Shown: piece by piece, positions 1-64,000 of the stretch
How positions within the stretch are numbered: position 1 is the stretch's first letter
Layout of the letters: the number at the start of each line of letters is the position of its first letter
NCBI RefSeq assembly: GCF_039503195.1
Contig: NZ_JBCJKP010000001.1
Location: forward strand, 1,054,001 to 1,118,000
Reading direction: 5' to 3'
DNA: 64,000 bases
Source: Streptomyces mirabilis
GTDB taxonomy: Bacteria; Actinomycetota; Actinomycetes; Streptomycetales; Streptomycetaceae
Program-made: the position numbers and the translations under genes
Notes under the pieces: model-generated
Databases searched by the model: none
Seen by the model: only the letters and a program-made list of their open reading frames with translations
Told to the model about the DNA's origin: nothing

Positions 1-77
1 GCACCCGTGTCCCCCGCGTGCGGCAGACATGCACGCCGGACCGCTCGTCATGCTCAGGTAGGACATACCGGTCGTTT

Positions 78-97
78 GCTACTGCGTTCTCAGTAGC
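78..97. promoter_or_regulatory. Inverted repeat upstream of the two-component operon
   Basis: GCTACTG (78-84) and CAGTAGC (91-97) are perfect 7-bp arms around a 6-nt spacer, about 100 bp before the histidine kinase start. Size and position suit a dimeric regulator site, possibly for the downstream response regulator. The function is inferred only from symmetry and place. Confidence 0.35.
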
Positions 98-193
98 CGG
101 GAGAGTCGGCCGGCGCATGACGACGGGACACCCCTGCTCAGGCAAGCTGAGAAGGTTCACCATGGCCACAGCACCCGACAGAAAACCCTCCCG

Positions 194-1408
194 ATGAACA
201 CCAGCCGGCAGCGGTTCGCCAAGGACCATCCCCGCGTCATGCGGGTGACGGTCGTTCTGCTGCTGTTCGCCGCCGCCGCTCTCGGCAGCACCTGGACCAG
301 CGCGGAACCCAGCGGCCGGCACCTCACCCCGTGGCCCGGCATTCTCCTGGGCGGCTTCGGGGCCCTGGCCCTGCTGTGGCACCGCAGGTACCCGCTCACC
401 GTGGTGGCGGTGACCGCGGCCGCCGCCAACGCCGCCAACGCCCTGGGCTATCTGGTCACTCCCCTGCTGCTGGCACCGCTGATGGCCGCCCTGTACTGGC
501 TGGCCGTCCACACCGACCGCAGGACCGGGCGCATCGGTCTGGCCGGCACCGCCGCGCTGCTGGTCACCACCGCGCTGGTCGTCGACTCCCCTCACCATCC
601 GCTGTCCCTCGTCCTCGCGACGGTCGGCCCCGTCTTCTGGGTGCTGGTGCCCATCGCCTGGGGCACCGCGACCCGGCTGCGGGCCGACTACCTGGAGGCC
701 GTGCACGCCCGCGCGGAGATCGCCGAGCGCACCCGTGAGGAGGAGGCGCGGCACCGGGTGGCCGAGGAGCGCATGCGCATCGCCCGTGAGCTGCACGACG
801 TCGTCGCCCACCACCTCGCACTGGCCAACGCGCAGGCCGGGACGGCCGCCCATCTCCAGCGCACCCATCCCCAGCAGGTGCAGAGAATCCTCGACGACCT
901 CGCCGGCACCACCGCGTCGGCGCTGCGCGAACTCAAGGCCACCGTCGGGCTGCTGCGCCAGACCAACGACCCCGACGCGCCGCTGGAACCCTCCCCGGGC
1001 CTGGACCGGCTCCCGGAACTCACGGCCGCGTTCGCGACCGCCGGGCTCAAGGTCGACGTCACCACCGCGGGCGCGGCGCGCCCGCTGTCACCGGGAGTGG
1101 ACCTGACCGCCTTCCGCATCATCCAGGAGGCGCTGACCAACGTCACCAAGCACGCCGCCTCGGACAGCGCACACGTGCGGCTCGTCTACTCCCACAACCG
1201 GCTGACCATCACGGTCACCGACGAGGGGGCGAGCACGGTGACCGCCGCTCCGGCCCCGGGCCACGGGTTCGGTCTCATCGGCATGCGTGAGCGCGCCCTG
1301 TCCGTGGGCGGCGGGCTCAGGGCCGATCACCGGGCCGGGGGCGGCTTCGAGGTCACCACGGATCTGCCGCTGTACACCCCCACCCCGGAAGAGGACCGCA
1401 CCCCATGA
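194..1408 (+). CDS. Sensor histidine kinase, DesK/NarX-like (HisKA_3)
   Basis: Membrane sensor kinase of the short actinobacterial type, 404 aa. The first 170 residues are hydrophobic with several membrane segments. A coiled linker rich in E and R follows, then the dimerisation/phosphoacceptor helix with ELHDVVAHHLA (first H is the phosphorylated residue in HisKA_3 proteins). The C-terminal HATPase shows an N-box (AFRIIQEALTNVTKHA) and a G-rich lid (GHGFGLIGMRER). It should phosphorylate the response regulator whose ATG overlaps its stop codon (ATGA). No extracellular sensor domain is evident, so the signal may be membrane-borne; the stimulus is not deducible. The ATG at 194 lacks a strong Shine-Dalgarno sequence. 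Confidence 0.9.
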   Translation: MNTSRQRFAKDHPRVMRVTVVLLLFAAAALGSTWTSAEPSGRHLTPWPGILLGGFGALALLWHRRYPLTVVAVTAAAANAANALGYLVTPLLLAPLMAALYWLAVHTDRRTGRIGLAGTAALLVTTALVVDSPHHPLSLVLATVGPVFWVLVPIAWGTATRLRADYLEAVHARAEIAERTREEEARHRVAEERMRIARELHDVVAHHLALANAQAGTAAHLQRTHPQQVQRILDDLAGTTASALRELKATVGLLRQTNDPDAPLEPSPGLDRLPELTAAFATAGLKVDVTTAGAARPLSPGVDLTAFRIIQEALTNVTKHAASDSAHVRLVYSHNRLTITVTDEGASTVTAAPAPGHGFGLIGMRERALSVGGGLRADHRAGGGFEVTTDLPLYTPTPEEDRTP

Positions 1409-2085
1409 CCATCAGTGTGCTGCTCGCCGACGACCAGGCCCTGCTCCGGGCGACCTTCCGCATCCTGATCGACTCCTGCCCCGACCTCGAAGTCGTCGAC
1501 GAAGCCACCAACGGCAAAGAAGCCGTCGACCTCGCCCGCATCCACAAACCCGACATCGTCCTCATGGACATCCGCATGCCGCACACCGACGGCCTCACCG
1601 CCACCGCCACCATCTGCGCCGACCCCGACCTCGACACCACCCGTGTCCTCATCCTCACCACCTTCGAAATCGACGAATACGTCGCCCAGGCCCTGCGCGC
1701 CGGAGCCAGCGGCTTCCTCGGCAAAGACGTCGGCGCGGACGCCCTCCTGGACGCCATCCGCACCGTCGCCGCCGGCGACACCCTCCTCTCCCCCCAAGCC
1801 ACCCGCACCCTCATCACCCGCTTCCTCACCACCCCCACCCCCAACGCCCCCCTCGCCCCCCCCGAAGCCCTCACCCCCCTCACCGCCCGCGAACGCGAAG
1901 TCATGGCCCTCGCCGCCGAAGGCCACTCCAACAACGACATCGCCGACCAACTCACCGTCAGCCCCCTCACCGTCCGCACCCACATCCACCGCGCCATGAC
2001 CAAACTCGGCGCCCGCGACCGCGCCCAACTCGTCGTCATCGCCTACCAGACCGGCCTCGTCACCCCCGCACCCCCCACCCCCTGA
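1405..2085 (+). CDS. NarL/FixJ-family response regulator (LuxR HTH)
   Basis: DNA-binding response regulator of 226 aa, partner of the preceding kinase. The receiver domain shows the acidic pair (LLADDQALL), the phosphoacceptor D in IVLMDIRMP, the conserved T (ILTTFE) and K (GKDVG). The C-terminal LuxR-type HTH has LTAREREVMALAAEG and SVSPLTVRTHI-like helices (actual: QLTVSPLTVRTHIHRAM). GAAGAGGA lies just upstream of the ATG, and the 4-nt ATGA overlap implies coupled translation. Codon use is extreme even for this GC class: almost every third position is C, with long CCC/CTC runs in the linker (residues about 135-155), unlike the kinase gene beside it. Confidence 0.93.
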   Translation: MTISVLLADDQALLRATFRILIDSCPDLEVVDEATNGKEAVDLARIHKPDIVLMDIRMPHTDGLTATATICADPDLDTTRVLILTTFEIDEYVAQALRAGASGFLGKDVGADALLDAIRTVAAGDTLLSPQATRTLITRFLTTPTPNAPLAPPEALTPLTAREREVMALAAEGHSNNDIADQLTVSPLTVRTHIHRAMTKLGARDRAQLVVIAYQTGLVTPAPPTP

Positions 2086-2182
2086 CCCCGCACCACGCCG
2101 GGAGGCGGCCCCGCCCCGTTCTGTGATAACCCAGAAGGAACACCATCTCTGTGAGAGATGGACCGGGGCATCGGGAGAGGAC

Positions 2183-3052
2183 ATGGATCTGCGGCAGATG
2201 GAGGTCGTCGTCGCGGTGGCCGAGGAGGGCGGGTTCACCGCCGCGGCGCAGCGGCTGCACGTGGTGCAGTCCGCCGTGTCGAGCACCGTGCGCGCACTGG
2301 AGCGGGAGCTCGGGACCCCGCTGTTCGACCGCACCACGCACCGGGTGTCGCTGACTCCGGCGGGCGAGGCCTTCCTACCGGCAGCGCGGGCGACGTTGCG
2401 GGCCGCCGAACAGGCGCGGTCGGCGGTCGACGCCGCCCGGGGACAGCTGCGCGGACGGGTGACGGTCGGCACCATGCAGGGGGTGTGGGCCGACCTGCAC
2501 CGCCCGCTGGCCGCGCTGCGCGCGGAGCACCCGGGAGTGGCGGTGCGGCTGCGGCAGGGGGCCGTGACCGACATCCGCCAGGCGTTGCGCGAGGGCACGG
2601 TGGATCTGGCGGTGGTCGCCCTCGACCGTCAGCAGCAGCGCGGTCTTGTGACCCGGCTGCTCGCCCGGGAGGAGATGGTGCTGGTGTCCGCGCCGGGCCG
2701 GGTCCTGGGCGGGACCGGGCCCGACGGGAGGGTCACGCTGGCCGAAGCGGCCCGGCTGCCGCTGGTGGACTTCACGCCCGGCTGGGCGATCCGCCTCGCC
2801 GTCGACCGGGCGTTCCGTGCCGCCACCGTCGAGCGCGAGTCGACCTTCGAGGTGAACGACATCGTCGCGGCGTCCGAACTCGTCCGCGCCGACCTCGGTG
2901 TGTGCGTCATGCCCATCTCGATCGCCGACCGCTTCCCCGACCTGGACAAGCACCGGTTCGACCGGCACGCGCCGAGCTGGAAGGTCATGGTGGTCCAGCC
3001 ACGCGGGGAGGCGCCCCCGGCGGTCGCGGCCCTGCTGCGGCACATGGCCTGA
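2183..3052 (+). CDS. LysR-family transcriptional regulator
   Basis: 289-aa LTTR. Residues 1-60 form the winged HTH (MDLRQMEVVVAVAEEGGFT, then AAAQRLHVVQSAVSSTVRAL, LFDRTTHRVSLTPAG), followed by a linker helix and a periplasmic-binding-like effector domain. I chose the ATG at 2183 because GGGAGAGG lies 4 nt upstream; an earlier in-frame ATG at 2123 has no such site and adds a non-conserved stretch. LTTRs usually act on a divergent neighbour, but here the upstream genes run in the same direction, so its target is unclear. Confidence 0.9.
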   Translation: MDLRQMEVVVAVAEEGGFTAAAQRLHVVQSAVSSTVRALERELGTPLFDRTTHRVSLTPAGEAFLPAARATLRAAEQARSAVDAARGQLRGRVTVGTMQGVWADLHRPLAALRAEHPGVAVRLRQGAVTDIRQALREGTVDLAVVALDRQQQRGLVTRLLAREEMVLVSAPGRVLGGTGPDGRVTLAEAARLPLVDFTPGWAIRLAVDRAFRAATVERESTFEVNDIVAASELVRADLGVCVMPISIADRFPDLDKHRFDRHAPSWKVMVVQPRGEAPPAVAALLRHMA

Positions 3053-3142
3053 CGGGTGTGGCGTGAGAGGAGACGGAGGGACGAAGTGGATCGTCCCTCG
3101 TCTCAATCCCTCAGCCTCCGCGAACAAACTCCCCCCGACCGC

Positions 3143-3709
3143 TCAAGGTTGCTTCTCGACGTCCTTCACCGAGGTCGGCCCCAACTGCTTGGCGCTGGCG
3201 TACTCCGGCATCGTCATGGGCTTGTCGAACAGGAAGAACGACTGGTTCGTGCCGACCGTGAACTCCATGTACGCGCCCGTCGTGGCGTCGAAACCGTAGT
3301 AGGCGTTGCAGGTGGAACCCGTCGTGTACGTGCCGTCCATGCCGGGCTGCGAGAGAACCGCGACGCCGTTGGAGTAGGACTCCACCCTCTCCGTCGGAGT
3401 GAGCATCTTGCAACGCGGCACCGGCAGTCCCTTCATGATGAAGTACCCGTACTCGCCGTTGGCGTTCTGGATGTAGACGTACGAGAGTTTGCCCCGCTTC
3501 CCCCACGTCTTGATCCACTGGTTGATCGCTTCGCGGGTCGGCGAGTACTCCATGCGGCCCGCCGGCTGCTGGGCCACGAGGTGGTCGTAGGTGTCCTGCT
3601 TGGCCTTGTTCTCCTTGTCCTGGCTGGAGTCCTCGGTGCAGGACGTCAGGGCAAGGCCCAGGACGAGCGCGACGACGGTGGCCAGGCCCATGCGTACGAA
3701 GTTCTTCAT
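3143..3709 (-). CDS. Putative lipoprotein of unknown function
   Basis: 188 aa. The N-terminus is a lipoprotein signal: basic MKNFVRMG, a hydrophobic core, and the lipobox LTSC near residue 20, so it should be anchored to the outer face of the membrane. The mature part begins with a highly charged Q/D/K/E helix and later contains two cysteines (PRCKML, STCNAYYGF) and many aromatic residues. It lies 34 bp downstream of the membrane-protein gene at 3744-4190 on the same strand, so the two are probably one operon. I recognise no family; the role is unknown. The start at 3709 is set by the signal peptide. Confidence 0.75.
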   Translation of the reverse strand: MKNFVRMGLATVVALVLGLALTSCTEDSSQDKENKAKQDTYDHLVAQQPAGRMEYSPTREAINQWIKTWGKRGKLSYVYIQNANGEYGYFIMKGLPVPRCKMLTPTERVESYSNGVAVLSQPGMDGTYTTGSTCNAYYGFDATTGAYMEFTVGTNQSFFLFDKPMTMPEYASAKQLGPTSVKDVEKQP

Positions 3710-3743
3710 GCGGTGCTGCCCTCTTCCCGGGATGAGATGGGGA

Positions 3744-4190
3744 TCAGTTGGTGCACGTCGTGCGCTCGGCGCTGGCATCCAGCCGGTACGGCAGATCCTT
3801 GTCACGGAAGGGTGCGCGGTGCTCCTGGGCGGCCTTCGAGTTGTAGTCGTTGACCGACTCGATCCGACTGGCCTTCAGCGCGGTGATCGACTGGTCGATC
3901 TGCGTCGTGCGAGTCTCCGAAGCGGTCTTCCGCTCGTCCTGGAGCACCTGGATCGTCCCTTCGGCGTTCTGCACGGCCTCGCACAGATCGAAGAACTCCT
4001 CGTACGTGGTCTGCCGGAACTCGCCCGAGCCGACGGTGTTCTCGCGCTTGGCCGCCTCACCGCGGAACGGGGCGGTGATCCACCCCGCGGCGCCGAAGGC
4101 GAACGCCCCGATCACGTACAACACCGCCAGGCCGATGACCCCGGCGACGGCCCAAGCCCCTAACCGTGCCCCCTCGCGTACCTGCCCCAT
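3744..4190 (-). CDS. Single-pass membrane protein with coiled coil, unknown function
   Basis: 148 aa starting MGQVREGARLG. One strong transmembrane segment (about residues 12-36, ending AAGWITAPFRG) is followed by a long charged helix rich in E, Q, R and T (about 60-115) that should form a coiled coil, and a C-terminal tail with two cysteines (LCEAVQ, TTCTN). The start at 4190 has GGGGG about 7 nt upstream; an ATG 6 nt earlier sits too close to it. It is the first gene of a likely two-gene operon with the downstream lipoprotein. A small envelope assembly is plausible but unproven. Confidence 0.7.
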   Translation of the reverse strand: MGQVREGARLGAWAVAGVIGLAVLYVIGAFAFGAAGWITAPFRGEAAKRENTVGSGEFRQTTYEEFFDLCEAVQNAEGTIQVLQDERKTASETRTTQIDQSITALKASRIESVNDYNSKAAQEHRAPFRDKDLPYRLDASAERTTCTN

Positions 4191-4698
4191 GGCCATCCCC
4201 CTTCGCAGATGGTTCCGCGGCGTGGAACCACCTTCCGCGAAGGAGGACACGGCGCCCGGTGAAACGGTTCCGCCGGCACGAGCGCCAGGAGGGGGTCACG
4301 GGGGCGGTCGAGCCACAGCGGCCACACGGTCCAGCGGCAGTACTCCTCCGGCCGCCCGCCGTGGCCGTCCGGCCATGCCGGCCACGGCTGCACCGCCGCG
4401 ACGGCCTGCCGCTCCACGTCCGTGGTGTCCGAGGTACAGCGACGGGACCGGGCCGGACGGACGGCGGCCGTGCACCTCACGTCGCCGATTCCCACCCGTC
4501 CTCGACGATCGGTGTGTTCACGGAGTTTCCGCCCATCTCGTTCGGAGATGACTGACATTCGAAATCATCGCCACGGCAGAGGAAGCACGGAGGCTCCACG
4601 GGCGCTGAGGAAACCGTGCGAGCGGCAACGAGGCCGCTCGACCACCACCCAGCGTTTCCCGAACCGCTCCCACCGGTTCCCTTCCCGAGAAGGTGTCC
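4191..4698. other. 508-bp stretch with no supported gene
   Basis: Divergent intergenic region between the membrane protein (minus) and the MFS gene (plus). Open frames exist on both strands, but none has a Shine-Dalgarno sequence with recognisable protein features. It presumably holds the two promoters; I see no clear palindrome or terminator. Confidence 0.5.
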
Positions 4699-5913
4699 GT
4701 GTCCAAGTCCCCCGTCCTCAAGTCACCGGGCCAGTCCGCCACCGCGCAGGCGGAGCACGGCGTGCCGGGCTGGCTGGTCGCCCTCTTCGCCGTCGCCTCC
4801 GGCATGACGGTCGCCAACCTGTACTACGCCCAGCCCCTGCTGTCCTCGCTGCGCGACGTGTTCCATGTCGGCACGGCGGCCGCCGGCGGACTCATCACCC
4901 TCACCCAGATCGGCTATGTCCTGGGCATGCTCTTCCTGGTCCCGCTCGGCGACCGGCTGGAGAAGCGCGGACTGATCAGCGTGCTCCTGACGGTCACCAC
5001 GCTCGCCCTGGTCGCCGCGGGTCTCGCCACCAACTTCCCCATGCTGCTGATCGCCTCCCTGATCAGCGGAGGCACCTCGGTCGTCGCCCAGATACTGATC
5101 CCCTTCGCGGCGAGCCTCGCCCCCGACCACGCCCGTGGCCGGATCGTCGGAAGGGTGATGAGCGGCCTGCTCACCGGCATCCTGCTCTCCCGCACCCTCA
5201 GCAGCCTGGTCTCCGACGTGGCGGGCTGGCGGGTGGTGTACCTCGGCTCCGCCGTCCTGATGGCCCTGCTGGCCCTGGCCCTGCGCGCGGCCCTGCCGCA
5301 GCACGCGCCGACCACGACCATTCCGTACGCCCATGTCCTGCGCTCCACGCTCCAACTGGTAAGCCGCCACCCCGTGTTGCTGCGCCGGGGTCTCTACCAG
5401 GCGGCGATGTTCGGTGCGTTCAGCGCGTTCTGGACCACCGTGTCGTACGTCCTGACCGGCCCCCACTTCCACTACTCCCCCATCGGTGTCGGCCTCTTCG
5501 CGCTCGTCGGCGCGGCCGGTGCGGCCGTCGCCCCGTTGGCCGGTCACTGGGCCGACCGCGGGCTCGTCCGTCCCATGACCGGGATCGCCTTCGCCGTCGC
5601 GGCCCTGGCCTTCGCGCTCGCGGGCTTCGGTCAGTCCCACATCACCCTGATCGCCCTGGCCGCGATCCTGATCGACACGGCCGTACAGTCCACCCTGATC
5701 CTCGGCCAGCACACCATCTACCAGCTCGACCCGAACGCCCGCGCCCGCCTCAACAGCGCGTTCATCGCGATCTTCTTCGTCGGCGGCGCGCTCGGCTCCC
5801 AGCTCGGCTCGATCGCCTACCACGCGGCCGGCTGGACCGCGGTCACCGTCCTGGGCGCCGCCCTGCCGGTGCTGGGCCTGCTCCACTGGACGACGGAACG
5901 CCGTACGGCCTGA
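4699..5913 (+). CDS. MFS transporter (DHA1-like exporter)
   Basis: About 404 aa with the 12 hydrophobic segments of the major facilitator superfamily. The N-terminal NLYYAQPLLSSL after the first helix and the motif-A-like PLGDRLEKRG between helices 2 and 3 place it in the DHA1-type drug/metabolite exporter group; a second copy of the loop motif is GHWADRGLVRP in the C-terminal half. The GTG at 4699 has GAGAAGG at ideal spacing; a GTG at 4693 overlaps that site and is less likely. The substrate cannot be told. The 3' end overlaps the convergent gene below by 71 bp. Confidence 0.88.
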   Translation: MSKSPVLKSPGQSATAQAEHGVPGWLVALFAVASGMTVANLYYAQPLLSSLRDVFHVGTAAAGGLITLTQIGYVLGMLFLVPLGDRLEKRGLISVLLTVTTLALVAAGLATNFPMLLIASLISGGTSVVAQILIPFAASLAPDHARGRIVGRVMSGLLTGILLSRTLSSLVSDVAGWRVVYLGSAVLMALLALALRAALPQHAPTTTIPYAHVLRSTLQLVSRHPVLLRRGLYQAAMFGAFSAFWTTVSYVLTGPHFHYSPIGVGLFALVGAAGAAVAPLAGHWADRGLVRPMTGIAFAVAALAFALAGFGQSHITLIALAAILIDTAVQSTLILGQHTIYQLDPNARARLNSAFIAIFFVGGALGSQLGSIAYHAAGWTAVTVLGAALPVLGLLHWTTERRTA

Positions 5914-6466
5914 TCAGTGACCCCGGGAGCGGGTCACGATCCCGCTTCCCCCGCAGGAAGTTGCTCACCTGACAGGCGAGGCTGTCCCGCGCCGAGTCGG
6001 AGCGGGCGGCGGCGTCGACCGAACCCTCGTAGAGGTCGATGCCGCCGACCCACAGGTACCGGTCGGTCCACTCGTCGTCGACCTTCAGCTGGATCTGGAT
6101 GTCCACCCGGGGCAGGGAGGCGTCGGGGCCCGCGGCGAAGAGGACCGCGGTGGCCCGGCGCAGGGGGTAGACGTCGTAGCCCTCGATGAACTGGGAGTTC
6201 CGCCAGTCCAGGAAGGCGCTCTCGCCGTCGGGGCCGACCCGGATGTCCATCTGGCCGTCCTCGAGATGGATGCCGAAGTGCTCGCCACCACGGTTCTCGA
6301 CGGTCACCCGGCACCGGAAGTACGTCAGCCCTTCGGCGGCGTCGTCGCGTCCCCGCGGCGGCTCCGCCCGCTCCACCCCGTGGACGCGGACGCGCAGGCC
6401 GGCGTGCTCGTCGTACTCCTGCCAGTCCCCGACCACGTTCGGTTCGTGCACGGTCCACCTCTCCAC
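5843..6466 (-). CDS. Hypothetical cytoplasmic protein
   Basis: 207 aa beginning MERWTVHEPNVVGDW. No signal or membrane segment. The body alternates short beta-like hydrophobic stretches and looks like an all-beta fold, with VENRGGEHFGIHLEDGQ and DRYLWVGGIDLYEG as distinctive segments; the last 25 residues are low-complexity P/G/S/R and overlap the 3' end of the MFS gene tail to tail. Conservation and function are unknown to me. Third-position GC is consistent with coding on this strand through residue 180. Confidence 0.65.
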   Translation of the reverse strand: MERWTVHEPNVVGDWQEYDEHAGLRVRVHGVERAEPPRGRDDAAEGLTYFRCRVTVENRGGEHFGIHLEDGQMDIRVGPDGESAFLDWRNSQFIEGYDVYPLRRATAVLFAAGPDASLPRVDIQIQLKVDDEWTDRYLWVGGIDLYEGSVDAAARSDSARDSLACQVSNFLRGKRDRDPLPGSLIRPYGVPSSSGAGPAPAGRRPGR

Positions 6467-6632
6467 CTCAGAGAGCTGTTTCCTATCGGGGCCCTCAACG
6501 GGGTGTCAAATGGGCGGAACGCACCGTGGCCAGCGTTTTCGCCCGCCTGGATCGGCGATCAAGCCGTGCCCAGCCAGAACCCGTGTCCCCGCCGTTGCGA
6601 GGACATTTCCGTGCGTGCTGCACATCACGTTC

Positions 6633-7265
6633 TCAGGCGCCGCGGCGCAGCGCCCGCATCTGCTCGTCGAGGGGGCCGAGGCCGACGTCGCGGCGCCGCT
6701 CCTCGAGGGTCTCGGGCCGTCGGATCGGATACGGGCGCAAGGTCGCGGGGTCGACCCGGGTGCCGTAGAACTGGGGCTGGCCCAGTTCGACCGCGCAGTG
6801 ATCGGCGATGTAGGCGTGGTGCGGACCGGGGCAGCGGCCGTCCGCGGTGGCCAGGGCGATCAGGTCGCGGCAGCGGAGCTGGAAGTCGAGGTCCGGGGCG
6901 TGCAGCAGGATCATCAGGGCCGCGGTCGAGGCCGGCGCGCCGACCAGGTCCGCGGTCGGCCAGCCGTGTCGGCGGACGATCGTCCCGAGGGCGTCGGCAT
7001 TGGTCCTGCGGCATTCGACGAGGCCGCGCCGGACCTGTGGGGTGGGGTTCGTCCGCGCCTGCCGCATCAGGTGCCGCTCCTCGTCGGCCCGGCGCGAGAG
7101 TTCCCGGGCGAGCGCGGCGGCGAGTGCCGGGAGGATCCCCGGCGACGCGGGCACTGGCTCCACCGGCGCTCCGTCCGGCTCCACCGGCGCTCCGTCCGGC
7201 TCCACCGGCGCTCCGTCCGGCTCCACCCGCGCGCCGACCGTCAAGTGCCCCGGTGATCGCTTCAT
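6633..7265 (-). CDS. DUF6624-like protein with N-terminal heptad repeats
   Basis: 210 aa starting MKRSPGHLTVGARVEPDG. The C-terminal two thirds match the DUF6624 pattern as I know it: RHGWPTADLVG, a helix ending LDFQLRCRDL, HHAYIADHCAVELGQPQFYGT. That domain has no settled function. The N-terminus carries about four copies of the heptad GAPVEPD encoded by exact 21-bp repeats. The ATG overlaps the stop of the upstream RsbW-like gene (ATGA at 7262-7265), so the two are translated together. Confidence 0.8.
   Translation of the reverse strand: MKRSPGHLTVGARVEPDGAPVEPDGAPVEPDGAPVEPVPASPGILPALAAALARELSRRADEERHLMRQARTNPTPQVRRGLVECRRTNADALGTIVRRHGWPTADLVGAPASTAALMILLHAPDLDFQLRCRDLIALATADGRCPGPHHAYIADHCAVELGQPQFYGTRVDPATLRPYPIRRPETLEERRRDVGLGPLDEQMRALRRGA
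7156..7218 (-). repeat. Three exact 21-bp tandem repeats inside the DUF6624-like gene
   Basis: The unit GGCTCCACCGGCGCTCCGTCC (as read on +, 20 of 21 shared bases obvious by eye) occurs at 7156, 7177 and 7198, with a degenerate fourth copy after. Each unit is 7 codons, so copy-number change keeps the frame and only lengthens the linker. Confidence 0.85.
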
Positions 7266-7744
7266 GGCATGCCCCGGAGCGCCAGGGTGAACCACACCTT
7301 CTTGCCCGTGGTGCCGGGGTCGGCCGGTGCGATGCCCCAGTCGTCCGTCAGAGCGGCCACGATGGCCAGTCCGCGTCCCGACTCCTCGGCGCCGCCCGTG
7401 TCGCGTGCTCGCGGCAGTGCGGACGAACGGTCGGCGACCGTCACACGCAGCTCGTGCCCGAGGTGTTCCAGGGTGACGGTGATCGTGTCGCGGGGGCCGG
7501 GACTGCCGTGTCTGACCGCGTTGGCGAACAGCTCGTCCGTGGCGAGGACAGCGTTGTCGAGGCACTCGGAGGGCAGGCGCAGAGGGGTGAGGTGCTCGGC
7601 GACCATGTCCCGCACGCCGGCCGCGCGCGAGGGTTGGGCGGGGACCGTGGTCCGCACCAGGCTGGGGTGCGTCCTGGGCAGCACGGCGGCGTCGTGCTGC
7701 GGTGTGGGCGACGGCCCGCGGCGATGAGCCCTGGATGCCGTCAT
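7262..7744 (-). CDS. RsbW-like ATP-binding protein (anti-sigma/kinase fold, HATPase_c_2)
   Basis: 160 aa. It has the actinobacterial RsbW-type histidine-kinase-like ATPase fold: AVLATDELFANAVRHG is the N-box, VTVADRSS the DxxS/G1 element, SGRGLAIVAALTDDWG the lid, and GKKVWFTLAL the last strand. Such proteins bind ATP and regulate sigma factors or anti-anti-sigma factors by phosphorylation. The start at 7744 has an excellent AAGGAGGACCG ribosome site. The overlapping DUF6624 gene downstream is its likely partner. No sigma factor or STAS gene lies nearby, so the target is unknown. Confidence 0.88.
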   Translation of the reverse strand: MTASRAHRRGPSPTPQHDAAVLPRTHPSLVRTTVPAQPSRAAGVRDMVAEHLTPLRLPSECLDNAVLATDELFANAVRHGSPGPRDTITVTLEHLGHELRVTVADRSSALPRARDTGGAEESGRGLAIVAALTDDWGIAPADPGTTGKKVWFTLALRGMP

Positions 7745-7896
7745 CGGTCCTCCTTCATCGCAGCGCGGTGGGGGATGTGCTCGATGGCTGCCCGTGCAGC
7801 CAACAGGGCACGGCCCCCCGCCGACCAGGGGGTATCGGGGTTGTCCGGTTGCAGGCACGTAGTGGCATGGGATGTATGTTCGATCAGGTGAGGAAC

Positions 7897-8709
7897 GTGA
7901 GCGGGAGCCGGACGCCGGTGCGCCCAGGCGATCCCACCGGGTGGTCGGGGGTGCGCGGCAAGCGCGTCCTGGTCACCGGTGGAACGCGGGGTCTGGGCGA
8001 ACAGATCGTGCGGCTGCTCGCGGCCGAAGGGGCCCGGGTGGCGACCTGCGCGCGCGGCGCGGGCGATCTGGCGGCGCTGGCGGCATCGCTGGACTCCCCG
8101 CTGTTCACCCAGGCGCTCGACGTCACCGAGCCGGAGCGCCTGGAGGAGTTCGTCGCGGCCATGGCGAATCGTTTCGGCGGGCTCGACGGGGTGGTGGCCT
8201 GTGCGGGCGGTTCGCGCGGCGGCCGCTTCGAGGAGACGGACGCCGAGGACTGGGCGGCGACCTGGGAGGTGAACGTCGGCCATGCCGCGCGCCTCGTCCG
8301 GGCCGCGGTGCCGCATCTGCGGGCCGCTGGGGGCGGATCCGTCGTGGTGATCTCGTCGATCTCCGGCTGGAAGCCGGGGCCGCCCGTCCAGTACGGGGTG
8401 GCGAAGTCCGCCCAGATCCAGTTGGCCGCCTCGCTCGCCCGTGAACTGGGGACGGACGGAATCCGGGTGAACGCCGTCTCCCCCGGATCGATGCTCATCC
8501 CGGGCAGGCGCTGGGACCGGATGCGCCGGGAGGACCCCGAGGCGTACGCGGGATTCGTGGCGACGGAGCTTCCGAGCGGAGCGCCGGTCGCTCCGGAGGA
8601 GGTCGCCCGGGTGGTGGCGTTTCTGCTGTCCGACTGGTCGAGCGGTATTTCCGGAGCGCACCTCCCCGTCGACCGCGCCCAGAACGCACCCTCGCCGGAC
8701 GGCTACTGA
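7897..8709 (+). CDS. SDR-family NAD(P)-dependent oxidoreductase
   Basis: About 270 aa classical short-chain dehydrogenase/reductase. Visible motifs are the nucleotide-binding TGGTRGLG, the structural VACAGG (in place of NNAG), EVNVGHA, the catalytic S in VISSISGW, YGVAKSAQ (YxxxK) and RVNAVSPGSM. All catalytic residues are present. The GTG at 7897 has AGGTGAGGA just upstream; ATGs at 7867 and 7876 lack a ribosome site. It is a single gene divergent from the RsbW-like gene; the substrate is not predictable. Confidence 0.9.
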   Translation: MSGSRTPVRPGDPTGWSGVRGKRVLVTGGTRGLGEQIVRLLAAEGARVATCARGAGDLAALAASLDSPLFTQALDVTEPERLEEFVAAMANRFGGLDGVVACAGGSRGGRFEETDAEDWAATWEVNVGHAARLVRAAVPHLRAAGGGSVVVISSISGWKPGPPVQYGVAKSAQIQLAASLARELGTDGIRVNAVSPGSMLIPGRRWDRMRREDPEAYAGFVATELPSGAPVAPEEVARVVAFLLSDWSSGISGAHLPVDRAQNAPSPDGY

Positions 8710-8734
8710 GCAGACCGTTCCTGCCTCAGGAACC

Positions 8735-8872
8735 CTTCGCGTCTCAGGGGCCACATCCGTCTCGCGGAGCGCTCCCGCCTCAGGCGCCACACCCGTCTCA
8801 GCGACCGCTCCCGCCTCAGGCGCCACATCCATCTCGGGGACCGCTCCCGTCTCAGCGACCGCTCCCGCTAAG
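8735..8872 (-). repeat. 36-bp tandem repeats after the TPR regulator gene
   Basis: Two full units at 8771-8806 and 8807-8842 beginning GCTCCCGCCTCAGGCGCCACA-type sequence (first 20 bases identical), a half unit at 8843-8860 and degenerate units on both flanks. On the minus strand the repeats lie in a frame that opens with an ATG overlapping the regulator stop (ATGA, 8904-8907) and would encode a 12-residue repeat of the type GAVAETGVAPEA. That frame continues antisense through the SDR gene, where I do not believe it. Confidence 0.7.
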
Positions 8873-8903
8873 TCACCCACCGGACCGACCGCCGCACTCC
8901 CCG

Positions 8904-10316
8904 TCATGCGACCGCCCCCAGCACCGCACGGGACCTGCGCTCGAACTCCTGCACCATCGGCTCGTGGCGGCGTGGCTCCAAACGGGTACGGAAGTCGCGC
9001 AGGGCCTGGATCGACCGTTCACTGTGCACGGTACTGAGGGTGTCCAGCGCTTCGGTGGCCGTACCGACGGCCTCGTCGAGCCGGTCCTGCTGGAGATGCG
9101 CGGTCGCGAGCACCGAGCGGCTGATGGCCTGGCGTCTGCGCCGGTCGGCGTTCGCGCTCAGCGACTCGCTCGCCGTACGTTCGGCCTGGGCGGCGAGCCC
9201 CAGGTCACGGAAGCACAGGGCGGCCTCGGCCTGGAGATAGTGGTGGTCGAGGTAGCGCACCCAGACGGATTCCTGGTCGGGGCCCCGGCTCGTGTCCAGT
9301 TGCCCTTCCGCCAGGCGCAGCGCCTCCGAGGCCTCGCACGAGTGCCCCTGCGCGGCATGTCCGCGTGCCGCCATGGCGTACAGGCGCATCAGTCCGAGCG
9401 GGCTGCCCGCCCCCTTCGCGGTGGCGACTCCGGCCCGGGCCAGTGCCACCCCCTCGTCGGGGCGGCCGAGGTTGGTGGCGAGATGGGAGAGCCCGGCCAG
9501 GATCTGGCCGCCCAGCACCCGGTCGCGCCCTTCGGCGCACAGGCGCAGCCCCTGGATCATGTACCGCTCCGCGAGCCCGTACTCCCCCGCGTCGTACGAG
9601 CTCCAGCCGGCCATCGCTGCGAGGCGCGCGGCCGCGGCGTACAACTGCCGTTGCAGCTGTGGCGGGGTGCCGCGGCGCTGGAGCATGGGGACGACCTCGG
9701 TGGAGAGGTAGTGCACGATGCTGGTGCGCACCCCGCCACCGCCGTAGTGGTTGTCCATCTGGTCGAACATGGCGATCATCGCGTGTACCTGCTCGACCGG
9801 CCCGCCGCTCGTCACCGCCGTAGGGCGGAAGGCATCCTGCTGCTCCAACAGCCACAGCAGCCATTGGCGTTGGGGGTTCGTCAGCGCGGCGGCGACGAAG
9901 GGCACCGAGCCGAGGAGGCTGCGGCGGGAGATGTCGGTGGAGCCCAGTTCGGCCAGGGTGTGCAGGGTTTCCGCCACGTCTTCGCCGTAGACCAGGGCCC
10001 GGCCCGAGACCGGGCGCCGCTGATCGGAGGGGAAGCCGAGGTCCGCGGGCGACACGGCGCGGCCGAGCCGCCCGGAGAGCACGGCGGCGATCAACTCCGG
10101 TGTGGTGCCGCGTGGTTGCTGCCCCTGGAGCCAGCGGGTGACCGACGCCTTGTCGTAGTTGGAGTCCACGCCCTGGCGGCGGCCCAGTTCGTTGACCCTG
10201 AGGGCGAGGGAGGCGTAGGAGCAACCGGCTTCCTTGAGAGCGACCGCCAGCGCCGAGTTGGCCCCGCCAGGGCCCTTTCCCGCGCTCCTTGATTGTCCGT
10301 CGGTCACGGTGGCCAC
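8904..10316 (-). CDS. TPR-type transcriptional regulator (NsdA-like layout)
   Basis: 470 aa. The N-terminal 100 residues look like a divergent HTH (LALRVNELGRRQGVDSNYDK, then SVTRWLQGQQPRGTTPELI and VLSGRLGRAVSPADLGF), as in Streptomyces regulators of the NsdA type. From about residue 140 onward the protein is all-helical with regularly spaced A/L/Y/G patterns of tetratricopeptide repeats (ARLAAMAGWSSYDAGEYGLA, DLGLAAQAERTASESLSANA). Such proteins often set the timing of development or antibiotic production. It is transcribed divergently from the XRE gene with a palindrome between them. No transmembrane segment is evident. Confidence 0.75.
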   Translation of the reverse strand: MATVTDGQSRSAGKGPGGANSALAVALKEAGCSYASLALRVNELGRRQGVDSNYDKASVTRWLQGQQPRGTTPELIAAVLSGRLGRAVSPADLGFPSDQRRPVSGRALVYGEDVAETLHTLAELGSTDISRRSLLGSVPFVAAALTNPQRQWLLWLLEQQDAFRPTAVTSGGPVEQVHAMIAMFDQMDNHYGGGGVRTSIVHYLSTEVVPMLQRRGTPPQLQRQLYAAAARLAAMAGWSSYDAGEYGLAERYMIQGLRLCAEGRDRVLGGQILAGLSHLATNLGRPDEGVALARAGVATAKGAGSPLGLMRLYAMAARGHAAQGHSCEASEALRLAEGQLDTSRGPDQESVWVRYLDHHYLQAEAALCFRDLGLAAQAERTASESLSANADRRRRQAISRSVLATAHLQQDRLDEAVGTATEALDTLSTVHSERSIQALRDFRTRLEPRRHEPMVQEFERRSRAVLGAVA

Positions 10317-10468
10317 CCAGGTCTCACATCACGGTCCGTACGGCTGCGCCCGTATCTGCTGATCCAGCAATTCCGTTGCGACACAGCACAGTTGAACGTA
10401 TGCCGCCAGGGACTGTGCGACCGGTCGCCCGATCACTATGGTCGCCGACAGGCTCAACACGCAACCGG

Positions 10469-10489
10469 CGTTCTGATAATTTCAGAACG
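10469..10489. promoter_or_regulatory. Palindromic operator between divergent regulators
   Basis: CGTTCTGA (10469-10476) and TCAGAACG (10482-10489) are perfect 8-bp arms around TAATT, 78 bp before the XRE start and 153 bp before the TPR regulator start. The AT-rich core in very GC-rich DNA makes it stand out. It is a likely binding site for one of the two flanking regulators. Confidence 0.55.
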
Positions 10490-10566
10490 ATCCGCATCAC
10501 CCTGTCTCTGTCAACGACCGCGTGGCACACTGCACGCTGTGATACAGCCGTACCGGGAGGTAGGAC

Positions 10567-11433
10567 GTGAGTGACAACCGCTCGGGCGGCAGCGCACCCA
10601 CGGTCCTGCGGATGGTTCTCGGCAAGCGGCTGAGGCAGCTGAGGGAACAGGCGGGAGTGTCGTTCGAGGAGGCGGCACGGGCGATCGAGGTCACTCCACT
10701 GACGGTCCGCCGGATCGAGAAGGCCGAGGTCGGCCTCCGGATCCCCTATGTGAAGGAGTTGCTGCGCACCTACGGGGTGCCGGCGACGGAGATCGACGAC
10801 TTCCTCGCGCTGGCCCGGGAGGCCAACCAGCCGGGCTGGTGGTACAAGTACCGCGACGTGCTGCCCGAGTGGTTCAGCGCCTACGTGAGCCTGGAGAGCG
10901 AAGCCAGCGTCATCCGTCTCTACGAACCCCACTACGTCCCGGGCCTGTTGCAGACGAACGACTACGCCACCGCGCTCATGCGCGTGGGCTTCCCCAACGA
11001 GTCGAAGGAGGACGTCGCCCGTCGAGTCGCCCTGCGGACCAGGCGGCAGGACCTGCTCGCCAAGCCGGACGCGCCCGCCATATGGGCCATCCTCGACGAG
11101 ACGGTGCTGCGCCGGCCTGTGGGCGGGGCCGAGGTGATGCGGGCTCAGATCGACCGGCTGCACGAGGTCCTGGACATGCCGAAGGTCCGGATCCAGGTCA
11201 TGCGCTTCGGGGTGGGGGCACACCCCGGCGCCTTCGGCCCGTTCCACCACTTCCGCTTCGGCTTCTCCGAGCTGCCCGACGTCATCTACACGGAAAGCCT
11301 CGCCGGCGCGGTCTATGTCGACCGGCCCGGCGACGTCGTCACCTATCTCGAAGTACTGGACCGGATGTCCGTGCAGGCGGAACCGGTCGCTCGGACCAGG
11401 GCCATCCTGGCTGAATTGCGTAAGGAGTTGTGA
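10567..11433 (+). CDS. XRE-family regulator with DUF5753 domain
   Basis: 288 aa. Residues 10-70 are an XRE helix-turn-helix (LGKRLRQLREQAGVSFEEAA, ITPLTVRRIEKAEVG-like). The C-terminal DUF5753 (Scr1-type) domain shows YEPHYVPGLLQTNDYATALM, RQDLLAKPDAPAIWAILDE and VQAEPVARTRAILAELRKEL. The GTG start has GGAGGTAG upstream. It sits 3 bp before a DUF397 gene, the standard Streptomyces pairing in which the small protein is thought to modulate the regulator; some authors treat these pairs as toxin-antitoxin-like. Confidence 0.93.
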   Translation: MSDNRSGGSAPTVLRMVLGKRLRQLREQAGVSFEEAARAIEVTPLTVRRIEKAEVGLRIPYVKELLRTYGVPATEIDDFLALAREANQPGWWYKYRDVLPEWFSAYVSLESEASVIRLYEPHYVPGLLQTNDYATALMRVGFPNESKEDVARRVALRTRRQDLLAKPDAPAIWAILDETVLRRPVGGAEVMRAQIDRLHEVLDMPKVRIQVMRFGVGAHPGAFGPFHHFRFGFSELPDVIYTESLAGAVYVDRPGDVVTYLEVLDRMSVQAEPVARTRAILAELRKEL

Positions 11434-11436
11434 TCC

Positions 11437-11682
11437 ATGGGATCCAAGGGCCCCATCTACAGTGGCATGCCGGCCGTCGACCTGGGCACCGAGGGCTGGG
11501 AGAAGCCCTGGAGCGGTACGAACGGCGGGAGTTGTGTCGAGGCCAAGCGGCTGCCCGACGGCAGTGTGGCCTTCCGCCAGTCCACGGACCCGGACGGGCC
11601 CGCGCTGGTGTACACCCGGGACGAGATGATCTCGTTCCTCGAAGGCGCGAAGTCCGGCCAGGCCGACTTCCTCGTCGCCTGA
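11437..11682 (+). CDS. DUF397 small protein
   Basis: 81 aa partner of the XRE-DUF5753 gene 3 bp upstream. The DUF397 signature is clear: W near residue 24, GGSCVEAKRLPDGSVAFRQS, then DPDGPALVYTRDEMISFLEG. Members are small, soluble and usually encoded next to this kind of HTH protein. Confidence 0.92.
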   Translation: MGSKGPIYSGMPAVDLGTEGWEKPWSGTNGGSCVEAKRLPDGSVAFRQSTDPDGPALVYTRDEMISFLEGAKSGQADFLVA

Positions 11683-11895
11683 GGCGCCGGCAGACCGCCT
11701 GAGGCCGGGAGAGCCGTCCGCCCCTCGGGCAACCACCGGAGCCGCACCGTCACCACGCCCGCACCACCACTACGCCCGCACAACCGGACAACCCGCACGC
11801 CCCCTCCCGCCGTGCGGGTCGTCCGTTCACACTGAGGGAATCGGTCGTCCCGGAGGGAGCGGTATGCGCGCCGGTCCTTGTCGCGAGGAGCGGGG

Positions 11896-12372
11896 ATGAT
11901 CCTCGGCCAGGCCCTCGCCCAGTGCCGGACCCTGGTCGTCGACGGTCCGGACGGCATCGGCAGAGGCGCCCTGATCGCCGAGCTGGCCCGGCACGGTTTC
12001 CTGGTCCGGCTCTGCCGCGGGCCCCTCCATCACGTGGACCCCACCCAGCCGTACCGCGAACTCCTCGCCGCGTCCGGCCGGTTGGCCGTCGACGGCAGTC
12101 TCGTCCACGAGCTGGTCTACGGACCGCTGCGCCGCGGACGCTCCCGGGTGACCTGGATCCAGGCCCTCGACTTCGCCGAAGCAGTGGCGGAACGCGACGG
12201 AGCCCTCGTCCATGTGACCGGGGAGACGGACGACACGGAGGCGGTCGACGCGTACGAGCGGGCGCTGCACACCCTCGCCCAGCATGTTCCCGTGGTGACC
12301 CTGGAGGCCAAAGACCTCGGCCACCCCATCCGCGGCCCTGCCTGCCCGGAGCATCAACTCGAGCTGCGCTAG
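11896..12372 (+). CDS. P-loop kinase-like protein with altered Walker A
   Basis: 158 aa. The N-terminal VVDGPDGIGRGALIAELARH resembles the P-loop of thymidylate kinases (GxDGxGKST), but the invariant K is R and the following S/T is G. Later segments (HELVYGPLRRGRSRVTWIQA, then GALVHVTGE) match the lid and central strand region of small dTMP-kinase-like proteins. I infer a degenerate nucleotide kinase that may bind but not phosphorylate. GAGGAGCGGGG before the ATG at 11896 fixes the start over an in-frame ATG 18 nt earlier. It lies between the DUF397 gene and a methyltransferase, all on one strand. Confidence 0.6.
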   Translation: MILGQALAQCRTLVVDGPDGIGRGALIAELARHGFLVRLCRGPLHHVDPTQPYRELLAASGRLAVDGSLVHELVYGPLRRGRSRVTWIQALDFAEAVAERDGALVHVTGETDDTEAVDAYERALHTLAQHVPVVTLEAKDLGHPIRGPACPEHQLELR

Positions 12373-12426
12373 AGGCAGTTGACGGTAGGTTAGCGACAGA
12401 CCGCGTGACGGAGGCAGGAGACATCC

Positions 12427-13236
12427 ATGGCAGACGGCCGACCCAACCCCGACCAAGAGGCGTTGTCCAAGATCGACACCACGGTGCCGCACTCGGCCCG
12501 CATCTGGAACTACTGGATGGGCGGGAAGGACAACTACGAGGTCGACCGGATCGCGGGCGACGCCTACCGCGAGGTCGCGCCGAACATCGAGACGATGGCC
12601 CGGGCCTCGCGCGAGTACCTGATCCGGACCGTGACCTTCGTCGCCGGTGAGCTCGGCATCCGCCAGTTCCTGGACATCGGCACCGGTCTGCCCTCGTACG
12701 ACAACACCCACCAGGTCGCCCAGCGGGTGGCGCCCGAGTCGCGCATCGTCTACGTGGACAACGACCCCCTGGTGCTGCGTCACGCCCAGGCGCTGCTGAC
12801 CAGCACTCCCGAGGGCGTCACCAACTACATCGACGCGGATCTGCACGAGCCCGAGAAGATCGTCGAGGCGGCGAGCCGGATCCTGGACTTCGACCGGCCC
12901 GTCGCCCTGATGCTCATGGGCATCCTCGGTCACATCCAGGACTACGAGGAGGCCAAGTCGATCGTCCGCACCCTCCAGGCCGCCCTGCCCTCCGGCAGCT
13001 ACTTCGTCCACTACGACAGCACCGACACCGACGCCGCGCTCAAGCAGGCCCAGCAGGGTTACGACGACACGGGCGCCGTCCCCTACGTGCTGCGCAGCCC
13101 GGAGCAGATCACCGCGTACTACGAGGGCCTGGAGCTGATCGAACCCGGCATCGTCTCCTGCCCCCTGTGGCGCCCCGAGCCCGGCACCGCACCGGAGCCC
13201 ACGGACGTGCACGGCGGGGTGGCGCTCAAGCCGTGA
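12427..13236 (+). CDS. SAM-dependent methyltransferase (PF04672/DUF574 type)
   Basis: 269 aa. The family hallmark N-terminus is present (SARIWNYWMGGKDNYEVDR), followed by the AdoMet-binding FLDIGTGLPS, the acidic end of strand 2 (RIVYVDNDPLVL) and LMLMGILGHI. This family is abundant in Streptomyces, often beside XRE-DUF397 pairs as here, and its substrate is unknown. Its TGA abuts directly the stop codon of the convergent FAD oxidase gene. Confidence 0.92.
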   Translation: MADGRPNPDQEALSKIDTTVPHSARIWNYWMGGKDNYEVDRIAGDAYREVAPNIETMARASREYLIRTVTFVAGELGIRQFLDIGTGLPSYDNTHQVAQRVAPESRIVYVDNDPLVLRHAQALLTSTPEGVTNYIDADLHEPEKIVEAASRILDFDRPVALMLMGILGHIQDYEEAKSIVRTLQAALPSGSYFVHYDSTDTDAALKQAQQGYDDTGAVPYVLRSPEQITAYYEGLELIEPGIVSCPLWRPEPGTAPEPTDVHGGVALKP

Positions 13237-14634
13237 TCAGGTGCGCGGCGCCGGGTGGATGTTCAGGTTGAGGCGGAACAGGTTGTCCGGGTCGCGGTCG
13301 GCCTTGATTCGGGCCAGGCGGGCGTAGTTGTCGCGGTAGCTGGCCCGTACGCGCTCCTGGCCCTCGTCCATCATCATGTTCACGTAGGCCCCGCCCGCGG
13401 AGTACGGGTGCAGGGCGTCGGAGTAGTCGACGCTCCACCGCTTGACGCGCTCGGCGCCGGCCGGATCGGAGTCCACGCCCGCGTAGACGGTCGCCCAGCG
13501 CGCGTTCCGGTAGCTCCAGGCGGTGTCCGCCGGTGCGATGTCGTGGACGGCGCCGTCGATCGGGTACAGGTGCATCGTCGATTTCCAGGTCGGCGGTTCG
13601 GTGCCGTATCCGAGGTGTGACGCGACCGCCTCGTCGGGGATCTCGTCGACGAAGTCCGCGCGCCAGTACCACTGGTCGCCGGGCGGGTAGATCCCGTCGA
13701 ACGCGGACTGGAGCGCGGGGTACGGCATCGGCGCGGCTCCGTGCAGCAGCGGCTCGGGCACGGCGTCGAGGAGAGGTGCCATCTCCGCGGCCGCCGCCTC
13801 GGTGTCGTCCCCGACGCGACACCAGACGACCCCGCAGACCTTGCGCAGATGGATCTCCTCGGGGAACGGCGGGCCGGGCGGCACGGAGCCGAACAGGAAG
13901 AAGGCGTTCAGTTCGCGGGGGGCGTCCGGGAGGAAGTCTCGATAGGTGGTGAGGACTTCGGCGCCGACTTCGGCGGGCCAGAAGGTGGGGCCGGCGACGA
14001 CGGTGCTCACCTCACGCAGCCGGAACAGGAACGAGGTGACGACTCCGAAGTTGCCGCCGCCCCCGCGGATCGCCCAGTACAGGTCGGTGTTCTCCGTGTC
14101 GCTCGCGCGCACGCGCTCGCCGCTCGCCAGGACGAGGTCGGCCGCCAGGAGATTGTCGACGGTCAGCCCGTACTTGCGGGAGAGATGCCCGATGCCGCCG
14201 CCCAGGGTGAGGCCGGCGACTCCCGTCGTGGAGATGATGCCGGCGGGTGTGGCCAGACCGTACTCGTGGGTGGCACGGTCGACCTCGCCCCACACACAGC
14301 CGCCTCCGACCCGTACCGTACGGGCCCCCGGATCGACCTCGATGTCCTTGAGCGGTGAGAGGTCGAGGACCACGCCGTCGTCGCAGACCCCCAGGCCCGC
14401 GCCGTGGTGGCCGCCGCCCCGCACGGCGAGCGGGAGGCCGTGGTCGCGGGCGAAGCCGATGACGTGGGAGACGTCCTCGGCGCTGGTGCACCTCGCCACC
14501 AGGGCGGGCCGCCGGTCGATCATCGCGTTGTAGACGGTGCGTGCCTCGTCGTACCCGGAGTCGCCGGGACCGATCAACTGCCCCTTGAATGCCGTCAGTT
14601 CCTGGCGCGCTGCCGCTGCCGTCGTGATGGACAT
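13237..14634 (-). CDS. FAD-linked oxidase (BBE-like)
   Basis: 465 aa with FAD_binding_4 in the first half (VRGGGHHGAGLGVCDDGVVL, GLTLGGGIGHLSRKYGL) and a C-terminal BBE segment (YVNMMMDEGQERVRASYRDN, RIKADRDPDNLFRLNLNI). The histidine of RGGGHH is the usual covalent FAD site; at the place where berberine-bridge enzymes have a second linking cysteine the sequence reads ATPAGIIS, so I expect single rather than double covalent attachment. Such enzymes oxidise sugars, alkaloids or polyketide alcohols. GGGGGAGAC precedes the ATG. No signal peptide. Confidence 0.9.
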   Translation of the reverse strand: MSITTAAAARQELTAFKGQLIGPGDSGYDEARTVYNAMIDRRPALVARCTSAEDVSHVIGFARDHGLPLAVRGGGHHGAGLGVCDDGVVLDLSPLKDIEVDPGARTVRVGGGCVWGEVDRATHEYGLATPAGIISTTGVAGLTLGGGIGHLSRKYGLTVDNLLAADLVLASGERVRASDTENTDLYWAIRGGGGNFGVVTSFLFRLREVSTVVAGPTFWPAEVGAEVLTTYRDFLPDAPRELNAFFLFGSVPPGPPFPEEIHLRKVCGVVWCRVGDDTEAAAAEMAPLLDAVPEPLLHGAAPMPYPALQSAFDGIYPPGDQWYWRADFVDEIPDEAVASHLGYGTEPPTWKSTMHLYPIDGAVHDIAPADTAWSYRNARWATVYAGVDSDPAGAERVKRWSVDYSDALHPYSAGGAYVNMMMDEGQERVRASYRDNYARLARIKADRDPDNLFRLNLNIHPAPRT

Positions 14635-14770
14635 ACGTCTCCCCCGCCTGGGGGCCGGTTTCAGGGCACCCGTGTCCGGGGCCTTGGCTCCAGTCTCTCT
14701 CCGATGGATCCGACGCGCCTGTTCTGCGCAACCGCTGGGGCGGGTGGTCCCCGCCCCTCGGTCGCCGTGA

Positions 14771-15286
14771 TCACGTCACGGCGATCACGGCCTCCGTGCC
14801 ATGACGGGACACCGCGAGCGCCGGTTCCGGCAACGCCTCCTGACGCGGCGTCCGGCGCGCCTCGCGCAGGCTGGGCATGGGCGTGGTCGGGACCAGCGGA
14901 GCATGCTCGGCGGCGCGGGCCCGCCAGGAGAACCAGATGATCTTGCCACCGGCGCCGGTGGCGCAGCAGCCCCAGCCGTCGCTGAGTGCGGCGATCTGCG
15001 CCAGACAGCCCTGGGGCTCGTTGTGCGGGCGCAGATCCTGGTCGTTGTCGGAGACCGCGGTGATGAGGTGGGAACCGTTCCACCACATCTCGATGGTGGT
15101 GTTCTTGTCCGTCGCGTGCCGGTCGATCGTGTGCAGCAACGCTTCCGCACAGTGACAGACGGAATCGACGAGCGTATCCAGGTTCCAGTACCGGAGATGG
15201 GCCCCCAATATGCGCTTGACCTGGCCAACCCGCTCCGGGCTGACCTCCACGTCGAGGTGGTAGTAGCAGGGCACTGCAGGTTTCAT
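14771..15286 (-). CDS. Divergent HATPase-type ATP-binding protein
   Basis: About 171 aa starting MKPAVPCYYHLDVEVSPERV. The overall order of elements is that of RsbW-like ATPases: a helix (SVCHCAEALLHTIDRHA) in N-box position, VSDND for the G1 site, SDGWGCC and GGKIIWFSW at the end. The N-box lacks the canonical asparagine and there are unusual cysteines (PCYYH, SVCHC, GWGCC) that could be redox- or metal-sensitive. The C-terminal 40 residues are variable. The start at 15286 is set by GAGGAGCC; it is divergent from the DUF5133 gene. Confidence 0.75.
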   Translation of the reverse strand: MKPAVPCYYHLDVEVSPERVGQVKRILGAHLRYWNLDTLVDSVCHCAEALLHTIDRHATDKNTTIEMWWNGSHLITAVSDNDQDLRPHNEPQGCLAQIAALSDGWGCCATGAGGKIIWFSWRARAAEHAPLVPTTPMPSLREARRTPRQEALPEPALAVSRHGTEAVIAVT

Positions 15287-15590
15287 CTTCGTTGGCTCCT
15301 CACGGCGAAGCTCTCGCCTCTCCTCGCCCTTCTCGGACCGAGCCCCGATCACGAAGCGTGAGCACTGATCGCTTTTGAGTCATTCCCAGAGTGCGAGCAC
15401 TACTCCGTTCGTGCAACACGAGAGCCCGACCCCATGTGATTGAAGAGCCAACAAGACGCTGAGTGTCCGTGCGGGCACCATGAGTGAGGGCACCGCCCTC
15501 CGTAATGGGCCGGTGCCCTTCCGTGCACGGCCCTCCGGCATCAGCCGGGTGTCCCGTGCGCAGTCGCGAGAGTGGAAAGGTGACCGGCCC
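15287..15590. other. 304-bp divergent intergenic region
   Basis: Region between the divergent HATPase and DUF5133 genes, of lower GC than its surroundings near 15360-15470. It should hold both promoters. I see no convincing RNA gene or long palindrome. Confidence 0.4.
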
Positions 15591-15902
15591 ATGCTGCTTC
15601 CTGCCAAAGCCGAGGTCGCCAGGCATCTGGAGCAATACCGGGCCTGGGAACGCCTGTTGCTCGTGGCCCCCGCCGACCACACGGTGCGGGGCAACTTCGA
15701 GAACGCGGGGTACACCCTGTGCGTGCTGATGGGAAAGCGCTGCGCGCGGGAGGCGGTGGACGCCGCCGAGCACTATCTGCGGGACGAGGCACCGGCTGCC
15801 GCGCTGTCGTCGATGACGGTGGCGCACGGCGCGCGGGGCTCTCAGCTCTCCCAGGAGCCTCCGGGGCGGGGAGCGGGTCGAGCGGTCGGCAGGCGTCGCT
15901 GA
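15591..15902 (+). CDS. DUF5133 protein
   Basis: 103 aa starting MLLPAKAEVARHLEQYRAWE. DUF5133 proteins are small Streptomyces proteins that begin M(L)LP and continue with a charged helix; the segment TLCVLMGKRCAREAVDAAEH also fits. The last 25 residues are low-complexity G/R/P. AAAGGTG precedes the ATG. Function unknown. It lies 77 bp upstream of glgE but is probably separately expressed. Confidence 0.75.
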   Translation: MLLPAKAEVARHLEQYRAWERLLLVAPADHTVRGNFENAGYTLCVLMGKRCAREAVDAAEHYLRDEAPAAALSSMTVAHGARGSQLSQEPPGRGAGRAVGRRR

Positions 15903-15979
15903 GGCGGACCGTGGTGTCGGGAATTTTCGGTGCAGCTCTGAACCGAGGGGGCAGGGCGCGAGGACGGCGGAGGCGAAAC

Positions 15980-17983
15980 ATGGAGGCACATCCGGCCCAT
16001 GGCCGTGACCCGATCGGCCGTATCCCGATCGTGGACGTCCAGCCGGTCGTCGAGCACGGCCGGCGCCCCGCGAAGGCGGTCGTCGGGGAGACCTTCGAGG
16101 TCACCGCCACCCTCTTCGGCGAGGGCCGGGATGTGCTCGGCGCCGAAGTCGTCCTGTGCGACCAGAGCGGCCGGCCCGGCCCGCGCGCCCCGATGCGTGA
16201 ACTCGCCCCGGGCACCGACCGCTGGGGCGCCGAGGTCACACCGGAATCCGTGGGCCACTGGACCTGTCTGGTGGAGGCCTGGAGCGATCCCGTGGCCACC
16301 TGGCGCCACACCGCCGCGATCAAGGTCCCGGCCGGGATCGACGCCGGTCTGGTCCTGGAGGAGGGCGCCGCGCTGTACGAGCGGGCCGCGGACGCGGTAC
16401 CGGACCCGGCCGGCCAAGCGGTCGTACGCGCCGCGGCGCACGCCCTGCGCGACGACTCCTGGCGGCCGACGGCCCGTCTCGCCGCCGCCCTGGCCCCGGA
16501 AGCGGTCGCCGTTCTCACCGCACACCCCCTGCGCGAACGGGTCTCCCGCTCGCTGCCGATGCCTCTGCTCGTGGAACGGAAGCGGGCGTTGTACGGCGCC
16601 TGGTACGAGTTCTTTCCGCGTTCGGAGAGCGGACAGCTCGATCCGCCGGTGCACGGCACGTTCCGCAGCGCCGCCGAACGCCTGCCCGCCATCGCCGGGA
16701 TGGGCTTCGACGTCGTGTACCTCCCGCCCATCCACCCCATCGGCACCACCTTCCGCAAGGGCCCCAACAACAGCCTGTCGGCGAGCCGTCGGGATGTCGG
16801 CGTGCCCTGGGCGATCGGTTCTCCCGAGGGCGGCCACGACGCGATCCACCCGGATCTCGGCACGATCGACGACTTCGACGCGTTCGTGCGCCGGGCCACG
16901 GAACTGCGGCTCGAGGTCGCCCTCGACTTCGCGCTCCAGTGCTCGCCGGACCATCCGTGGGTGCAGAAGCATCCCGAGTGGTTCCACCACCGGGCGGACG
17001 GGTCGATCGCGTACGCGGAGAATCCGCCGAAGAAGTACCAGGACATCTATCCGATCGCCTTCGACCAGGACATGCCGGGGCTGATCCAGGAGACGCTGCG
17101 GGTGCTGCGGCACTGGATGGACCACGGTGTGCGGATCTTCCGCGTCGACAACCCGCACACCAAGCCGGTCGTCTTCTGGGAGCGGGTCATCGCGGACATC
17201 AACCGCACCGACCCGGACGTGATCTTCCTGGCCGAGGCGTTCACCCGGCCCGCGATCATGCACACGCTCGCGGCGGTCGGCTTCCAGCAGTCGTACACCT
17301 ATTTCACCTGGCGCAACACCAAGCAGGAGCTGACCGACTACCTCACCGAACTGTCGGGCGCAACGGCCGCCTTCATGCGGCCCAACCTCTTCGTGAACAC
17401 CCCCGACATCCTGCCCGGCCATCTCCAGCGGGGCGGCCGGCCCGCCTTCGAGGTACGCGCCGTGCTCGCCGCCACCCTCTCGCCCTCGTGGGGGGTCTAC
17501 GCCGGGTACGAGCTGTGCGAGAACGCTCCGGTCGGGCCCGCAAGCGAGGAGTACCGGAACTCCGAGAAGTACGAACTGCGTCCCCGTGACTGGGAGTCCG
17601 CCGCGCGCGAGGGCCGCACGATCGCACCGCTGATCACGGAGCTGAACCGGATCAGACGGCGCCACAAGGCTCTGCACGCGCTACGGAACCTGCACTTCCA
17701 CCAGACCGACAACGAGGCCCTGATCGCCTACAGCAAGCGCTCGGGCGACGACACGGTCGTGGTGGTGGCCAACCTCGACCCCCACCACACCCAGGAGGCG
17801 ACGGTCTCGTTGGACATGCCGCGACTCGGCCTGGACTGGCACGAGTCCGTGCCCGTGCACGACGAGCTCACCGGCGAGACCTACCGCTGGGGCAGGGCCA
17901 ACTTCGTGCGACTGGGGCCGGGCGGTGCGCATGTCCTCGCCGTCGACACCTCACCGCGGATCGGAGGGTCACCCACCACATGA
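15980..17983 (+). CDS. glgE: Alpha-1,4-glucan:maltose-1-phosphate maltosyltransferase
   Basis: 667 aa, the usual GlgE length. It transfers maltose from maltose-1-phosphate to alpha-1,4-glucan. An N-terminal beta domain ([20 protein letters not shown]) and helical insert precede a GH13 barrel. The catalytic residues are visible as D390 (RVDNPHTKP), E419 (FLAEAFTRP) and D476 (NTPDILPG); the 29- and 57-residue spacings equal those known for Streptomyces coelicolor GlgE1. CGGAGGCGAAAC precedes the ATG at 15980. The stop overlaps the treS start (ATGA). First gene of the glgE-treS-pep2-glgB operon. Confidence 0.96.
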
Positions 17984-19719
17984 TCGTCAACGAGCCCGTC
18001 CCGGACACTTTCGAGGACACCCCGGCCAGGGACCGCGACCCCGACTGGTTCAAACGCGCCGTCTTCTACGAGGTCCTGGTCCGCTCCTTCCAGGACAGCA
18101 ACGGCGACGGCATCGGCGACCTCAAGGGCCTCACCGCGAAACTCGACTACCTGCAATGGCTGGGCATCGACTGCCTGTGGCTGCCCCCGTTCTTCAAATC
18201 ACCCCTCAGGGACGGCGGCTACGACGTCTCCGACTACACCGCCGTCCTGCCCGAGTTCGGTGACCTCGCCGACTTCGTCGAGTTCGTCGACGCCGCCCAC
18301 CAGCGCGGCATGCGCGTCATCATCGACTTCGTCATGAACCACACCAGCGACCAGCACCCGTGGTTCCAGGAGTCCCGCACCAACCCCGACGGACCCTACG
18401 GCGACTACTACGTCTGGGCCGACGACGACAAACAGTACGAGGACGCCCGGATCATCTTCGTCGACACCGAGGCCTCCAACTGGACCTTCGACCCGGTCCG
18501 CAAGCAGTACTTCTGGCACCGCTTCTTCTCCCACCAGCCCGACCTCAACTACGAGAACCCCGCCGTCCAGGAAGAGATCCTCGCGGCCCTCCGCTTCTGG
18601 CTGGACCTCGGAATCGACGGGTTCCGCCTCGACGCGGTGCCGTACCTCTACCAGGTCGAAGGAACCGACTGCGAAAACCTCCCCGCCACGCACACGTTCC
18701 TGAAAAGGGTGCGCAAGGAGATCGACTCCCAGTACCCGGACACGGTGTTGCTGGCGGAGGCGAACCAGTGGCCCGAGGACGTCGTCGACTACTTCGGCGA
18801 CTTCCCCTCCGGCGGCGACGAGTGCCACATGGCGTTCCACTTCCCCGTCATGCCGCGGATCTTCATGGCGGTACGCAGGGAATCCCGGTACCCGGTCTCG
18901 GAAATCCTGTCGAAGACCCCGGCGATCCCGTCCGGCTGCCAGTGGGGCATCTTCCTGCGCAACCACGACGAGCTCACCCTCGAAATGGTCACCGACGAGG
19001 AACGCGACTACATGTACGCGGAGTACGCCAAGGACCCGCGGATGCGCGCCAACATCGGCATCCGGCGCCGGCTCGCCCCGCTGCTCGACAACGACCGCAA
19101 CCAGATCGAGCTGTTCACCGCCCTGCTGCTGTCCCTGCCCGGCTCGCCGATCCTCTACTACGGCGACGAGATCGGGATGGGCGACAACATCTGGCTCGGC
19201 GACCGCGACGCGGTACGCACCCCGATGCAGTGGACACCCGACCGCAACGCGGGCTTCTCCTCCTCGGATCCCGGCCGGCTGTTCCTGCCCACGATCATGG
19301 ACCCCGTCTACGGCTACCAGGTGACGAACGTCGAGGCCTCCATGTCCTCGCCCTCGTCCCTGCTGCACTGGACCCGCCGCATGATCGAGATCCGCAAGCA
19401 GAACCAGGCCTTCGGCCTCGGCTCCTACACGGAACTCCAGTCCTCCAACCCCGCCGTCATCGCGTTCCTGCGCGAGGCCCCCTCCACCGAGGGCACAGAG
19501 GACGACCTCGTCCTGTGCGTGCACAACTTCTCCCGCTTCGCCCAGCCCACCGAACTGGACCTGCGGGCCTTCAACGGCCGCCACCCGGTCGAACTCATCG
19601 GCGGGGTGCGATTCCCGGCCATCGGAGAGCTGCCGTACTTGCTCACCCTCGCGGGCCACGGCTTCTACTGGTTCCGGCTGCGACGCGCGATCACCCCCGG
19701 CACCGCCAGGCGATCCTGA
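17980..19719 (+). CDS. treS: Trehalose synthase / maltose-trehalose isomerase
   Basis: 579 aa GH13 subfamily 16 enzyme interconverting trehalose and maltose. It opens with [20 protein letters not shown], typical of TreS, and shows the catalytic residues D218 (FRLDAVPYL), E260 (LLAEANQWP) and D330 (RNHDELTLE), plus [20 protein letters not shown] in the last part of the barrel and a short C-terminal beta domain. It lacks the fused maltokinase seen in some bacteria, which fits the separate pep2 gene next. Coupled to glgE by an ATGA overlap. It supplies maltose for phosphorylation by Pep2. Confidence 0.97.
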
Positions 19720-19785
19720 CCGCACGTGATCACACGTGATCGTGTGCCCATCGAAGATCGCTTGCCTCTGAAAGGACGTGTCGCC

Positions 19786-21267
19786 ATGCCGAAGACCGCG
19801 TTGCACCGTCCGGGCAGCCATGCCCCCGCCGCACTGCTCACCTCGCTCGCCGAACTGCTGCGGCAGTGGCTGCCGCGGCAGCGCTGGTTCGCGGGCAAGG
19901 GCCACCCCGTCACCGGCCTGAGCGTGGTGTCGTCGACCGAGCTGTACCCGGGCTGCCTGCATCTCCTGATACGCACCGAACATCTCGGCGGCTCCGAACC
20001 CGAAGGTCCCGGCACTCCCCCGCCCGACGACTGCTACCAGCTCCTGCTCGGCGCACGCGAGGTCCTCCCACCCCGGCTCGCCCCCGCCTTCATAGGCCGT
20101 CCGACCGCGGGACCCCTGGCCGACCTCAGCGTGTACGACGCCTTCCACGATCCCGACGCGGCGGGTCTGCTCCTGGAACGGCTGCGCACGCCCGGGGCTG
20201 CAGGACCCTTGCTCTTCGAGCGGGATCCCCAGGTGACGGTCCCCAGCGGTCTCGCCCCCCGGCTCCTCGACACCGAGCAGTCGAACTCCTCCCTCGTGTA
20301 CGGGGACTCCTTCATCCTGAAGGTCTTCCGCCGCGTCCAGCCGGGCATCAACCCCGACCTGGAGGTGCCCTGGGCGCTGGCCCGGCAGGGCTGCACCCGC
20401 GTACCCGCCCCCGCGGCGTGGTTCGGCACCTCGCAGCCGCGGGAGGCGACACTCGGGGTGCTCCAGCCGTTCCTGCGCGACGCCTCCGACGGCTGGACCC
20501 TGGCACTCCAATCACTCACCTTGGGCGGGGAGTTCACCGAAGAGGCATACGAACTCGGCCGGGCCACCGCCGAGATACATGTGGCGCTGGCGGCGGCGTT
20601 CCCCGTACGAGCGCCCAGTCCGTTGCAGCACCGGCAACTCGCGGCCTCGATGAGTGAACGGCTCGACACCACGGCCCGCTCCGTGCCCGAACTCCGGCCG
20701 TACGCGGCGGGGCTGCGCTCGGCCTTCGACGCGCTCGCGGCGCTCGACGCGGCGATTCGGCCGGCGCAGCGGATTCACGGCGACCTCCACCTGGGGCAGG
20801 TGCTGCGGGCCGGACGACAGTGGTCCGTCATCGACTTCGAGGGCGAGCCGGCCCGTCCGCTCACCGAGCGCCGACGCCTCCAGTCCCCCGTACGCGATGT
20901 CGCGGGCATGCTGCGCTCCTTCGACTACGCCGCGCGCTCCCGCCGGCCGTGGCGCCCCGAGTGGGCGCAGCGCTGCCGGGAGGCCTTCTGCGCGGGGTAC
21001 GCCGCCGCGGCCGCGTGGGACCCGCGCGAGGAGCCCGAACTGCTGCGCGCGTACGAGACCGACAGGGCCGTGTACGAGGTGCTGTACGAGGCGAGGCACC
21101 GGCCCGACTGGCTGCCGGTCCCGATGGCGGCGGTCGGTCGCCTCGCCGAAGGCGCGGGGGAACTGTGTGGCGAACACCCCACCGAGCGTCCTGCCCGACA
21201 TCCAGCCGACCATCGCGTCGAGCATCACGCCGAACCCCCCGTCGAACGTCCTGCTGAACGCCTGTGA
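19786..21267 (+). CDS. pep2: Maltokinase (Pep2/Mak)
   Basis: About 493 aa. Pep2 phosphorylates maltose to maltose-1-phosphate, the substrate of GlgE. The N-terminal cap contains [18 protein letters not shown], a maltokinase signature; the aminoglycoside-phosphotransferase-like core has the catalytic loop [11 protein letters not shown] (D333) and the metal-binding [11 protein letters not shown]. The ATG at 19786 follows AAAGGACG; an upstream in-frame GTG at 19726 is possible but has no ribosome site. The C-terminal 30 residues are an H/P/E/R repeat-like tail ([20 protein letters not shown]) not expected in the family. The stop overlaps the glgB start (GTGA). Confidence 0.95.
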
Positions 21268-23504
21268 CGACGACGCGGAGCCCAGGATCCATCCGCCCCA
21301 CCGCTTTCCCCGAGGAGGCTGAAGCCGTGGCAGTTCCCACCACCGCCGTTGGCACCAGGCCGGTAGCCGCGCTGGACGCGACGGACCGCGCGCGCCTGTT
21401 GTCGGGCGCCCACCACGATCCGCACGCGCTGCTCGGCGCACACCCGGTACCGGGCGGTGTCGTGTTCCGCGTGCTACGACCGTACGCCGAGTCCGTCGCG
21501 GTGGTGGTGGACGGCCGCCGCACGGAGCTACGGGGGGTCGGAGACGGTCTCTTCTCGGGCGTCCTGCCACTCGACACGATCCCCGAGTACGTGCTGTCCG
21601 TGACGTACGCGGGCCACGCGTTCGAGGTGCAGGACCCGTATCGCTTCCTGCCCGCGCTGGGCGAGGTCGATCTCCATCTGATCGGCGAGGGACGCCACGA
21701 GGAGCTGTGGCGGGCACTCGGGGCTCACCCCATGACCCACCAGGGCGTGACCGGCACCCGCTTCACGGTCTGGGCACCCAACGCCCAGGGGGTCAGGGTC
21801 TGCGGGGACTTCTGCCACTGGGACGGCACCGCCTACCCCATGCGGTCGCTCGGTTCCTCGGGCGTCTGGGAGCTGTTCATGCCCGGCATCGGCGAGGGAA
21901 CGCCGTACAAGTTCGACATCACCCGGCCCGACGGCACGCACACGATGCGCGCCGACCCGATGGCCCGCCGCACCGAAGTGCCTCCGGCGACCGCCTCGAT
22001 CGTCACGGAGTCGTCCCACGTGTGGAGGGACGAGGAGTGGATGGCGGGGCGGGGCGCCCGCCCCGTGCACGAGGCACCGCTGTCGGTGTACGAGGTCCAC
22101 CTGCCCTCGTGGCGTCCGGGCCTGACCTACCGCCAACTGGCCGAGCAACTGCCCGCCTACGTCTCCGACCTGGGCTTCACCCATGTCGAGCTGATGCCGG
22201 TCGCCGAACACCCCTTCGGCGGCTCCTGGGGCTACCAGGTCACCGGCTTCTACGCCCCCACCGCACGGCTCGGCACCCCCGACGACTTCAAACACCTCGT
22301 CGACGCCCTGCACCGGGCCGGGATCGGCGTCCTCATGGACTGGGTACCGGCCCACTTCCCGCGCGACGCATGGGCCCTCGCCGAATTCGACGGACGCCCC
22401 CTCTACGAACACGCGGACCCCCAACGGGCCGCCCACCCCGACTGGGGCACCCTCGAATTCGACTACGGACGCCGCGAGGTACGCAACTTCCTCGTCGCCA
22501 ACGCCGTGTACTGGTGCGAGGAGTTCCACATCGACGGCCTGCGCGTCGACGCCGTCGCCTCGATGCTCTACCTCGACTACTCGCGCGAACCGGGACAGTG
22601 GACCCCCAACGAACACGGCGGCCGGGAGAACCTCGACGCCGTCGCCTTCCTCCAGGAGATGAACGCCACCGTCTACCGCCGCGCACCCGGCGTCGTGACG
22701 ATCGCCGAGGAGTCCACGGCCTGGGACGGCGTCACGCGGTCGACCTCGGACGGTGGACTGGGATTCGGGCTGAAATGGAACATGGGGTGGATGCACGACT
22801 CGCTCGAGTACATCGCCCATGACCCCGTGCACCGCAAGTACCACCACAACGAGATGACGTTCTCGATGGTGTACGCCTACAGCGAGAACTACGTCCTGCC
22901 CATCTCCCACGACGAGGTCGTCCACGGCAAACGCTCACTCGTGTCGAAGATGCCCGGCGACTGGTGGCAACAACGCGCCACCACCCGCGCCTACCTCGGC
23001 TTCATGTGGGCCCACCCCGGCAAACAACTCCTCTTCATGGGCCAGGAATTCGCCCAGGGCGCCGAATGGTCCGAAACCCACGGCCCCGACTGGTGGCTCC
23101 TGGACCCCGCCTACCCCGCCGAACCCGACCACCGCGGCGTACGCGACCTCGTCCGCGACCTCAACACCGTCTACCGCCACGAACCCGCCCTCTGGCAACG
23201 CGACACCGACCCCGCCGGCTTCACCTGGATCGCCGGCGACGCCGCCGACGACAACGTCCTCGCCTTCCTCCGCCACGACACCGACGGCACCCCCCTCCTC
23301 GCCGTCTCCCACTTCTCCCCCGTCGTCCGCCACGACTACCGCCTCGGCATCCCCGAAGACATCCCCGCCTGGCACGAAGTCCTCAACACCGACGCCGCCC
23401 GCTACGGCGGCAGCGACATCCACAACCCCCACCCCCGGGCCGACGACGGCGGCCTGCGCCTGACGCTCCCTCCCCTGGCCACCATCTGGCTCCGCCCCGC
23501 CTGA
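21264..23504 (+). CDS. glgB: 1,4-alpha-glucan branching enzyme
   Basis: 746 aa. GlgB introduces alpha-1,6 branches into the glucan built by GlgE. Domains: an N-terminal CBM48-like repeat ([16 protein letters not shown]), a second CBM48 ([20 protein letters not shown]), a GH13 barrel with D429 (LRVDAVASM), E482 (TIAEESTAW) and D550 ([10 protein letters not shown]), and a C-terminal beta domain. Translation is coupled to pep2 through GTGA. From about 22100 to the end, codon choice shifts to almost exclusively C-ending codons, while the first third uses many G-ending ones. Confidence 0.96.
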
Positions 23505-23510
23505 CGCGTT

Positions 23511-23542
23511 CCCGCCCCCGCGCCAGAGGCGGCGGGGGCGGG
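23511..23542. terminator. Bidirectional terminator hairpin
   Basis: CCCGCCCCCG (23511-23520) pairs perfectly with CGGGGGCGGG (23533-23542); the 12-nt loop can extend the stem by CGCC/GGCG with one bulge. It lies between the convergent glgB and M1 peptidase genes, 7 bp after the glgB stop. There is no U tract, as is common in this genus. Confidence 0.75.
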
Positions 23543-23556
23543 GGCGAAGGAACCGG

Positions 23557-24981
23557 TCAGGGAGAGGTCGGCTTGCCCGCCGTGCCGATCCACGTGTGGA
23601 ACAACGCGCCGAGGTCCTTCCCGGACAACCGCTCGGAGAGGCGAATGAACTGGGCGGTGGTGCCATGGCCGCCACGGTGCTCCGTGGCCCAGGTCCGCAG
23701 GATGCGGAAGAACACCCCGTCCCCCACAGCCGTACGCAGCTTCTGCAGAGCCATCGCACCCCGCGCGTACACGGGCGTGTCGAAGATGTGCGCCCCACTC
23801 CCGGGGTTCGCCGGCGGAAACGCCCACAGACCGCTGCCGGCAGGACTGGCGTACAGGGAGTCGAACGTCTGCTGCGCCGTCTTGCCACCGTGCTGCTCGG
23901 CGTACAGCCACTCGGCATACGTCGCGAAGCCCTCGTTGAGCCAGATGTCCTGCCACGCGGTGAGGCTGACGGAGTCCCCGAACCACTGGTGCGCGCTTTC
24001 GTGGACGAGGGTGCTCAGGTCGGGCGCGGAGTCGTACACGGGACGCGTCTGGGTCTCCAGCGCGTATCCGACCTGCGGAGCCCGGTCGACGATGGCTCCG
24101 GCGGCCCGGAAGGGGTAGGGCCCGAAGACACCGCTCTCCCACGCCAGCACGGACGGCAGCTTCTTCAGTACGGGCGCCGCGGCGGTCGCCTCACGGGGGT
24201 CGACGGCGTTGTAGACCTTGAGTCCGTCGCGGGTGGTGTACTGCTCGACCTTGAACTTCCCGACCGTCGCCGTGGCGAGGTAGGCCGCCATCGGCTCGGA
24301 CTGCCGCCAGCGGAATGTCGTACGGCCGTGGCCGCTCGACTGTCCGCGGAGGATTCCGTTGGCCACGGCGGTGTGCCCCTCGGGGACGGTGATGGTGAAG
24401 TCGTAGGAGGCCTTGTCCCTGGGGTGGCTGTTGGCGGGGAACCACGTCATGGCGCCCTGCGGTTCGCCGGCCACGAACGCGCCGTCGTCGGTGGGGATCC
24501 ACCCGTCCGAGGAACCGTCCGGGTCGGTGGCCGGCTTGGGCGTGCCCGAGTAGGTGACGGTGACTCGGAATTCCTGGTTCCGCCGGAGGGAGTGGCGGGG
24601 GGTGACCACCAGTTCCTGGCCGTCACGCCGGTAGGACGCCTTGGCGTGGTCGACGGTGACGCCGGTGACCTTCAGCCCTTTGAGGTCGAGGTCGAAGCGG
24701 GTCAGTCGCTGGGTGGCCCGAGCGGTGATGACCGCTTTGCCGTCGAGGTGGCGGCTCTGGGGGTCGTAACCGAGGGTCAGGTCGTAGTGCCGGACGTCGT
24801 AGCCGCCGTTGCCCGAGAGGGGGAAGTACGCGTCCCCCGCACCGGACGAGCCCACCGTGCCGGCCGCCGCCGGGCCCGCCGCGACGAGCAACGCCGCGAC
24901 GGCGACGGGAACCGCGGCCACAACTGCCTCCCTTCGAAGGACAGTTGTGTGTCTGGTGGTCTGATGCGGACGTGGCGTCAC
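23557..24981 (-). CDS. Secreted M1-family metallopeptidase
   Basis: 474 aa. A signal peptide spans about residues 1-41 (basic start, AAVPVAVAALLVAAGPAAAG), so the enzyme is exported. The zinc site is HESAHQWFGDSV (HExxH) followed 18 residues on by the third ligand in WLNEGFATYAEW. The upstream substrate-binding motif reads GAMTWFPANSHP rather than GAMEN. Short for M1 (lacking the long C-terminal helical domain), as for secreted Streptomyces members. GGAGGAGCCAAC precedes the GTG start at 24981. The promoter side contains several GTGATCA-type repeats (25015-25034). Confidence 0.93.
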   Translation of the reverse strand: MTPRPHQTTRHTTVLRREAVVAAVPVAVAALLVAAGPAAAGTVGSSGAGDAYFPLSGNGGYDVRHYDLTLGYDPQSRHLDGKAVITARATQRLTRFDLDLKGLKVTGVTVDHAKASYRRDGQELVVTPRHSLRRNQEFRVTVTYSGTPKPATDPDGSSDGWIPTDDGAFVAGEPQGAMTWFPANSHPRDKASYDFTITVPEGHTAVANGILRGQSSGHGRTTFRWRQSEPMAAYLATATVGKFKVEQYTTRDGLKVYNAVDPREATAAAPVLKKLPSVLAWESGVFGPYPFRAAGAIVDRAPQVGYALETQTRPVYDSAPDLSTLVHESAHQWFGDSVSLTAWQDIWLNEGFATYAEWLYAEQHGGKTAQQTFDSLYASPAGSGLWAFPPANPGSGAHIFDTPVYARGAMALQKLRTAVGDGVFFRILRTWATEHRGGHGTTAQFIRLSERLSGKDLGALFHTWIGTAGKPTSP

Positions 24982-25157
24982 GTTGGCTCCTCCGGTGCGA
25001 CGGCAATCAGGTGATCAGGGGATCAAGTGATCAATGACGCACAGCCTATGAGCCCCGCGGGCCGGTGACCCTCATCATCTGGTCAAGTCGCGGCGGGGGG
25101 TCGGTGCACACGCACCGTCGTACTGGAGGGACCCGGCAGGAAGCTCGAGACCACGCC

Positions 25158-25328
25158 CCGTAGTCGAGGGCCAGGTGGGCGTGTGTGCCGAGCAGCAGGC
25201 CGCGCAACGCGTCCACCTGGTAGCTCAACGGGTTGACCGTGCTGATGGCCTGGAGCCAGCCGGGCATGACCGCGACCGGATAGAGGGCGTTGGAGCCGAA
25301 GAACAGCGGCATCGTGATGGCCTGGGTC
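25158..25328 (-). pseudogene. Fragment of an ABC-2 (DrrB-like) permease gene
   Basis: About 170 bp encode an internal permease piece: QAITMPLFFGSNALYPVAVM, then PGWLQAISTVNPLSYQVDAL and RGLLLGTHAHLALDYGA. The same segment occurs in the split permease at 44168-44710 with roughly 90% nucleotide identity by eye. Similarity stops abruptly at both ends, so this is a scrap and cannot make a transporter. It marks the left edge of the IS-rich region. Confidence 0.75.
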
Positions 25329-25598
25329 AACACCGGTTCACAAGGTATTGGCTGTCGACTGACGTCCGGCTGCCGGGGCGGTCGATGCGCGCCCCAAACG
25401 CGTACTGGCCTGCATCGAAGGGCACTAAGGACGCGATCTTGAGCCTGTCCCCGGTGGGTACTTGAGACGCCTCGCGGATCGCCTCCGAGACAGGGTGAGC
25501 CCGAAGACCGGGTCCAGGTTTGTGTACGGCCACGTGGTCTTTGAGCCCCTTCCTCGTTGGGTGCGGATCCTCTCGGGGGACGGTTGAGCTGGGGTCTT

Positions 25599-25709
25599 GC
25601 GGGTGTGGTGGTAGGTGAAGTAGTCGCCGACGCCGAAGCCGTCCTCAAACTCCGCGCCGTCCAAGCCAACGGCGACCTCGACGACTACCTCACCTACCAC
25701 CACACCCGC
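25599..25709. repeat. 28-bp inverted repeat in ISKra4-like debris
   Basis: 25599-25626 and 25682-25709 are inverted copies with 27 of 28 matches (core GGTGTGGTGGTAGGTGA). Both arms encode the same transposase tail (DYLTYHHTRE) on opposite strands, so two transposase ends lie head to head. Confidence 0.75.
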
Positions 25710-25760
25710 GAACACCAGCGCACCTACCCCGACCAGCACGACTACCAACTCGGCGCCTGA
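25610..25760 (+). pseudogene. C-terminal remnant of an ISKra4-like transposase
   Basis: The translation AEAVLKLRAVQANGDLDDYL, then TYHHTREHQRTYP and a stop at 25758-25760 match the end of ISKra4-type transposases, where a similar LKLRAL..NGD..EY....REH.R.YP pattern is usual. The rest of the gene is missing. It is fused to an inverted copy of its own 3' end and to an IS110-like start on the other side. Confidence 0.6.
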
Positions 25761-25770
25761 TCAACGGCCT

Positions 25771-25899
25771 TCACTCGACGGGATCCGCACCCTCGGCCAG
25801 GTGCCGGCCGATCCGGTCGATCACTGCGGCGTGGTGGGTCAGGCCGTGGGTGTCGACTCCGCCGGTGATCTGCCGGCCGTCGTGCGTCATGCTGGTCAT
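25771..25899 (-). pseudogene. N-terminal remnant of an IS110-family transposase
   Basis: 42 codons ending ITGGVDTHGLTHHAAVIDRI. IS110 transposases start with GVDTHKxxHxAAVID, where D is the first catalytic acid; here K is replaced by G and the gene stops after 42 residues. A second, unrelated-in-sequence IS110-like start lies on the opposite strand at 26224. Confidence 0.7.
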
Positions 25900-26223
25900 G
25901 TCCGTCCTTGCGTGTCCGATCCGAGGGCGGCACGCGCCGGTCGGGCGGGTGGACAAGACAGTGACGGGGCTTCTGAACCAAGCTCCTGACTTGTTGAATC
26001 GAGCCCAGGCGCTCGGTCTGCAGCCGTAGCGTCCAGGGTGTCGGTCGGCACGGGCCCGCAGTGCTCCTTGCTGCCCTCGGGCTGGCTCACTGATAGCGTG
26101 CCACCGCCGGCCGACACCCGCGCGGTGTGGCTCGACAGAGGCATGAAGGTGACACGGTGACTTCAAGTCAGGGTGCCCGCCGCACTCCCCTTCCTGTCTC
26201 ATCGAGTGCGAGGGCACCAGCCT

Positions 26224-26295
26224 GTGATCCTGATCGGCATCGATCCCCACAAGTCGTCCCACACTGCCGTCGCCGTCGACGCTGCGGGCCATCAG
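26224..26295 (+). pseudogene. 5' part of IS110-family transposase, split by Tn3 element
   Basis: 24 codons from a GTG: VILIGIDPHKSSHTAVAVDA then AGHQ. GIDPHK holds the first catalytic aspartate of the RuvC-like DEDD domain. The reading frame is cut exactly at the ATCAG target duplication and resumes at 35840. Joining the two gives a 345-codon gene of normal IS110 size. In IS110 elements the non-coding stretch before the gene (here about 26000-26223) is where the bridge RNA is encoded. Confidence 0.85.
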
Positions 26296-26340
26296 GGGGT
26301 CCAGCCAAGGTGAGCCCAAAAGCCGCCAAGGGATGATCTT
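26296..26340 (+). repeat. Left terminal inverted repeat of the Tn3 element
   Basis: Begins GGGGTCCAGCCAAGGTGAGC and ends GGGATGATCTT. It pairs with 35790-35834 over 45 bp with a single mismatch, and less well with the internal copy at 32147-32191. Confidence 0.92.
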
Positions 26341-26495
26341 GAGGTTCTGAGGGCCGGTCCCGCAGCCCTATCACCACGCGCCCGGCTCCGTCTCCGGTTC
26401 TGCTGTTCCGGCCTTCTCACTGCGCCGTCCCCACGATGATCCCGCGCGGGCGTATGTGGTGCGCCGGGTAGGGCTGGGCGTCGGGTGGGGTGGGG

Positions 26496-29400
26496 ATGAC
26501 TTCAATCGAGCGGACCGCGTACCCGCGGTTCAAGCGGCTGATCACCGCGCGTGAGCTGCATGTGTTCTTCACGCCGTCCGAGGAGGAGCGGGCCTGGGCG
26601 GAGGAGGCTGCGGACTCCGACGAGCACCAGTTGGCGCTGCTGCTGGCGCTGAAGTCGTACCAGCGGATGGGCTGCTTCCCGAAGGCGCACGATGTGCCGG
26701 AGCAGGTGATGGAGTTCGTGCGCCGGGCGGCGGAGCTCCCGGAGGACACCCTGCCGGTGTACGCCTCCGGCCGCACCGCCGAGCGGCACCGCTCGTGGGT
26801 CCGGGAGCGGTGCGGGATGCGCTACAACGGCCAGGCGGCCCGCGCGCTGGCCGAGGAGACGATGCGGATCGAGGCGGCGTCGAAGAACAACCCGGCGGAC
26901 CTGATCAACATCGCGCTGGAGAAGCTGGTGGAGGCCGGGCTGGAGATTCCCCGGTACTCCACGCTGGACACGATGGCCTCCACCGTGCGGGCCCGGGTGA
27001 ACGAGGAGATCCTGGCGGGCATCCGGGAGCGGATGACCGAGGACGAGCGGGTGCGGCTGCTGGGCCTGGTCGATGTCGTCGGCCTGGACGGCAAGACGCT
27101 GTTCAACGCGCTCAAGCACAACCCGGGGCGGGCGACCTGGTCGAACTTCAAGCGTCTGAAGGGCCACCTGACGTGGGTGGACGGGCTCGGCGAGAGCGCC
27201 AAGTGGCTGGAGGGCGTGGCGTCGGGGAAGGTCGCGGACTTCGCCGGCGAGGCGCAGGCCCAGGACGCGGCGACGCTCAAGGACTACACGGCCCGCCGGC
27301 GGGTCGCGTTGATCGCCTGCCTGGCCGCGAAGGCCAGGATGCGGGCCCGCGACGACCTGACGACGATGTTCTGCAAGCGGATGGCGGGCAAGGCGAAGAA
27401 GGCCCGCGAGGAGCTGGAGGAGATCCGGCGCCGGCAGCAGGAGATCGTGGAGACGCTGGTCGCCAACTACCGCACGCTGCTGCAGCAGGTGGACGCCGGC
27501 GGGCCCGCGCAGACCGCGCGGGCTAAGGCCGCCGCGTTGACCAAGCAGGCGCTGGACGCGCTGGAGGGCCTGGACGAGGAGTCCAGCGCCGCCGAGGCCG
27601 TCCGCAAGCTGGAGGGCCGCGTCTCGCCCGCCCTGCTGGTGCTCGCCGAAGGGCTGATGGTCCAGGCGAACGGGCTCGCCTCGCTGGTGGCGTCGGTGGA
27701 AAGGCTCGGCGGGTTCGACGCCCAGTACGCGCAGATCGAGCAGGTCTCCGCGCACCACGGCGACAACTGGGAGGTGCTGCTGCACGGTCACCTCAAGGCG
27801 GACCGGCCGGTGATGTTCGACCTCACCGACGTGATCGAGCTGAAGGCCACCAGCGAGGACTCCTCCGTGCTGGACGCCCTCGCGCACGCCAAGGCCCACC
27901 GGGCGATGGTGCGCGACTTCATCCCCGACCGCGACGCGGACGGCCGGAAGGTGGACGTCTCCTTCGCCACGCAGAACTGGCAGAAGGCGATCCGCGACCG
28001 GCGCCGGCCCGGCCACTTCGTGCGCCGCCACTTCGAGGCGATGGTCTTCTGCTACCTCGCCGACGAGCTCCGCACCGGCGACGTGGCGGTGATCGGCTCG
28101 GAGGAGTACGCCGACTGGTCCGAGCGGCTGCTGCCCTGGGAGCAGGTGGAGGCGAAGCTGCCGGATTACCTGGTGGAGGTCGGCCTGAGCACTCCGGGCG
28201 AGGCGGCGCCGTTCGACGGCCGGGCCCTGGTTGCCCAGCTGCGCGGGCGGCTGTCCGCGGCGGCGGCCGCGGCGGACGGCGAGTATCCGGACAACGACGA
28301 GCTGTTCATCGACCCCGACACGGGGGCGCCCAAGCTCAAGGCCCGCCGGGCTTCGATGCCGCGCAAGAGCACGCAGGTGCTGGAGCAGGCCGTCAAGGAG
28401 CGGATGCCCGAGCGCACCCTGCTGGGCATCGTGGCCCGCACGGCGTACTGGATCGCGTGGTGGCACCGGTTCGGACCGGCGTCCGGCAACGACCCGAAAC
28501 TGAGGGACCCGTTCGGCCGGTACGTGATCACGACGTTCGTGAAGGGCACGAACATGACCTTCGCCGAGGCCGCCCGGCACATCGCGGGCGTCTCCAGCCA
28601 CGAACTGTCCGTTGCGGCCCGCCGGCACGTCACCACGGCGAAGCTGAACGAGGCGATCGGCGACGTGGTGGACCGGCACGCCCAGCTCGACCTGTCCCGG
28701 GCGTGGGGCAACGGCACCACCGCGGCGGCCGACGGCACCCACATGGACACCTACCTGGACAACCTGCTCGCCGAGACGTCGGTGCGCTACGGGGCGGTGG
28801 GCGGTATCGCGTACCACCACGTCTCGGACCTGTACATCGCGCTGTTCACGCACTTCGTGCCGTGCGGGGTGTGGGAGGCGGTCTACATCATCGAGGGCCT
28901 GCTGAAGAACACCTCCGAGGTCGGCCCGACCACCATCCACGCGGACACCCAGGGGCAGAGCTACCCGGTGTTCGCCATCGCCCACCTACTCGGCATCGAC
29001 CTGATGCCCCGCATCCGCAACTGGAAGGACCTGCTGTTCTTCCGCCCCTCACGCACCGCCCAGTACGAGCACATCGACGCCCTGTTCGGCGAGCCGGGGC
29101 GCAACGTCATCGACTGGCGCCTGATCGAAAACCACTTCCGGGACCTGATGCGGGTGATCGTGTCGATCCGCGAGGGCGCCATCTCCTCCGTCCTGCTGCT
29201 GCGGCGCCTGCGCTCGGGCTCGCGGCGCAACGCCACCTACACGGCGTTCCGCGAGGTGGGCAAGGTGATCCGCACCGTCCAGCTGCTGCGCTACCTCTCG
29301 GACAGCCCGCTGCGGGCGAGGGTGACGGCGGCGACCAACAAGGTCGAGGCGTTCAACGGCTTCTCGGACTGGGTGCGCTTCGGCCAGAACGGCACGGTCG

Positions 29401-29696
29401 CGGCGAACGACCCGGTCGAGCAGGAGAAGGACGTGAAGTTCACGTCCCTGCTGGCCAACCTGGTGATCTTCCACAACACCCTGGACATCGCCGACGTGGT
29501 CCGCGAGCTGCAGGCCGAGGGGCGCCCGGTCGACCCGCTCGACCTCGCCCAGGTCTCCCCATACCTGACCGAGCACATCAAGCGGTTCGGCGAGTACTCC
29601 ACCCACGAACTCGGCATCACCCCCGACGCCTACGACGCCCGCCTGGACGTCGACTTCAGCGTGCTCGGCGGCGACGACAAGGCAGCAGCGGCATGA
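26496..29696 (+). CDS. tnpA: Tn3-family transposase
   Basis: 1066 aa, within the long range of Tn3 TnpA. It starts MTSIERTAYPRFKRLITARE, the standard N-terminus, with DUF4158 first and the DDE catalytic domain last: D746 (AAADGTHMD), D817 (TIHADTQGQSYPVFAIAHLL, key D in HADTQG) and E878 (RLIENHFRDLMRV). All three acids are intact, so the protein looks functional. The ATG at 26496 follows GGTGGGG. It acts on the 45-bp terminal repeats. A long coiled segment (about residues 290-330) lies in the middle. Confidence 0.96.
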   Translation: MTSIERTAYPRFKRLITARELHVFFTPSEEERAWAEEAADSDEHQLALLLALKSYQRMGCFPKAHDVPEQVMEFVRRAAELPEDTLPVYASGRTAERHRSWVRERCGMRYNGQAARALAEETMRIEAASKNNPADLINIALEKLVEAGLEIPRYSTLDTMASTVRARVNEEILAGIRERMTEDERVRLLGLVDVVGLDGKTLFNALKHNPGRATWSNFKRLKGHLTWVDGLGESAKWLEGVASGKVADFAGEAQAQDAATLKDYTARRRVALIACLAAKARMRARDDLTTMFCKRMAGKAKKAREELEEIRRRQQEIVETLVANYRTLLQQVDAGGPAQTARAKAAALTKQALDALEGLDEESSAAEAVRKLEGRVSPALLVLAEGLMVQANGLASLVASVERLGGFDAQYAQIEQVSAHHGDNWEVLLHGHLKADRPVMFDLTDVIELKATSEDSSVLDALAHAKAHRAMVRDFIPDRDADGRKVDVSFATQNWQKAIRDRRRPGHFVRRHFEAMVFCYLADELRTGDVAVIGSEEYADWSERLLPWEQVEAKLPDYLVEVGLSTPGEAAPFDGRALVAQLRGRLSAAAAAADGEYPDNDELFIDPDTGAPKLKARRASMPRKSTQVLEQAVKERMPERTLLGIVARTAYWIAWWHRFGPASGNDPKLRDPFGRYVITTFVKGTNMTFAEAARHIAGVSSHELSVAARRHVTTAKLNEAIGDVVDRHAQLDLSRAWGNGTTAAADGTHMDTYLDNLLAETSVRYGAVGGIAYHHVSDLYIALFTHFVPCGVWEAVYIIEGLLKNTSEVGPTTIHADTQGQSYPVFAIAHLLGIDLMPRIRNWKDLLFFRPSRTAQYEHIDALFGEPGRNVIDWRLIENHFRDLMRVIVSIREGAISSVLLLRRLRSGSRRNATYTAFREVGKVIRTVQLLRYLSDSPLRARVTAATNKVEAFNGFSDWVRFGQNGTVAANDPVEQEKDVKFTSLLANLVIFHNTLDIADVVRELQAEGRPVDPLDLAQVSPYLTEHIKRFGEYSTHELGITPDAYDARLDVDFSVLGGDDKAAAA

Positions 29697-29835
29697 CGGA
29701 CAAGCCGACACGGTCCGAAAACCGTTAGCGTTCCCAGGGGCATTGAGCCGAGACTGATCGGTCGATCACATCGGACAGGAAGAGTGGCCAGCCCTGACGT
29801 ACAACCGTGACACCCTGCCCTTCCCCGACAACCGC

Positions 29836-30558
29836 GTGCCCCGCGTCACCTACGAGGGCATTCGGGACTGGGAAGAGTTCGACCCTGCCCGCCAATCGTT
29901 CGCCTGGGACGAGGACGAGGAGGAACGCCTCCGCTCGCTGGTCCGCGAGTGGGTGCCGCCCGTGCTCTCCGGTACGGCTGGTTGGTGGCAGGGAGAACGT
30001 TGGTGCGAGAGCCAGGTGGACGCGATCATCCGGGAGCGATACGGCACCTGGGCCTGGGGATGGAGCTGGTGCTATCGCTACGGCGGGCCCATCGGTAACT
30101 GGGTCAGCGGGCCGAGCTCGGTGACGACCCCCGACGAGACCGCAGAACGAGTCGTGGCCGCGCTGCTGGAGTGGCGGGAGTGGTTGGAGCGAACGGCCCA
30201 GCGCTTCGCCGAACTGGCGCCGTCGCCGGACGCCTCGCCCGAGGATCGCAGTTGGCACCTGGAGCGGGCCTGCGTCCGGCTCGTGACCTACACCCTGGAC
30301 TCGGGCGCGGAGGGCGGCTGGTACGGGCAAGCATCGATCGTCTTGGGCTGGTTCCTCACCAGTACCGGCATGGATAGGGCCGAAGCCGCGCGAGCGGTGG
30401 AGCGTGCGATCGGTGGCCGGTTCAAGAGCTGGGTCTATCCGGAGCGGACGCTGATCGAATCGGTCGGCGAGGATCTCGCCGTCGGCCTCACCTGCCGCGC
30501 CCCGTACCGGGACCACCGCGAGTGGGAAGCGCTGGAGAAGCTCCATGACCGCTACTGA
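29836..30558 (+). CDS. Unknown protein, partner of the Fic gene
   Basis: 240 aa beginning VPRVTYEGIRDWEEFDPARQ; coding similarity continues in frame upstream (LTYNRDTLPFPDNR from about 29794), so a CTG or TTG start there is possible. The protein is acidic, soluble, all-helical by composition and rich in tryptophan (GTWAWGWSWCYRYG, GWYGQASIVLGWF). It has no recognised domain. Its last 14 nt overlap the fic start, which implies co-translation and suggests that the two products act together, perhaps as an inhibitor or activator of Fic. No clear Fic-inhibitory helix motif is visible. Confidence 0.75.
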   Translation: MPRVTYEGIRDWEEFDPARQSFAWDEDEEERLRSLVREWVPPVLSGTAGWWQGERWCESQVDAIIRERYGTWAWGWSWCYRYGGPIGNWVSGPSSVTTPDETAERVVAALLEWREWLERTAQRFAELAPSPDASPEDRSWHLERACVRLVTYTLDSGAEGGWYGQASIVLGWFLTSTGMDRAEAARAVERAIGGRFKSWVYPERTLIESVGEDLAVGLTCRAPYRDHREWEALEKLHDRY

Positions 30559-31153
30559 CAGCCCCTCGGTCTGGCTGCGCGTGCGCCGCGAGGTCGACTG
30601 GCGGCATTCACCGGCTCTGCAACGGGTCCCGGCCGGCCGCGACGGGTTCCGGTCCTGGTGCGAGGGACCGGTGCGTCGGCGCGACCCGATTCGCGCTGAG
30701 CGTCTGCTCGCCGCGCACACCCTGGCCCGGGAGGATGCCGCACGCCAGACCCCGCTGAACTTCGCTCTGCTGGCCCGTTGGCAACGCGAAGTCCTCGCTG
30801 CAACAGGGGCACCGTTCCGCGTGAGCGACGCCTATGCGAAGGCCGGCCGCGAGCGCTACGGTCTGACCCCTCACACGCAGGCCGACTTCGATTCCTGCCT
30901 GAACGAGACGACCGCCCCGGACATCCCGCTGGCGGCCCGCGCGGCCCGCGCCTACCTCGACGTGGCGTTCTTCCACCCCTTCACCGATGGCAATGCCCGC
31001 GCCGCACTGTTGACCTTGGTCTATGTCCTGGCGCGGGAGGACATCGTCCTTCCTGAGGTCGGCCCCCTCCAGACCACCCGCTACGCGGATGACCCGGCCG
31101 GTGCCGCCGACCTTGCCACTCTCATCGGGGTGCTCAACCGCCGCCGACGCTGA
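30545..31153 (+). CDS. Fic/Doc-family protein
   Basis: 202 aa. The Fic motif reads FFHPFTDGNARAALL: H, P, F, D, N and R of HPFxxGNxR are in place, with A at the position that is often G. Fic enzymes transfer AMP or phosphate from nucleotides to proteins and several are toxins. The upstream helix YLDVAFFHPF and the preceding flap region (TTAPDIPLAARAARA) fit the fold. It overlaps the upstream unknown gene by 14 bp. As cargo of a transposon it may serve as a maintenance module. Confidence 0.88.
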   Translation: MTATDSPSVWLRVRREVDWRHSPALQRVPAGRDGFRSWCEGPVRRRDPIRAERLLAAHTLAREDAARQTPLNFALLARWQREVLAATGAPFRVSDAYAKAGRERYGLTPHTQADFDSCLNETTAPDIPLAARAARAYLDVAFFHPFTDGNARAALLTLVYVLAREDIVLPEVGPLQTTRYADDPAGAADLATLIGVLNRRRR

Positions 31154-31187
31154 AGCGTTCGGGCGAGGGCACCGACCTTCCGCCAGA

Positions 31188-31286
31188 CTTCAACAAACCA
31201 ACGTTTTTTGAAGATCGCCGGGCGGGCCCAAGGAAGGACCCCAGCGCCTTCAAAAACTCCTTCAAAAACCTAGGTGGTTCAACAAC
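31188..31286. other. Candidate res site of the Tn3 resolvase
   Basis: The 166-bp gap before tnpR copy A contains a cluster of related AT-rich motifs in both orientations: TTCAACAAACC, TTTTTTGAAG, CTTCAAAAACTCC, CTTCAAAAACC and GGTTCAACAACC. Serine resolvases bind three such paired subsites upstream of tnpR. No equivalent cluster precedes copy B. Confidence 0.55.
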
Positions 31287-31319
31287 CCTCGGGCACCGTT
31301 TTCTGACAGGATTCCGGGC

Positions 31320-31988
31320 GTGAGCACGCCACTTGAAGACGCCCAGTTCGAACTCCTGGGCGACGAGCCCGCCGTCCGGACCGAGATCCGCATCGGATAC
31401 GCACGGGTGTCCACCGGCGGACAGAAGCTCGACCGCCAGCTCGACGTCCTCACCGCGGTCGGCTGCCGCCGGATCTTCGCCGACAGGAAGTCAGGGAAGA
31501 ACGACCTACGGCCCGAGCTGAAGGCGTGCCACGCTTTCCTCGCCGCCGGCGACACCTTGGTGGTGCCCGCCCTCGACCGCTACGGCCGTTCCTTGCAGGA
31601 CCTGATCACGATGGTCGGCGAGCTGCGCGAGCGGGAGATCGGCTTCACCTCGCTGCACGAGCGGCTCGACACCACCACCCCCGGCGGCCGGCTGGTGTTC
31701 CACGTCTTCGCCGCGCTAGCGGAGTTCATCCGCGAGCTGATCGTCTCCGGCACCCGCGAGGGCCTGGCCGCCGCCCGTGCCCGGGGGAAGGTCGGCGGCC
31801 GGCCCAGCGTCGTCAATGCGGACATCATCCGGGCCGCCCGCGACATGCTGCCCAACCCCGACCACTCGATCACCTCGATCGCCAAGCTCCTCGGGGTGAG
31901 CCCCGGCACGCTCTACAACCACATCCCGGACCTGCAGGAGCTGAGGGCCAGCCGTATTCCGGCCCAGCTCGAAGCGGGCAGCCGGTGA
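31320..31988 (+). CDS. tnpR: Serine resolvase, copy A
   Basis: 222 aa. The catalytic serine is S31 in IGYARVSTGGQ, with the conserved QLDVL, RKSGKNDLRPEL, VPALDRYGRSLQDL and the E helix EFIRELIVSGTREGL; the C-terminal Hin-type HTH is ITSIAKLLGVSPGTLYNHI. It would resolve cointegrates at the upstream res-like region. GTG start at 31320. A diverged second copy lies at 34963. The stop overlaps the GTG of a small conserved gene (GTGA). Confidence 0.95.
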   Translation: MSTPLEDAQFELLGDEPAVRTEIRIGYARVSTGGQKLDRQLDVLTAVGCRRIFADRKSGKNDLRPELKACHAFLAAGDTLVVPALDRYGRSLQDLITMVGELREREIGFTSLHERLDTTTPGGRLVFHVFAALAEFIRELIVSGTREGLAAARARGKVGGRPSVVNADIIRAARDMLPNPDHSITSIAKLLGVSPGTLYNHIPDLQELRASRIPAQLEAGSR

Positions 31989-32140
31989 TCCCCGGCGAGC
32001 ACCGGCTCAAGGGCGGGGCCCTCCTGCTCGGCGCCGACGAGCCCGGCCTGCCTGGGCCCTTCGGAGCCTGGACCGATCAGGACGGCCAGGAAGACGGGCA
32101 CGACCCGGCCGAAGACGCTTTCGTCGAACCGCACTGCTGA
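31985..32140 (+). CDS. Small conserved protein overlapping tnpR (copy A)
   Basis: 51 aa, starting at a GTG that overlaps the tnpR stop (GTGA). Sequence features: VIPGEHRLKGGALLLGADEP, then GLPGPFGAWTDQD, an acidic stretch, and a C-terminal FVEPHC. The second tnpR copy is followed by a homologue at 35631-35783. Between the two, most base differences are at third codon positions and silent, and the one length change is a 3-nt in-frame indel, the pattern of a real protein. Function unknown; the acidic His/Cys tail is notable. Confidence 0.6.
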   Translation: MIPGEHRLKGGALLLGADEPGLPGPFGAWTDQDGQEDGHDPAEDAFVEPHC

Positions 32141-32146
32141 TTCGCC

Positions 32147-32191
32147 AAGATCATCCCACTGCCCCTTTTGGGCTCCCCTTGGCTGGACCCC
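32147..32191 (-). repeat. Internal, decayed Tn3 terminal repeat (R1)
   Basis: AAGATCATCCC ... TTTTGGGCT ... CTTGGCTGGACCCC. It aligns end to end with the outer right repeat at 35790-35834 but differs at about eight positions, and it is not followed by ATCAG. It marks the former right end of the tnpA-tnpR element. Confidence 0.85.
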
Positions 32192-32241
32192 GACAAGGCC
32201 CGCGATGACCTCACACACCCCGGGCGGCAATGGTTCCTCGG

Positions 32242-32598
32242 TCACGGCCTGGCGGCCGCCTCCGGCTCGGCGCCTGCACTGTCCGGGGTGTCCTCGCGGT
32301 GGAGGAAGGCGCCCAGGAGGTCGCCGACGGGGTGGTCGGCCTCGGACGGGTGGCGAAGGGCCACCGTGGGGTCGATGGTGTAGCGGTTGCGGCGGCCCAC
32401 CCGGGTCCGGGTCAGGTACCCGGCCGCTTCCAGGTCCGCGACGATGATCTGCACCGCCCGCTCGGTGATACCGATCCCGGCGGCGACGTCCCGCAGCCGC
32501 ACCTCCGGGTCGCGGGCGATCCACAGCAGCACCCGTGCGTGGTTGGTCAGGAACGTCCACTGGTCGCCGCGTGCCGATGAGCTACTCATGACCTCCAT
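32242..32598 (-). CDS. Winged-helix transcriptional regulator
   Basis: 118 aa (109 if the ATG at 32571-like downstream methionine, position 32589, is used). Segments: QWTFLTNHARVLLWIARDPE, VRLRDVAAGIGITERAVQII (HTH), VADLEAAGYLTRTRVGRRNR (wing) and a C-terminal tail rich in A and E. The pattern is that of ArsR/MarR-like one-domain regulators. It is divergent from the Usp-terC cargo operon and two palindromes lie between, so it probably controls that operon and itself. No metal-binding cysteines are present. GGAGG is only 2 nt from the second ATG, so the start is uncertain. Confidence 0.78.
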   Translation of the reverse strand: MEVMSSSSARGDQWTFLTNHARVLLWIARDPEVRLRDVAAGIGITERAVQIIVADLEAAGYLTRTRVGRRNRYTIDPTVALRHPSEADHPVGDLLGAFLHREDTPDSAGAEPEAAARP

Positions 32599-32610
32599 CA
32601 TACGAAGTCC

Positions 32611-32663
32611 GGTTCGCATATTCATCCCCTCGTGCGAACCTTTATTAGCGAAAAGGTTTTCGC
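32611..32663. promoter_or_regulatory. Two palindromic operators in the cargo promoter
   Basis: GGTTCGCA (32611-32618) and TGCGAACC (32633-32640) form perfect 8-bp arms 14 nt apart. Next to them GCGAAAA GG TTTTCGC (32648-32663) is a perfect palindrome. Both share the core TTCGC/GCGAA. They lie between the HTH gene and the Usp-like gene and are likely binding sites for that HTH protein. Confidence 0.6.
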
Positions 32664-32739
32664 GTAACTGTTGACGTATGTCGGGTGGGCGGGTGACGCT
32701 GGAGGGGATTCCTCCTGTTATGGAAGGCGGGTAAGTGCC

Positions 32740-33249
32740 ATGACCCGACTGCTCTCCCACCCCCACCGAGACCGTGCTCCCCGCGTCGCGCGGGCGGGTC
32801 TGGTCCAGCCGGTGGCGGCGGTGCTGACCGACCGCATTGACGATGTCGCGGTGGCCGAGGCGGCCGCCCGCATCGCGCTGGCCCGCAGGGTGCCGCTGCT
32901 GCTGATCGCTGTGATGACCCCGCATGTGCGCCGTTCCTCCCTCGGTCCGGCCTCCGCGTCGGTGCGGGCGGTGCTGGCCCGGGTGATGCCGAAGGTCGGC
33001 CCGCACGCCACGGGCTACATCCCCGAGGTGTTCCACCTGCCCGTCGGCAGGGGTTCGCGGCTGGCGGCGGCAAAGGAGCTGCTGGCGCTGGCCTCCCGCC
33101 ACCGGGCCCCGGACGTGGTGGCCGCTCGCCGCGGCCCGCACGGGCTCGACGCACACGCCCTGATCGAGGCCGCGGCCCTGCGTGGCGGCCCATTCGTCCA
33201 CGCCGTCGCCCCCGCCGCCTGGGTGCCCCTGCAATCGCCGGCGCCGTGA
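32740..33249 (+). CDS. Universal-stress-like protein (cargo gene 1)
   Basis: 169 aa starting MTRLLSHPHRDRAPR. The alternating strands and helices (VAAVLTDRIDDVAVAEAAAR, PLLLIAVMTP, SRLAAAKELLALASRHRAPD, VVAARRGPHG) fit a Rossmann-like Usp fold, but the ATP-binding GxxGxxxGS loop is not evident. The ATG follows GGAAGGCGGG. It precedes the TerC gene by 55 bp on the same strand and is probably the first gene of that operon. Confidence 0.65.
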   Translation: MTRLLSHPHRDRAPRVARAGLVQPVAAVLTDRIDDVAVAEAAARIALARRVPLLLIAVMTPHVRRSSLGPASASVRAVLARVMPKVGPHATGYIPEVFHLPVGRGSRLAAAKELLALASRHRAPDVVAARRGPHGLDAHALIEAAALRGGPFVHAVAPAAWVPLQSPAP

Positions 33250-33304
33250 CCGCGCCGCCCGCTGGTGACGTGCCGTCCGGCTCTTGGAGAGGAAACGTTT
33301 CGCG

Positions 33305-34357
33305 ATGAATGACCTGTCGTTCGCCGTCCCGCTGTGGGTGTGGGCCGCGGTCACCCTCGGCATCTGCGTGATGCTCGCCGTCGACCTGATCGCCCACCGC
33401 GACAACCACGTCATCGGCTTCAAGGAGGCCGCGATCTGGAGCAGCATCTGGATCGCCATCGGTCTCGGCTTCGGCCTGATCCTGCTGGCGTGGCAGGGCG
33501 GGGAGGTGTCCTCCACCTACTACGCCGGCTACCTGATCGAAAAGGCCCTGTCGATCGACAACGTCTTCGTCTTCGCGCTGGTCTTCTCCTTCTTCGCCGT
33601 CCCCGACGCCTACCAGCACAAGGTCCTCTTCTGGGGCGTCCTCGGCGCCCTGGCCGCGCGGCTGGTGTTCATCTTCGTCGGCGCCGAACTGCTCCAGGTG
33701 TTCTTCTGGACCGCCTACGTCTTCGGTGCGTTCCTCATCTGGACCGGCTGGAAGATGGCCGTCTCCAAGGACGAAGAGGTCCACCCCGACCGCAACCCGG
33801 TCGTACGCCTGGTCAAGAAGCTCATCCCCACTGACCCGAAGTTCCATGGCGACAAGTTCTTCATCCGTCGCAATGGCAAGCGCGTGGCGACGCTGCTGTT
33901 CGTGGTCCTGGTCGCGGTGGAGGCAACCGACCTGATCTTCGCCGTCGACTCCGTCGCCGCCGTCCTGGCGATCACCACCAACACCTTCCTGGTGTGGACC
34001 GCCAACGCCTTCGCCGTCCTCGGGCTCCGAAGCCTGTACTTCTGCCTCGCCGGACTCCTGCGCCGCTTCGCCTACCTCCACTACGGCCTCGCGGTCCTCC
34101 TCGCCTTCGCCGGCGTCAAGCTCATCCTGTCCGAGACCCCCGTCGGCAAGCTCCCCATCCCCCTCACCCTCAGCGTCATCGCGGTGACCATCACCGTCTC
34201 CATCGCCTGGTCCCTGATCGCCACCCGCAACCAGGACGGGGCCCCCGACGGCATCCCGGCCATGACCGGGACCCCTCCCGCCGACCGCGGCGACGAGACG
34301 GCTCCCGCACCCGATCGGCCCGCAGTCCGCGGCACGCACGGAAAGGAATCGCCATGA
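33305..34357 (+). CDS. TerC-family integral membrane protein
   Basis: About 350 aa with eight or nine hydrophobic segments. TerC hallmarks are the acidic intramembrane motifs: YLIEKALSIDNVFVFALVFS and VAVEATDLIFAVDSVAAVLA, plus FLVWTANAFAVLGLRSLYFC. TerC proteins were named for tellurite resistance and several export manganese or load metal into secreted enzymes. A hydrophilic loop lies between (KDEEVHPDRNP). The C-terminal tail is disordered (P/D/A). Its stop overlaps the ATG of the next gene (ATGA). An upstream TTG at 33284 with GAGAGG is an alternative start. Confidence 0.93.
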   Translation: MNDLSFAVPLWVWAAVTLGICVMLAVDLIAHRDNHVIGFKEAAIWSSIWIAIGLGFGLILLAWQGGEVSSTYYAGYLIEKALSIDNVFVFALVFSFFAVPDAYQHKVLFWGVLGALAARLVFIFVGAELLQVFFWTAYVFGAFLIWTGWKMAVSKDEEVHPDRNPVVRLVKKLIPTDPKFHGDKFFIRRNGKRVATLLFVVLVAVEATDLIFAVDSVAAVLAITTNTFLVWTANAFAVLGLRSLYFCLAGLLRRFAYLHYGLAVLLAFAGVKLILSETPVGKLPIPLTLSVIAVTITVSIAWSLIATRNQDGAPDGIPAMTGTPPADRGDETAPAPDRPAVRGTHGKESP

Positions 34358-34875
34358 CCACGACCCGCACCCCCCGGCCCGCTGCTACGTCCCCGGCACG
34401 CGAGGTACACGACTACCCGTTCACGCTCCGCAGCGACGGCTCCGTCCTGGCCCTGTTCACCGGCTCCCGCGCCGATGCCGCCGTGGCCACCCGGGCCGCC
34501 GACCACGCCGCCCGCACCGGGCACCAGGTCACCGCCGCGGCCGTCGTCCGCAGCACCGGCTTCAGCATCAACGCCCTGCTCCACCTGGCCCGAGGACGCC
34601 GCATCCGAGCCGAAGCCGACGCGATCCTGGCCGCCGTACTGCCCGTCATCGCCCGCGCCGGACCCGCCCGCACCACCACCATGGTCGTGCCCGCACGCAC
34701 CAACCCCTACCAGGCACTGCCCGCCGACCGGGTAGAACGGCTCGTCGGCCATACCGGCGCCGATGTCGTCCTCAGCCCGGTGCCCCTGACCGGATACGCC
34801 TCACCCATCACCCGGGAGCTGAACCGCATCACAGACCCGCACTCCAGAAGCCACGCCATGGCAGCCGACCCCTGA
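34354..34875 (+). CDS. Universal-stress-like protein (cargo gene 2)
   Basis: 173 aa, translationally coupled to the TerC gene by ATGA. It shows an alpha/beta pattern (SVLALFTGSRADAAVATRAA, VTAAAVVRSTGFSINALLHL, TMVVPARTNPYQALPADRVE, ADVVLSPVPLTG) like Usp or cation-antiporter C-terminal domains, without a clear nucleotide loop. With cargo gene 1 it brackets TerC, suggesting soluble partners for the transporter. Function inferred only from fold-like pattern and context. Confidence 0.6.
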   Translation: MTTTRTPRPAATSPAREVHDYPFTLRSDGSVLALFTGSRADAAVATRAADHAARTGHQVTAAAVVRSTGFSINALLHLARGRRIRAEADAILAAVLPVIARAGPARTTTMVVPARTNPYQALPADRVERLVGHTGADVVLSPVPLTGYASPITRELNRITDPHSRSHAMAADP

Positions 34876-34894
34876 CACCAGCACACTCACGGCG

Positions 34895-34922
34895 CAGGCC
34901 CCGGCCAACCGGCCGGGGCCTG
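34895..34922 (+). terminator. Strong hairpin ending the TerC cargo operon
   Basis: CAGGCCCCGGCC (34895-34906), loop AACC, GGCCGGGGCCTG (34911-34922): a perfect 12-bp stem 20 bp after the last stop codon, followed by TCCCTGTTC. It should stop transcription into tnpR copy B. Confidence 0.85.
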
Positions 34923-34962
34923 TCCCTGTTCAAGATCAATCTCACCGATAACCACGGTTCGA

Positions 34963-35634
34963 TTGATCCCCGACGCCGTTGAAGACGCCCAGTTCGAACT
35001 CCTGGTCGCCGAGCCCGCCGTCCGCACCGAGATCCGCATCGGATACGCACGGGTGTCCACCGGCGGACAGAAGCTCGACCGCCAGCTCGACGCCCTGGGC
35101 GCGGTCGGCTGCCGCCGGATCTTCGCCGACAAGAAGTCGGGGAAGAACGACGCCCGGCCCGAGCGGAAGGCGTGCCACGCCTTCCTCGCCCCGGGCGACA
35201 CCTTGGTGGTGCCCGCCCTCGACCGCTACGGCCGCTCCCTCCAGGACTTGATCCCCATGGTCGGCGAACTGCGCAAGCGCGAGATCGGCTTCACCTCGCT
35301 GCACGAACGGCTCGACACCACCACCCCCGGCGGTCGGCTCGTCTTCCACGTCTTCGCCGCCCTCGCCGAGTTCATCCGCGAGCTGATCATCTCCAGCACC
35401 CGCGAGGGACTGGCCGCCGCCCGGGCCCGCGGCAAGGTCGGCGGCCGGCCCACCGTCATCAACCCGGACATCATCCGAGCCGCCCGCGACATGCTCCCCA
35501 ACCCCGAGCACTCGATCACCTCGATCGCCAAGCTCCTCGGCGTCAGCCCCGGCACCCTCTACAACCACATCCCCGACCTGCAAGAACTACGCGCCAGCCG
35601 CATCCCCGCCCAGCTCGAAGCAGGCAACCGGTGA
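34963..35634 (+). CDS. tnpR: Serine resolvase, copy B
   Basis: 223 aa from a TTG, with catalytic S32 in IGYARVSTGGQ and the same domain order as copy A. Homology to copy A begins exactly at TTGAAGACGCC (34977/31331): the native start region and the res-like cluster are absent, and the first six codons come from foreign sequence without a good ribosome site. The catalytic and HTH regions are intact (LAEFIRELIISSTREGL, ITSIAKLLGVSPGTLYNHI). Expression is doubtful because a strong hairpin precedes it. The two genes differ at many silent sites, so they are relatives and not a fresh duplication. Confidence 0.88.
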   Translation: MIPDAVEDAQFELLVAEPAVRTEIRIGYARVSTGGQKLDRQLDALGAVGCRRIFADKKSGKNDARPERKACHAFLAPGDTLVVPALDRYGRSLQDLIPMVGELRKREIGFTSLHERLDTTTPGGRLVFHVFAALAEFIRELIISSTREGLAAARARGKVGGRPTVINPDIIRAARDMLPNPEHSITSIAKLLGVSPGTLYNHIPDLQELRASRIPAQLEAGNR

Positions 35635-35783
35635 TCCCCGGCCTGCACCGGCTCAAGGGCGGCGCCCTCCAGCTCGGCGCCGACGAACCTGGCCTGCCCG
35701 GCCCCTTCGGTGCCTGGACCGATCAGGATGACCCGGAAGACGAGCACGACCCGGCCGAGGCTCTCGTCGAGCCGCACTGCTGA
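35631..35783 (+). CDS. Small conserved protein overlapping tnpR (copy B)
   Basis: 50 aa homologue of the 31985 gene (VIPGLHRLKGGALQLGADEP, PGPFGAWTDQD, VEPHC), again starting at the GTG in the GTGA overlap with tnpR. It lacks one acidic codon relative to copy A. Confidence 0.58.
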   Translation: MIPGLHRLKGGALQLGADEPGLPGPFGAWTDQDDPEDEHDPAEALVEPHC

Positions 35784-35789
35784 TTCACC

Positions 35790-35834
35790 AAGATCATCCC
35801 GTGGCGGCTTTTGGGCTCACCTTGGCTGGACCCC
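35790..35834 (-). repeat. Right terminal inverted repeat of the Tn3 element
   Basis: Inverse of the left repeat: AAGATCATCCC, then GTGGCGGCTTTTGGGCTCAC and CTTGGCTGGACCCC. It is followed directly by the ATCAG duplication. Confidence 0.92.
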
Positions 35835-35839
35835 ATCAG

Positions 35840-36802
35840 GTGGCCCAGCGCCGGTTCGTCGTCAACGCCGGCACCTTTCGTTAGCTGATGCGCTGGTGCG
35901 AGCAGTGGCCCGACCGCCGTTTCGCGGTGGAGGGTGCTGGCGGCCTGGGCCGCTCGCTCGCCCAGCAGCTGGCCGCCGCGGGCGAGAACGTGGTCGACGT
36001 ACCCTCCACCCTTTCGGCCCGGGCCCGGCTGCTGGCCACCGGAGGAGACCGGAAGACCGATGCCAAGGACGCCCTTCATGTTGCCCAGGTCGCTCTGTTT
36101 CGCCATGACCTGCGACCCGTGGTCCAGGAGGACCAGACCACGATCCTGCGGCTCCTGACCGAGCGGCGAGACGACCTGGTCCACGAGCGCACCCGCGTCC
36201 TCAACCGGCTCCACGCCGTGCTTCGCGATCTGCTGCCCGGCGGTGCCCCCACCGGGCTGTCGGCCGACAAGGCCGCCGTCCTGATGAAGGGGATCCGGCC
36301 GGTCACGGCCACCGACAACTGCCGCCGTGACATAGCTCGTGACCTGCTGGCCGACCTGCGCCGCCTCGACCGGCAGGTCAAGGACAACGAAGCCGAGATG
36401 CGCGAAGCCGTCGCGGCGACCCGCACCACGCTGACCACCCTGCCCGGCCTGGGCACCGTGTTGGCCGCCAAGGTCATCGGCCACATCGGGGACGTCAGCC
36501 GCTTCCCCACGGAGCACCACTTCGCCAGATACACCGGCAGCGCTCCCTTGGACGCCTCCAGCGGCAACAACGTCCGCCACCGACTCAACACCGGCGGCAA
36601 CCGTGCGCTGAACTCGGTACTGCACACCATCGCCGTCTGCCAGATCCGCGACGGCGGGCGCGGACAGGACTACTACCTCCGCAAGATCAGTGAGGGGAAG
36701 ACACCATCCGAAGCCCGAAGGGCCCTCAAACGGCGCCTGTCCAACGTGGTCTACCGGATCATGAAGCGCGACCAACGGACCCACCTCGCCCAAGCCGCTT
36801 GA
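35840..36802 (+). pseudogene. 3' part of IS110-family transposase, with internal stop
   Basis: Continuation of the gene begun at 26224. After 14 codons a TAG (35882-35884) interrupts the frame (NAGTFR*LMRWCEQWPDRRF); the rest is open to 36802. It contains the second and third acidic sites (FAVEGAGG, KTDAKDALHVAQ), the long coiled middle, and the C-terminal transposase_20 domain (TLPGLGTVLAAKVIGHIGDV, FARYTGSAPLDASSGNNVRH) with the conserved serine. The stop and the Tn3 insertion together make the element inactive. Confidence 0.88.
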
Positions 36803-36953
36803 CACACAGAGGCGCTGTGAAGTCACAAGCGCCCGTCCGGCCGCGTGCGTGGTAACACCCGATGGGCCGACAAATCCCAAACAGGACAGTCGAAACGTCA
36901 GTCAGTCGGAGGGTCAGACCCACCAGCAGCGTCACCACGTCACATCCTCACTG

Positions 36954-39781
36954 TCAGTCGGCGGCGAGCAGGTGGGCGGGGGCGATCCGGGACAGCCCCC
37001 GGATCGGGACTGTCAGAGCCGCGCTCACCAGGGCGGTCGCGGCAAGCGTGGCCAGCAGTGCGGCGCCGGCGACCGCAAGGAGGTGTCCGTGCAGCACGCC
37101 CTGACCGAGCGACAGCACCACGAGCAGGCCGGCCACCGCGCCGGTCAGGCCGCCCAGCAGAGCCAGTCCGATCCCCTCGTACAGGGTGAGCATCGCCAGC
37201 TCGCGGTTGGTCCAGCCGGTCGCCCGCAGCACCGCGAGATCTGCGGCGCGCTCGCGCTGGGAGATGATCAGTACGTCGATGGCGCCGGCGGCACCCAGCA
37301 GCAGGGAGAGGGCGACGCTGAGGTAGTCGGCCCCGCGTGCCTGCGCCACCACGGCGTTGCCGAGCAGCGAGCCGGCCGCCTCGCCGCGGAAGGCCAGTGT
37401 CAGGGCGAGCAGCACGGTGAAGGCTGCCACTCCCAGCGCCAACCCTGCCGCACCCAGCAGCGTACGGCCCCGCACCCGCAGCAGGTTGAGCACGGCCAGT
37501 CCGGCCACCGAACCCACCGGGCGGGAGCGGCGGGCCGCGGTCACAGGGGGTCGGACGGCTGCCATAGGCCCCAGCCGGGCGGCGAGCCAGGCGGGGATCA
37601 ATCCCGCCGCCAGGGCCACGAGGAGCGCCACCGGCAGGACGAGGAGTGACTTGGCGCCGACGTCGGGCTGTCCCAGCATGCGGCCAAGGGCGTAGGCGAG
37701 GACCGTGCCCGCGGCTCCGGCAGCGAGGCCGATGACCGCCAGTTCGCCGAGGACCAGGCGGAGTACTTCACCGCCGCTCCAGCCCAGGCAGCGCAGCGTG
37801 CCGATCTCGGTGCGGCGTGAGCGCACCGAGGCCAGCGCCGCCTGCCCGAGGAAGAGCGCGCACACGACGAGGACCAGTACGAAGAGCACCGCGCTCTTGG
37901 TGTCCACCGCCCTGAGGATCCGCAGTGCCACGCCCTTGGCGACCCAGCGCTCCGTCACATGCGCCGAGGGACTCAGCGCCACCGTCTGAGGGGCGGGGGA
38001 ACTGCCGACGGTGACGTCGACCTGGAGCCGGGGGTAGGCGGCCCGGATCGCCCCGGCCACGGCGTTCACCCGCGCACGGGAGGCGGTGTCGACGCCGCTC
38101 ACGCCGGCCACCCGGATCCTGATCGCGCTGACCGGCGCCTTGTCCTGCAGGCTCGGGACCCGCCGGCTCTTGGTGAGCGCGGTGATGGAGTCCATCGTCG
38201 TCAGCATGGTGGGCGGCGGGCTGGCGTAACCGCCCAGGTTGCGGTCGGGCCGCAGCGGCTTGTCGTGGAGCACCGCGCGCGTGGCGGGGTCTGCGCCGGT
38301 GACCTGTGGCGACTGGTAGGTCTCCAACGGGACGTCGGACAGTGCCGAGAAGCCGCGCAGTTTGCCGGTGTCGTAGCGGCCGACCAGGCGGACGAAGGGA
38401 TTGGGCAGGCGCCCGGAGTCGACCTGGTCGCAGTATCCCAGGCCGAGGCAGTCCGTGGAGGCATGGCTGATCACCTTCCGGTACTGCTTGCCCTGGTTCT
38501 CCTCGGGGACGTAGGGGACGGGCCGCTGTTCTTGGTTGGTCACCCACAGGCCGGGCTTCTGCCGCGGCTGTGGCTGCACGGCGAGGCCGCCGTCGGATGT
38601 CCGGCGGTAGGTGACAGGGCCCACCGTCCAGTAGGCGCCGGTGTCGAAGGAATCCTCCTCCCGCGCCTTCCGGTAGCCCTCGCTCAGATCGACGCCGACC
38701 TTGCCCACACGGGTCCCGTGCAGGCCGCGGACGAAACTGGCGGCTGTCGGATTGCCCAGTTTGGAGGGCAGTTCGGCCGGGTCACCGACATCGAGCCGCT
38801 CGACGGCGGCGTTGAGCGTTCCGGCGGTCAGCGGGCTGCTGCTGAGCAGCGCCGGGATGTACGAGTCGTGCTGTCCGTGGACGCTCTTGGAGGATGGCAG
38901 CGTCCACGGCTTGTCCTGCTCGGTGAGCATGCGGCCCGAGGCGATCGCGCCGCCCAGGCCCACCAGGCGGTTCTCGGCCTCAGGATCGACGGCGGACAGC
39001 AGCACGGGGTAACTGACCGGAACGTCGATGGTGGCCTTGCCCTGCCCGGACTGACAGTTCATCCACGAATTCAGGTCCCGGTCGAACGCCGACCTGTCAC
39101 TGAGATCCTCGGCGATGAGGTTCGGCCTCATCGGCAGTTGCAGGTTGAAGTCCGTCCGCTCGGTCTTGTCCCGGTTGAAGTAGAAGCAGACGTCGTACTT
39201 ACCCTTCAGCTGATAGCGCTGGGTGCTCTTGTCGACCGCGCCCTTCTCCAGGGTGTCGGACCGGAAGACCTGATCCGACGACGACCCCGACGTCAGGGGG
39301 GAACGGGTGAGGTAGACGTACTCGTCGGAGGTGCGATAGGCGCCCAGTCCGGCCGTGAGCGTCGGGCTGATGCGCAGGATCTGCCGGGACGCCTTGCTGT
39401 CCAGGAAGCGGGAGACGTCCACGGTGACGGTGCTCATCACCACGAGGTACCCGATGTTGGCGACCGGTGCGGCCACGTCGATCCCGGCCATGCCGCGGAT
39501 GCGCCGGTACTGGTCCATGGTGATGCCGCCGAACGTGCCGGACAGGAAGTTCGGCTCGACCAGTCCGCTCTGCCGTTCCACGTCCGTCTGCGAGTTCGGC
39601 GGGCGCACCAGGACGTCGTAGGCGGACCGTGCGTTCTTGCGGACCGTGCCCACGGTGGTCGCCCTGCTGGTGCTCACCGTCGCGGTCAGCAGGGTGAAGC
39701 TGGTCGCCGCCACCAGGATGCCGGCGGCCAGGGCCAGCGCCCGCCCGCGCCGCCGCCGGAGCTGATCGAGGATCATCGTTA

Positions 39782-39785
<4 letters not shown>
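36954..39785 (-). CDS. FtsX/MacB-like ABC transporter permease
   Basis: 943 aa. One N-terminal membrane helix (ALALAAGILVAATSFTLLTA), a very large extracellular region (about residues 40-640), then two FtsX domains with about eight helices (RTEIGTLRCLGWSGGEVLRL, RAADLAVLRATGWTNRELAM). This layout belongs to the MacB/LolCDE class that uses ATP to drive movement of lipids, peptides or drugs outside the membrane. It is coupled to the ATPase gene by a 4-nt GTGA overlap; an ATG 9 nt later is an alternative start. The complex is probably repressed by the divergent PadR protein. Confidence 0.92.
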
Positions 39786-40486
<701 letters not shown>

Positions 40487-40507
40487 AGATGCAGCCTCAC
40501 CCTCATA

Positions 40508-40541
40508 CATTGTCGCAATTCAAGGGTATGTTGTCACAATG
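40508..40541. promoter_or_regulatory. Probable PadR operator
   Basis: CATTGTCGCAA (40508-40518) and TTGTCACAATG (40531-40541) are inverted, 9 of 11 matching. The ATTGTC/GACAAT type core and AT-rich spacer suit a PadR site. It lies in the 86-bp gap between the divergent PadR and ABC genes and overlaps the expected promoters. Confidence 0.6.
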
Positions 40542-40572
40542 CAGGAGGGAGCAATGCCGAAGGGAGAGGTAT

Positions 40573-41202
40573 ATGCCGCTCCACCACGCAGTACTCGCGC
40601 TGCTGACCCAGCGGCCGAACCACGGATACGAACTCAAAGCCCGGTTCGAGGAGGCCATCGGCCCGCAGTGGGGTGGCCTGAACATCGGCCACCTCTACCA
40701 GATCCTCGAACGGCTGGTCCGTGACGGCTATGTCTCACGCTCACAGGTCACGCAGACCGACCGGCCCGACAAGAACCTCTACACACTCACCGAGGCCGGC
40801 AGGACCGAGCTGAACACGTGGGCGACCAGCGCCTGGGTACGTGTCGGCGGCTTCCGCGACGAGCTGTTCCTGAAACTCCTCGGCGCCGTCGCCCTGGGCC
40901 CGCACGCCCTGACCACACTGATCGAGGCACAGCGGCAGACGTACCTGTCCGAACTCGCCGGCCTGGCACAGCAACGCCGGGCCCACGCCGCCGAGCCGCT
41001 GGTCGCGGTCCTGATCGACGCCGCCATCGCGCACACCAAGGCCGACCTCGGGCTGCTGGACAGCGCCTCGGCACACCTGGCGCCGCTCGCCGCGGCCCAA
41101 GACGCACAGGCGCCACAGCGTTCACAGCCCCAAGGATCCGGCGGTACGGACACCACCAGCGACGACAGCGGCAGGAGAGGACGCCGGTCGGAGTCCGCAT
41201 AG
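40573..41202 (+). CDS. PadR-family transcriptional repressor
   Basis: 209 aa starting MPLHHAVLALLTQRPNHGYE, the standard PadR opening. The winged helix continues ELKARFEEAIGPQWGGLNIG, HLYQILERLVRDGYVSR and KNLYTLTEAGRTEL. A C-terminal Vir-type helical domain (LFLKLLGAVALGPHALTTLI) is present, then a low-complexity Q/S/G tail. GAAGGGAGAGG precedes the ATG. It most likely represses the divergent ABC exporter and itself, being released by an exported compound. Confidence 0.94.
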   Translation: MPLHHAVLALLTQRPNHGYELKARFEEAIGPQWGGLNIGHLYQILERLVRDGYVSRSQVTQTDRPDKNLYTLTEAGRTELNTWATSAWVRVGGFRDELFLKLLGAVALGPHALTTLIEAQRQTYLSELAGLAQQRRAHAAEPLVAVLIDAAIAHTKADLGLLDSASAHLAPLAAAQDAQAPQRSQPQGSGGTDTTSDDSGRRGRRSESA

Positions 41203-41404
41203 CCGACGCCACGCGCGTTCAAAGGTGGTTACGGCGATGAGCGCAGCCGTCACCCGCCTCACAGCACGCGCTTGCGCGGCGACGACCGGACCCCGCACCC
41301 GGCGTTGTGAAGCGACGGCGCATGCGATCCGGGTTGGGTGCGGTTCCTCCGGAGTGATGGACTGATCGAGAGCGGGTGTCAGGGGCGGGTGCCAAGATCG
41401 CCGC

Positions 41405-41854
41405 ATGGGAGTTATCTATGGCTACTTCGCTGCTGCTGACGATGACGACGCGGTCCGGGCCGTGATGCGTGAGGACGACGAACCGACCGCGACGGGCTAT
41501 GACGGGTTCGACGTCAACGGTATGGATCCGACCGTCGACCTGCTGCCAGCGGAGGTGATCCTTTCGGGCCGGTCTGCCGAGACCATCCAGGCGGACCCGC
41601 GGTACGGTCACCTGCTCGCGACGGCCGACGATGGGCAACTGTTGTGCCTGTCGCTGACAGATGCCCTGCGTGACGCGCTCGCCGCCGCTGACCGCGGTTC
41701 AATACACCACATGGCCCAGGTATGGGCCGCATCGGACGTGTTCCCCACGCCGCCGGATCCACAGAGCCTTGCGGAGTTCCTCGCGCAGGCCATCGACCTG
41801 GCGGGCCGGGCGGTCGAGCGAGGGCATCGCCTCTACTGCTGGATCTGCGTCTGA
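41405..41854 (+). CDS. DUF1877-like protein
   Basis: 149 aa beginning MGVIYGYFAAADDDDAVRAV, similar in layout to YfbM/DUF1877 proteins, which begin MG(M)xGYF. The remainder (VDLLPAEVILSGRSAETIQA, LLCLSLTDALRDALAAADRG) fits a small alpha/beta cytoplasmic protein. The family is of unknown function. No strong ribosome site precedes the ATG, so the start is tentative. Confidence 0.65.
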   Translation: MGVIYGYFAAADDDDAVRAVMREDDEPTATGYDGFDVNGMDPTVDLLPAEVILSGRSAETIQADPRYGHLLATADDGQLLCLSLTDALRDALAAADRGSIHHMAQVWAASDVFPTPPDPQSLAEFLAQAIDLAGRAVERGHRLYCWICV

Positions 41855-42008
41855 CGGGCGCCTGCCCCCCTTGCCTTGCCAGTTCAGCGCCAGGGAGGAG
41901 GTTGAGACGGGGACCATCGCTAGCTCCCGATCAGACTGTAGGCCCGTGTTCCTGCTGGTGGGATACGAGATGGAGACGCCGGCGTCCGCGATGCCCGTGG
42001 TAGCGCCA

Positions 42009-42110
42009 CTAGTCCTCGAAGTCACCATTTGCGGCGATGGGCCAGCCGTTGGCCGGTGCGGTGTCGTAGTGGAACGGGTCGAGACGGCCAGCCAGATGGA
42101 GGCCCTGCCG
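42009..42110 (-). pseudogene. Scrap of an ISKra4-like transposase
   Basis: The minus strand reads LHLAGRLDPFHYDTAPANGW, then PIAANGDFED and a stop. HYDTALANGWPIATG is a familiar segment of ISKra4-type transposases. Only about 30 codons remain. It may come from the same family as the fragment at 25610. Confidence 0.4.
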
Positions 42111-42121
42111 GTCCGCGTGCT

Positions 42122-42298
42122 TCAGTGGCGCTGCTCACTGTTCTTCACCAGCCGGCGGAGCGCATCCCTGATACGCCACCACAGCTTGCGGGCGCGCGGG
42201 GTTTCGGTGGAATAGCTGTTGCTCAACCAGATGTTGTCCGCGCTGCGGCCCAAAGGAGTGCCCTCGGGCGAGTAACGCGTGGGGGGCCGTTCAACCAT
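42122..42298 (-). CDS. Small basic protein, unknown function
   Basis: 58 aa: MVERPPTRYSPEGTPLGRSA, DNIWLSNSYSTETPRARKLW, WRIRDALRRLVKNSEQRH. GGAGAAGCGC precedes the ATG at ideal spacing, which supports a real gene. The C-terminal third is an amphipathic basic helix with W and R. It starts 10 bp after the stop of the upstream gene at 42308. I know no homologue. Confidence 0.55.
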   Translation of the reverse strand: MVERPPTRYSPEGTPLGRSADNIWLSNSYSTETPRARKLWWRIRDALRRLVKNSEQRH

Positions 42299-42307
42299 GC
42301 GCTTCTC

Positions 42308-42592
42308 CTACGGATTCGGAGACCTGGTCTCGCATCCCTTGCGCAGTTCATTGTCGGAGCGGGTCTTCGGGCCCCAGCCGATGCCGCTGGCGTAGCCCTG
42401 CATCACAGGGTAGTAGGCGTAGGTGCCGCCGCCGTCATCGCAGTCCGTCGACCATCCGTAGTCGATGAAGCTGTTCGAGGTGAGGCCCGTACCGCAGGCC
42501 CACTCGGGCTGGCTGCTGCCGGGCCATGCCCCTGTACGAGGCCACCCTCGCCCAGTACGAGCAGGTCTTGGGCGACACTCACCCCGACACAC
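42308..42592 (-). CDS. Unknown small Trp/Tyr/Cys-rich protein, possibly truncated
   Basis: Up to 94 aa; the credible part is the last 70 residues: GSSQPEWACGTGLTSNSFID, YGWSTDCDDGGGTYAYYPVM, QGYASGIGWGPKTRSDNELR, KGCETRSPNP. Three cysteines and many aromatic and glycine residues suggest an extracellular or disulfide-bonded domain, but no signal peptide is present, and sequence upstream of about 42525 becomes a TPR-gene remnant on the other strand. The gene is therefore likely 5' truncated. Stop is 10 bp from the next small gene. Confidence 0.4.
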   Translation of the reverse strand: MCRGECRPRPARTGRGWPRTGAWPGSSQPEWACGTGLTSNSFIDYGWSTDCDDGGGTYAYYPVMQGYASGIGWGPKTRSDNELRKGCETRSPNP

Positions 42593-42699
42593 TAAGCAGC
42601 CGCAACAACCTCGCGTGTGACGCCCGCCGACTACGCCGAAGCCCTGCGGGTCCGGCGCATGCGTTCTCGGCGTTCTCTCAGGCCGAGACCGAGAGGTGA
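42526..42699 (+). pseudogene. TPR-repeat remnant
   Basis: MPLYEATLAQYEQVLGDTHP followed by DTLSSRNNLA is one unit of the TPR repeats found in large Streptomyces NB-ARC/TPR proteins. After one repeat the frame becomes meaningless and stops at 42697-42699. No start, no other repeats. Confidence 0.6.
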
Positions 42700-42706
42700 C
42701 GCCACC

Positions 42707-43315
42707 TCAGATGGTCGGGGTGTTGTCAACAATCGGCCTGTGAATCTCAACGACCGGCTTCCACCCCGCGGAGAACTCGATGAACTCCGCACGGGTGGGG
42801 TAGGTGTCGATCGCGCGACGGTCACGCTTGGGGCTGTCGCTCCCCTTACGCCCCCGGGGAATCTGCTCCTCGAAGATGTCGACCTTCACGTCGGGAACCT
42901 CCTTGAGGCCCTGGCGCCAGATCTGCACGATGTCGGCGCCGAATGCCTGCCGGGCCGCAGCGTAAAGGGCCGTGAGGGCCCCCTTGTCCCCACCAGGGAC
43001 GAAAAGTGCCAGGTCCAGCACGACACCGGCGGACTGGAGAACCTCAATGGTCACCGAGCCGTTCTCGTCGGCCAAGTAGATTCCGGCTTCATTCTCGTCG
43101 TCGGGAAGGCAGGAGACCTCTTCCTGGAATACGGTTCTCGCCGTGATCGAGCCGCCCTCGAAATGCTCACCGGACTCGGTCAGAAAAGCAGGGACATAGC
43201 AGCCGGGAAGCTTGAGTTCTGCCGTATCGGCGGAAATGAAGAGCCTGTCCTTCACGCCGAGCTTCGTCACCTCTTCCAGCGAGAGGCGGCGAGCGGCAAT
43301 CTTCTCCGTGTTCAC
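42707..43315 (-). CDS. Hypothetical protein
   Basis: 202 aa from a GTG with GAAAGGG upstream (VNTEKIAARRLSLEEVTKLG). The sequence is acidic and looks beta-rich (RLFISADTAELKLPGCYVPA, NEAGIYLADENGSVTIEVLQ, ADIVQIWRQGLKEVPDVKVD), with an R/K-rich patch near the end (RGRKGSDSPKRDRR). No signal peptide or known motif. GC content is lower than in the flanks, which suggests import. I cannot name a family. Confidence 0.6.
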   Translation of the reverse strand: MNTEKIAARRLSLEEVTKLGVKDRLFISADTAELKLPGCYVPAFLTESGEHFEGGSITARTVFQEEVSCLPDDENEAGIYLADENGSVTIEVLQSAGVVLDLALFVPGGDKGALTALYAAARQAFGADIVQIWRQGLKEVPDVKVDIFEEQIPRGRKGSDSPKRDRRAIDTYPTRAEFIEFSAGWKPVVEIHRPIVDNTPTI

Positions 43316-43549
43316 GATTTCCCTTTCAGGTTGCACTGTCCCTCCGAACAAGGACGCTACCACGAAACCCCGAGGTCAACTGCCCAGCAATCTTTGGGTA
43401 AATGACCTCCGATGACCTGCACGGAAGGATACCGAAGCGAGTGCCACTCGGTCGGGAACACGCATCCGCCAGGTACTGGCCCTCGTCATCGCGTTGGGGA
43501 TCAACTGGCGGTTGCATTTCGGCGCGTTGGGTAGCACAGAGGAACTAAA

Positions 43550-43672
43550 AGAGAGTTTACGGTAGATATCACCCATATCACCTTCGGGGAGGTGGCGGCG
43601 AGGTAGGGCGATCCATTCGTCGTGCATCTCGAAGAGCGCAGCGGAAACCAACCGGGTGGTCCGACAACGCAA
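43550..43672 (-). pseudogene. C-terminal remnant of an IS256-like transposase
   Basis: RTTRLVSAALFEMHDEWIAL followed by PRRHLPEGDMGDIY resembles the end of IS256-type transposases (GA.L.E..DEW....RY). Only the last 35-40 codons remain, without the catalytic DDE region. Confidence 0.55.
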
Positions 43673-44167
43673 CAACAGAGATCCCCACCGGCAACATCTG
43701 AATGGAGCCCGAACCGGAAGTCGCTTACTACCGCGCCCTCTTCGATCAGGACTTCGGCGTAGTCGGCTGACGCCAGGTTGCTGACGACTGCCCGACGCGG
43801 CGTGGTGGTCCCCAAAGGGCCCGGGAGGCAAGACCGTGTGGGTCCGCTTCGACCTCGACGCTTGCCGCCGTGCGGCCGGCCATCCCCGGCTCGATCAGCC
43901 GTGGCGTCGCGAGGTGTCGTCACTGGATCGGCAGGCCTGTGCCACCTCGATGCGGAGGAAGAAAGGGTCGTCGGGGTCGGCGAGATCTCGACGGTTGGGC
44001 CTGGCCGTGCAGGGTGACGTTGTGCTGGTCGGCAAGGTGCAAGAGCTGTTCGAGCTAGTGGTGTTGCCGCGTCAGCCGGTCCCGGTGGCAGCTTGCGATC
44101 TACCTCACCTGGCCGTTGCTGACGGCCTCGGCCAGCGCCCCCCTGGGCGGGAGCCCGGATCGCCGTC
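43673..44167. other. Gene-poor remnant region
   Basis: About 500 bp without an intact gene. On the plus strand 43800-43860 reads KGPGGKTVWVRFDLDACRRA, like the last strand of an RsbW-type ATPase, but with no gene body before it. The remainder has no feature I can support; it separates IS debris from the split permease gene. Confidence 0.4.
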
Positions 44168-44710
44168 TCACCTGGCCAGCCGCCCCAGCAGTGACGACGC
44201 CGACCATACGCCGAGGGCCGCCGCCACGGTCAGTGCGGCGTAGTCGAGGGGCAGGTGCGCGGGTGTGCCGAGCAACAGGCCGCGCAGGGCGTCGACTTGG
44301 TAGCTGAGCGGGTTGACCAGGCTGACTGCCTGGAGCCAGCCGGGCATGACGGCCACCGGGTAGAGGGCGTTGGAGCCGAAGAACAGCGGCATGGTGATGG
44401 CCTGGCCGATACCCATCAGCCGGTCCCGGGTGAGCATGATGCCCGCGATGGTCATCGAGAGACAGGAGAAGAAAGCGGAGCCCAGGACGACGGCCACCGC
44501 CACGCCCAGCAGACGGAGCGGGTTCCAGGTCATCACGACCCCGAGCAGCGCCGCGATGACGACGACCACCACCGCCTGGATCAGCGCCTTGACCCCGGCG
44601 GCGAAGGCCTTGCCGGTGATGAGCGCCGAACGCGGGGTCGGGGTGACGAGCAGTTTGGTGAGGATCCCGGCGTCCCGCTCCCAGATGATCATGATGCCGT
44701 AGAAGATGGC
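44168..44710 (-). pseudogene. 3' part of ABC-2 permease split by a TnpB element
   Basis: Last 180 codons of a DrrB-like permease: AIFYGIMIIWERDAGILTKL, TPRSALITGKAFAAGVKALI, GQAITMPLFFGSNALYPVAV, PLSYQVDALRGLLLGT and SSLLGRLAR. It continues in frame from the part at 46091-46408; the two join as QSAMFI-AIFYG to a 286-residue protein of normal size. About five membrane helices lie here. Exporter function is lost unless the element excises precisely. Confidence 0.88.
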
Positions 44711-44720
44711 GTTGACTTCT

Positions 44721-44740
44721 CCCCCTCCTGAAGGAGGGGG
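44721..44740 (-). repeat. Right-end hairpin of the TnpB element
   Basis: CCCCCTCC - TGAA - GGAGGGGG, a perfect 8-bp stem just inside the right end, between the tnpB stop and the flank. In TnpB elements this region is transcribed as the 3' part of the guide (omega) RNA, with the guide taken from the adjoining flank. Confidence 0.75.
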
Positions 44741-44743
44741 ATT

Positions 44744-45937
44744 CTACGGCTCGCGCCGTGAGGGTTTCTGCTTCGTCGCCGACCGCCCGCCCGGAGTACT
44801 CCGTTGAGGTCTTACACCAGCTCCACAGACTGTCACCGCCAGCCCGGCGGCCAGAAGGTTGTGCGCCGCGTTCACGTCGCGGTCGTGAGTGATGCCGCAG
44901 CCGCACGTCCAGGCGCGGACGTTCAGCGGCATTCTGTCCTGCAAGGTGCCGCAGGCGGAGCACAGCTTGGAGGAAGGGAACCACCGGTCCACGGCGATCA
45001 CCTCGCGCCCGTACCACTGGGCTTTGTACTCCAGCATGCTCCTGAACTCGCTCCACGCCGCGTCACTGATGGCGCGGGCGAGCCGGTGGTTTTTGACCAT
45101 GTTGCGCACGGTCAGGTCCTCGATCACGATCGTTTGATTTTCACGAACGAGCCGAGTGGTGATCTTGTGCAGCATGTCGCGACGCCGGTCAGCGATCCGC
45201 GCATGGACCTTCGCAACCTTCAGCCGGACCCTGGCCCGGTTCGCCGACCCTTTCTCCTTCTTCGCAAGACAGCGCTGTGCCTTGGCCAGCGCGGCCCGGT
45301 CACGGCGCTCGTGCCGGGGGTTGGCGATCTTCTCCCCGGTCGAGAGGGTCAGAAGATGCTCCAGCCCGACGTCGATGCCGACCGCATTCCCGTTCTCAGG
45401 GAGCGGCTTGACGCCGGGGTCGTCACACAGCAGGGAGACGAACCAGCGTCCCGCCGCGTCCTGCGAGACCGTCACGGTGGACGGCTTCGCTCCCTCGGGC
45501 AGCGGGCGCGACCACACGACGGCCAGCGGCTCGGTCATCTTCGCCAGTGTCAGCGCTCCGTCGCGGAAGCGGAATGCGCTGGTGGTGTACTCCGCACTCC
45601 TGCGCGACTTCTTGCGCGACTTGAAACGCGGGTACTTCGCCCGCTTGCCGAAGAAATGGGTGAACGCCGTCTGCAGGTGCCGCAGCGTCTGCTGGAGAGG
45701 AACCGAGGACACCTCGTTGAGGTAGGCCAGCTCCTCGGTCTTCTTCCACGCCGTCAGCATCGCGGAGGTGGCGTTGTAGTTCACCCGCTCCTGACGGGTC
45801 ACCCACGCCTCCGTGCGCGCGGCGAGCGCCATGTTGTAGATCTTCCGCACGCACCCGAACGTGCGCGACAGCTCGGCTGCCTGCGCATCGGTCGGACAGA
45901 AGCGGTACTTGAATGCCCGCTTCACGTGAATGGTCAC
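44744..45937 (-). CDS. tnpB: RNA-guided endonuclease TnpB
   Basis: 397 aa. N-terminal FKYRFCPTDAQAAELSRTFG and helical domain (YPRFKSRKKSRRSAEYTTSA) are typical of OrfB_IS605. The RuvC residues are all present: D189 (VGIDVGLEH), E273 (IVIEDLTVRNM) and D354 (HDRDVNAAHN). The zinc ribbon C326/C329 and C345/C347 (LCSACG, WTCGCG) is intact. TnpB is an RNA-guided DNA nuclease that helps the element persist. The gene looks functional. ATG at 45937. Confidence 0.95.
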   Translation of the reverse strand: MTIHVKRAFKYRFCPTDAQAAELSRTFGCVRKIYNMALAARTEAWVTRQERVNYNATSAMLTAWKKTEELAYLNEVSSVPLQQTLRHLQTAFTHFFGKRAKYPRFKSRKKSRRSAEYTTSAFRFRDGALTLAKMTEPLAVVWSRPLPEGAKPSTVTVSQDAAGRWFVSLLCDDPGVKPLPENGNAVGIDVGLEHLLTLSTGEKIANPRHERRDRAALAKAQRCLAKKEKGSANRARVRLKVAKVHARIADRRRDMLHKITTRLVRENQTIVIEDLTVRNMVKNHRLARAISDAAWSEFRSMLEYKAQWYGREVIAVDRWFPSSKLCSACGTLQDRMPLNVRAWTCGCGITHDRDVNAAHNLLAAGLAVTVCGAGVRPQRSTPGGRSATKQKPSRREP

Positions 45938-46053
45938 AGCTCACAAACTATCGCATCAAATTGCGGAAATCTGCGGATAGTTGGTCGCGAACGACGATCC
46001 GCCCTGGCGGCGGATCGTCTTTCCCTGCCCTGCTCCGCAGGAGTCCGTTTCCT

Positions 46054-46073
46054 CTCCGTCCTGAAGGGCGGAG
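46054..46073 (-). repeat. Left-end hairpin of the TnpB element
   Basis: CTCCGTCC - TGAA - GGGCGGAG, 8-bp stem with one G-T pair and the same loop as the right-end hairpin, 17 bp from the left boundary. It is probably the structure recognised by a Y1 transposase. Confidence 0.65.
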
Positions 46074-46090
46074 TATCCACGGAGGGATCA

Positions 46091-46408
46091 GATGAACATC
46101 GCGGACTGGGCGATGATGCCGGGCGCCAGGTAGTCGAGATAGGGGATGCCGCCGGTGGGTATCGCCTTGATCCGGGTGAAGGTCTCACCGAAGATCAGCA
46201 GCCAGAGCGCCGGCTGGACCGCCCTGGTGTACAGCTCGGTGCGGTCGTGGCGCAGCTTCTGCAGTTCGACCGCGTACATCGCGCCGACCCGGGCGGGCAG
46301 CACCCGCCAGCCGGTACGGGCCCGTGGTGGGACGACGAGCAGGTCGAGGCCGCCCGGGTGGATGCGTTCAGCCGACACGGGACGCTGTACGACGGGTGCT
46401 TCGGACAT
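46091..46408 (-). pseudogene. 5' part of ABC-2 permease split by a TnpB element
   Basis: First 106 codons of the DrrB-like permease, from an ATG preceded by CAGGAGAC. It includes the cytoplasmic start, the first membrane helix (QPALWLLIFGETFTRIKAIP) and DYLAPGIIAQSAMFI, where the insertion occurred. Translation would run into the element and stop at once. The start lies inside the 3' end of the ATPase gene (41-nt overlap), so both were co-translated before insertion. Confidence 0.88.
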
Positions 46409-47315
46409 CGCTGAAGTCTCCTGACTGTTCGTCGAGGCCGCTGCCGGCGATGTCGCGGAAGACGTCCTCCAGCGTGGGCAGTTCACCGTTCTTCCCGGCG
46501 CCGCGCCGCTCGCCGAGGCCCCTGCGCAGTTCGTCGGGGGTGCCCAGGGCACGGACGCGGCCGCGGTGCATCAGCGCGACCCGGTCGCAGTACTGGTCGG
46601 CCTCGTCCATGTAGTGGGTCGTCACGAGGACGGTCATTCCGGTGGCGGCACGTACGGCGTTGATGTGCTCCCACACGCTCGTGCGGGCGATCGGGTCGAG
46701 GCCGATGGTCGGTTCGTCGAGGATCAGCAGCCGGGGTGCGCTCACCAGTGCCTGGGCGAGTTCGAGGCGGCGGACCATGCCGCCGGAGTACGTCTTGGCG
46801 AGCCGGTCTGCCGCGTCGGTGAGGTCGACCGCCGCGAGCGCCTGCTCGACGCGTGCCGCGCGTTCCTTGCGGGCGACGTCGAAGACGCGGGCGAACAAGG
46901 ACACGTTCTCCCGGCCGGTGAGACTCGCGTCGGCGGACAACTGCTGCGGTACGTAGCCCAGCAGGCGGCGTACCGCCATGCGTTCGCGGGTGGCGTCGTG
47001 CCCGAAGACGCGGACCATGCCGGTGGGGACCGGCAGGAGGGTGGTGATGCAGCGGATCGCGGTGGTCTTCCCCGCGCCGTTGGGCCCGAGCAGCCCGAAC
47101 ACCTCTCCGTCGTGGACGGAGAGGTCTAGGCCGTCGACCGCGGTGGTCTCGCCGAAGGCGTAGACGAGCCCGGCACAGCTGACGGCCTCCGTACCGGCAT
47201 CCGCCGCCCCCATCGCCACGGTCGACGTCTCCGTCACCACGGTCTCCGTCTCCGTTTCCCTCTCCCTCTCCGTCTCCTCGGTGGGGTCTCCCCCGCCCGT
47301 CGGGTTCCGCGTCAT
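46368..47315 (-). CDS. DrrA-like ABC transporter ATP-binding protein
   Basis: 315 aa. Walker A GLLGPNGAGKTTAIRCITTL, Q-loop GYVPQQLSADASLTGRENVS, signature KTYSGGMVRRLELAQAL, Walker B PRLLILDEPTIGLDP and switch TTHYMDEADQ are complete; the C-terminal domain contains LPTLEDVFRDIAG, as in DrrA drug exporters. It starts in the ATGA overlap with the MarR stop; the first 35 residues are an E/T/R repeat not found in the family, so M35 could be the true start. Its permease partner is disrupted, leaving an ATPase without a channel. Confidence 0.92.
   Translation of the reverse strand: MTRNPTGGGDPTEETERERETETETVVTETSTVAMGAADAGTEAVSCAGLVYAFGETTAVDGLDLSVHDGEVFGLLGPNGAGKTTAIRCITTLLPVPTGMVRVFGHDATRERMAVRRLLGYVPQQLSADASLTGRENVSLFARVFDVARKERAARVEQALAAVDLTDAADRLAKTYSGGMVRRLELAQALVSAPRLLILDEPTIGLDPIARTSVWEHINAVRAATGMTVLVTTHYMDEADQYCDRVALMHRGRVRALGTPDELRRGLGERRGAGKNGELPTLEDVFRDIAGSGLDEQSGDFSDVRSTRRTASRVG
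47242..47277 (-). repeat. Hexanucleotide repeats in the ABC ATPase N-terminus
   Basis: Six tandem GTCTCC-type hexamers (GTCTCC, GTCTCC, GTTTCC, CTCTCC, CTCTCC, GTCTCC) encode alternating ET and ER dipeptides near residue 17-28. Gain or loss of units keeps the frame and varies only the N-terminal extension. Confidence 0.75.
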
Positions 47316-47767
47316 GTCTCCTCGGCCTCCTCGTGCAGGTTCGCCGCCAGCTTGCGGAGGGCCGGAAGGGCAGCCTCCAGGGCCGCGCGTTCGGCCTCGT
47401 CGAGGCGGGCCACCTGGCGGCGTACGAGAGCCGTGCGCCGCTCACGCCAGTCGCGCAGTCGCGCGTCCGCCGCCGGTGTGGGCAGCAGGCGTGCCGCCCG
47501 CCGGTCGGCCGGGTCCGTCTCGCGGTTCAGATAGCCGTCCCGGGCCAGTTGGTTGACCAGTGTCGAGACCGAATTGCCCGCCAGGTAGAGCTCCTTGGCG
47601 GCCTCCGACACACCGATGCCGGGGCGGGCCACGACCAGCCGCAGCAGCTCGACCTCCGCGCCGCGCAGCCGCGGCGCGTTCGTGCCCCTGCGCAGTCGCC
47701 GCCGGATCAGTCGCTGTCCTCCGGCCAGGGCGTCCGCCAGCGCCTCGGGAAAGCTCTCGGACTCCAC
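47312..47767 (-). CDS. MarR-family regulator
   Basis: 151 aa. LRGAEVELLRLVVARPGIGV, SEAAKELYLAGNSVSTLVNQ and LARDGYLNRETDPADRRAAR form the MarR winged helix, including the DPxDRR wing. The C-terminal dimer helix (EAERAALEAALPALRKLAAN) follows. GTG start at 47767. The gene leads the operon and overlaps the ABC ATPase by ATGA, so it probably regulates the drug exporter. Two direct TCGAGAAC repeats (47771, 47794) lie immediately upstream and may be its operator. Confidence 0.9.
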   Translation of the reverse strand: MESESFPEALADALAGGQRLIRRRLRRGTNAPRLRGAEVELLRLVVARPGIGVSEAAKELYLAGNSVSTLVNQLARDGYLNRETDPADRRAARLLPTPAADARLRDWRERRTALVRRQVARLDEAERAALEAALPALRKLAANLHEEAEET

Positions 47768-47918
47768 GTTTCGAGAACGAGGGAAAGGGAGGGTCGAGAA
47801 CCGCTCACCGGCAGGCCCGCCCGCCGGGCCGCGGCGCACCGCACCCCCTGGTGGAGAGCCCAGTCCCCGTGATGGAGTTTCCCCAGCCCGCTCCGGGCGC
47901 CAGGACAAGGAGACCTCC

Positions 47919-48824
47919 GTGACCGCGATCGAGACCGATGCCGCGCAGCCGTGGCCCCATCCTCCGGTGAAGGTCGGGCTGGTCGGTGCCGGGCCCTGGG
48001 CACGGACCGTGCACGCGCGCGTGCTCGCCGCCGGTCCCGAGACACGGCTGACCTCGGTGTGGGCGCGGCGCGCCGAGGCGGCCCGGGAGACGGCCGAGCC
48101 CCACGGGGCCGCGGCGGTCACACGTTTCGAGGAGCTGCTCGACGGCTGCGAGGCGGTCGCGTTCGCCGTTCCGCCCGCGGTGCAGGCGGACCTCGCTCCG
48201 CTGGCCGCGAAGGCGGGCAAGGCACTGCTCCTGGAGAAGCCGCTCGGTGTGGATCTGGCGTCGGCGCGGCGCCTTGTCGACGCCGTCGACGAGGCCGGGG
48301 TCGTCTCCCAGCTCGTCCTGACCAACCGCTACCACCCGGTCACCCGGGAGTTCCTGAGCAGAGCGCGGGAGCTGGAGATCACCGGGGCCCGTTCGTGTCT
48401 CCTGCACGGGGCCTTCCTGGGCGGCGAGTTCGCCACCACCTGGCGGCTCGAGCACGGCGCCCTGCTCGACCTGGGTCCCCATCTTCTGGATCTCCTGGAC
48501 GCCGCTGTCGGACCGATCGTCCGGGTCCGCGGCACCGGTGACCCCCGGCGATGGATCGAGCTGACCTGCGAGCACGCCGACGGTGTAGTCAGTCAGGCCT
48601 CGCTGTCCGGATCGGTCCACGTCGAGCAGGGCAGCACGCGTATCGAACTCTTCGGTCCGCAGGCCCCGCTGGTCTACGACGCCACCGAACTCGACCACGA
48701 GGAGACCTGGTCGGTGCTGCGCCGGGAGTTCGCCACGGCCGTACGCACCGGGGTGTCCGGCGCACTCGATGTCCACCGGGGACTTCACCTCCAGACGCTG
48801 ATGGCGCAGGCCTCGGAGAGCTGA
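47919..48824 (+). CDS. Gfo/Idh/MocA-family oxidoreductase
   Basis: 301 aa. The Rossmann fold begins VKVGLVGAGPWARTVHARVL, and the family motif EKPLGVDLASARRLV follows KALLL, supplying the conserved E-K-P. The C-terminal alpha/beta domain includes DLGPHLLDLLDAAVGP, with the catalytic H. Such enzymes oxidise or reduce sugars, inositols and related compounds with NAD(P). AAGGAGACCTCC sets the GTG start at 47919. It is divergent from the MarR operon; whether they share regulation is unknown. Confidence 0.92.
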   Translation: MTAIETDAAQPWPHPPVKVGLVGAGPWARTVHARVLAAGPETRLTSVWARRAEAARETAEPHGAAAVTRFEELLDGCEAVAFAVPPAVQADLAPLAAKAGKALLLEKPLGVDLASARRLVDAVDEAGVVSQLVLTNRYHPVTREFLSRARELEITGARSCLLHGAFLGGEFATTWRLEHGALLDLGPHLLDLLDAAVGPIVRVRGTGDPRRWIELTCEHADGVVSQASLSGSVHVEQGSTRIELFGPQAPLVYDATELDHEETWSVLRREFATAVRTGVSGALDVHRGLHLQTLMAQASES

Positions 48825-48840
48825 CGCCCGGCACGGAAGG

Positions 48841-50220
48841 TCACGAGTAGCGTCGCAGCGCCGGCGCCGCGACCGCCAGGATCGCCATGGCGACGACCAC
48901 CAGCAGTCCGCCGCCCGCGACGGCGGCGCGGGCGCCCAGGACGGAGCCGGCCGTTCCGTGCAGGACGTCGGCCAACCGCGGGCCGCCCGCGACCACCACG
49001 GTGAACACGCCCTGCATCCGGCCGCGCATCTCGTCCGTGGCGGCCGACAGCAGGATCGCGCCGCGGAAGACCATGGAGACCATGTCGGCGACCCCGGCGG
49101 CGGCGAGGAACGCCACGGCCACCCAGAGGCTGGTGCTCAGGCCGAAGCCGGTGATCGCCGCTCCCCAGGCCATCACCGCGGCGATCACCATGAGCCCGTG
49201 CCGACGGGCCCGGGAGAACGTGCCCGACATCAGTCCGCCGATCACCGCGCCGATCGGGATCGCCGCGAACAGCAGGCCGAGCGCGAGCCCTTCCCCGTAG
49301 GACGCGTAGGTTTCGGCGGCCAGCTGCGGGAACAGGGCCCGGGGCATGCCGAGGACCATGGCGATGATGTCGGCGAGGAAGGACAGCAGCAGCACCTTGT
49401 GCAGCGCGATGTAGCGGAAACCGGCGGCGACCTCGCGCCAGCCCGCCCGTTTGGCCGCGGAGCCCGTCAGGGGCGGCAGTGCGGGCAGCCGCATCACGGC
49501 CCACACGGTGACGCACAGCGCCAGGGCGTCGATCAGATAGAGCTCGCCCAGGCCGATGACGGGGATCAGGGCACCCGCGAGCAGTGGCCCCGCCACCAGG
49601 CCCGTCTGCATGACGGTCGAACCGAGGGCGTTCGCCGCGGGCAGTTCGTCCTCGGGGACGAGCCGGGCGATGGAGGCGTTGCGGGCCGGGGAGTTCAGTC
49701 CGAAGAAGGCCTGCTGGACGGCGAGCAGCGCCATCAGGACGAACACCGAATCGAGTCCGACGACGGCCTGTATCCAGAACAGCACCGAGGTGACGGCTAT
49801 GCCGGTGTTGGTGATGAGGAGCAGCTTGCGCCGGTCCATGCTGTCGGCGACCGCGCCGCCCCACAGCGCGAAGACCACGAGCGGCAGCAGTCCGGCCAGG
49901 CTCGCGTAACCGACCCAGGCCGAGGAGCCGGTGATGTCGTAGATCTGCTTGGGCACGGCGACGGCGGTGAGCTGGCTGCCCACCGCCGTGACGATGGTGG
50001 AGGACCAGAGCCTGCGGTACGCGGGGCGGCGCAGCGGGCGGGTGTCCATCGCCCAGCGGCGCCAGCCGGTGCGGTCCGCTCCCGCCGCCTCGTCGTGTTC
50101 GGCGGATCCGGCCGCCGAGCCGTTCCCGGCCCCGCCGTCCGTCCCCCGGTCGATCCCGCTGTCCGCCCCGTCCGTACTGCTCCTGCTCGTGTCCACGACC
50201 GTCCTGGCTGCTCGATACAT
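48841..50220 (-). CDS. MFS transporter (EntS/MFS_3-like)
   Basis: 459 aa with 12 membrane segments and a long disordered N-terminus rich in G, D and S. The motif-A loop reads VADSMDRRKLLLITNTGIAV, and FFGLNSPARNASIARLVPED and AFLAAAGVADMVSMVFRGAI are familiar from the EntS-like group that exports siderophores or drugs. No iron-uptake gene lies nearby, so the substrate is open. It runs convergent to the oxidoreductase gene with a 16-bp gap. Confidence 0.9.
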   Translation of the reverse strand: MYRAARTVVDTSRSSTDGADSGIDRGTDGGAGNGSAAGSAEHDEAAGADRTGWRRWAMDTRPLRRPAYRRLWSSTIVTAVGSQLTAVAVPKQIYDITGSSAWVGYASLAGLLPLVVFALWGGAVADSMDRRKLLLITNTGIAVTSVLFWIQAVVGLDSVFVLMALLAVQQAFFGLNSPARNASIARLVPEDELPAANALGSTVMQTGLVAGPLLAGALIPVIGLGELYLIDALALCVTVWAVMRLPALPPLTGSAAKRAGWREVAAGFRYIALHKVLLLSFLADIIAMVLGMPRALFPQLAAETYASYGEGLALGLLFAAIPIGAVIGGLMSGTFSRARRHGLMVIAAVMAWGAAITGFGLSTSLWVAVAFLAAAGVADMVSMVFRGAILLSAATDEMRGRMQGVFTVVVAGGPRLADVLHGTAGSVLGARAAVAGGGLLVVVAMAILAVAAPALRRYS

Positions 50221-50257
50221 CTTTCAGTTGTCAGGGTTCACTATCGCGTACGCCGTC

Positions 50258-50869
50258 TCAGGCGTCGGCGATCAGCAGGGTGCCCATGGTGATCATCGTC
50301 GCGGCGACCGCACCGTCCAGGACCCGCCAGGACGACGGCCGGGCGAGGAAGCGGCCGAGCAGCCGGGCGCCGAAGCCCAGCGCGGCGAACCAGCACAGGC
50401 TGGCCAGGGCGGCCCCGAGCCCGAAGGTCCAGCGCAGCGGGCCGCGGTCGGCCGCGAGGGAGCCGAGCAGGAACACGGTGTCGAGATAGACGTGCGGGTT
50501 GAGCCAGGTCATCGCCAGACAGGCGAGGACGATCTGCCGCCGGGAGCCCGCCGCGCCGGCCGCGGCCTCCAGCGCCGAGGGCCGCAGCACCCGCCGTGCG
50601 GCCAGGATTCCGTAGCCGAGGAGGAATCCACCGCCGATCAGTCCGACCGCCGTGAGCGCCTCGGGCCGGGCCACGACCACCGCGCCGACGCCGCCGACGC
50701 CCAGCGCGATGAGCAGCGCGTCGGACACCGCGCAGATGCACACCACCGCCAGGACCGCTTCGCGGCGGATCCCCTGGCGCAGTACGAAGGCGTTCTGGGC
50801 GCCGATGGCGACGATGAGGGTGAGGCCGGTGCCGAACCCGGCGGCCGCGGCGGTCAGGGCGTTGTTCAT
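50258..50869 (-). CDS. LysE/ArgO-type amino-acid exporter
   Basis: 203 aa, six hydrophobic segments. Typical motifs are GTGLTLIVAIGAQNAFVLRQ in helix 1, AVLAVVCICAVSDALLIALG, and LAMTWLNPHVYLDTVFLLGS, the signature of LysE proteins that export lysine and arginine. It is divergent from a LysG-type LysR regulator, the classic arrangement in which the regulator senses the amino acid and induces the exporter. Confidence 0.94.
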   Translation of the reverse strand: MNNALTAAAAGFGTGLTLIVAIGAQNAFVLRQGIRREAVLAVVCICAVSDALLIALGVGGVGAVVVARPEALTAVGLIGGGFLLGYGILAARRVLRPSALEAAAGAAGSRRQIVLACLAMTWLNPHVYLDTVFLLGSLAADRGPLRWTFGLGAALASLCWFAALGFGARLLGRFLARPSSWRVLDGAVAATMITMGTLLIADA

Positions 50870-50905
50870 GCCAGAGACGCTAGGAACACGACCGTCAAGA
50901 GTACA

Positions 50906-50931
50906 GCTAAAGATTCTTACGTATCATTAGC
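50906..50931. promoter_or_regulatory. Probable LysG operator
   Basis: GCTAA (50906-50910) and TTAGC (50927-50931) are inverted across a 16-nt AT-rich spacer (AGATTCTTACGTATCA) in the 69-bp gap between lysE and the LysR gene. The only AT-rich patch in the area; it probably holds the regulator site and overlapping promoters. Confidence 0.5.
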
Positions 50932-50938
50932 ACCTGTG

Positions 50939-51844
50939 ATGTCGGATCTCCCTCTCGACCAGGTACGCACCTTGCTCGCGGTGGTCGACGAGGGCACCTT
51001 CGACGCGGCGGCCGCCGCTCTGCATGTGACGCCCTCGGCGGTCAGCCAGCGTGTCAAGGCACTCGAACAGCGCATCGGCCGGGTCCTGCTGATGCGGACG
51101 AAGCCGGTGCGTGCGACCGAGTCCGGCGAGGTCGTCGTGCGGTTCGCGCGCCGGCTGGCCCGGCTGGAGCGCGACGCCCGTACCGAGCTCGGCATGAGCG
51201 AGGCCGGGGAGCCGACGCGACTGTCGATCGCGGTGAACGCCGACTCGCTGGCGACCTGGTTCCTGCCCGCGCTCACCCGCGTACCGCGCGAGCTGCGGCT
51301 CTGTTTCGAACTGCGCCGTGAGGACGAGGACCACACGGCCGCCCTGCTGCGCGAGGGGGTGGTGATGGCGGCGGTGACCTCGTGGCCGGACCCGGTGGCG
51401 GGCTGTTCCGTGCGCGCCCTGGGTCGCATGCGCTATCTCGCGGTGGCCGCGCCGGCCTTCGCCGGGCGGTGGCTCGGCGCCGGGTCGGACGCGGCGCCGG
51501 ACGAGCTGATCGCCGACGCTCCGGTGGTGGCCTTCGACCGGAACGACGACCTCCAGGACGAGTTCGTCCGGGGCCTTGGGGGCGGTCCCGGAGCGAGCGC
51601 GCTGCGGCACTTCATGCCCACCTCGGAGGGGTTCGTGGACGCCGTCGTCGCCGGACTGGGCTGGGGCATGGTGCCCGAGGTGCAGGCCGAGCCGCTGCTT
51701 CGGGCCGGACGGCTGGTCCGCCTCGCGCCGGACCGGATCGTCGACGTACCGCTCTTCTGGCAGCAGTGGAAACTCGACTTCCCGGCCCTCGCAGCGGTGG
51801 CCGAGGCGGTGGCGGCCGTCGCCGCGGAGACCTTGAGACGCTGA
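50939..51844 (+). CDS. LysR-family regulator of the ArgP/LysG type
   Basis: 301 aa. MSDLPLDQVRTLLAVVDEGT, FDAAAAALHVTPSAVSQRVK and ALEQRIGRVLLMRTKPVRAT are the ArgP/LysG HTH; the effector domain includes LSIAVNADSLATWFLPALTR and RHFMPTSEGFVDAVVAGLGW, GMVPEVQA. LysG activates lysE when lysine or arginine accumulates. The ATG at 50939 (GTG three bases earlier possible) is only a few bases from the promoter, so the mRNA may be leaderless. Confidence 0.94.
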   Translation: MSDLPLDQVRTLLAVVDEGTFDAAAAALHVTPSAVSQRVKALEQRIGRVLLMRTKPVRATESGEVVVRFARRLARLERDARTELGMSEAGEPTRLSIAVNADSLATWFLPALTRVPRELRLCFELRREDEDHTAALLREGVVMAAVTSWPDPVAGCSVRALGRMRYLAVAAPAFAGRWLGAGSDAAPDELIADAPVVAFDRNDDLQDEFVRGLGGGPGASALRHFMPTSEGFVDAVVAGLGWGMVPEVQAEPLLRAGRLVRLAPDRIVDVPLFWQQWKLDFPALAAVAEAVAAVAAETLRR

Positions 51845-52101
51845 GCACCGAAAGGGCCGGGACGGGCAGACGCCGAGGCCCAAAGGCGCCGTGAAACAAC
51901 ATCTACGCGGGGCTCCTGGACGGGGCGCGGACGCGGTATCTTCGCGCTGGGCGAAGCCGAGTACGGCCGTACACGGCCGGATGCGGCCGAGTGCGACTCC
52001 AAGCGACCATCACGGCTGAGGCGTCGACGTGCGGGTGGGTACCCGTAAGGCGCATTCTTGCTGTGGAAACCCCCTGACGGCGGGCGGACGAGGGCAGACC
52101 G

Positions 52102-54645
52102 ATGACTGGGAGCGCCGAGCGTGAGGACCAGGCGCTGAATAGCCTGGCCGCTCTGCTCAGCGGGTCCGTTGCGGACGCGATCCGGGCGGCCCGCGGCTTC
52201 GCGGGGGGTGTGTACCTGCGCTCCAGCTCGCCCGAACTGCTGCGGCTGGCCGTGCTGGCCGGATTGCCGGGACAGTTGTTCCGTCCCTGGTGGCGCATGC
52301 CCCTGGGCCGGCCGTTCCCGGTCGCCGACTCCCATCGGCTGGGCGTGGAGGTGCTCCTCCCCGACGCCACCGAGACGATGCGCCGCTATCCGCAGCTCGC
52401 GGCGAGTCTGCCGTTCCAGTTCGGTTCGCTGTACGTCCCCGTCGTGAGCGCCTCCTCGTCCTTCGGGGTCCTGACGGTGCTGCGCCCCTCGGCCTCGGAC
52501 GCCACCGACGTACTGCCGGACCGTGACCGGATGACGGCGGTGGCGGAGAACCTGGGGACGGCTCTGTCGGTCCTGGAGAAGGACGGTGCCGAGGTCGTCT
52601 GGGACGGGGAGCCGATGTGTGTACGGCCGCCCGCCGAGGGTCTGCCGCGCCGCTATGTCGGGCGGTTCACCTGGGACCCGGTCACGGGCGAGGTCACCGG
52701 GGACGACGCGCTGGGGGCCCTGCTCGGCACCGGCGCCGGTGCCTTTCCCCGGACGCCGCAGGCACTCACCCACACACTGGCCCTCGACGATCCGCATGTG
52801 CTGCTGGCCGCGCTGCACGAGACCGCGGCGGGGCGTCCCCCGGCCCACCCACTGCCCGTGCACACGGTCAACGGCGGGCTGCGGCTGTTGGAGTTGTGGA
52901 CCTCGGGCAACGCGCTCGTGCCGCCGTACGCGGTCGGCGGAGCGGTGGTCGACCCGGGCCCGGGCTCGGCGGCGGACGGCGCCGCGGACCTGCTCCCCGA
53001 GGGCGTCTTCGCACTGGACCGGCTCGGGCTGATCACCTACGTCAACCCGCGCGCCGCCGAACTCCTCGGCCGGCCGCGGCCGGAACTCCTGGGGCGACCG
53101 CTGTGGCAGGCCGTGCCCTGGCTGAACCAGCCGTCCTACGAGGATCATCTGCGCGGTGCGCTGCTGACACCGGAGCCGGTGCACTTCCAGGTCGCCCGCC
53201 CGATTGGGGGTCGCCTGACACCCGCGGCGGCCCACGGCGACACCTGGCTGACGATGTCCGTGTATCCCGGTCCCGGCAGTCTGACCTGCAAACTGATCCC
53301 CATGGGGCGGGTGGCGGACACCACGGAGGCCCCCGAGGCCGCGCCGCCGCACGGTCGGCCCGCGGCGGACGGGTCCGCCCTCGCCGAGCCCGCCACCGGC
53401 ATCACCACAACGGCGCTGTACCGACCCGTCGTCCTGGCCATGGCCCTGACCGAGGCCGTGACGGCCCGGCAGGTCTCCGAGACCGTGATGCGGGAGTTGC
53501 TGCCCGCGTTCGGCGGACGGCGCCTGGCCATCTACCTGTTGCAGGACCGGCGCCTGTACCTGGCCTGGGAGACCGGCTTCCCGCAGGGGTTCCTCGCGCC
53601 CTTCGACGGGGTGGGACTGGACGCCAAGCTGCCCGGGGTGGAGACGCTCACCACCGGCCGCCCGCTGTTCTTCGAGACGATGCCCCAACTCGCCGCCGCC
53701 TACCCCGGCATCCCGCTGGACGCGAAGGTGGGTGCCCGGGCCTTCCTACCGCTGATCGCCTCGGGGCGGCCGGTCGGCTCCTGCATCCTCGGCTTCGACC
53801 GGCCGCGCGACTTCAGCACGGAGGAACGTACCGTGCTGACGGCGCTCACCGGACTCATCGCACAGGCCCTGGAGAGGGCACGGCGCTACGACTCCGAGGC
53901 CGCCCTCGCCCGTGGCCTCCAGGCGGCCCTGCTCCCGCACCGGCTGTCGTCGCACCCGCAGGTGGAGACGGCCGGGCGCTATCTGTCCGGCACCAAGGGG
54001 ATGGACGTGGGCGGCGACTGGTACGACGTCGTGGAGGCCGGTGACGCGCTGGCCCTGGTCATCGGCGACGTCCAGGGCCATGGCGTCCAGGCGGCGGCCA
54101 CCATGGGCCAACTACGCAGCGCGGTACGGGCGTTCGCGCTCAGCGACCACCCTCCGGACGTGGTGATGAGCCATACCAACCGGCTGCTCATCGACCTCGA
54201 CCCGGGCCAGTTCGCCAGTTGCTGCTACATCAGACTGGACCCGGTGACCGGAGTCGCCCGGGCCGCCCGCGCCGGTCACCCGCAGCCCCTGCTGCGCCAC
54301 CCCGACGGTCGCACCGAGCTCCTCGACCTGCCCGGTGGCGTGGTGCTCGGCGTGGCCCCACGGGCCCGCTACCCGGTGACGGACCTGCTGCTGGAACCCG
54401 ACGCGGTGCTGGCCCTCTACACGGACGGTCTGGTCGAGCGCCCCGGGGCCGACATCGACGACGGGATCGAGAAGATCCGCGCGACGCTGTCCCGCGCGGG
54501 CACCCCGCACGCCCGGCCCGGCGCCTCCTCCCTGTCCGGCACCGCGGACCTGCTGACCGAGGAGGCCCGGCAGGCCACCGAACGCCCCGACGACATCGCA
54601 CTCCTGCTCACCACCCGTCGCTCCACCCGCGAGGTCCGCCCCTGA
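52102..54645 (+). CDS. PP2C (SpoIIE/RsbU) phosphatase with GAF and PAS domains
   Basis: 847 aa. Layout: N-terminal GAF (about 10-155), a PAS-like middle (about 215-390, with GVFALDRLGLITYVNPRAAE and LLGRPLWQAVPW), second GAF (about 440-590, GARAFLPLIASGRPVGSCIL) and a C-terminal SpoIIE domain. The metal-binding acids are visible in MDVGGDWYDVVEAG, VIGDVQGHGVQAA, ALYTDGLVERPG and ERPDDIALLL. Such enzymes dephosphorylate anti-anti-sigma proteins, thus opposing RsbW-like kinases as at 7262 and 14771. Cytoplasmic; the signal is probably redox, light or a small ligand. Confidence 0.93.
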   Translation: MTGSAEREDQALNSLAALLSGSVADAIRAARGFAGGVYLRSSSPELLRLAVLAGLPGQLFRPWWRMPLGRPFPVADSHRLGVEVLLPDATETMRRYPQLAASLPFQFGSLYVPVVSASSSFGVLTVLRPSASDATDVLPDRDRMTAVAENLGTALSVLEKDGAEVVWDGEPMCVRPPAEGLPRRYVGRFTWDPVTGEVTGDDALGALLGTGAGAFPRTPQALTHTLALDDPHVLLAALHETAAGRPPAHPLPVHTVNGGLRLLELWTSGNALVPPYAVGGAVVDPGPGSAADGAADLLPEGVFALDRLGLITYVNPRAAELLGRPRPELLGRPLWQAVPWLNQPSYEDHLRGALLTPEPVHFQVARPIGGRLTPAAAHGDTWLTMSVYPGPGSLTCKLIPMGRVADTTEAPEAAPPHGRPAADGSALAEPATGITTTALYRPVVLAMALTEAVTARQVSETVMRELLPAFGGRRLAIYLLQDRRLYLAWETGFPQGFLAPFDGVGLDAKLPGVETLTTGRPLFFETMPQLAAAYPGIPLDAKVGARAFLPLIASGRPVGSCILGFDRPRDFSTEERTVLTALTGLIAQALERARRYDSEAALARGLQAALLPHRLSSHPQVETAGRYLSGTKGMDVGGDWYDVVEAGDALALVIGDVQGHGVQAAATMGQLRSAVRAFALSDHPPDVVMSHTNRLLIDLDPGQFASCCYIRLDPVTGVARAARAGHPQPLLRHPDGRTELLDLPGGVVLGVAPRARYPVTDLLLEPDAVLALYTDGLVERPGADIDDGIEKIRATLSRAGTPHARPGASSLSGTADLLTEEARQATERPDDIALLLTTRRSTREVRP

Positions 54646-54900
54646 CCCGCCGAACTCACCAGCCGGCTCCCCCGACAGCGGGTGAGCATCCCGCGTCTGC
54701 GGCATGATCCGCCGCACAGGCCCTAGCGGTCCGCCACGGGGTGATCGGCGGCTTGTGCGGTCCATGAGGCGAGGATGCGCAGACGGTCATGGCGGGGGGG
54801 TGCCCGGCTCGGCGGTCAGGGTGATGAGCCGCTGGTCGGGGTCGGCGGCGCGAGTCCTTCGGCAAGCACCTGGCTGGGTAACCGCCGGGCAGCTCACACG

Positions 54901-55569
54901 TCATCGCAAGGCCTTGAACGGTCCTTCCAGAGCCGCCCACTGCAACAGCATGATCGTCTTGGCGTCGGCGATCTCCCCGGAGCGGATCATGGCCAGTGCG
55001 GTGCGGAAGGGCAGTTCGACGATCTCGATGTCCTCGCCCTCCTCGTCGAGGCCGCCGCCTTCGTGGGTGCGGGTGGACGGGCCGTAGGTGGCGGCGTAGA
55101 AACTGACCCGCTCGGTGACCGAACCCGGACTCATGTAGACGTCGAAGACGTGCTGCACGTCGCCGACGGTGTGCCCGGTCTCCTCGATGACTTCGCGCCG
55201 TACGGCGACTTCGGGATGCTCGTCGTCCTCGTCGAGCAGGCCCCCCGGGGTCTCGACCAGCATGCCGTCGGGGTGACCGTTGGTGTACACGGGGTAGCGG
55301 AACTGCCTGGTCAGCAGCACGGTTTCGCGCTCGGCGTCGTACAGCAGGAGCGTGGCCCCGTTGCCGCGGTCGTGCGTCTCGCGTTCCTGGGTGCTCCAGG
55401 TGCCGTCGGCGTGCCGGAAGTCGAAGGTGGTGGTGCGCTCCACGTACCAGTGGCTGGACAGGAGCGTGACTTCGCGGACCTTGACCCGGGGGTTGCCCGT
55501 CAGGTCGCGGCCGACGCGGTCGAGCCCGGTACGGCCCCGGCGGTCCGGGGTGTCGATTCCCGCGGTCAT
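54901..55569 (-). CDS. NUDIX hydrolase (NudK/ADP-ribose pyrophosphatase-like)
   Basis: 222 aa. The Nudix box reads GGLLDEDDEHPEVAVRREVI followed by EETGHTVG, matching GX5EX7REUXEEXGU. The flanking LLTRQFRYPVYTNGHPDGML and VSFYAATYG match the GDP-mannose/ADP-sugar pyrophosphatase group. It hydrolyses nucleoside diphosphate sugars or similar. The ATG at 55569 is chosen over one 54 nt upstream by start-proximal conservation. It is divergent from the small gene at 55677. Confidence 0.9.
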   Translation of the reverse strand: MTAGIDTPDRRGRTGLDRVGRDLTGNPRVKVREVTLLSSHWYVERTTTFDFRHADGTWSTQERETHDRGNGATLLLYDAERETVLLTRQFRYPVYTNGHPDGMLVETPGGLLDEDDEHPEVAVRREVIEETGHTVGDVQHVFDVYMSPGSVTERVSFYAATYGPSTRTHEGGGLDEEGEDIEIVELPFRTALAMIRSGEIADAKTIMLLQWAALEGPFKALR

Positions 55570-55676
55570 CGTGTGCGGGCCGGGCGGGGGCGGGAGAAGT
55601 GGTTCATGACCACTGTCTACCATCCCGGCCCGAACATCGAGGCCACAGCGGGGCTTCGCCCGTCTAGGCTCACGGC

Positions 55677-56030
55677 ATGGAACAGACGGAGATCATCCTG
55701 CGCGCCATCGGCGTGCTCACCGAGACCAACGCGATGGTGCGCAGGATCGCCCAGGACGAGAACGCCGAGGTCGACTCGGCCGAGACCCAACTGGGCGCGC
55801 TCGTCACGGAGGTGTTCCCCAGGGTGGAGGTGCCGGGGGACGCCGGTCCCGCGGAGGCCGGGCAGGCCGTCGCGGACGCCTACCTCCCCGCCACCATCTC
55901 GCTCGTGGGCGCCTTCGCGTTCCTCTTCTCCGAACTCGCCGACCTCCACGACTCCGGACGCACCGACGTCAAGACGGCCGACCTGCTCCAGGACCTCGCC
56001 CTGCGCATGTCGAGGGCCGACAACACCTAG
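55677..56030 (+). CDS. Small acidic hypothetical protein
   Basis: 117 aa starting MEQTEIILRAIGVLTETNAM. Mostly helical and acidic, with a hydrophobic stretch (ATISLVGAFAFLFSELADLH) too short and interrupted for a sure membrane helix. No known domain. The stop is followed by a strong hairpin at 56085. Confidence 0.6.
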   Translation: MEQTEIILRAIGVLTETNAMVRRIAQDENAEVDSAETQLGALVTEVFPRVEVPGDAGPAEAGQAVADAYLPATISLVGAFAFLFSELADLHDSGRTDVKTADLLQDLALRMSRADNT

Positions 56031-56084
56031 GCCCTGCCAGGGCTGTCCCGACCCCGGGAGTGAGGCCGGCGCGAGGGCTTCCGG

Positions 56085-56115
56085 CCCGGGCGTTCCTCGG
56101 TGCGGAACGCCCGGG
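56085..56115. terminator. Terminator hairpin
   Basis: CCCGGGCGTTCC (56085-56096), loop TCGGTGC, GGAACGCCCGGG (56104-56115): a perfect 12-bp stem 55 bp after the stop at 56030, facing the decayed gene on the other strand. Acts in either direction. Confidence 0.8.
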
Positions 56116-56121
56116 TGCCGG

Positions 56122-56722
56122 TCAACTCTTCTGCTCCACGCGCACCCAGTCGGCCTCGGCCCGCACTCCCCCGGCCGCGACCCGGTCGACACTCGACTGC
56201 GGCAGCCCCCAGTACGGAGTGGTGACCTTTGAAGTCGTCGAAGAGTGTCGTCCGGTACGTGCCCGACTGTTCCCCGGGCAGTACGGGATACGCGGCAGCG
56301 GCGCTGCCTCCCGGCTCCCAGACCTGGAATTCATAGAGGGAGCAGCCGAACTGGGCCGCCGAGGGCGCGGGTTGCAGAAGGACCGGCGTTCCTTGCCGAG
56401 CATCCGCATATAGCGGCCGGACGCGGGCTGCGGGAGGGTGACGGAGCCGTGGCGGCCCACCGCGTCCGCGGGGGACTGCACGTCGGCACGGCGGCCGGCG
56501 ACCTCGGCAGCCGCCCAACGACTAGCCGTGCGCAGTGGCCCGCTCGACGCCGCACAGCCGTACGTAACGGCTGGTGACCTCCTGCGGACAGGTGTGGGCG
56601 ATGGTCACGGCCACAGCTGCCTCCCGGCACACGGGGATCGCGGTTCCCGCGCCATGGGTGGAACCGGTTCCGGCGCTGGGCGGGGAGCCAACCGGACTGT
56701 CATGGCGCCGTCCATACTTCAC
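56122..56722 (-). pseudogene. Decayed gene for a protein with F5/8-type C (discoidin) repeats
   Basis: Pieces in different minus-strand frames form two discoidin-type units: VTSRYVRLCGVERATAHG followed by a TAG where Y is expected (56522-56524), then GRYMRMLGKER, a frameshift, and AQFGCSLYEFQVWEPG. The sequence ends EADWVRVEQKS. RYVRLYG.ERAT.YGYSLWEFQVW is the usual C-terminal signature in Streptomyces glycoside hydrolases with this binding module. Nonsense and frameshift changes make it inactive; the catalytic domain is absent. Confidence 0.6.
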
Positions 56723-56827
56723 GCCGAGATTGCCCGGGCCGAACCTGAACCCCGACCTCGCCTTCGGGACTTGAACGCTCCCGAGGGCCCCGTCCGTGCC
56801 GGCGCGGGGTCAGACCCTACCCCCGGG

Positions 56828-57700
56828 TCAGGAGTGCGGAACCACCGCCACCGGGCAGGGCGCGTGGTGCATCACCGCGTGGGTCACCGAACCGATCCGT
56901 GCCCCTACCGCCGAGTGGTGTGCGCGGCGACCGACGACCATCAGCTGGGCCCGGTCGGCCAGCGACAGCAGGACCTGCCCGGCGCTGCCCATCTCGACGT
57001 GCTGTGTGACCGGCACGTCGGGGAAGCGCGCCCGCCACGGCTGGAGCGCCTCGGCGAGCGCCTTCTTCTCGTAGGGCTCCAGGCCCCCGGCCTCGTCCAG
57101 CAGCCTCAGCGAGCCGGGGCTGTAGGCGAACACCGGCGGCAGGCTCCACGCCCGCACGGCGCGCACTCCGGCACCACGCGCCGCCGCGGTCTCGAAGGCG
57201 AACCGAAGGCCGGCCGCGCTGTCGTCCGGACCGCCCTGCTGGCCCACGACGATCTCCCGGCCACTCGCTTCGGACGCGGCGCGGTCACCGGCCCGCACCA
57301 GGACGACCGGGCACGGGGCCTCGGCGATCACCTGCTGGCCGACGGAACCGAGCAGGAAGCCGACGATCGTGCCGTGTCCGCGGGATCCGAGGACCAGCGT
57401 CCGGGCCGCCGCGGCCTCGGCCAGCAGCGAGTCGACGGCGCCGCCGTCCAGGACCTCGGTCGTCACCGGCAGGTCCGGGTGCCGATCGGTGACGGTGCGG
57501 GCCGCGTCCTCGGCCATGTCCCGTGCCCAGCGCGCCTGCTCGTCCCGGTCCGCCCCGCCGAGCAGTTCGTGGTGCGACCACTGCCAGGCGTACACCGCGC
57601 GCAGGGGCAGCCCGCGGCGGACGGCTTCCCTGCCCGCCCAGGCCAGCGCGGCCCGGCTCTCGGGGGATCCGTCCACGCCCACGGTGATCCTGTCGGTCAT
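56828..57700 (-). CDS. Universal stress protein, tandem Usp domains
   Basis: 290 aa with two UspA domains. Domain 1: ITVGVDGSPESRAALAWAGR and VLGSRGHGTIVGFLLGSVGQ (GxxGxxxGS ATP loop). Domain 2: IVVGQQGGPDDSAAGLRFAF and VVGRRAHHSAVGARIGSVTH, ending HHAPCPVAVVPH. Tandem Usps bind ATP and act in dormancy and stress. GGAGAGGCAGACGC precedes the ATG at 57700. Confidence 0.94.
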   Translation of the reverse strand: MTDRITVGVDGSPESRAALAWAGREAVRRGLPLRAVYAWQWSHHELLGGADRDEQARWARDMAEDAARTVTDRHPDLPVTTEVLDGGAVDSLLAEAAAARTLVLGSRGHGTIVGFLLGSVGQQVIAEAPCPVVLVRAGDRAASEASGREIVVGQQGGPDDSAAGLRFAFETAAARGAGVRAVRAWSLPPVFAYSPGSLRLLDEAGGLEPYEKKALAEALQPWRARFPDVPVTQHVEMGSAGQVLLSLADRAQLMVVGRRAHHSAVGARIGSVTHAVMHHAPCPVAVVPHS

Positions 57701-57811
57701 GCGTCTGCCTCTCCGTCGCCGGCTCGCCCGCGGTGCCGGTCCCTCGATCCTGCTGACCGGTCCAGTGTCCGTCACCACCACCGCAGGGTCGCGCAGGGCT
57801 CGGGGTGCCGC

Positions 57812-58852
57812 CTACGCCGACTCGCGCACCACGAGCTCCGGATCGAAGATCACCGATGTGGGCTCGGCGCGCGCGCCCCGGAGATGCTCGTCGAGGAGTC
57901 GGGCCATCACCGAGGCCATCTCCTCGACGGGCTGGCGCACGGTGGTCAGCGGCGGACGGCAGGCCGTCGCCGCGCTGGAGTCGTCGAAGCCGATGACGGC
58001 GACGTCGTCCGGCACCCGTCTGCCCCGTTCCCGCAGCAGCTGACACACCCCCTGGGCCATCAGGTCGTTGGCCGCGAACACCCCGTCCACGTCGGGGTGT
58101 TCGGCCAGCAGTCCGGACATCGCGGCCATGCCGCTGTCGAGCGTGAATCCGCCCTCGGCGACGGGTACGTACGGATGTCCCCTGCGCGCCATCGTGTCGC
58201 GGAACCCGGCGAGCCGGTCCTGGCTGGCGTAGACGCCCAGTGGCCCCGTGACGGTGACGATCCGTCGGCAGCCCCGGTCCAGCAGATGGTGGGCGGCCAT
58301 CCGGGCGCCGTCCCGGTGGGCCAGGTCGACATAGCTGAGCGGCACCGGGCGCGACGGCCGGGCGAAGAGCACCGCGGGCAGGCCGGCGTCGGCGAGCAGC
58401 GCCGGCAGCGGGTCGTCGGCGTGGGTGGAGACGACGAGCGCGCCGTCCGCGCTGCCCTGCCGCAGATCGTTCAGCGCCTGCTGTCGCGTCTGCGCGGAGT
58501 CGGCGAACATCAGCAGCGGGTGCATCGACCGGGGACGCAGGTAGTCCACCACGCCGGTGACGACCCGGCCGAAGAACGGGTCCGCCAGCACCCGTGCCGT
58601 GAAGGCGTTCCGCTCCTCGCCGGACACGTCGCCCGCGCCGGAGACGATGAGCGCGACCGTCTCGGTCCGTCGTGTCACCAGCGACCTGGCGGCCCGGTTG
58701 GGAGCGTATCCGGTCCGTTCGACGGCCTGGCGGACCGCGTCCTGAAGGGCGGGATCGACGCTCTGGACGCCGTTGACGACGCGGGAGACGGTGGCGCGGG
58801 AGACGCCGGCCTCCCGCGCGACGTCCTCAAGCGTGGGGGCCCGTCTGCTCAT
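57812..58852 (-). CDS. LacI-family transcriptional regulator
   Basis: 346 aa. TLEDVAREAGVSRATVSRVV and NGVQSVDPALQDAVRQAVER form the HTH and hinge, followed by LGYAPNRAARSL-like YAPNRAARSLVTRRTETVAL and a sugar-binding domain (VDGVFAANDLMAQGVCQLLR, AVIGFDDSSAATACRPPLTT). It probably binds a sugar. Palindromes with the core GAGCGCTC lie 36 bp upstream of its start and upstream of the beta-helix gene, suggesting self-control and control of the polysaccharide genes. Confidence 0.94.
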   Translation of the reverse strand: MSRRAPTLEDVAREAGVSRATVSRVVNGVQSVDPALQDAVRQAVERTGYAPNRAARSLVTRRTETVALIVSGAGDVSGEERNAFTARVLADPFFGRVVTGVVDYLRPRSMHPLLMFADSAQTRQQALNDLRQGSADGALVVSTHADDPLPALLADAGLPAVLFARPSRPVPLSYVDLAHRDGARMAAHHLLDRGCRRIVTVTGPLGVYASQDRLAGFRDTMARRGHPYVPVAEGGFTLDSGMAAMSGLLAEHPDVDGVFAANDLMAQGVCQLLRERGRRVPDDVAVIGFDDSSAATACRPPLTTVRQPVEEMASVMARLLDEHLRGARAEPTSVIFDPELVVRESA

Positions 58853-59163
58853 GTCAGCAGCCTATCGGCCCGGCGTCACGAGGGCATAGAGCGCTCTCTC
58901 GCACCACGGCACCGAGGACGCACCCACCCTCGTGAGCGCACCTCTTGAACGCAATCACCCACGGCCCGGGGAGCCTCGACGGAGTCCAGACATCACTGAA
59001 CTACCGGAAAACATCCGCCTGTTGACGCCTCATCTGGAAACAATCCACGGCACTCGTGTGACAACTCTTGACGCTGTGTTCACGCGGATGAAGCATGCAT
59101 CGGCAAGAGAGCGCTCCCCGCACCTCCAACCGTTCACTTTCTGAACCAGGAGAGTCGCCCCCC
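58853..59163. promoter_or_regulatory. 311-bp divergent control region with two LacI-type palindromes
   Basis: AGAGCGCTCT (58888-58897) near the LacI start and GAGCGCTC (59109-59116, in AGAGAGCGCTCCCC) before the beta-helix gene share a palindromic core, the known type for Streptomyces LacI regulators such as CebR. A 70-codon frame at 58932 has no ribosome site and is not called. Confidence 0.6.
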
Positions 59164-60972
<1,809 letters not shown>

Positions 60973-60994
60973 CCGCCCCGCGCGGAGCCTGGGT

Positions 60995-62245
60995 TCAGCA
61001 GGACGTCAGGCTCCCGAGGTCCACCGCGTCGGCCATCGCCTGCATCCCCTTGTCGTTGGGGTGCAGGTGATCGCCGCCGTCGAAGAACGGCAGGATCAGC
61101 TGCGGGTCGTACGGATTGCGCGTGATCCTGTCGAAATCCGTCACGGCGTCGAGCGCGCCGCTGTTCCTGATCCAGTCGTTGACGCCCTGGCGCACGGCCT
61201 CGGAGGCGGCGTCGTACTCGGACCAGCCCTTGAACGGCATGACGGTAGCGCCGACGACGCATTTGCCCGCCGCGTGGGCCCGGTCGATGATCTGCCGATA
61301 GCCGGCGATCATGTCGTCCACCGTGACACCGGAGTGGGCCTTGATGTCGTTGATGCCTTCGAAGAGGAAGACCGTGCGGACCCCGGGCTGGGAGAGGACG
61401 TCACGCTGGAGTCTGTTCAGAGCCGCCTGCCCGGCGCCGTCCGCGAGCACCTTGTTGCCCGAGATCCCCTCGTTCGCCACTCCCTTCACGGTGAGCCCGG
61501 ACGCGGCCTGGAGCCGCCGGGACAGATAGTCGGGCCAGCGGCGGTTCTGGTCGGTGGTCGAGGCCCATCCGTCGGTGATGGAGTCGCCGAGGGTCACGAC
61601 CGAGCCGACCGCGGCGGACGTCTCCACGTCGACGGCGTCCAGCCAGTACCAGGAGCCCATCGGATCGGTCCAGTTGGCCGCGCCTTCTTCGGCCGCGTGG
61701 TCGCCCGCGGTCGCGTAGTTGGTCTGCATGGCCATGCCGTGACCGGTCGTCGGTCCCTGGGCGCCGGTCACGTACAGGCTGATGACCAGGTCGCTCTGGG
61801 CGGCCAGTGTTCCGGGCAGCGGATCGCTGAACACGGTCTCGCCGGCCGGGACGGTGACGGACGCGGCCCCGCCGAAGGACAGCCGCCGGTTGGAGCCGTG
61901 GACCAGCTCCGCACCCTGCTTCCGCAGCCCGGCGTACGCGCTCGCGAAGGTCACCGGGTGCTCGCCGAAAGCGTTGGACAGCCGGATTCGCAGGTTCGTG
62001 CCGCCGACGCTGGTGCGCACGATCAGTCGGTAGCTGCGGTCGGCGGGTCCCGCCCCCTGCCGGTCGGCGCTGGCACCCCAGGTGACCACGGAGTGCTTCG
62101 CCCGCGCCTCGGCGGCGGGCGTCACCGGCGTGCCCGACGAGGCCCCCGGCTGCGCCGCCGCCGAGGCGGTCAGGGGTCCGCAGACCGCGAGAAGCAGCGC
62201 CGATACGACGCCCACGGCGCGGCGTCGGATCCGGTCGCCGCTCAC
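60995..62245 (-). CDS. Secreted SGNH/GDSL hydrolase
   Basis: 416 aa. A signal peptide (VGVVSALLLAVCGPLTASAA) leads to an N-terminal beta domain (about 50-190) and the SGNH domain: block I VVTLGDSITDGWAST (S nucleophile), block II GVANEGISGN, block III FLFEGINDIK, block V GGDHLHPNDKG (D-x-x-H). Such esterases remove acetyl groups from carbohydrates. Its GTG start overlaps the stop of the GH95 gene (GTGA), so esterase and fucosidase are made together, probably to strip acetyl and fucose groups from one glycan. Confidence 0.93.
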   Translation of the reverse strand: MSGDRIRRRAVGVVSALLLAVCGPLTASAAAQPGASSGTPVTPAAEARAKHSVVTWGASADRQGAGPADRSYRLIVRTSVGGTNLRIRLSNAFGEHPVTFASAYAGLRKQGAELVHGSNRRLSFGGAASVTVPAGETVFSDPLPGTLAAQSDLVISLYVTGAQGPTTGHGMAMQTNYATAGDHAAEEGAANWTDPMGSWYWLDAVDVETSAAVGSVVTLGDSITDGWASTTDQNRRWPDYLSRRLQAASGLTVKGVANEGISGNKVLADGAGQAALNRLQRDVLSQPGVRTVFLFEGINDIKAHSGVTVDDMIAGYRQIIDRAHAAGKCVVGATVMPFKGWSEYDAASEAVRQGVNDWIRNSGALDAVTDFDRITRNPYDPQLILPFFDGGDHLHPNDKGMQAMADAVDLGSLTSC

Positions 62246-64000
62246 CCGAGGCCCCTCAGGGTGACGGACTCACCGGGCTTGAGGCTGACCTTGCGGGAGG
62301 CGCCGCCCGCGACGACGGTCGTCTCGCGGCCCCCGACGCTCTGCAGCGTGGCCCGGGTCACCTTGCCGTTCTTCCAGCTGAGGTCGGCGACGAAGCCGCC
62401 GCGGACGCCCACGCCGGACACCGAGCCGGACGCCGCCCAGGCGGCGGGCAGGGCGGGCAGCAGCTCGATGTGTCCGGGTCGCGAGTAGACCAGCATCTCG
62501 ACCATCGCCGCGGGGGTGCCGAAGTTCGCCTCGATCTGGAAGATGCCCCGGCCCGTCTCCACCTCGTAGATGTCGAAGAGGTTCATCGCGCTGCCGTTGC
62601 TGCCGTTGACCGACGGCTTCAGGTTGTTGACGACCAGCTGGTAGGCCTTCTCCGCGTTCTTCAGCCGCGCCCAGCACAGGCTGCGCCAGGCGTTGGCCCA
62701 GCCGAAGCTGTTCATCCCGCGCGCGGTGAGAAGGGCGGTCGCGCCGTCGAGGATGTCCTTCGGCGTGGAGCCGTCCGGACGGATCCGGTCGCCGGGGAAG
62801 AGGCCGATGAGCGGGGAGAGGTGCCGGTGGGTGGTCTCGCCGAGGTTGTCGGGCGACATCCACTCCTCGAGCCAGCCGGTCTTGGGGCTGACCACGGGCA
62901 GGTAGAGGCGCGCCCGCAGTCCGTCGATGGTCTTGCGGTAGGCGGCGTCCCTGGCGAGCGCCTCGGTCGCGGTGCGGTAGTTGCCGAAGAGGTTCCACAC
63001 CAGTTCCTGGGCGTACGTGATGCCCTTGGCGTCGAGCGGGCCCTGTTCGGGCGACCAGTCGCTGTCGGCGATGAGGACCTCGCGCTCGGTCCCGGACGCG
63101 TCGGTGACGGTCGTGGTGATGAGGCGGGCCTCCCAGAACTGCACGGCGCCCTTGAGGAGGGGGTAGATCTTCTTGAGGTAGGCGCGGTCCTGGGTGTACT
63201 CGTAGTGCTCGAACAGGCTCTGACAGATCCAGGCGTTGCCCGCCGGATGCCACCACCAGCCGCCCCCGCCATAGGGGTTGGTGGAGATCGCCACGGTCCA
63301 GCCGGCGATCCTTCCGCTGGAGTTGCGGTACCGGTTGGTGGGGTCGTTGAACAGCCGCTGGGTGACCTCCGTCCAGTCGGGCAGCTGTACGAGGCAGTAG
63401 TCGGCGAAGGCGTCGAAGCAGTCGGACAGGCCCGCCCGGTCGGCCATCCAGTAGTTCATCTGGAGGTTGACGTCGGTGTGGTAATCGGCCATCCAGTCCG
63501 GGTCGTTGCCGTCCAGCCAGGGGCCCTGGAGGCCCATCGGCAGGCTGCCCCGGGATCCGGAGATCATGAGGTAGCGGCCGAACTGCAGGTAGGCGGCCTC
63601 AAGTTCCGGGTCGGGGACGTCGTCCCGGTGGCGCGCCCGCAGCCGCTCCAAGGTGTCCAGTTCGCGCTGCGCGGCGGAGGACGTGCCGAGGTCGATGTCC
63701 AGCTGTCCGAACACGGCCCGGAAGTCGGCGACATGGGTGTGCAGCAGGGCGCTCGCCGAGTGGCCGGCCGCGTTCAGGACCTTGGTCCTGGCGAGGCGCT
63801 CCGGGGCCAGGGACGGGTCGCGGAACTTCGTCGCCGCGTCGGGCACGTAGTTGGTACCACCGCTGACGACGACGGTGAGGTCCTTGCAGCCGCTGAACGC
63901 GATCGACGTACCGTCGACGCGGACCCTGCCCGTGTCGCTGTACGCGGTGACGGCGGCGCCGTACTTCAGGCCGTTGGCCAAGGAGGCGCCGAACGACGCG
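62242..64000 (-). CDS. GH95 alpha-L-fucosidase, 5' end outside the window
   Basis: C-terminal 585 residues or so of a GH95 enzyme; the frame stays open to the window end at 64000 and the N-terminal beta-sandwich and signal are missing. The catalytic segment has HTDVNLQMNYWMADRAG, the N-x-N pair that activates water in GH95, GGGGWWWHPAGNAWICQSLF and ADSDWSPEQGP, with the expected acid. Later: GETTHRHLSPLIGLFPGDRI, MNLFDIYEVETGRGIFQIEA NFGTPAAMVEML-like end. It hydrolyses alpha-1,2-fucosyl (or related galactosyl) linkages. Linked to the SGNH gene by a GTGA overlap. Confidence 0.93.
   Translation of the reverse strand, partial: ASFGASLANGLKYGAAVTAYSDTGRVRVDGTSIAFSGCKDLTVVVSGGTNYVPDAATKFRDPSLAPERLARTKVLNAAGHSASALLHTHVADFRAVFGQLDIDLGTSSAAQRELDTLERLRARHRDDVPDPELEAAYLQFGRYLMISGSRGSLPMGLQGPWLDGNDPDWMADYHTDVNLQMNYWMADRAGLSDCFDAFADYCLVQLPDWTEVTQRLFNDPTNRYRNSSGRIAGWTVAISTNPYGGGGWWWHPAGNAWICQSLFEHYEYTQDRAYLKKIYPLLKGAVQFWEARLITTTVTDASGTEREVLIADSDWSPEQGPLDAKGITYAQELVWNLFGNYRTATEALARDAAYRKTIDGLRARLYLPVVSPKTGWLEEWMSPDNLGETTHRHLSPLIGLFPGDRIRPDGSTPKDILDGATALLTARGMNSFGWANAWRSLCWARLKNAEKAYQLVVNNLKPSVNGSNGSAMNLFDIYEVETGRGIFQIEANFGTPAAMVEMLVYSRPGHIELLPALPAAWAASGSVSGVGVRGGFVADLSWKNGKVTRATLQSVGGRETTVVAGGASRKVSLKPGESVTLRGLG

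Follow-up and report, generated by a model that had tools for sequence, protein, structure and literature searches.

The two short reading frames that follow the resolvase genes of a Tn3-family transposon in Streptomyces mirabilis appear to belong to an undescribed family of small proteins, which in our reading is a portable add-on of actinobacterial mobile elements (Tn3-type transposons and plasmids), coupled to its upstream genes by translational reinitiation and directed at a common target; we would put the probability of this reading at roughly 0.6. The frames lie in a window of 64,000 nucleotides, and the first of them, mp1, would be translated as VIPGEHRLKGGALLLGADEPGLPGPFGAWTDQDGQEDGHDPAEDAFVEPHC.

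The transposon and its two microprotein genes

The element around the frames (Table 1) belongs to the Tn3 family, having a Tn3 DDE transposase, inverted terminal repeats, a 5-bp target duplication and a resolvase. Because ATCAG flanks positions 26296 and 35834, whereas the inner right-type repeat is followed by GACAA, we take 26296-35834 to be the mobile unit and the outer end to be the one used last; both resolvase–microprotein pairs lie inside this unit. To its right stands an IS110-type transposase whose Pfam DEDD profile is matched only from position 49, and the element is therefore probably inserted within the IS110 transposase gene. Repeats of the TTCAA type, which look res-like by inspection, precede tnpR1; tnpR2 is without this region, and its likeness to tnpR1 starts only near 34980. 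The unit also holds a TerC-type gene, and within the element there is a Fic/Doc-domain gene (PF02661, 30545-31153) that may encode the toxin in a two-gene pair carried by the transposon.

Table 1. Features of the transposon and of its resolvase–microprotein pairs (window coordinates)
Feature	Coordinates	Strand	Basis or remark
ATCAG target-site duplication, left copy	26291..26295	.	flanks left repeat
Terminal inverted repeat, left	26296..26341	+	precedes tnpA
tnpA, Tn3-family transposase	26490..29696	+	PF01526 (1.3e-126), PF13700
tnpR1, small serine resolvase	31320..31988	+	PF00239, 1.5e-39
mp1, microprotein gene, 51 aa	31985..32140	+	GTG start, 4-nt overlap with tnpR1 stop
Right-type terminal repeat, inner	32146..32191	-	46 bp; 5 bp past mp1 stop
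tnpR2, second resolvase copy	34963..35634	+	PF00239, 4.5e-39; start codon uncertain
mp2, microprotein gene, 50 aa	35631..35783	+	same 4-nt overlap with tnpR2
Terminal inverted repeat, right outer	35789..35834	-	5 bp past mp2 stop
ATCAG target-site duplication, right copy	35835..35839	.	flanks outer right repeat

The GTG of mp1 at 31985 overlaps the tnpR1 stop (TGA, 31986-31988), and the frame runs to its own stop at 32138-32140. A first-pass annotation had described a 51-codon frame beginning in a GTGA shared with the tnpR stop, a position that suits translational coupling to tnpR, and a second copy downstream; the frame, its homologous copy and the 4-nt overlap are all present, and the distance from the mp1 stop to the inner edge of the terminal repeat, given there as 6 bp, is 5 bp. 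The openness of the frame is no evidence for a gene in this region of 73% GC, because 60% of 5000 sequences resampled at order 1 from these 153 nt are open too; what raises the frame above chance is that its relatives conserve it.

The two copies differ by one in-frame 3-nt gap, as had been reported, and by 9 silent changes over 37 sites (pS 0.24) and 7 replacement changes over 113 sites; silent changes are thus 9 of the 16 where silent sites are only 37 of 150 (p = 0.007 in a one-sided binomial test). The dN/dS of 0.22 compares with 0.23 for tnpR1 and tnpR2, in which 40 of 69 changes are silent against a site share of 177.2/666. This excess of silent changes, together with the conservation of the relatives as protein, bears out the proposal of protein-level selection made at first pass; the accompanying statement that the differences fall mostly at third positions stands for 9 of the 16 aligned sites, a small majority only. 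Thus far, the small protein encoded by mp1 and mp2 looks real.

Extent and character of the family

A protein search with a single sequence returned 13 relatives at E ≤ 10, two of which lack a source, and a 25-row profile returned 180 at E ≤ 1, the best 120 of which are considered here; the family alignment holds 64 sequences in all. At the level of genomes, matches were found for the family level in 31 of 394 genomes at E ≤ 0.001 in a first search and in 41 of 394 at 1e-5 in a later one, for the genus level in 58 of 392 (0.01), for the order level in 27 of 391 (1e-5) and for the class level in 14 of 394 (0.01), with only three genomes outside the family at E < 1e-6; these tallies come from overlapping genome sets with at most 17 candidates scored per genome, and they may miss members and include chance matches at the weak end. 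The working set of 88 distinct members combines the genome searches, the plasmid searches and the tnpR loci at a score of at least 30 and with the N-terminus present, 10 matches without an N-terminus having been removed before the count. Hosts of the plasmid copies are mostly Streptomyces, with Rhodococcus ruber also represented. One locus, L130, has two different microprotein genes of the family (1501-1674 and 2874-3062) within 1.6 kb.

The supposition that no described family covers the protein agrees with the searches: nothing in Pfam, NCBIfam, PHROGs or PADLOC matched the microprotein, and the 64 members compared with Pfam gave only Hpt, in two members and at a best E of 0.083. A toxin or antitoxin family was likewise not found in the microprotein searches, and the neighbours on both sides vary between contexts. 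Two members searched against 50,697 phage records had no match, and among viral contigs none was confirmed with the family alignment (one pattern) or with the class-B recombinase; a phage origin of the microprotein is therefore unsupported by these searches. By its profile matches, the microprotein is part of a wider, unnamed family of soil actinobacteria whose members carry a hypothetical label or no annotation.

What kind of protein might this be? When the PDB was searched by profile for a known structure, just two entries matched, both at E 0.6, and AlphaFold2 on the 64 rows gave a low-confidence model (pLDDT 60.3, pTM 0.18). In a comparison with recombination directionality factors and excisionases there was no family match, and neither a winged helix nor another DNA-binding fold was confidently modelled, though a model of such low confidence leaves room for one. 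The conserved N-terminal part is basic and rich in glycine and proline, with a median net charge of +2 over the first 13 residues (88 members), and the variable tail is acidic, with a median of -6 past residue 28 in the 63 members that do not exceed 75 aa. A basic, Gly/Pro-rich start and an acidic tail with no confident fold would fit a short binding peptide.

Conservation as protein

Is it the protein that is conserved, or the DNA beneath it? With 62 distinct members compared in 1891 pairs, the first two codons being excluded, pN/pS is lowest in the microprotein frame, at 0.69, as against 1.40 and 1.12 in the remaining forward frames and 1.47, 0.76 and 1.21 in the reverse frames, and the values are little altered when four visibly damaged members are removed. 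The value of 0.76 belongs to the reverse frame whose third positions coincide with those of the microprotein frame. We take the forward frame as coding because stops interrupt this antisense frame in 24 of the 62 members, a comparison to be read knowing that members were chosen as open in the forward frame and that its freedom from stops is partly due to this selection, and because amino-acid substitutions are less conservative when read in the antisense frame, with a mean BLOSUM62 of -1.18 versus -0.97. Synonymous codons occur at background rates at the invariant arginine positions and at most invariant glycine positions; at codon positions 3, 11 and 16, and at a few more, a single codon recurs above background, so that some additional constraint at the DNA level is possible.

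Those repeated codons, the antisense frame at 0.76 and the restriction of similarity to the microprotein stretch in 391 of the 630 collinear pairs discussed below are what a DNA or RNA element beside a transposon end or recombination site might produce, the conservation of the frame being then only apparent. We nevertheless consider such an element very improbable: pN/pS is lowest in the microprotein frame, the antisense frame is interrupted, synonymous variation is free at most invariant residues and open copies change length by 3 and 6 nt. As the main cause, a DNA-level element was rejected on the synonymous variation, the pN/pS by frame and the antisense stops, and by these measures the conservation of the family is at the level of protein.

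Upstream partners and translation

An upstream partner was assigned in 50 of the 88 members by tblastn to class references, several of which are the loci themselves, with the low-complexity filter on and no assignment for class D below 80 bits; the remaining 38 members often have short or decayed upstream frames. Serine recombinases of two kinds are the partner in 38 of the 50, comprising a small resolvase (17; Resolvase domain in Pfam) and a second recombinase in which Pfam finds Phage_zn_bind_8 and Resolvase domains (21). The other partners are a phage-like family resembling phrog_6361 (3, with phrog_6361 at 4.4e-7), T5orf172-like genes (2, at an E of 0.0098, which falls short of the cut-off), HTH_58 genes (2, Pfam), class D, which has no known domain (2, tblastn to the class reference), a DnaB helicase (1, Pfam), a KilAC antirepressor (ANT/Bro-N; 1, Pfam) and, in L199, another gene without a known domain (1), which matched no reference but itself.

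Class D is weak as a partner group. L095 and L169 have a gene in common; L127, like L199, has no domain and has itself as its sole match, its upstream gene is without a Pfam or PHROG match, and the tblastn matches to it were discounted as they look like low-complexity artefacts. The upstream frames of the class-D-like L124, L126, L118, L174 and L128 are short or decayed. A subgroup with the motif VIRxHHRxKGGA (L124, L126, L095, L127, L174) has more than 400 bp of 3' DNA in common, with upstream frames that vary by locus, and a DUF6420 gene comes next in the annotated L169.

An NTGA overlap at the start is found in 48 of the 50 partner-assigned members, the exceptions being L196, with a frame broken at the start, and L116 (GTAA), which is decayed, with GTA for its start codon and an internal stop, though a recombinase is annotated there. 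This overlap is not independent of the N-terminus of the microprotein, because GTG or ATG followed by ATC at codon 2 creates TGA automatically, and start picking preferred NTGA; the telling fact is thus that recognisable genes end at this point. The match to the partner class extends to 32 nt or less from the microprotein start in 45 of the 50, the five beyond this distance being diverged or decayed class-B genes. Additionally, among 19 plasmid regions with annotation, which was made independently, 11 have a preceding CDS that terminates exactly 4 nt into the microprotein gene, a count that includes the decayed L116 and derives from 20 regions hand-picked from among the matches, one of them without annotation.

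Shine-Dalgarno-like runs occur in the last codons of many partners (GGAGGT in L012, GAGGAGGT in L098), and their mean pairing energy is -7.67 kcal/mol versus -6.44 kcal/mol for synonymous shuffles (n = 37, Wilcoxon p = 0.006, which is overstated because the members are related and not independent). The effect is modest, with a mean rank of 0.41 and a rank below 0.2 in 32% of members. Among the class-D-like members, five without a clear partner (L124, L126, L118, L128, L174) have AGGAGA ahead of the GTG. Because these runs in the partner ends pair better than shuffles, termination–reinitiation likely couples the microprotein to its partner. A different route, in which -1 frameshifting or stop readthrough would lengthen the upstream protein at its C-terminus and the microprotein would not be a separate product, receives hardly any credence from us: in the overlap cases the microprotein frame does lie at -1 relative to the partner and runs on immediately from the partner's stop, but 82 of the 88 members have GTG or ATG as their first codon, with the Shine-Dalgarno-like signal, and no common slippery heptamer was seen on inspection across partners of the 60 nt before the stop.

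Exchange of partners

Collinear DNA matches around the microprotein start connect 630 pairs of members. Beyond the 391 pairs in which the match covers the microprotein only, it covers the upstream gene and the microprotein in 104, all three parts in 3, the microprotein and downstream DNA without the upstream gene in 12 and is otherwise arranged in 120. Ten of these 12 pairs are among class-D loci and another, L151/L171, begins inside the microprotein; the pair that remains, L094/L135, has DNA in common from -9 to +386 and unrelated upstream genes, a phrog_6361-like protein versus a resolvase. In a quick tree the microprotein of L088 groups with mp1 and mp2 of the window, L012 and L125 in a starred clade (97%); the gene before it is the second kind of recombinase, and a stretch resembling the window repeat comes after it. 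On the microprotein tree, which has 52 columns and mostly unresolved forks, the partner label changes 18 times, as against a least possible 8 and an average of 24.6 under shuffling, with none of 200 shuffles reaching so low a count, from which we conclude that the partner is largely inherited yet exchanged. In a few cases, as far as these alignments indicate, the partner is swapped around the start-codon junction and the microprotein kept.

Gain, loss and decay

Relatives of tnpR found regardless of the microprotein numbered 79 loci (80 of 324 relatives kept, genome-contig scan). Only seven of the 79 have a microprotein-like stretch, and 72 are without one by the test used; L014 has a remnant that falls short of the score threshold, and further remnants may be present in L056 and L068. 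The stretch is in frame in L011, L012, L013 and L044 and is frameshifted beside an open tnpR in L008, L009 and L010, the repeat of L009 having a one-base loss as well. Frameshifts beside an intact tnpR were named at first pass as the outcome that would speak against a conserved frame; they are present in the latter three loci and not in the former four. An intact tnpR beside a frameshifted microprotein argues against an essential role in resolution. In 10 class-B recombinases fetched from plasmids there was no intact microprotein, and L222 has a frameshifted one, but this 0 of 10 is not a rate, because the sample was drawn from 40 of 142 plasmid records with such a recombinase, the known carriers H96, H97, H98 and H132 being left out. 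The microprotein is thus dispensable for the elements, and it persists across the family over large distances despite this patchiness.

Could the peptide then be an accessory of Tn3 transposition, as the first-pass annotation had suggested in proposing an action on resolution, transposition immunity or terminal-repeat use? A peptide that binds its own resolvase or the adjacent repeat, and so tunes these processes, would be in keeping with the prevalence of serine recombinases among the partners, with the position between tnpR and the repeat in the window subgroup and with the clustering of the partner label on the microprotein tree. We judge it unlikely, and the suggestion is unsupported, because the same family with the same overlap also follows DnaB, KilAC antirepressor, HTH_58 and other genes; such variety among the partners argues against a function bound up with resolution or with the terminal repeats. 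Additionally, members that follow non-resolvase genes often have no window-type repeat within 170 nt past the stop, most tnpR relatives do without the microprotein and three carry a broken one. The frequent loss, with 3 of the 7 microprotein-bearing tnpR relatives frameshifted, might also be what is left by hitch-hiking, that is, by a frame once selected and now functionless in the element of the window while the family is otherwise conserved; this is decidedly improbable for mp1 and mp2, which are both open at the divergence and dN/dS given above.

A separate observation concerns a stretch of about 45 bp past the resolvase stop that is similar, before sequences diverge, in L024, L031, L038, L041, L042, L043 and L047, and also in L062, L065, L072, L076, L079 and the class-B locus L223. 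In the -1 frame it reads DQSxRxFLYxNYSxP or close to it, and it is probably another terminal-repeat group that abuts two kinds of resolvase.

A proposed portable peptide and its possible target

In the reading that we prefer, a portable add-on with a common target, ribosomes that end the partner gene would restart at the GTG or ATG, aided by the Shine-Dalgarno-like stretch, and the peptide would be produced whenever the partner is. The peptide alone may be largely unfolded, and its first 27 residues, which are conserved, basic and rich in glycine and proline, might bind one common target in the elements or their hosts; nucleic acid, the replication or repair machinery and host defence are candidates. 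Such binding would help the element to become established, with no action on the resolvase or the transposon ends. We also entertain, as a tentative and somewhat doubtful idea, a plug-in peptide, one conserved and unfolded microprotein that the elements would hitch by a stop–start overlap to a DNA-processing gene they express; it would disarm or recruit a single host factor, and its unrelated partners would serve only as expression platforms, exchangeable at the overlap.

We are drawn to this family because it is unnamed and recurs at a fixed position behind unrelated mobile-element genes. Should the family have a single target in the host, it would draw attention to a process there with which many actinobacterial plasmids and transposons have to deal, and the stop–start overlap is suggested as a point of exchange between gene modules.

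Relation to known systems

Recombination directionality factors are small proteins encoded beside site-specific recombinases. The microprotein is also small and often stands beside a recombinase gene; it differs in having no confident DNA-binding fold and in following partners other than recombinases too. A literature search found no description of such a protein, which is weak evidence, as most subscription papers lie outside the scope of that search. The terminal repeats of the window presumably resemble those of Tn4556. This Tn3-family transposon of Streptomyces fradiae has a Tn3-type transposase and inverted repeats, as does the window element, also from Streptomyces; the four ORFs listed for Tn4556 include no microprotein, and its resolvase is described as a PF00589 (phage integrase) protein (PMC6403206), whereas the window element has a PF00239 resolvase with a microprotein. 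The toxin–antitoxin passengers of the Tn3 family are likewise small genes tied to Tn3-family transposition genes (PMC7157771; a search of its main text found no occurrence of "Streptomyces", "Actinobacteria" or "small ORF"). As described in that source, those passengers are two-gene pairs between tnpA and res, whereas the microprotein is a single gene past tnpR.
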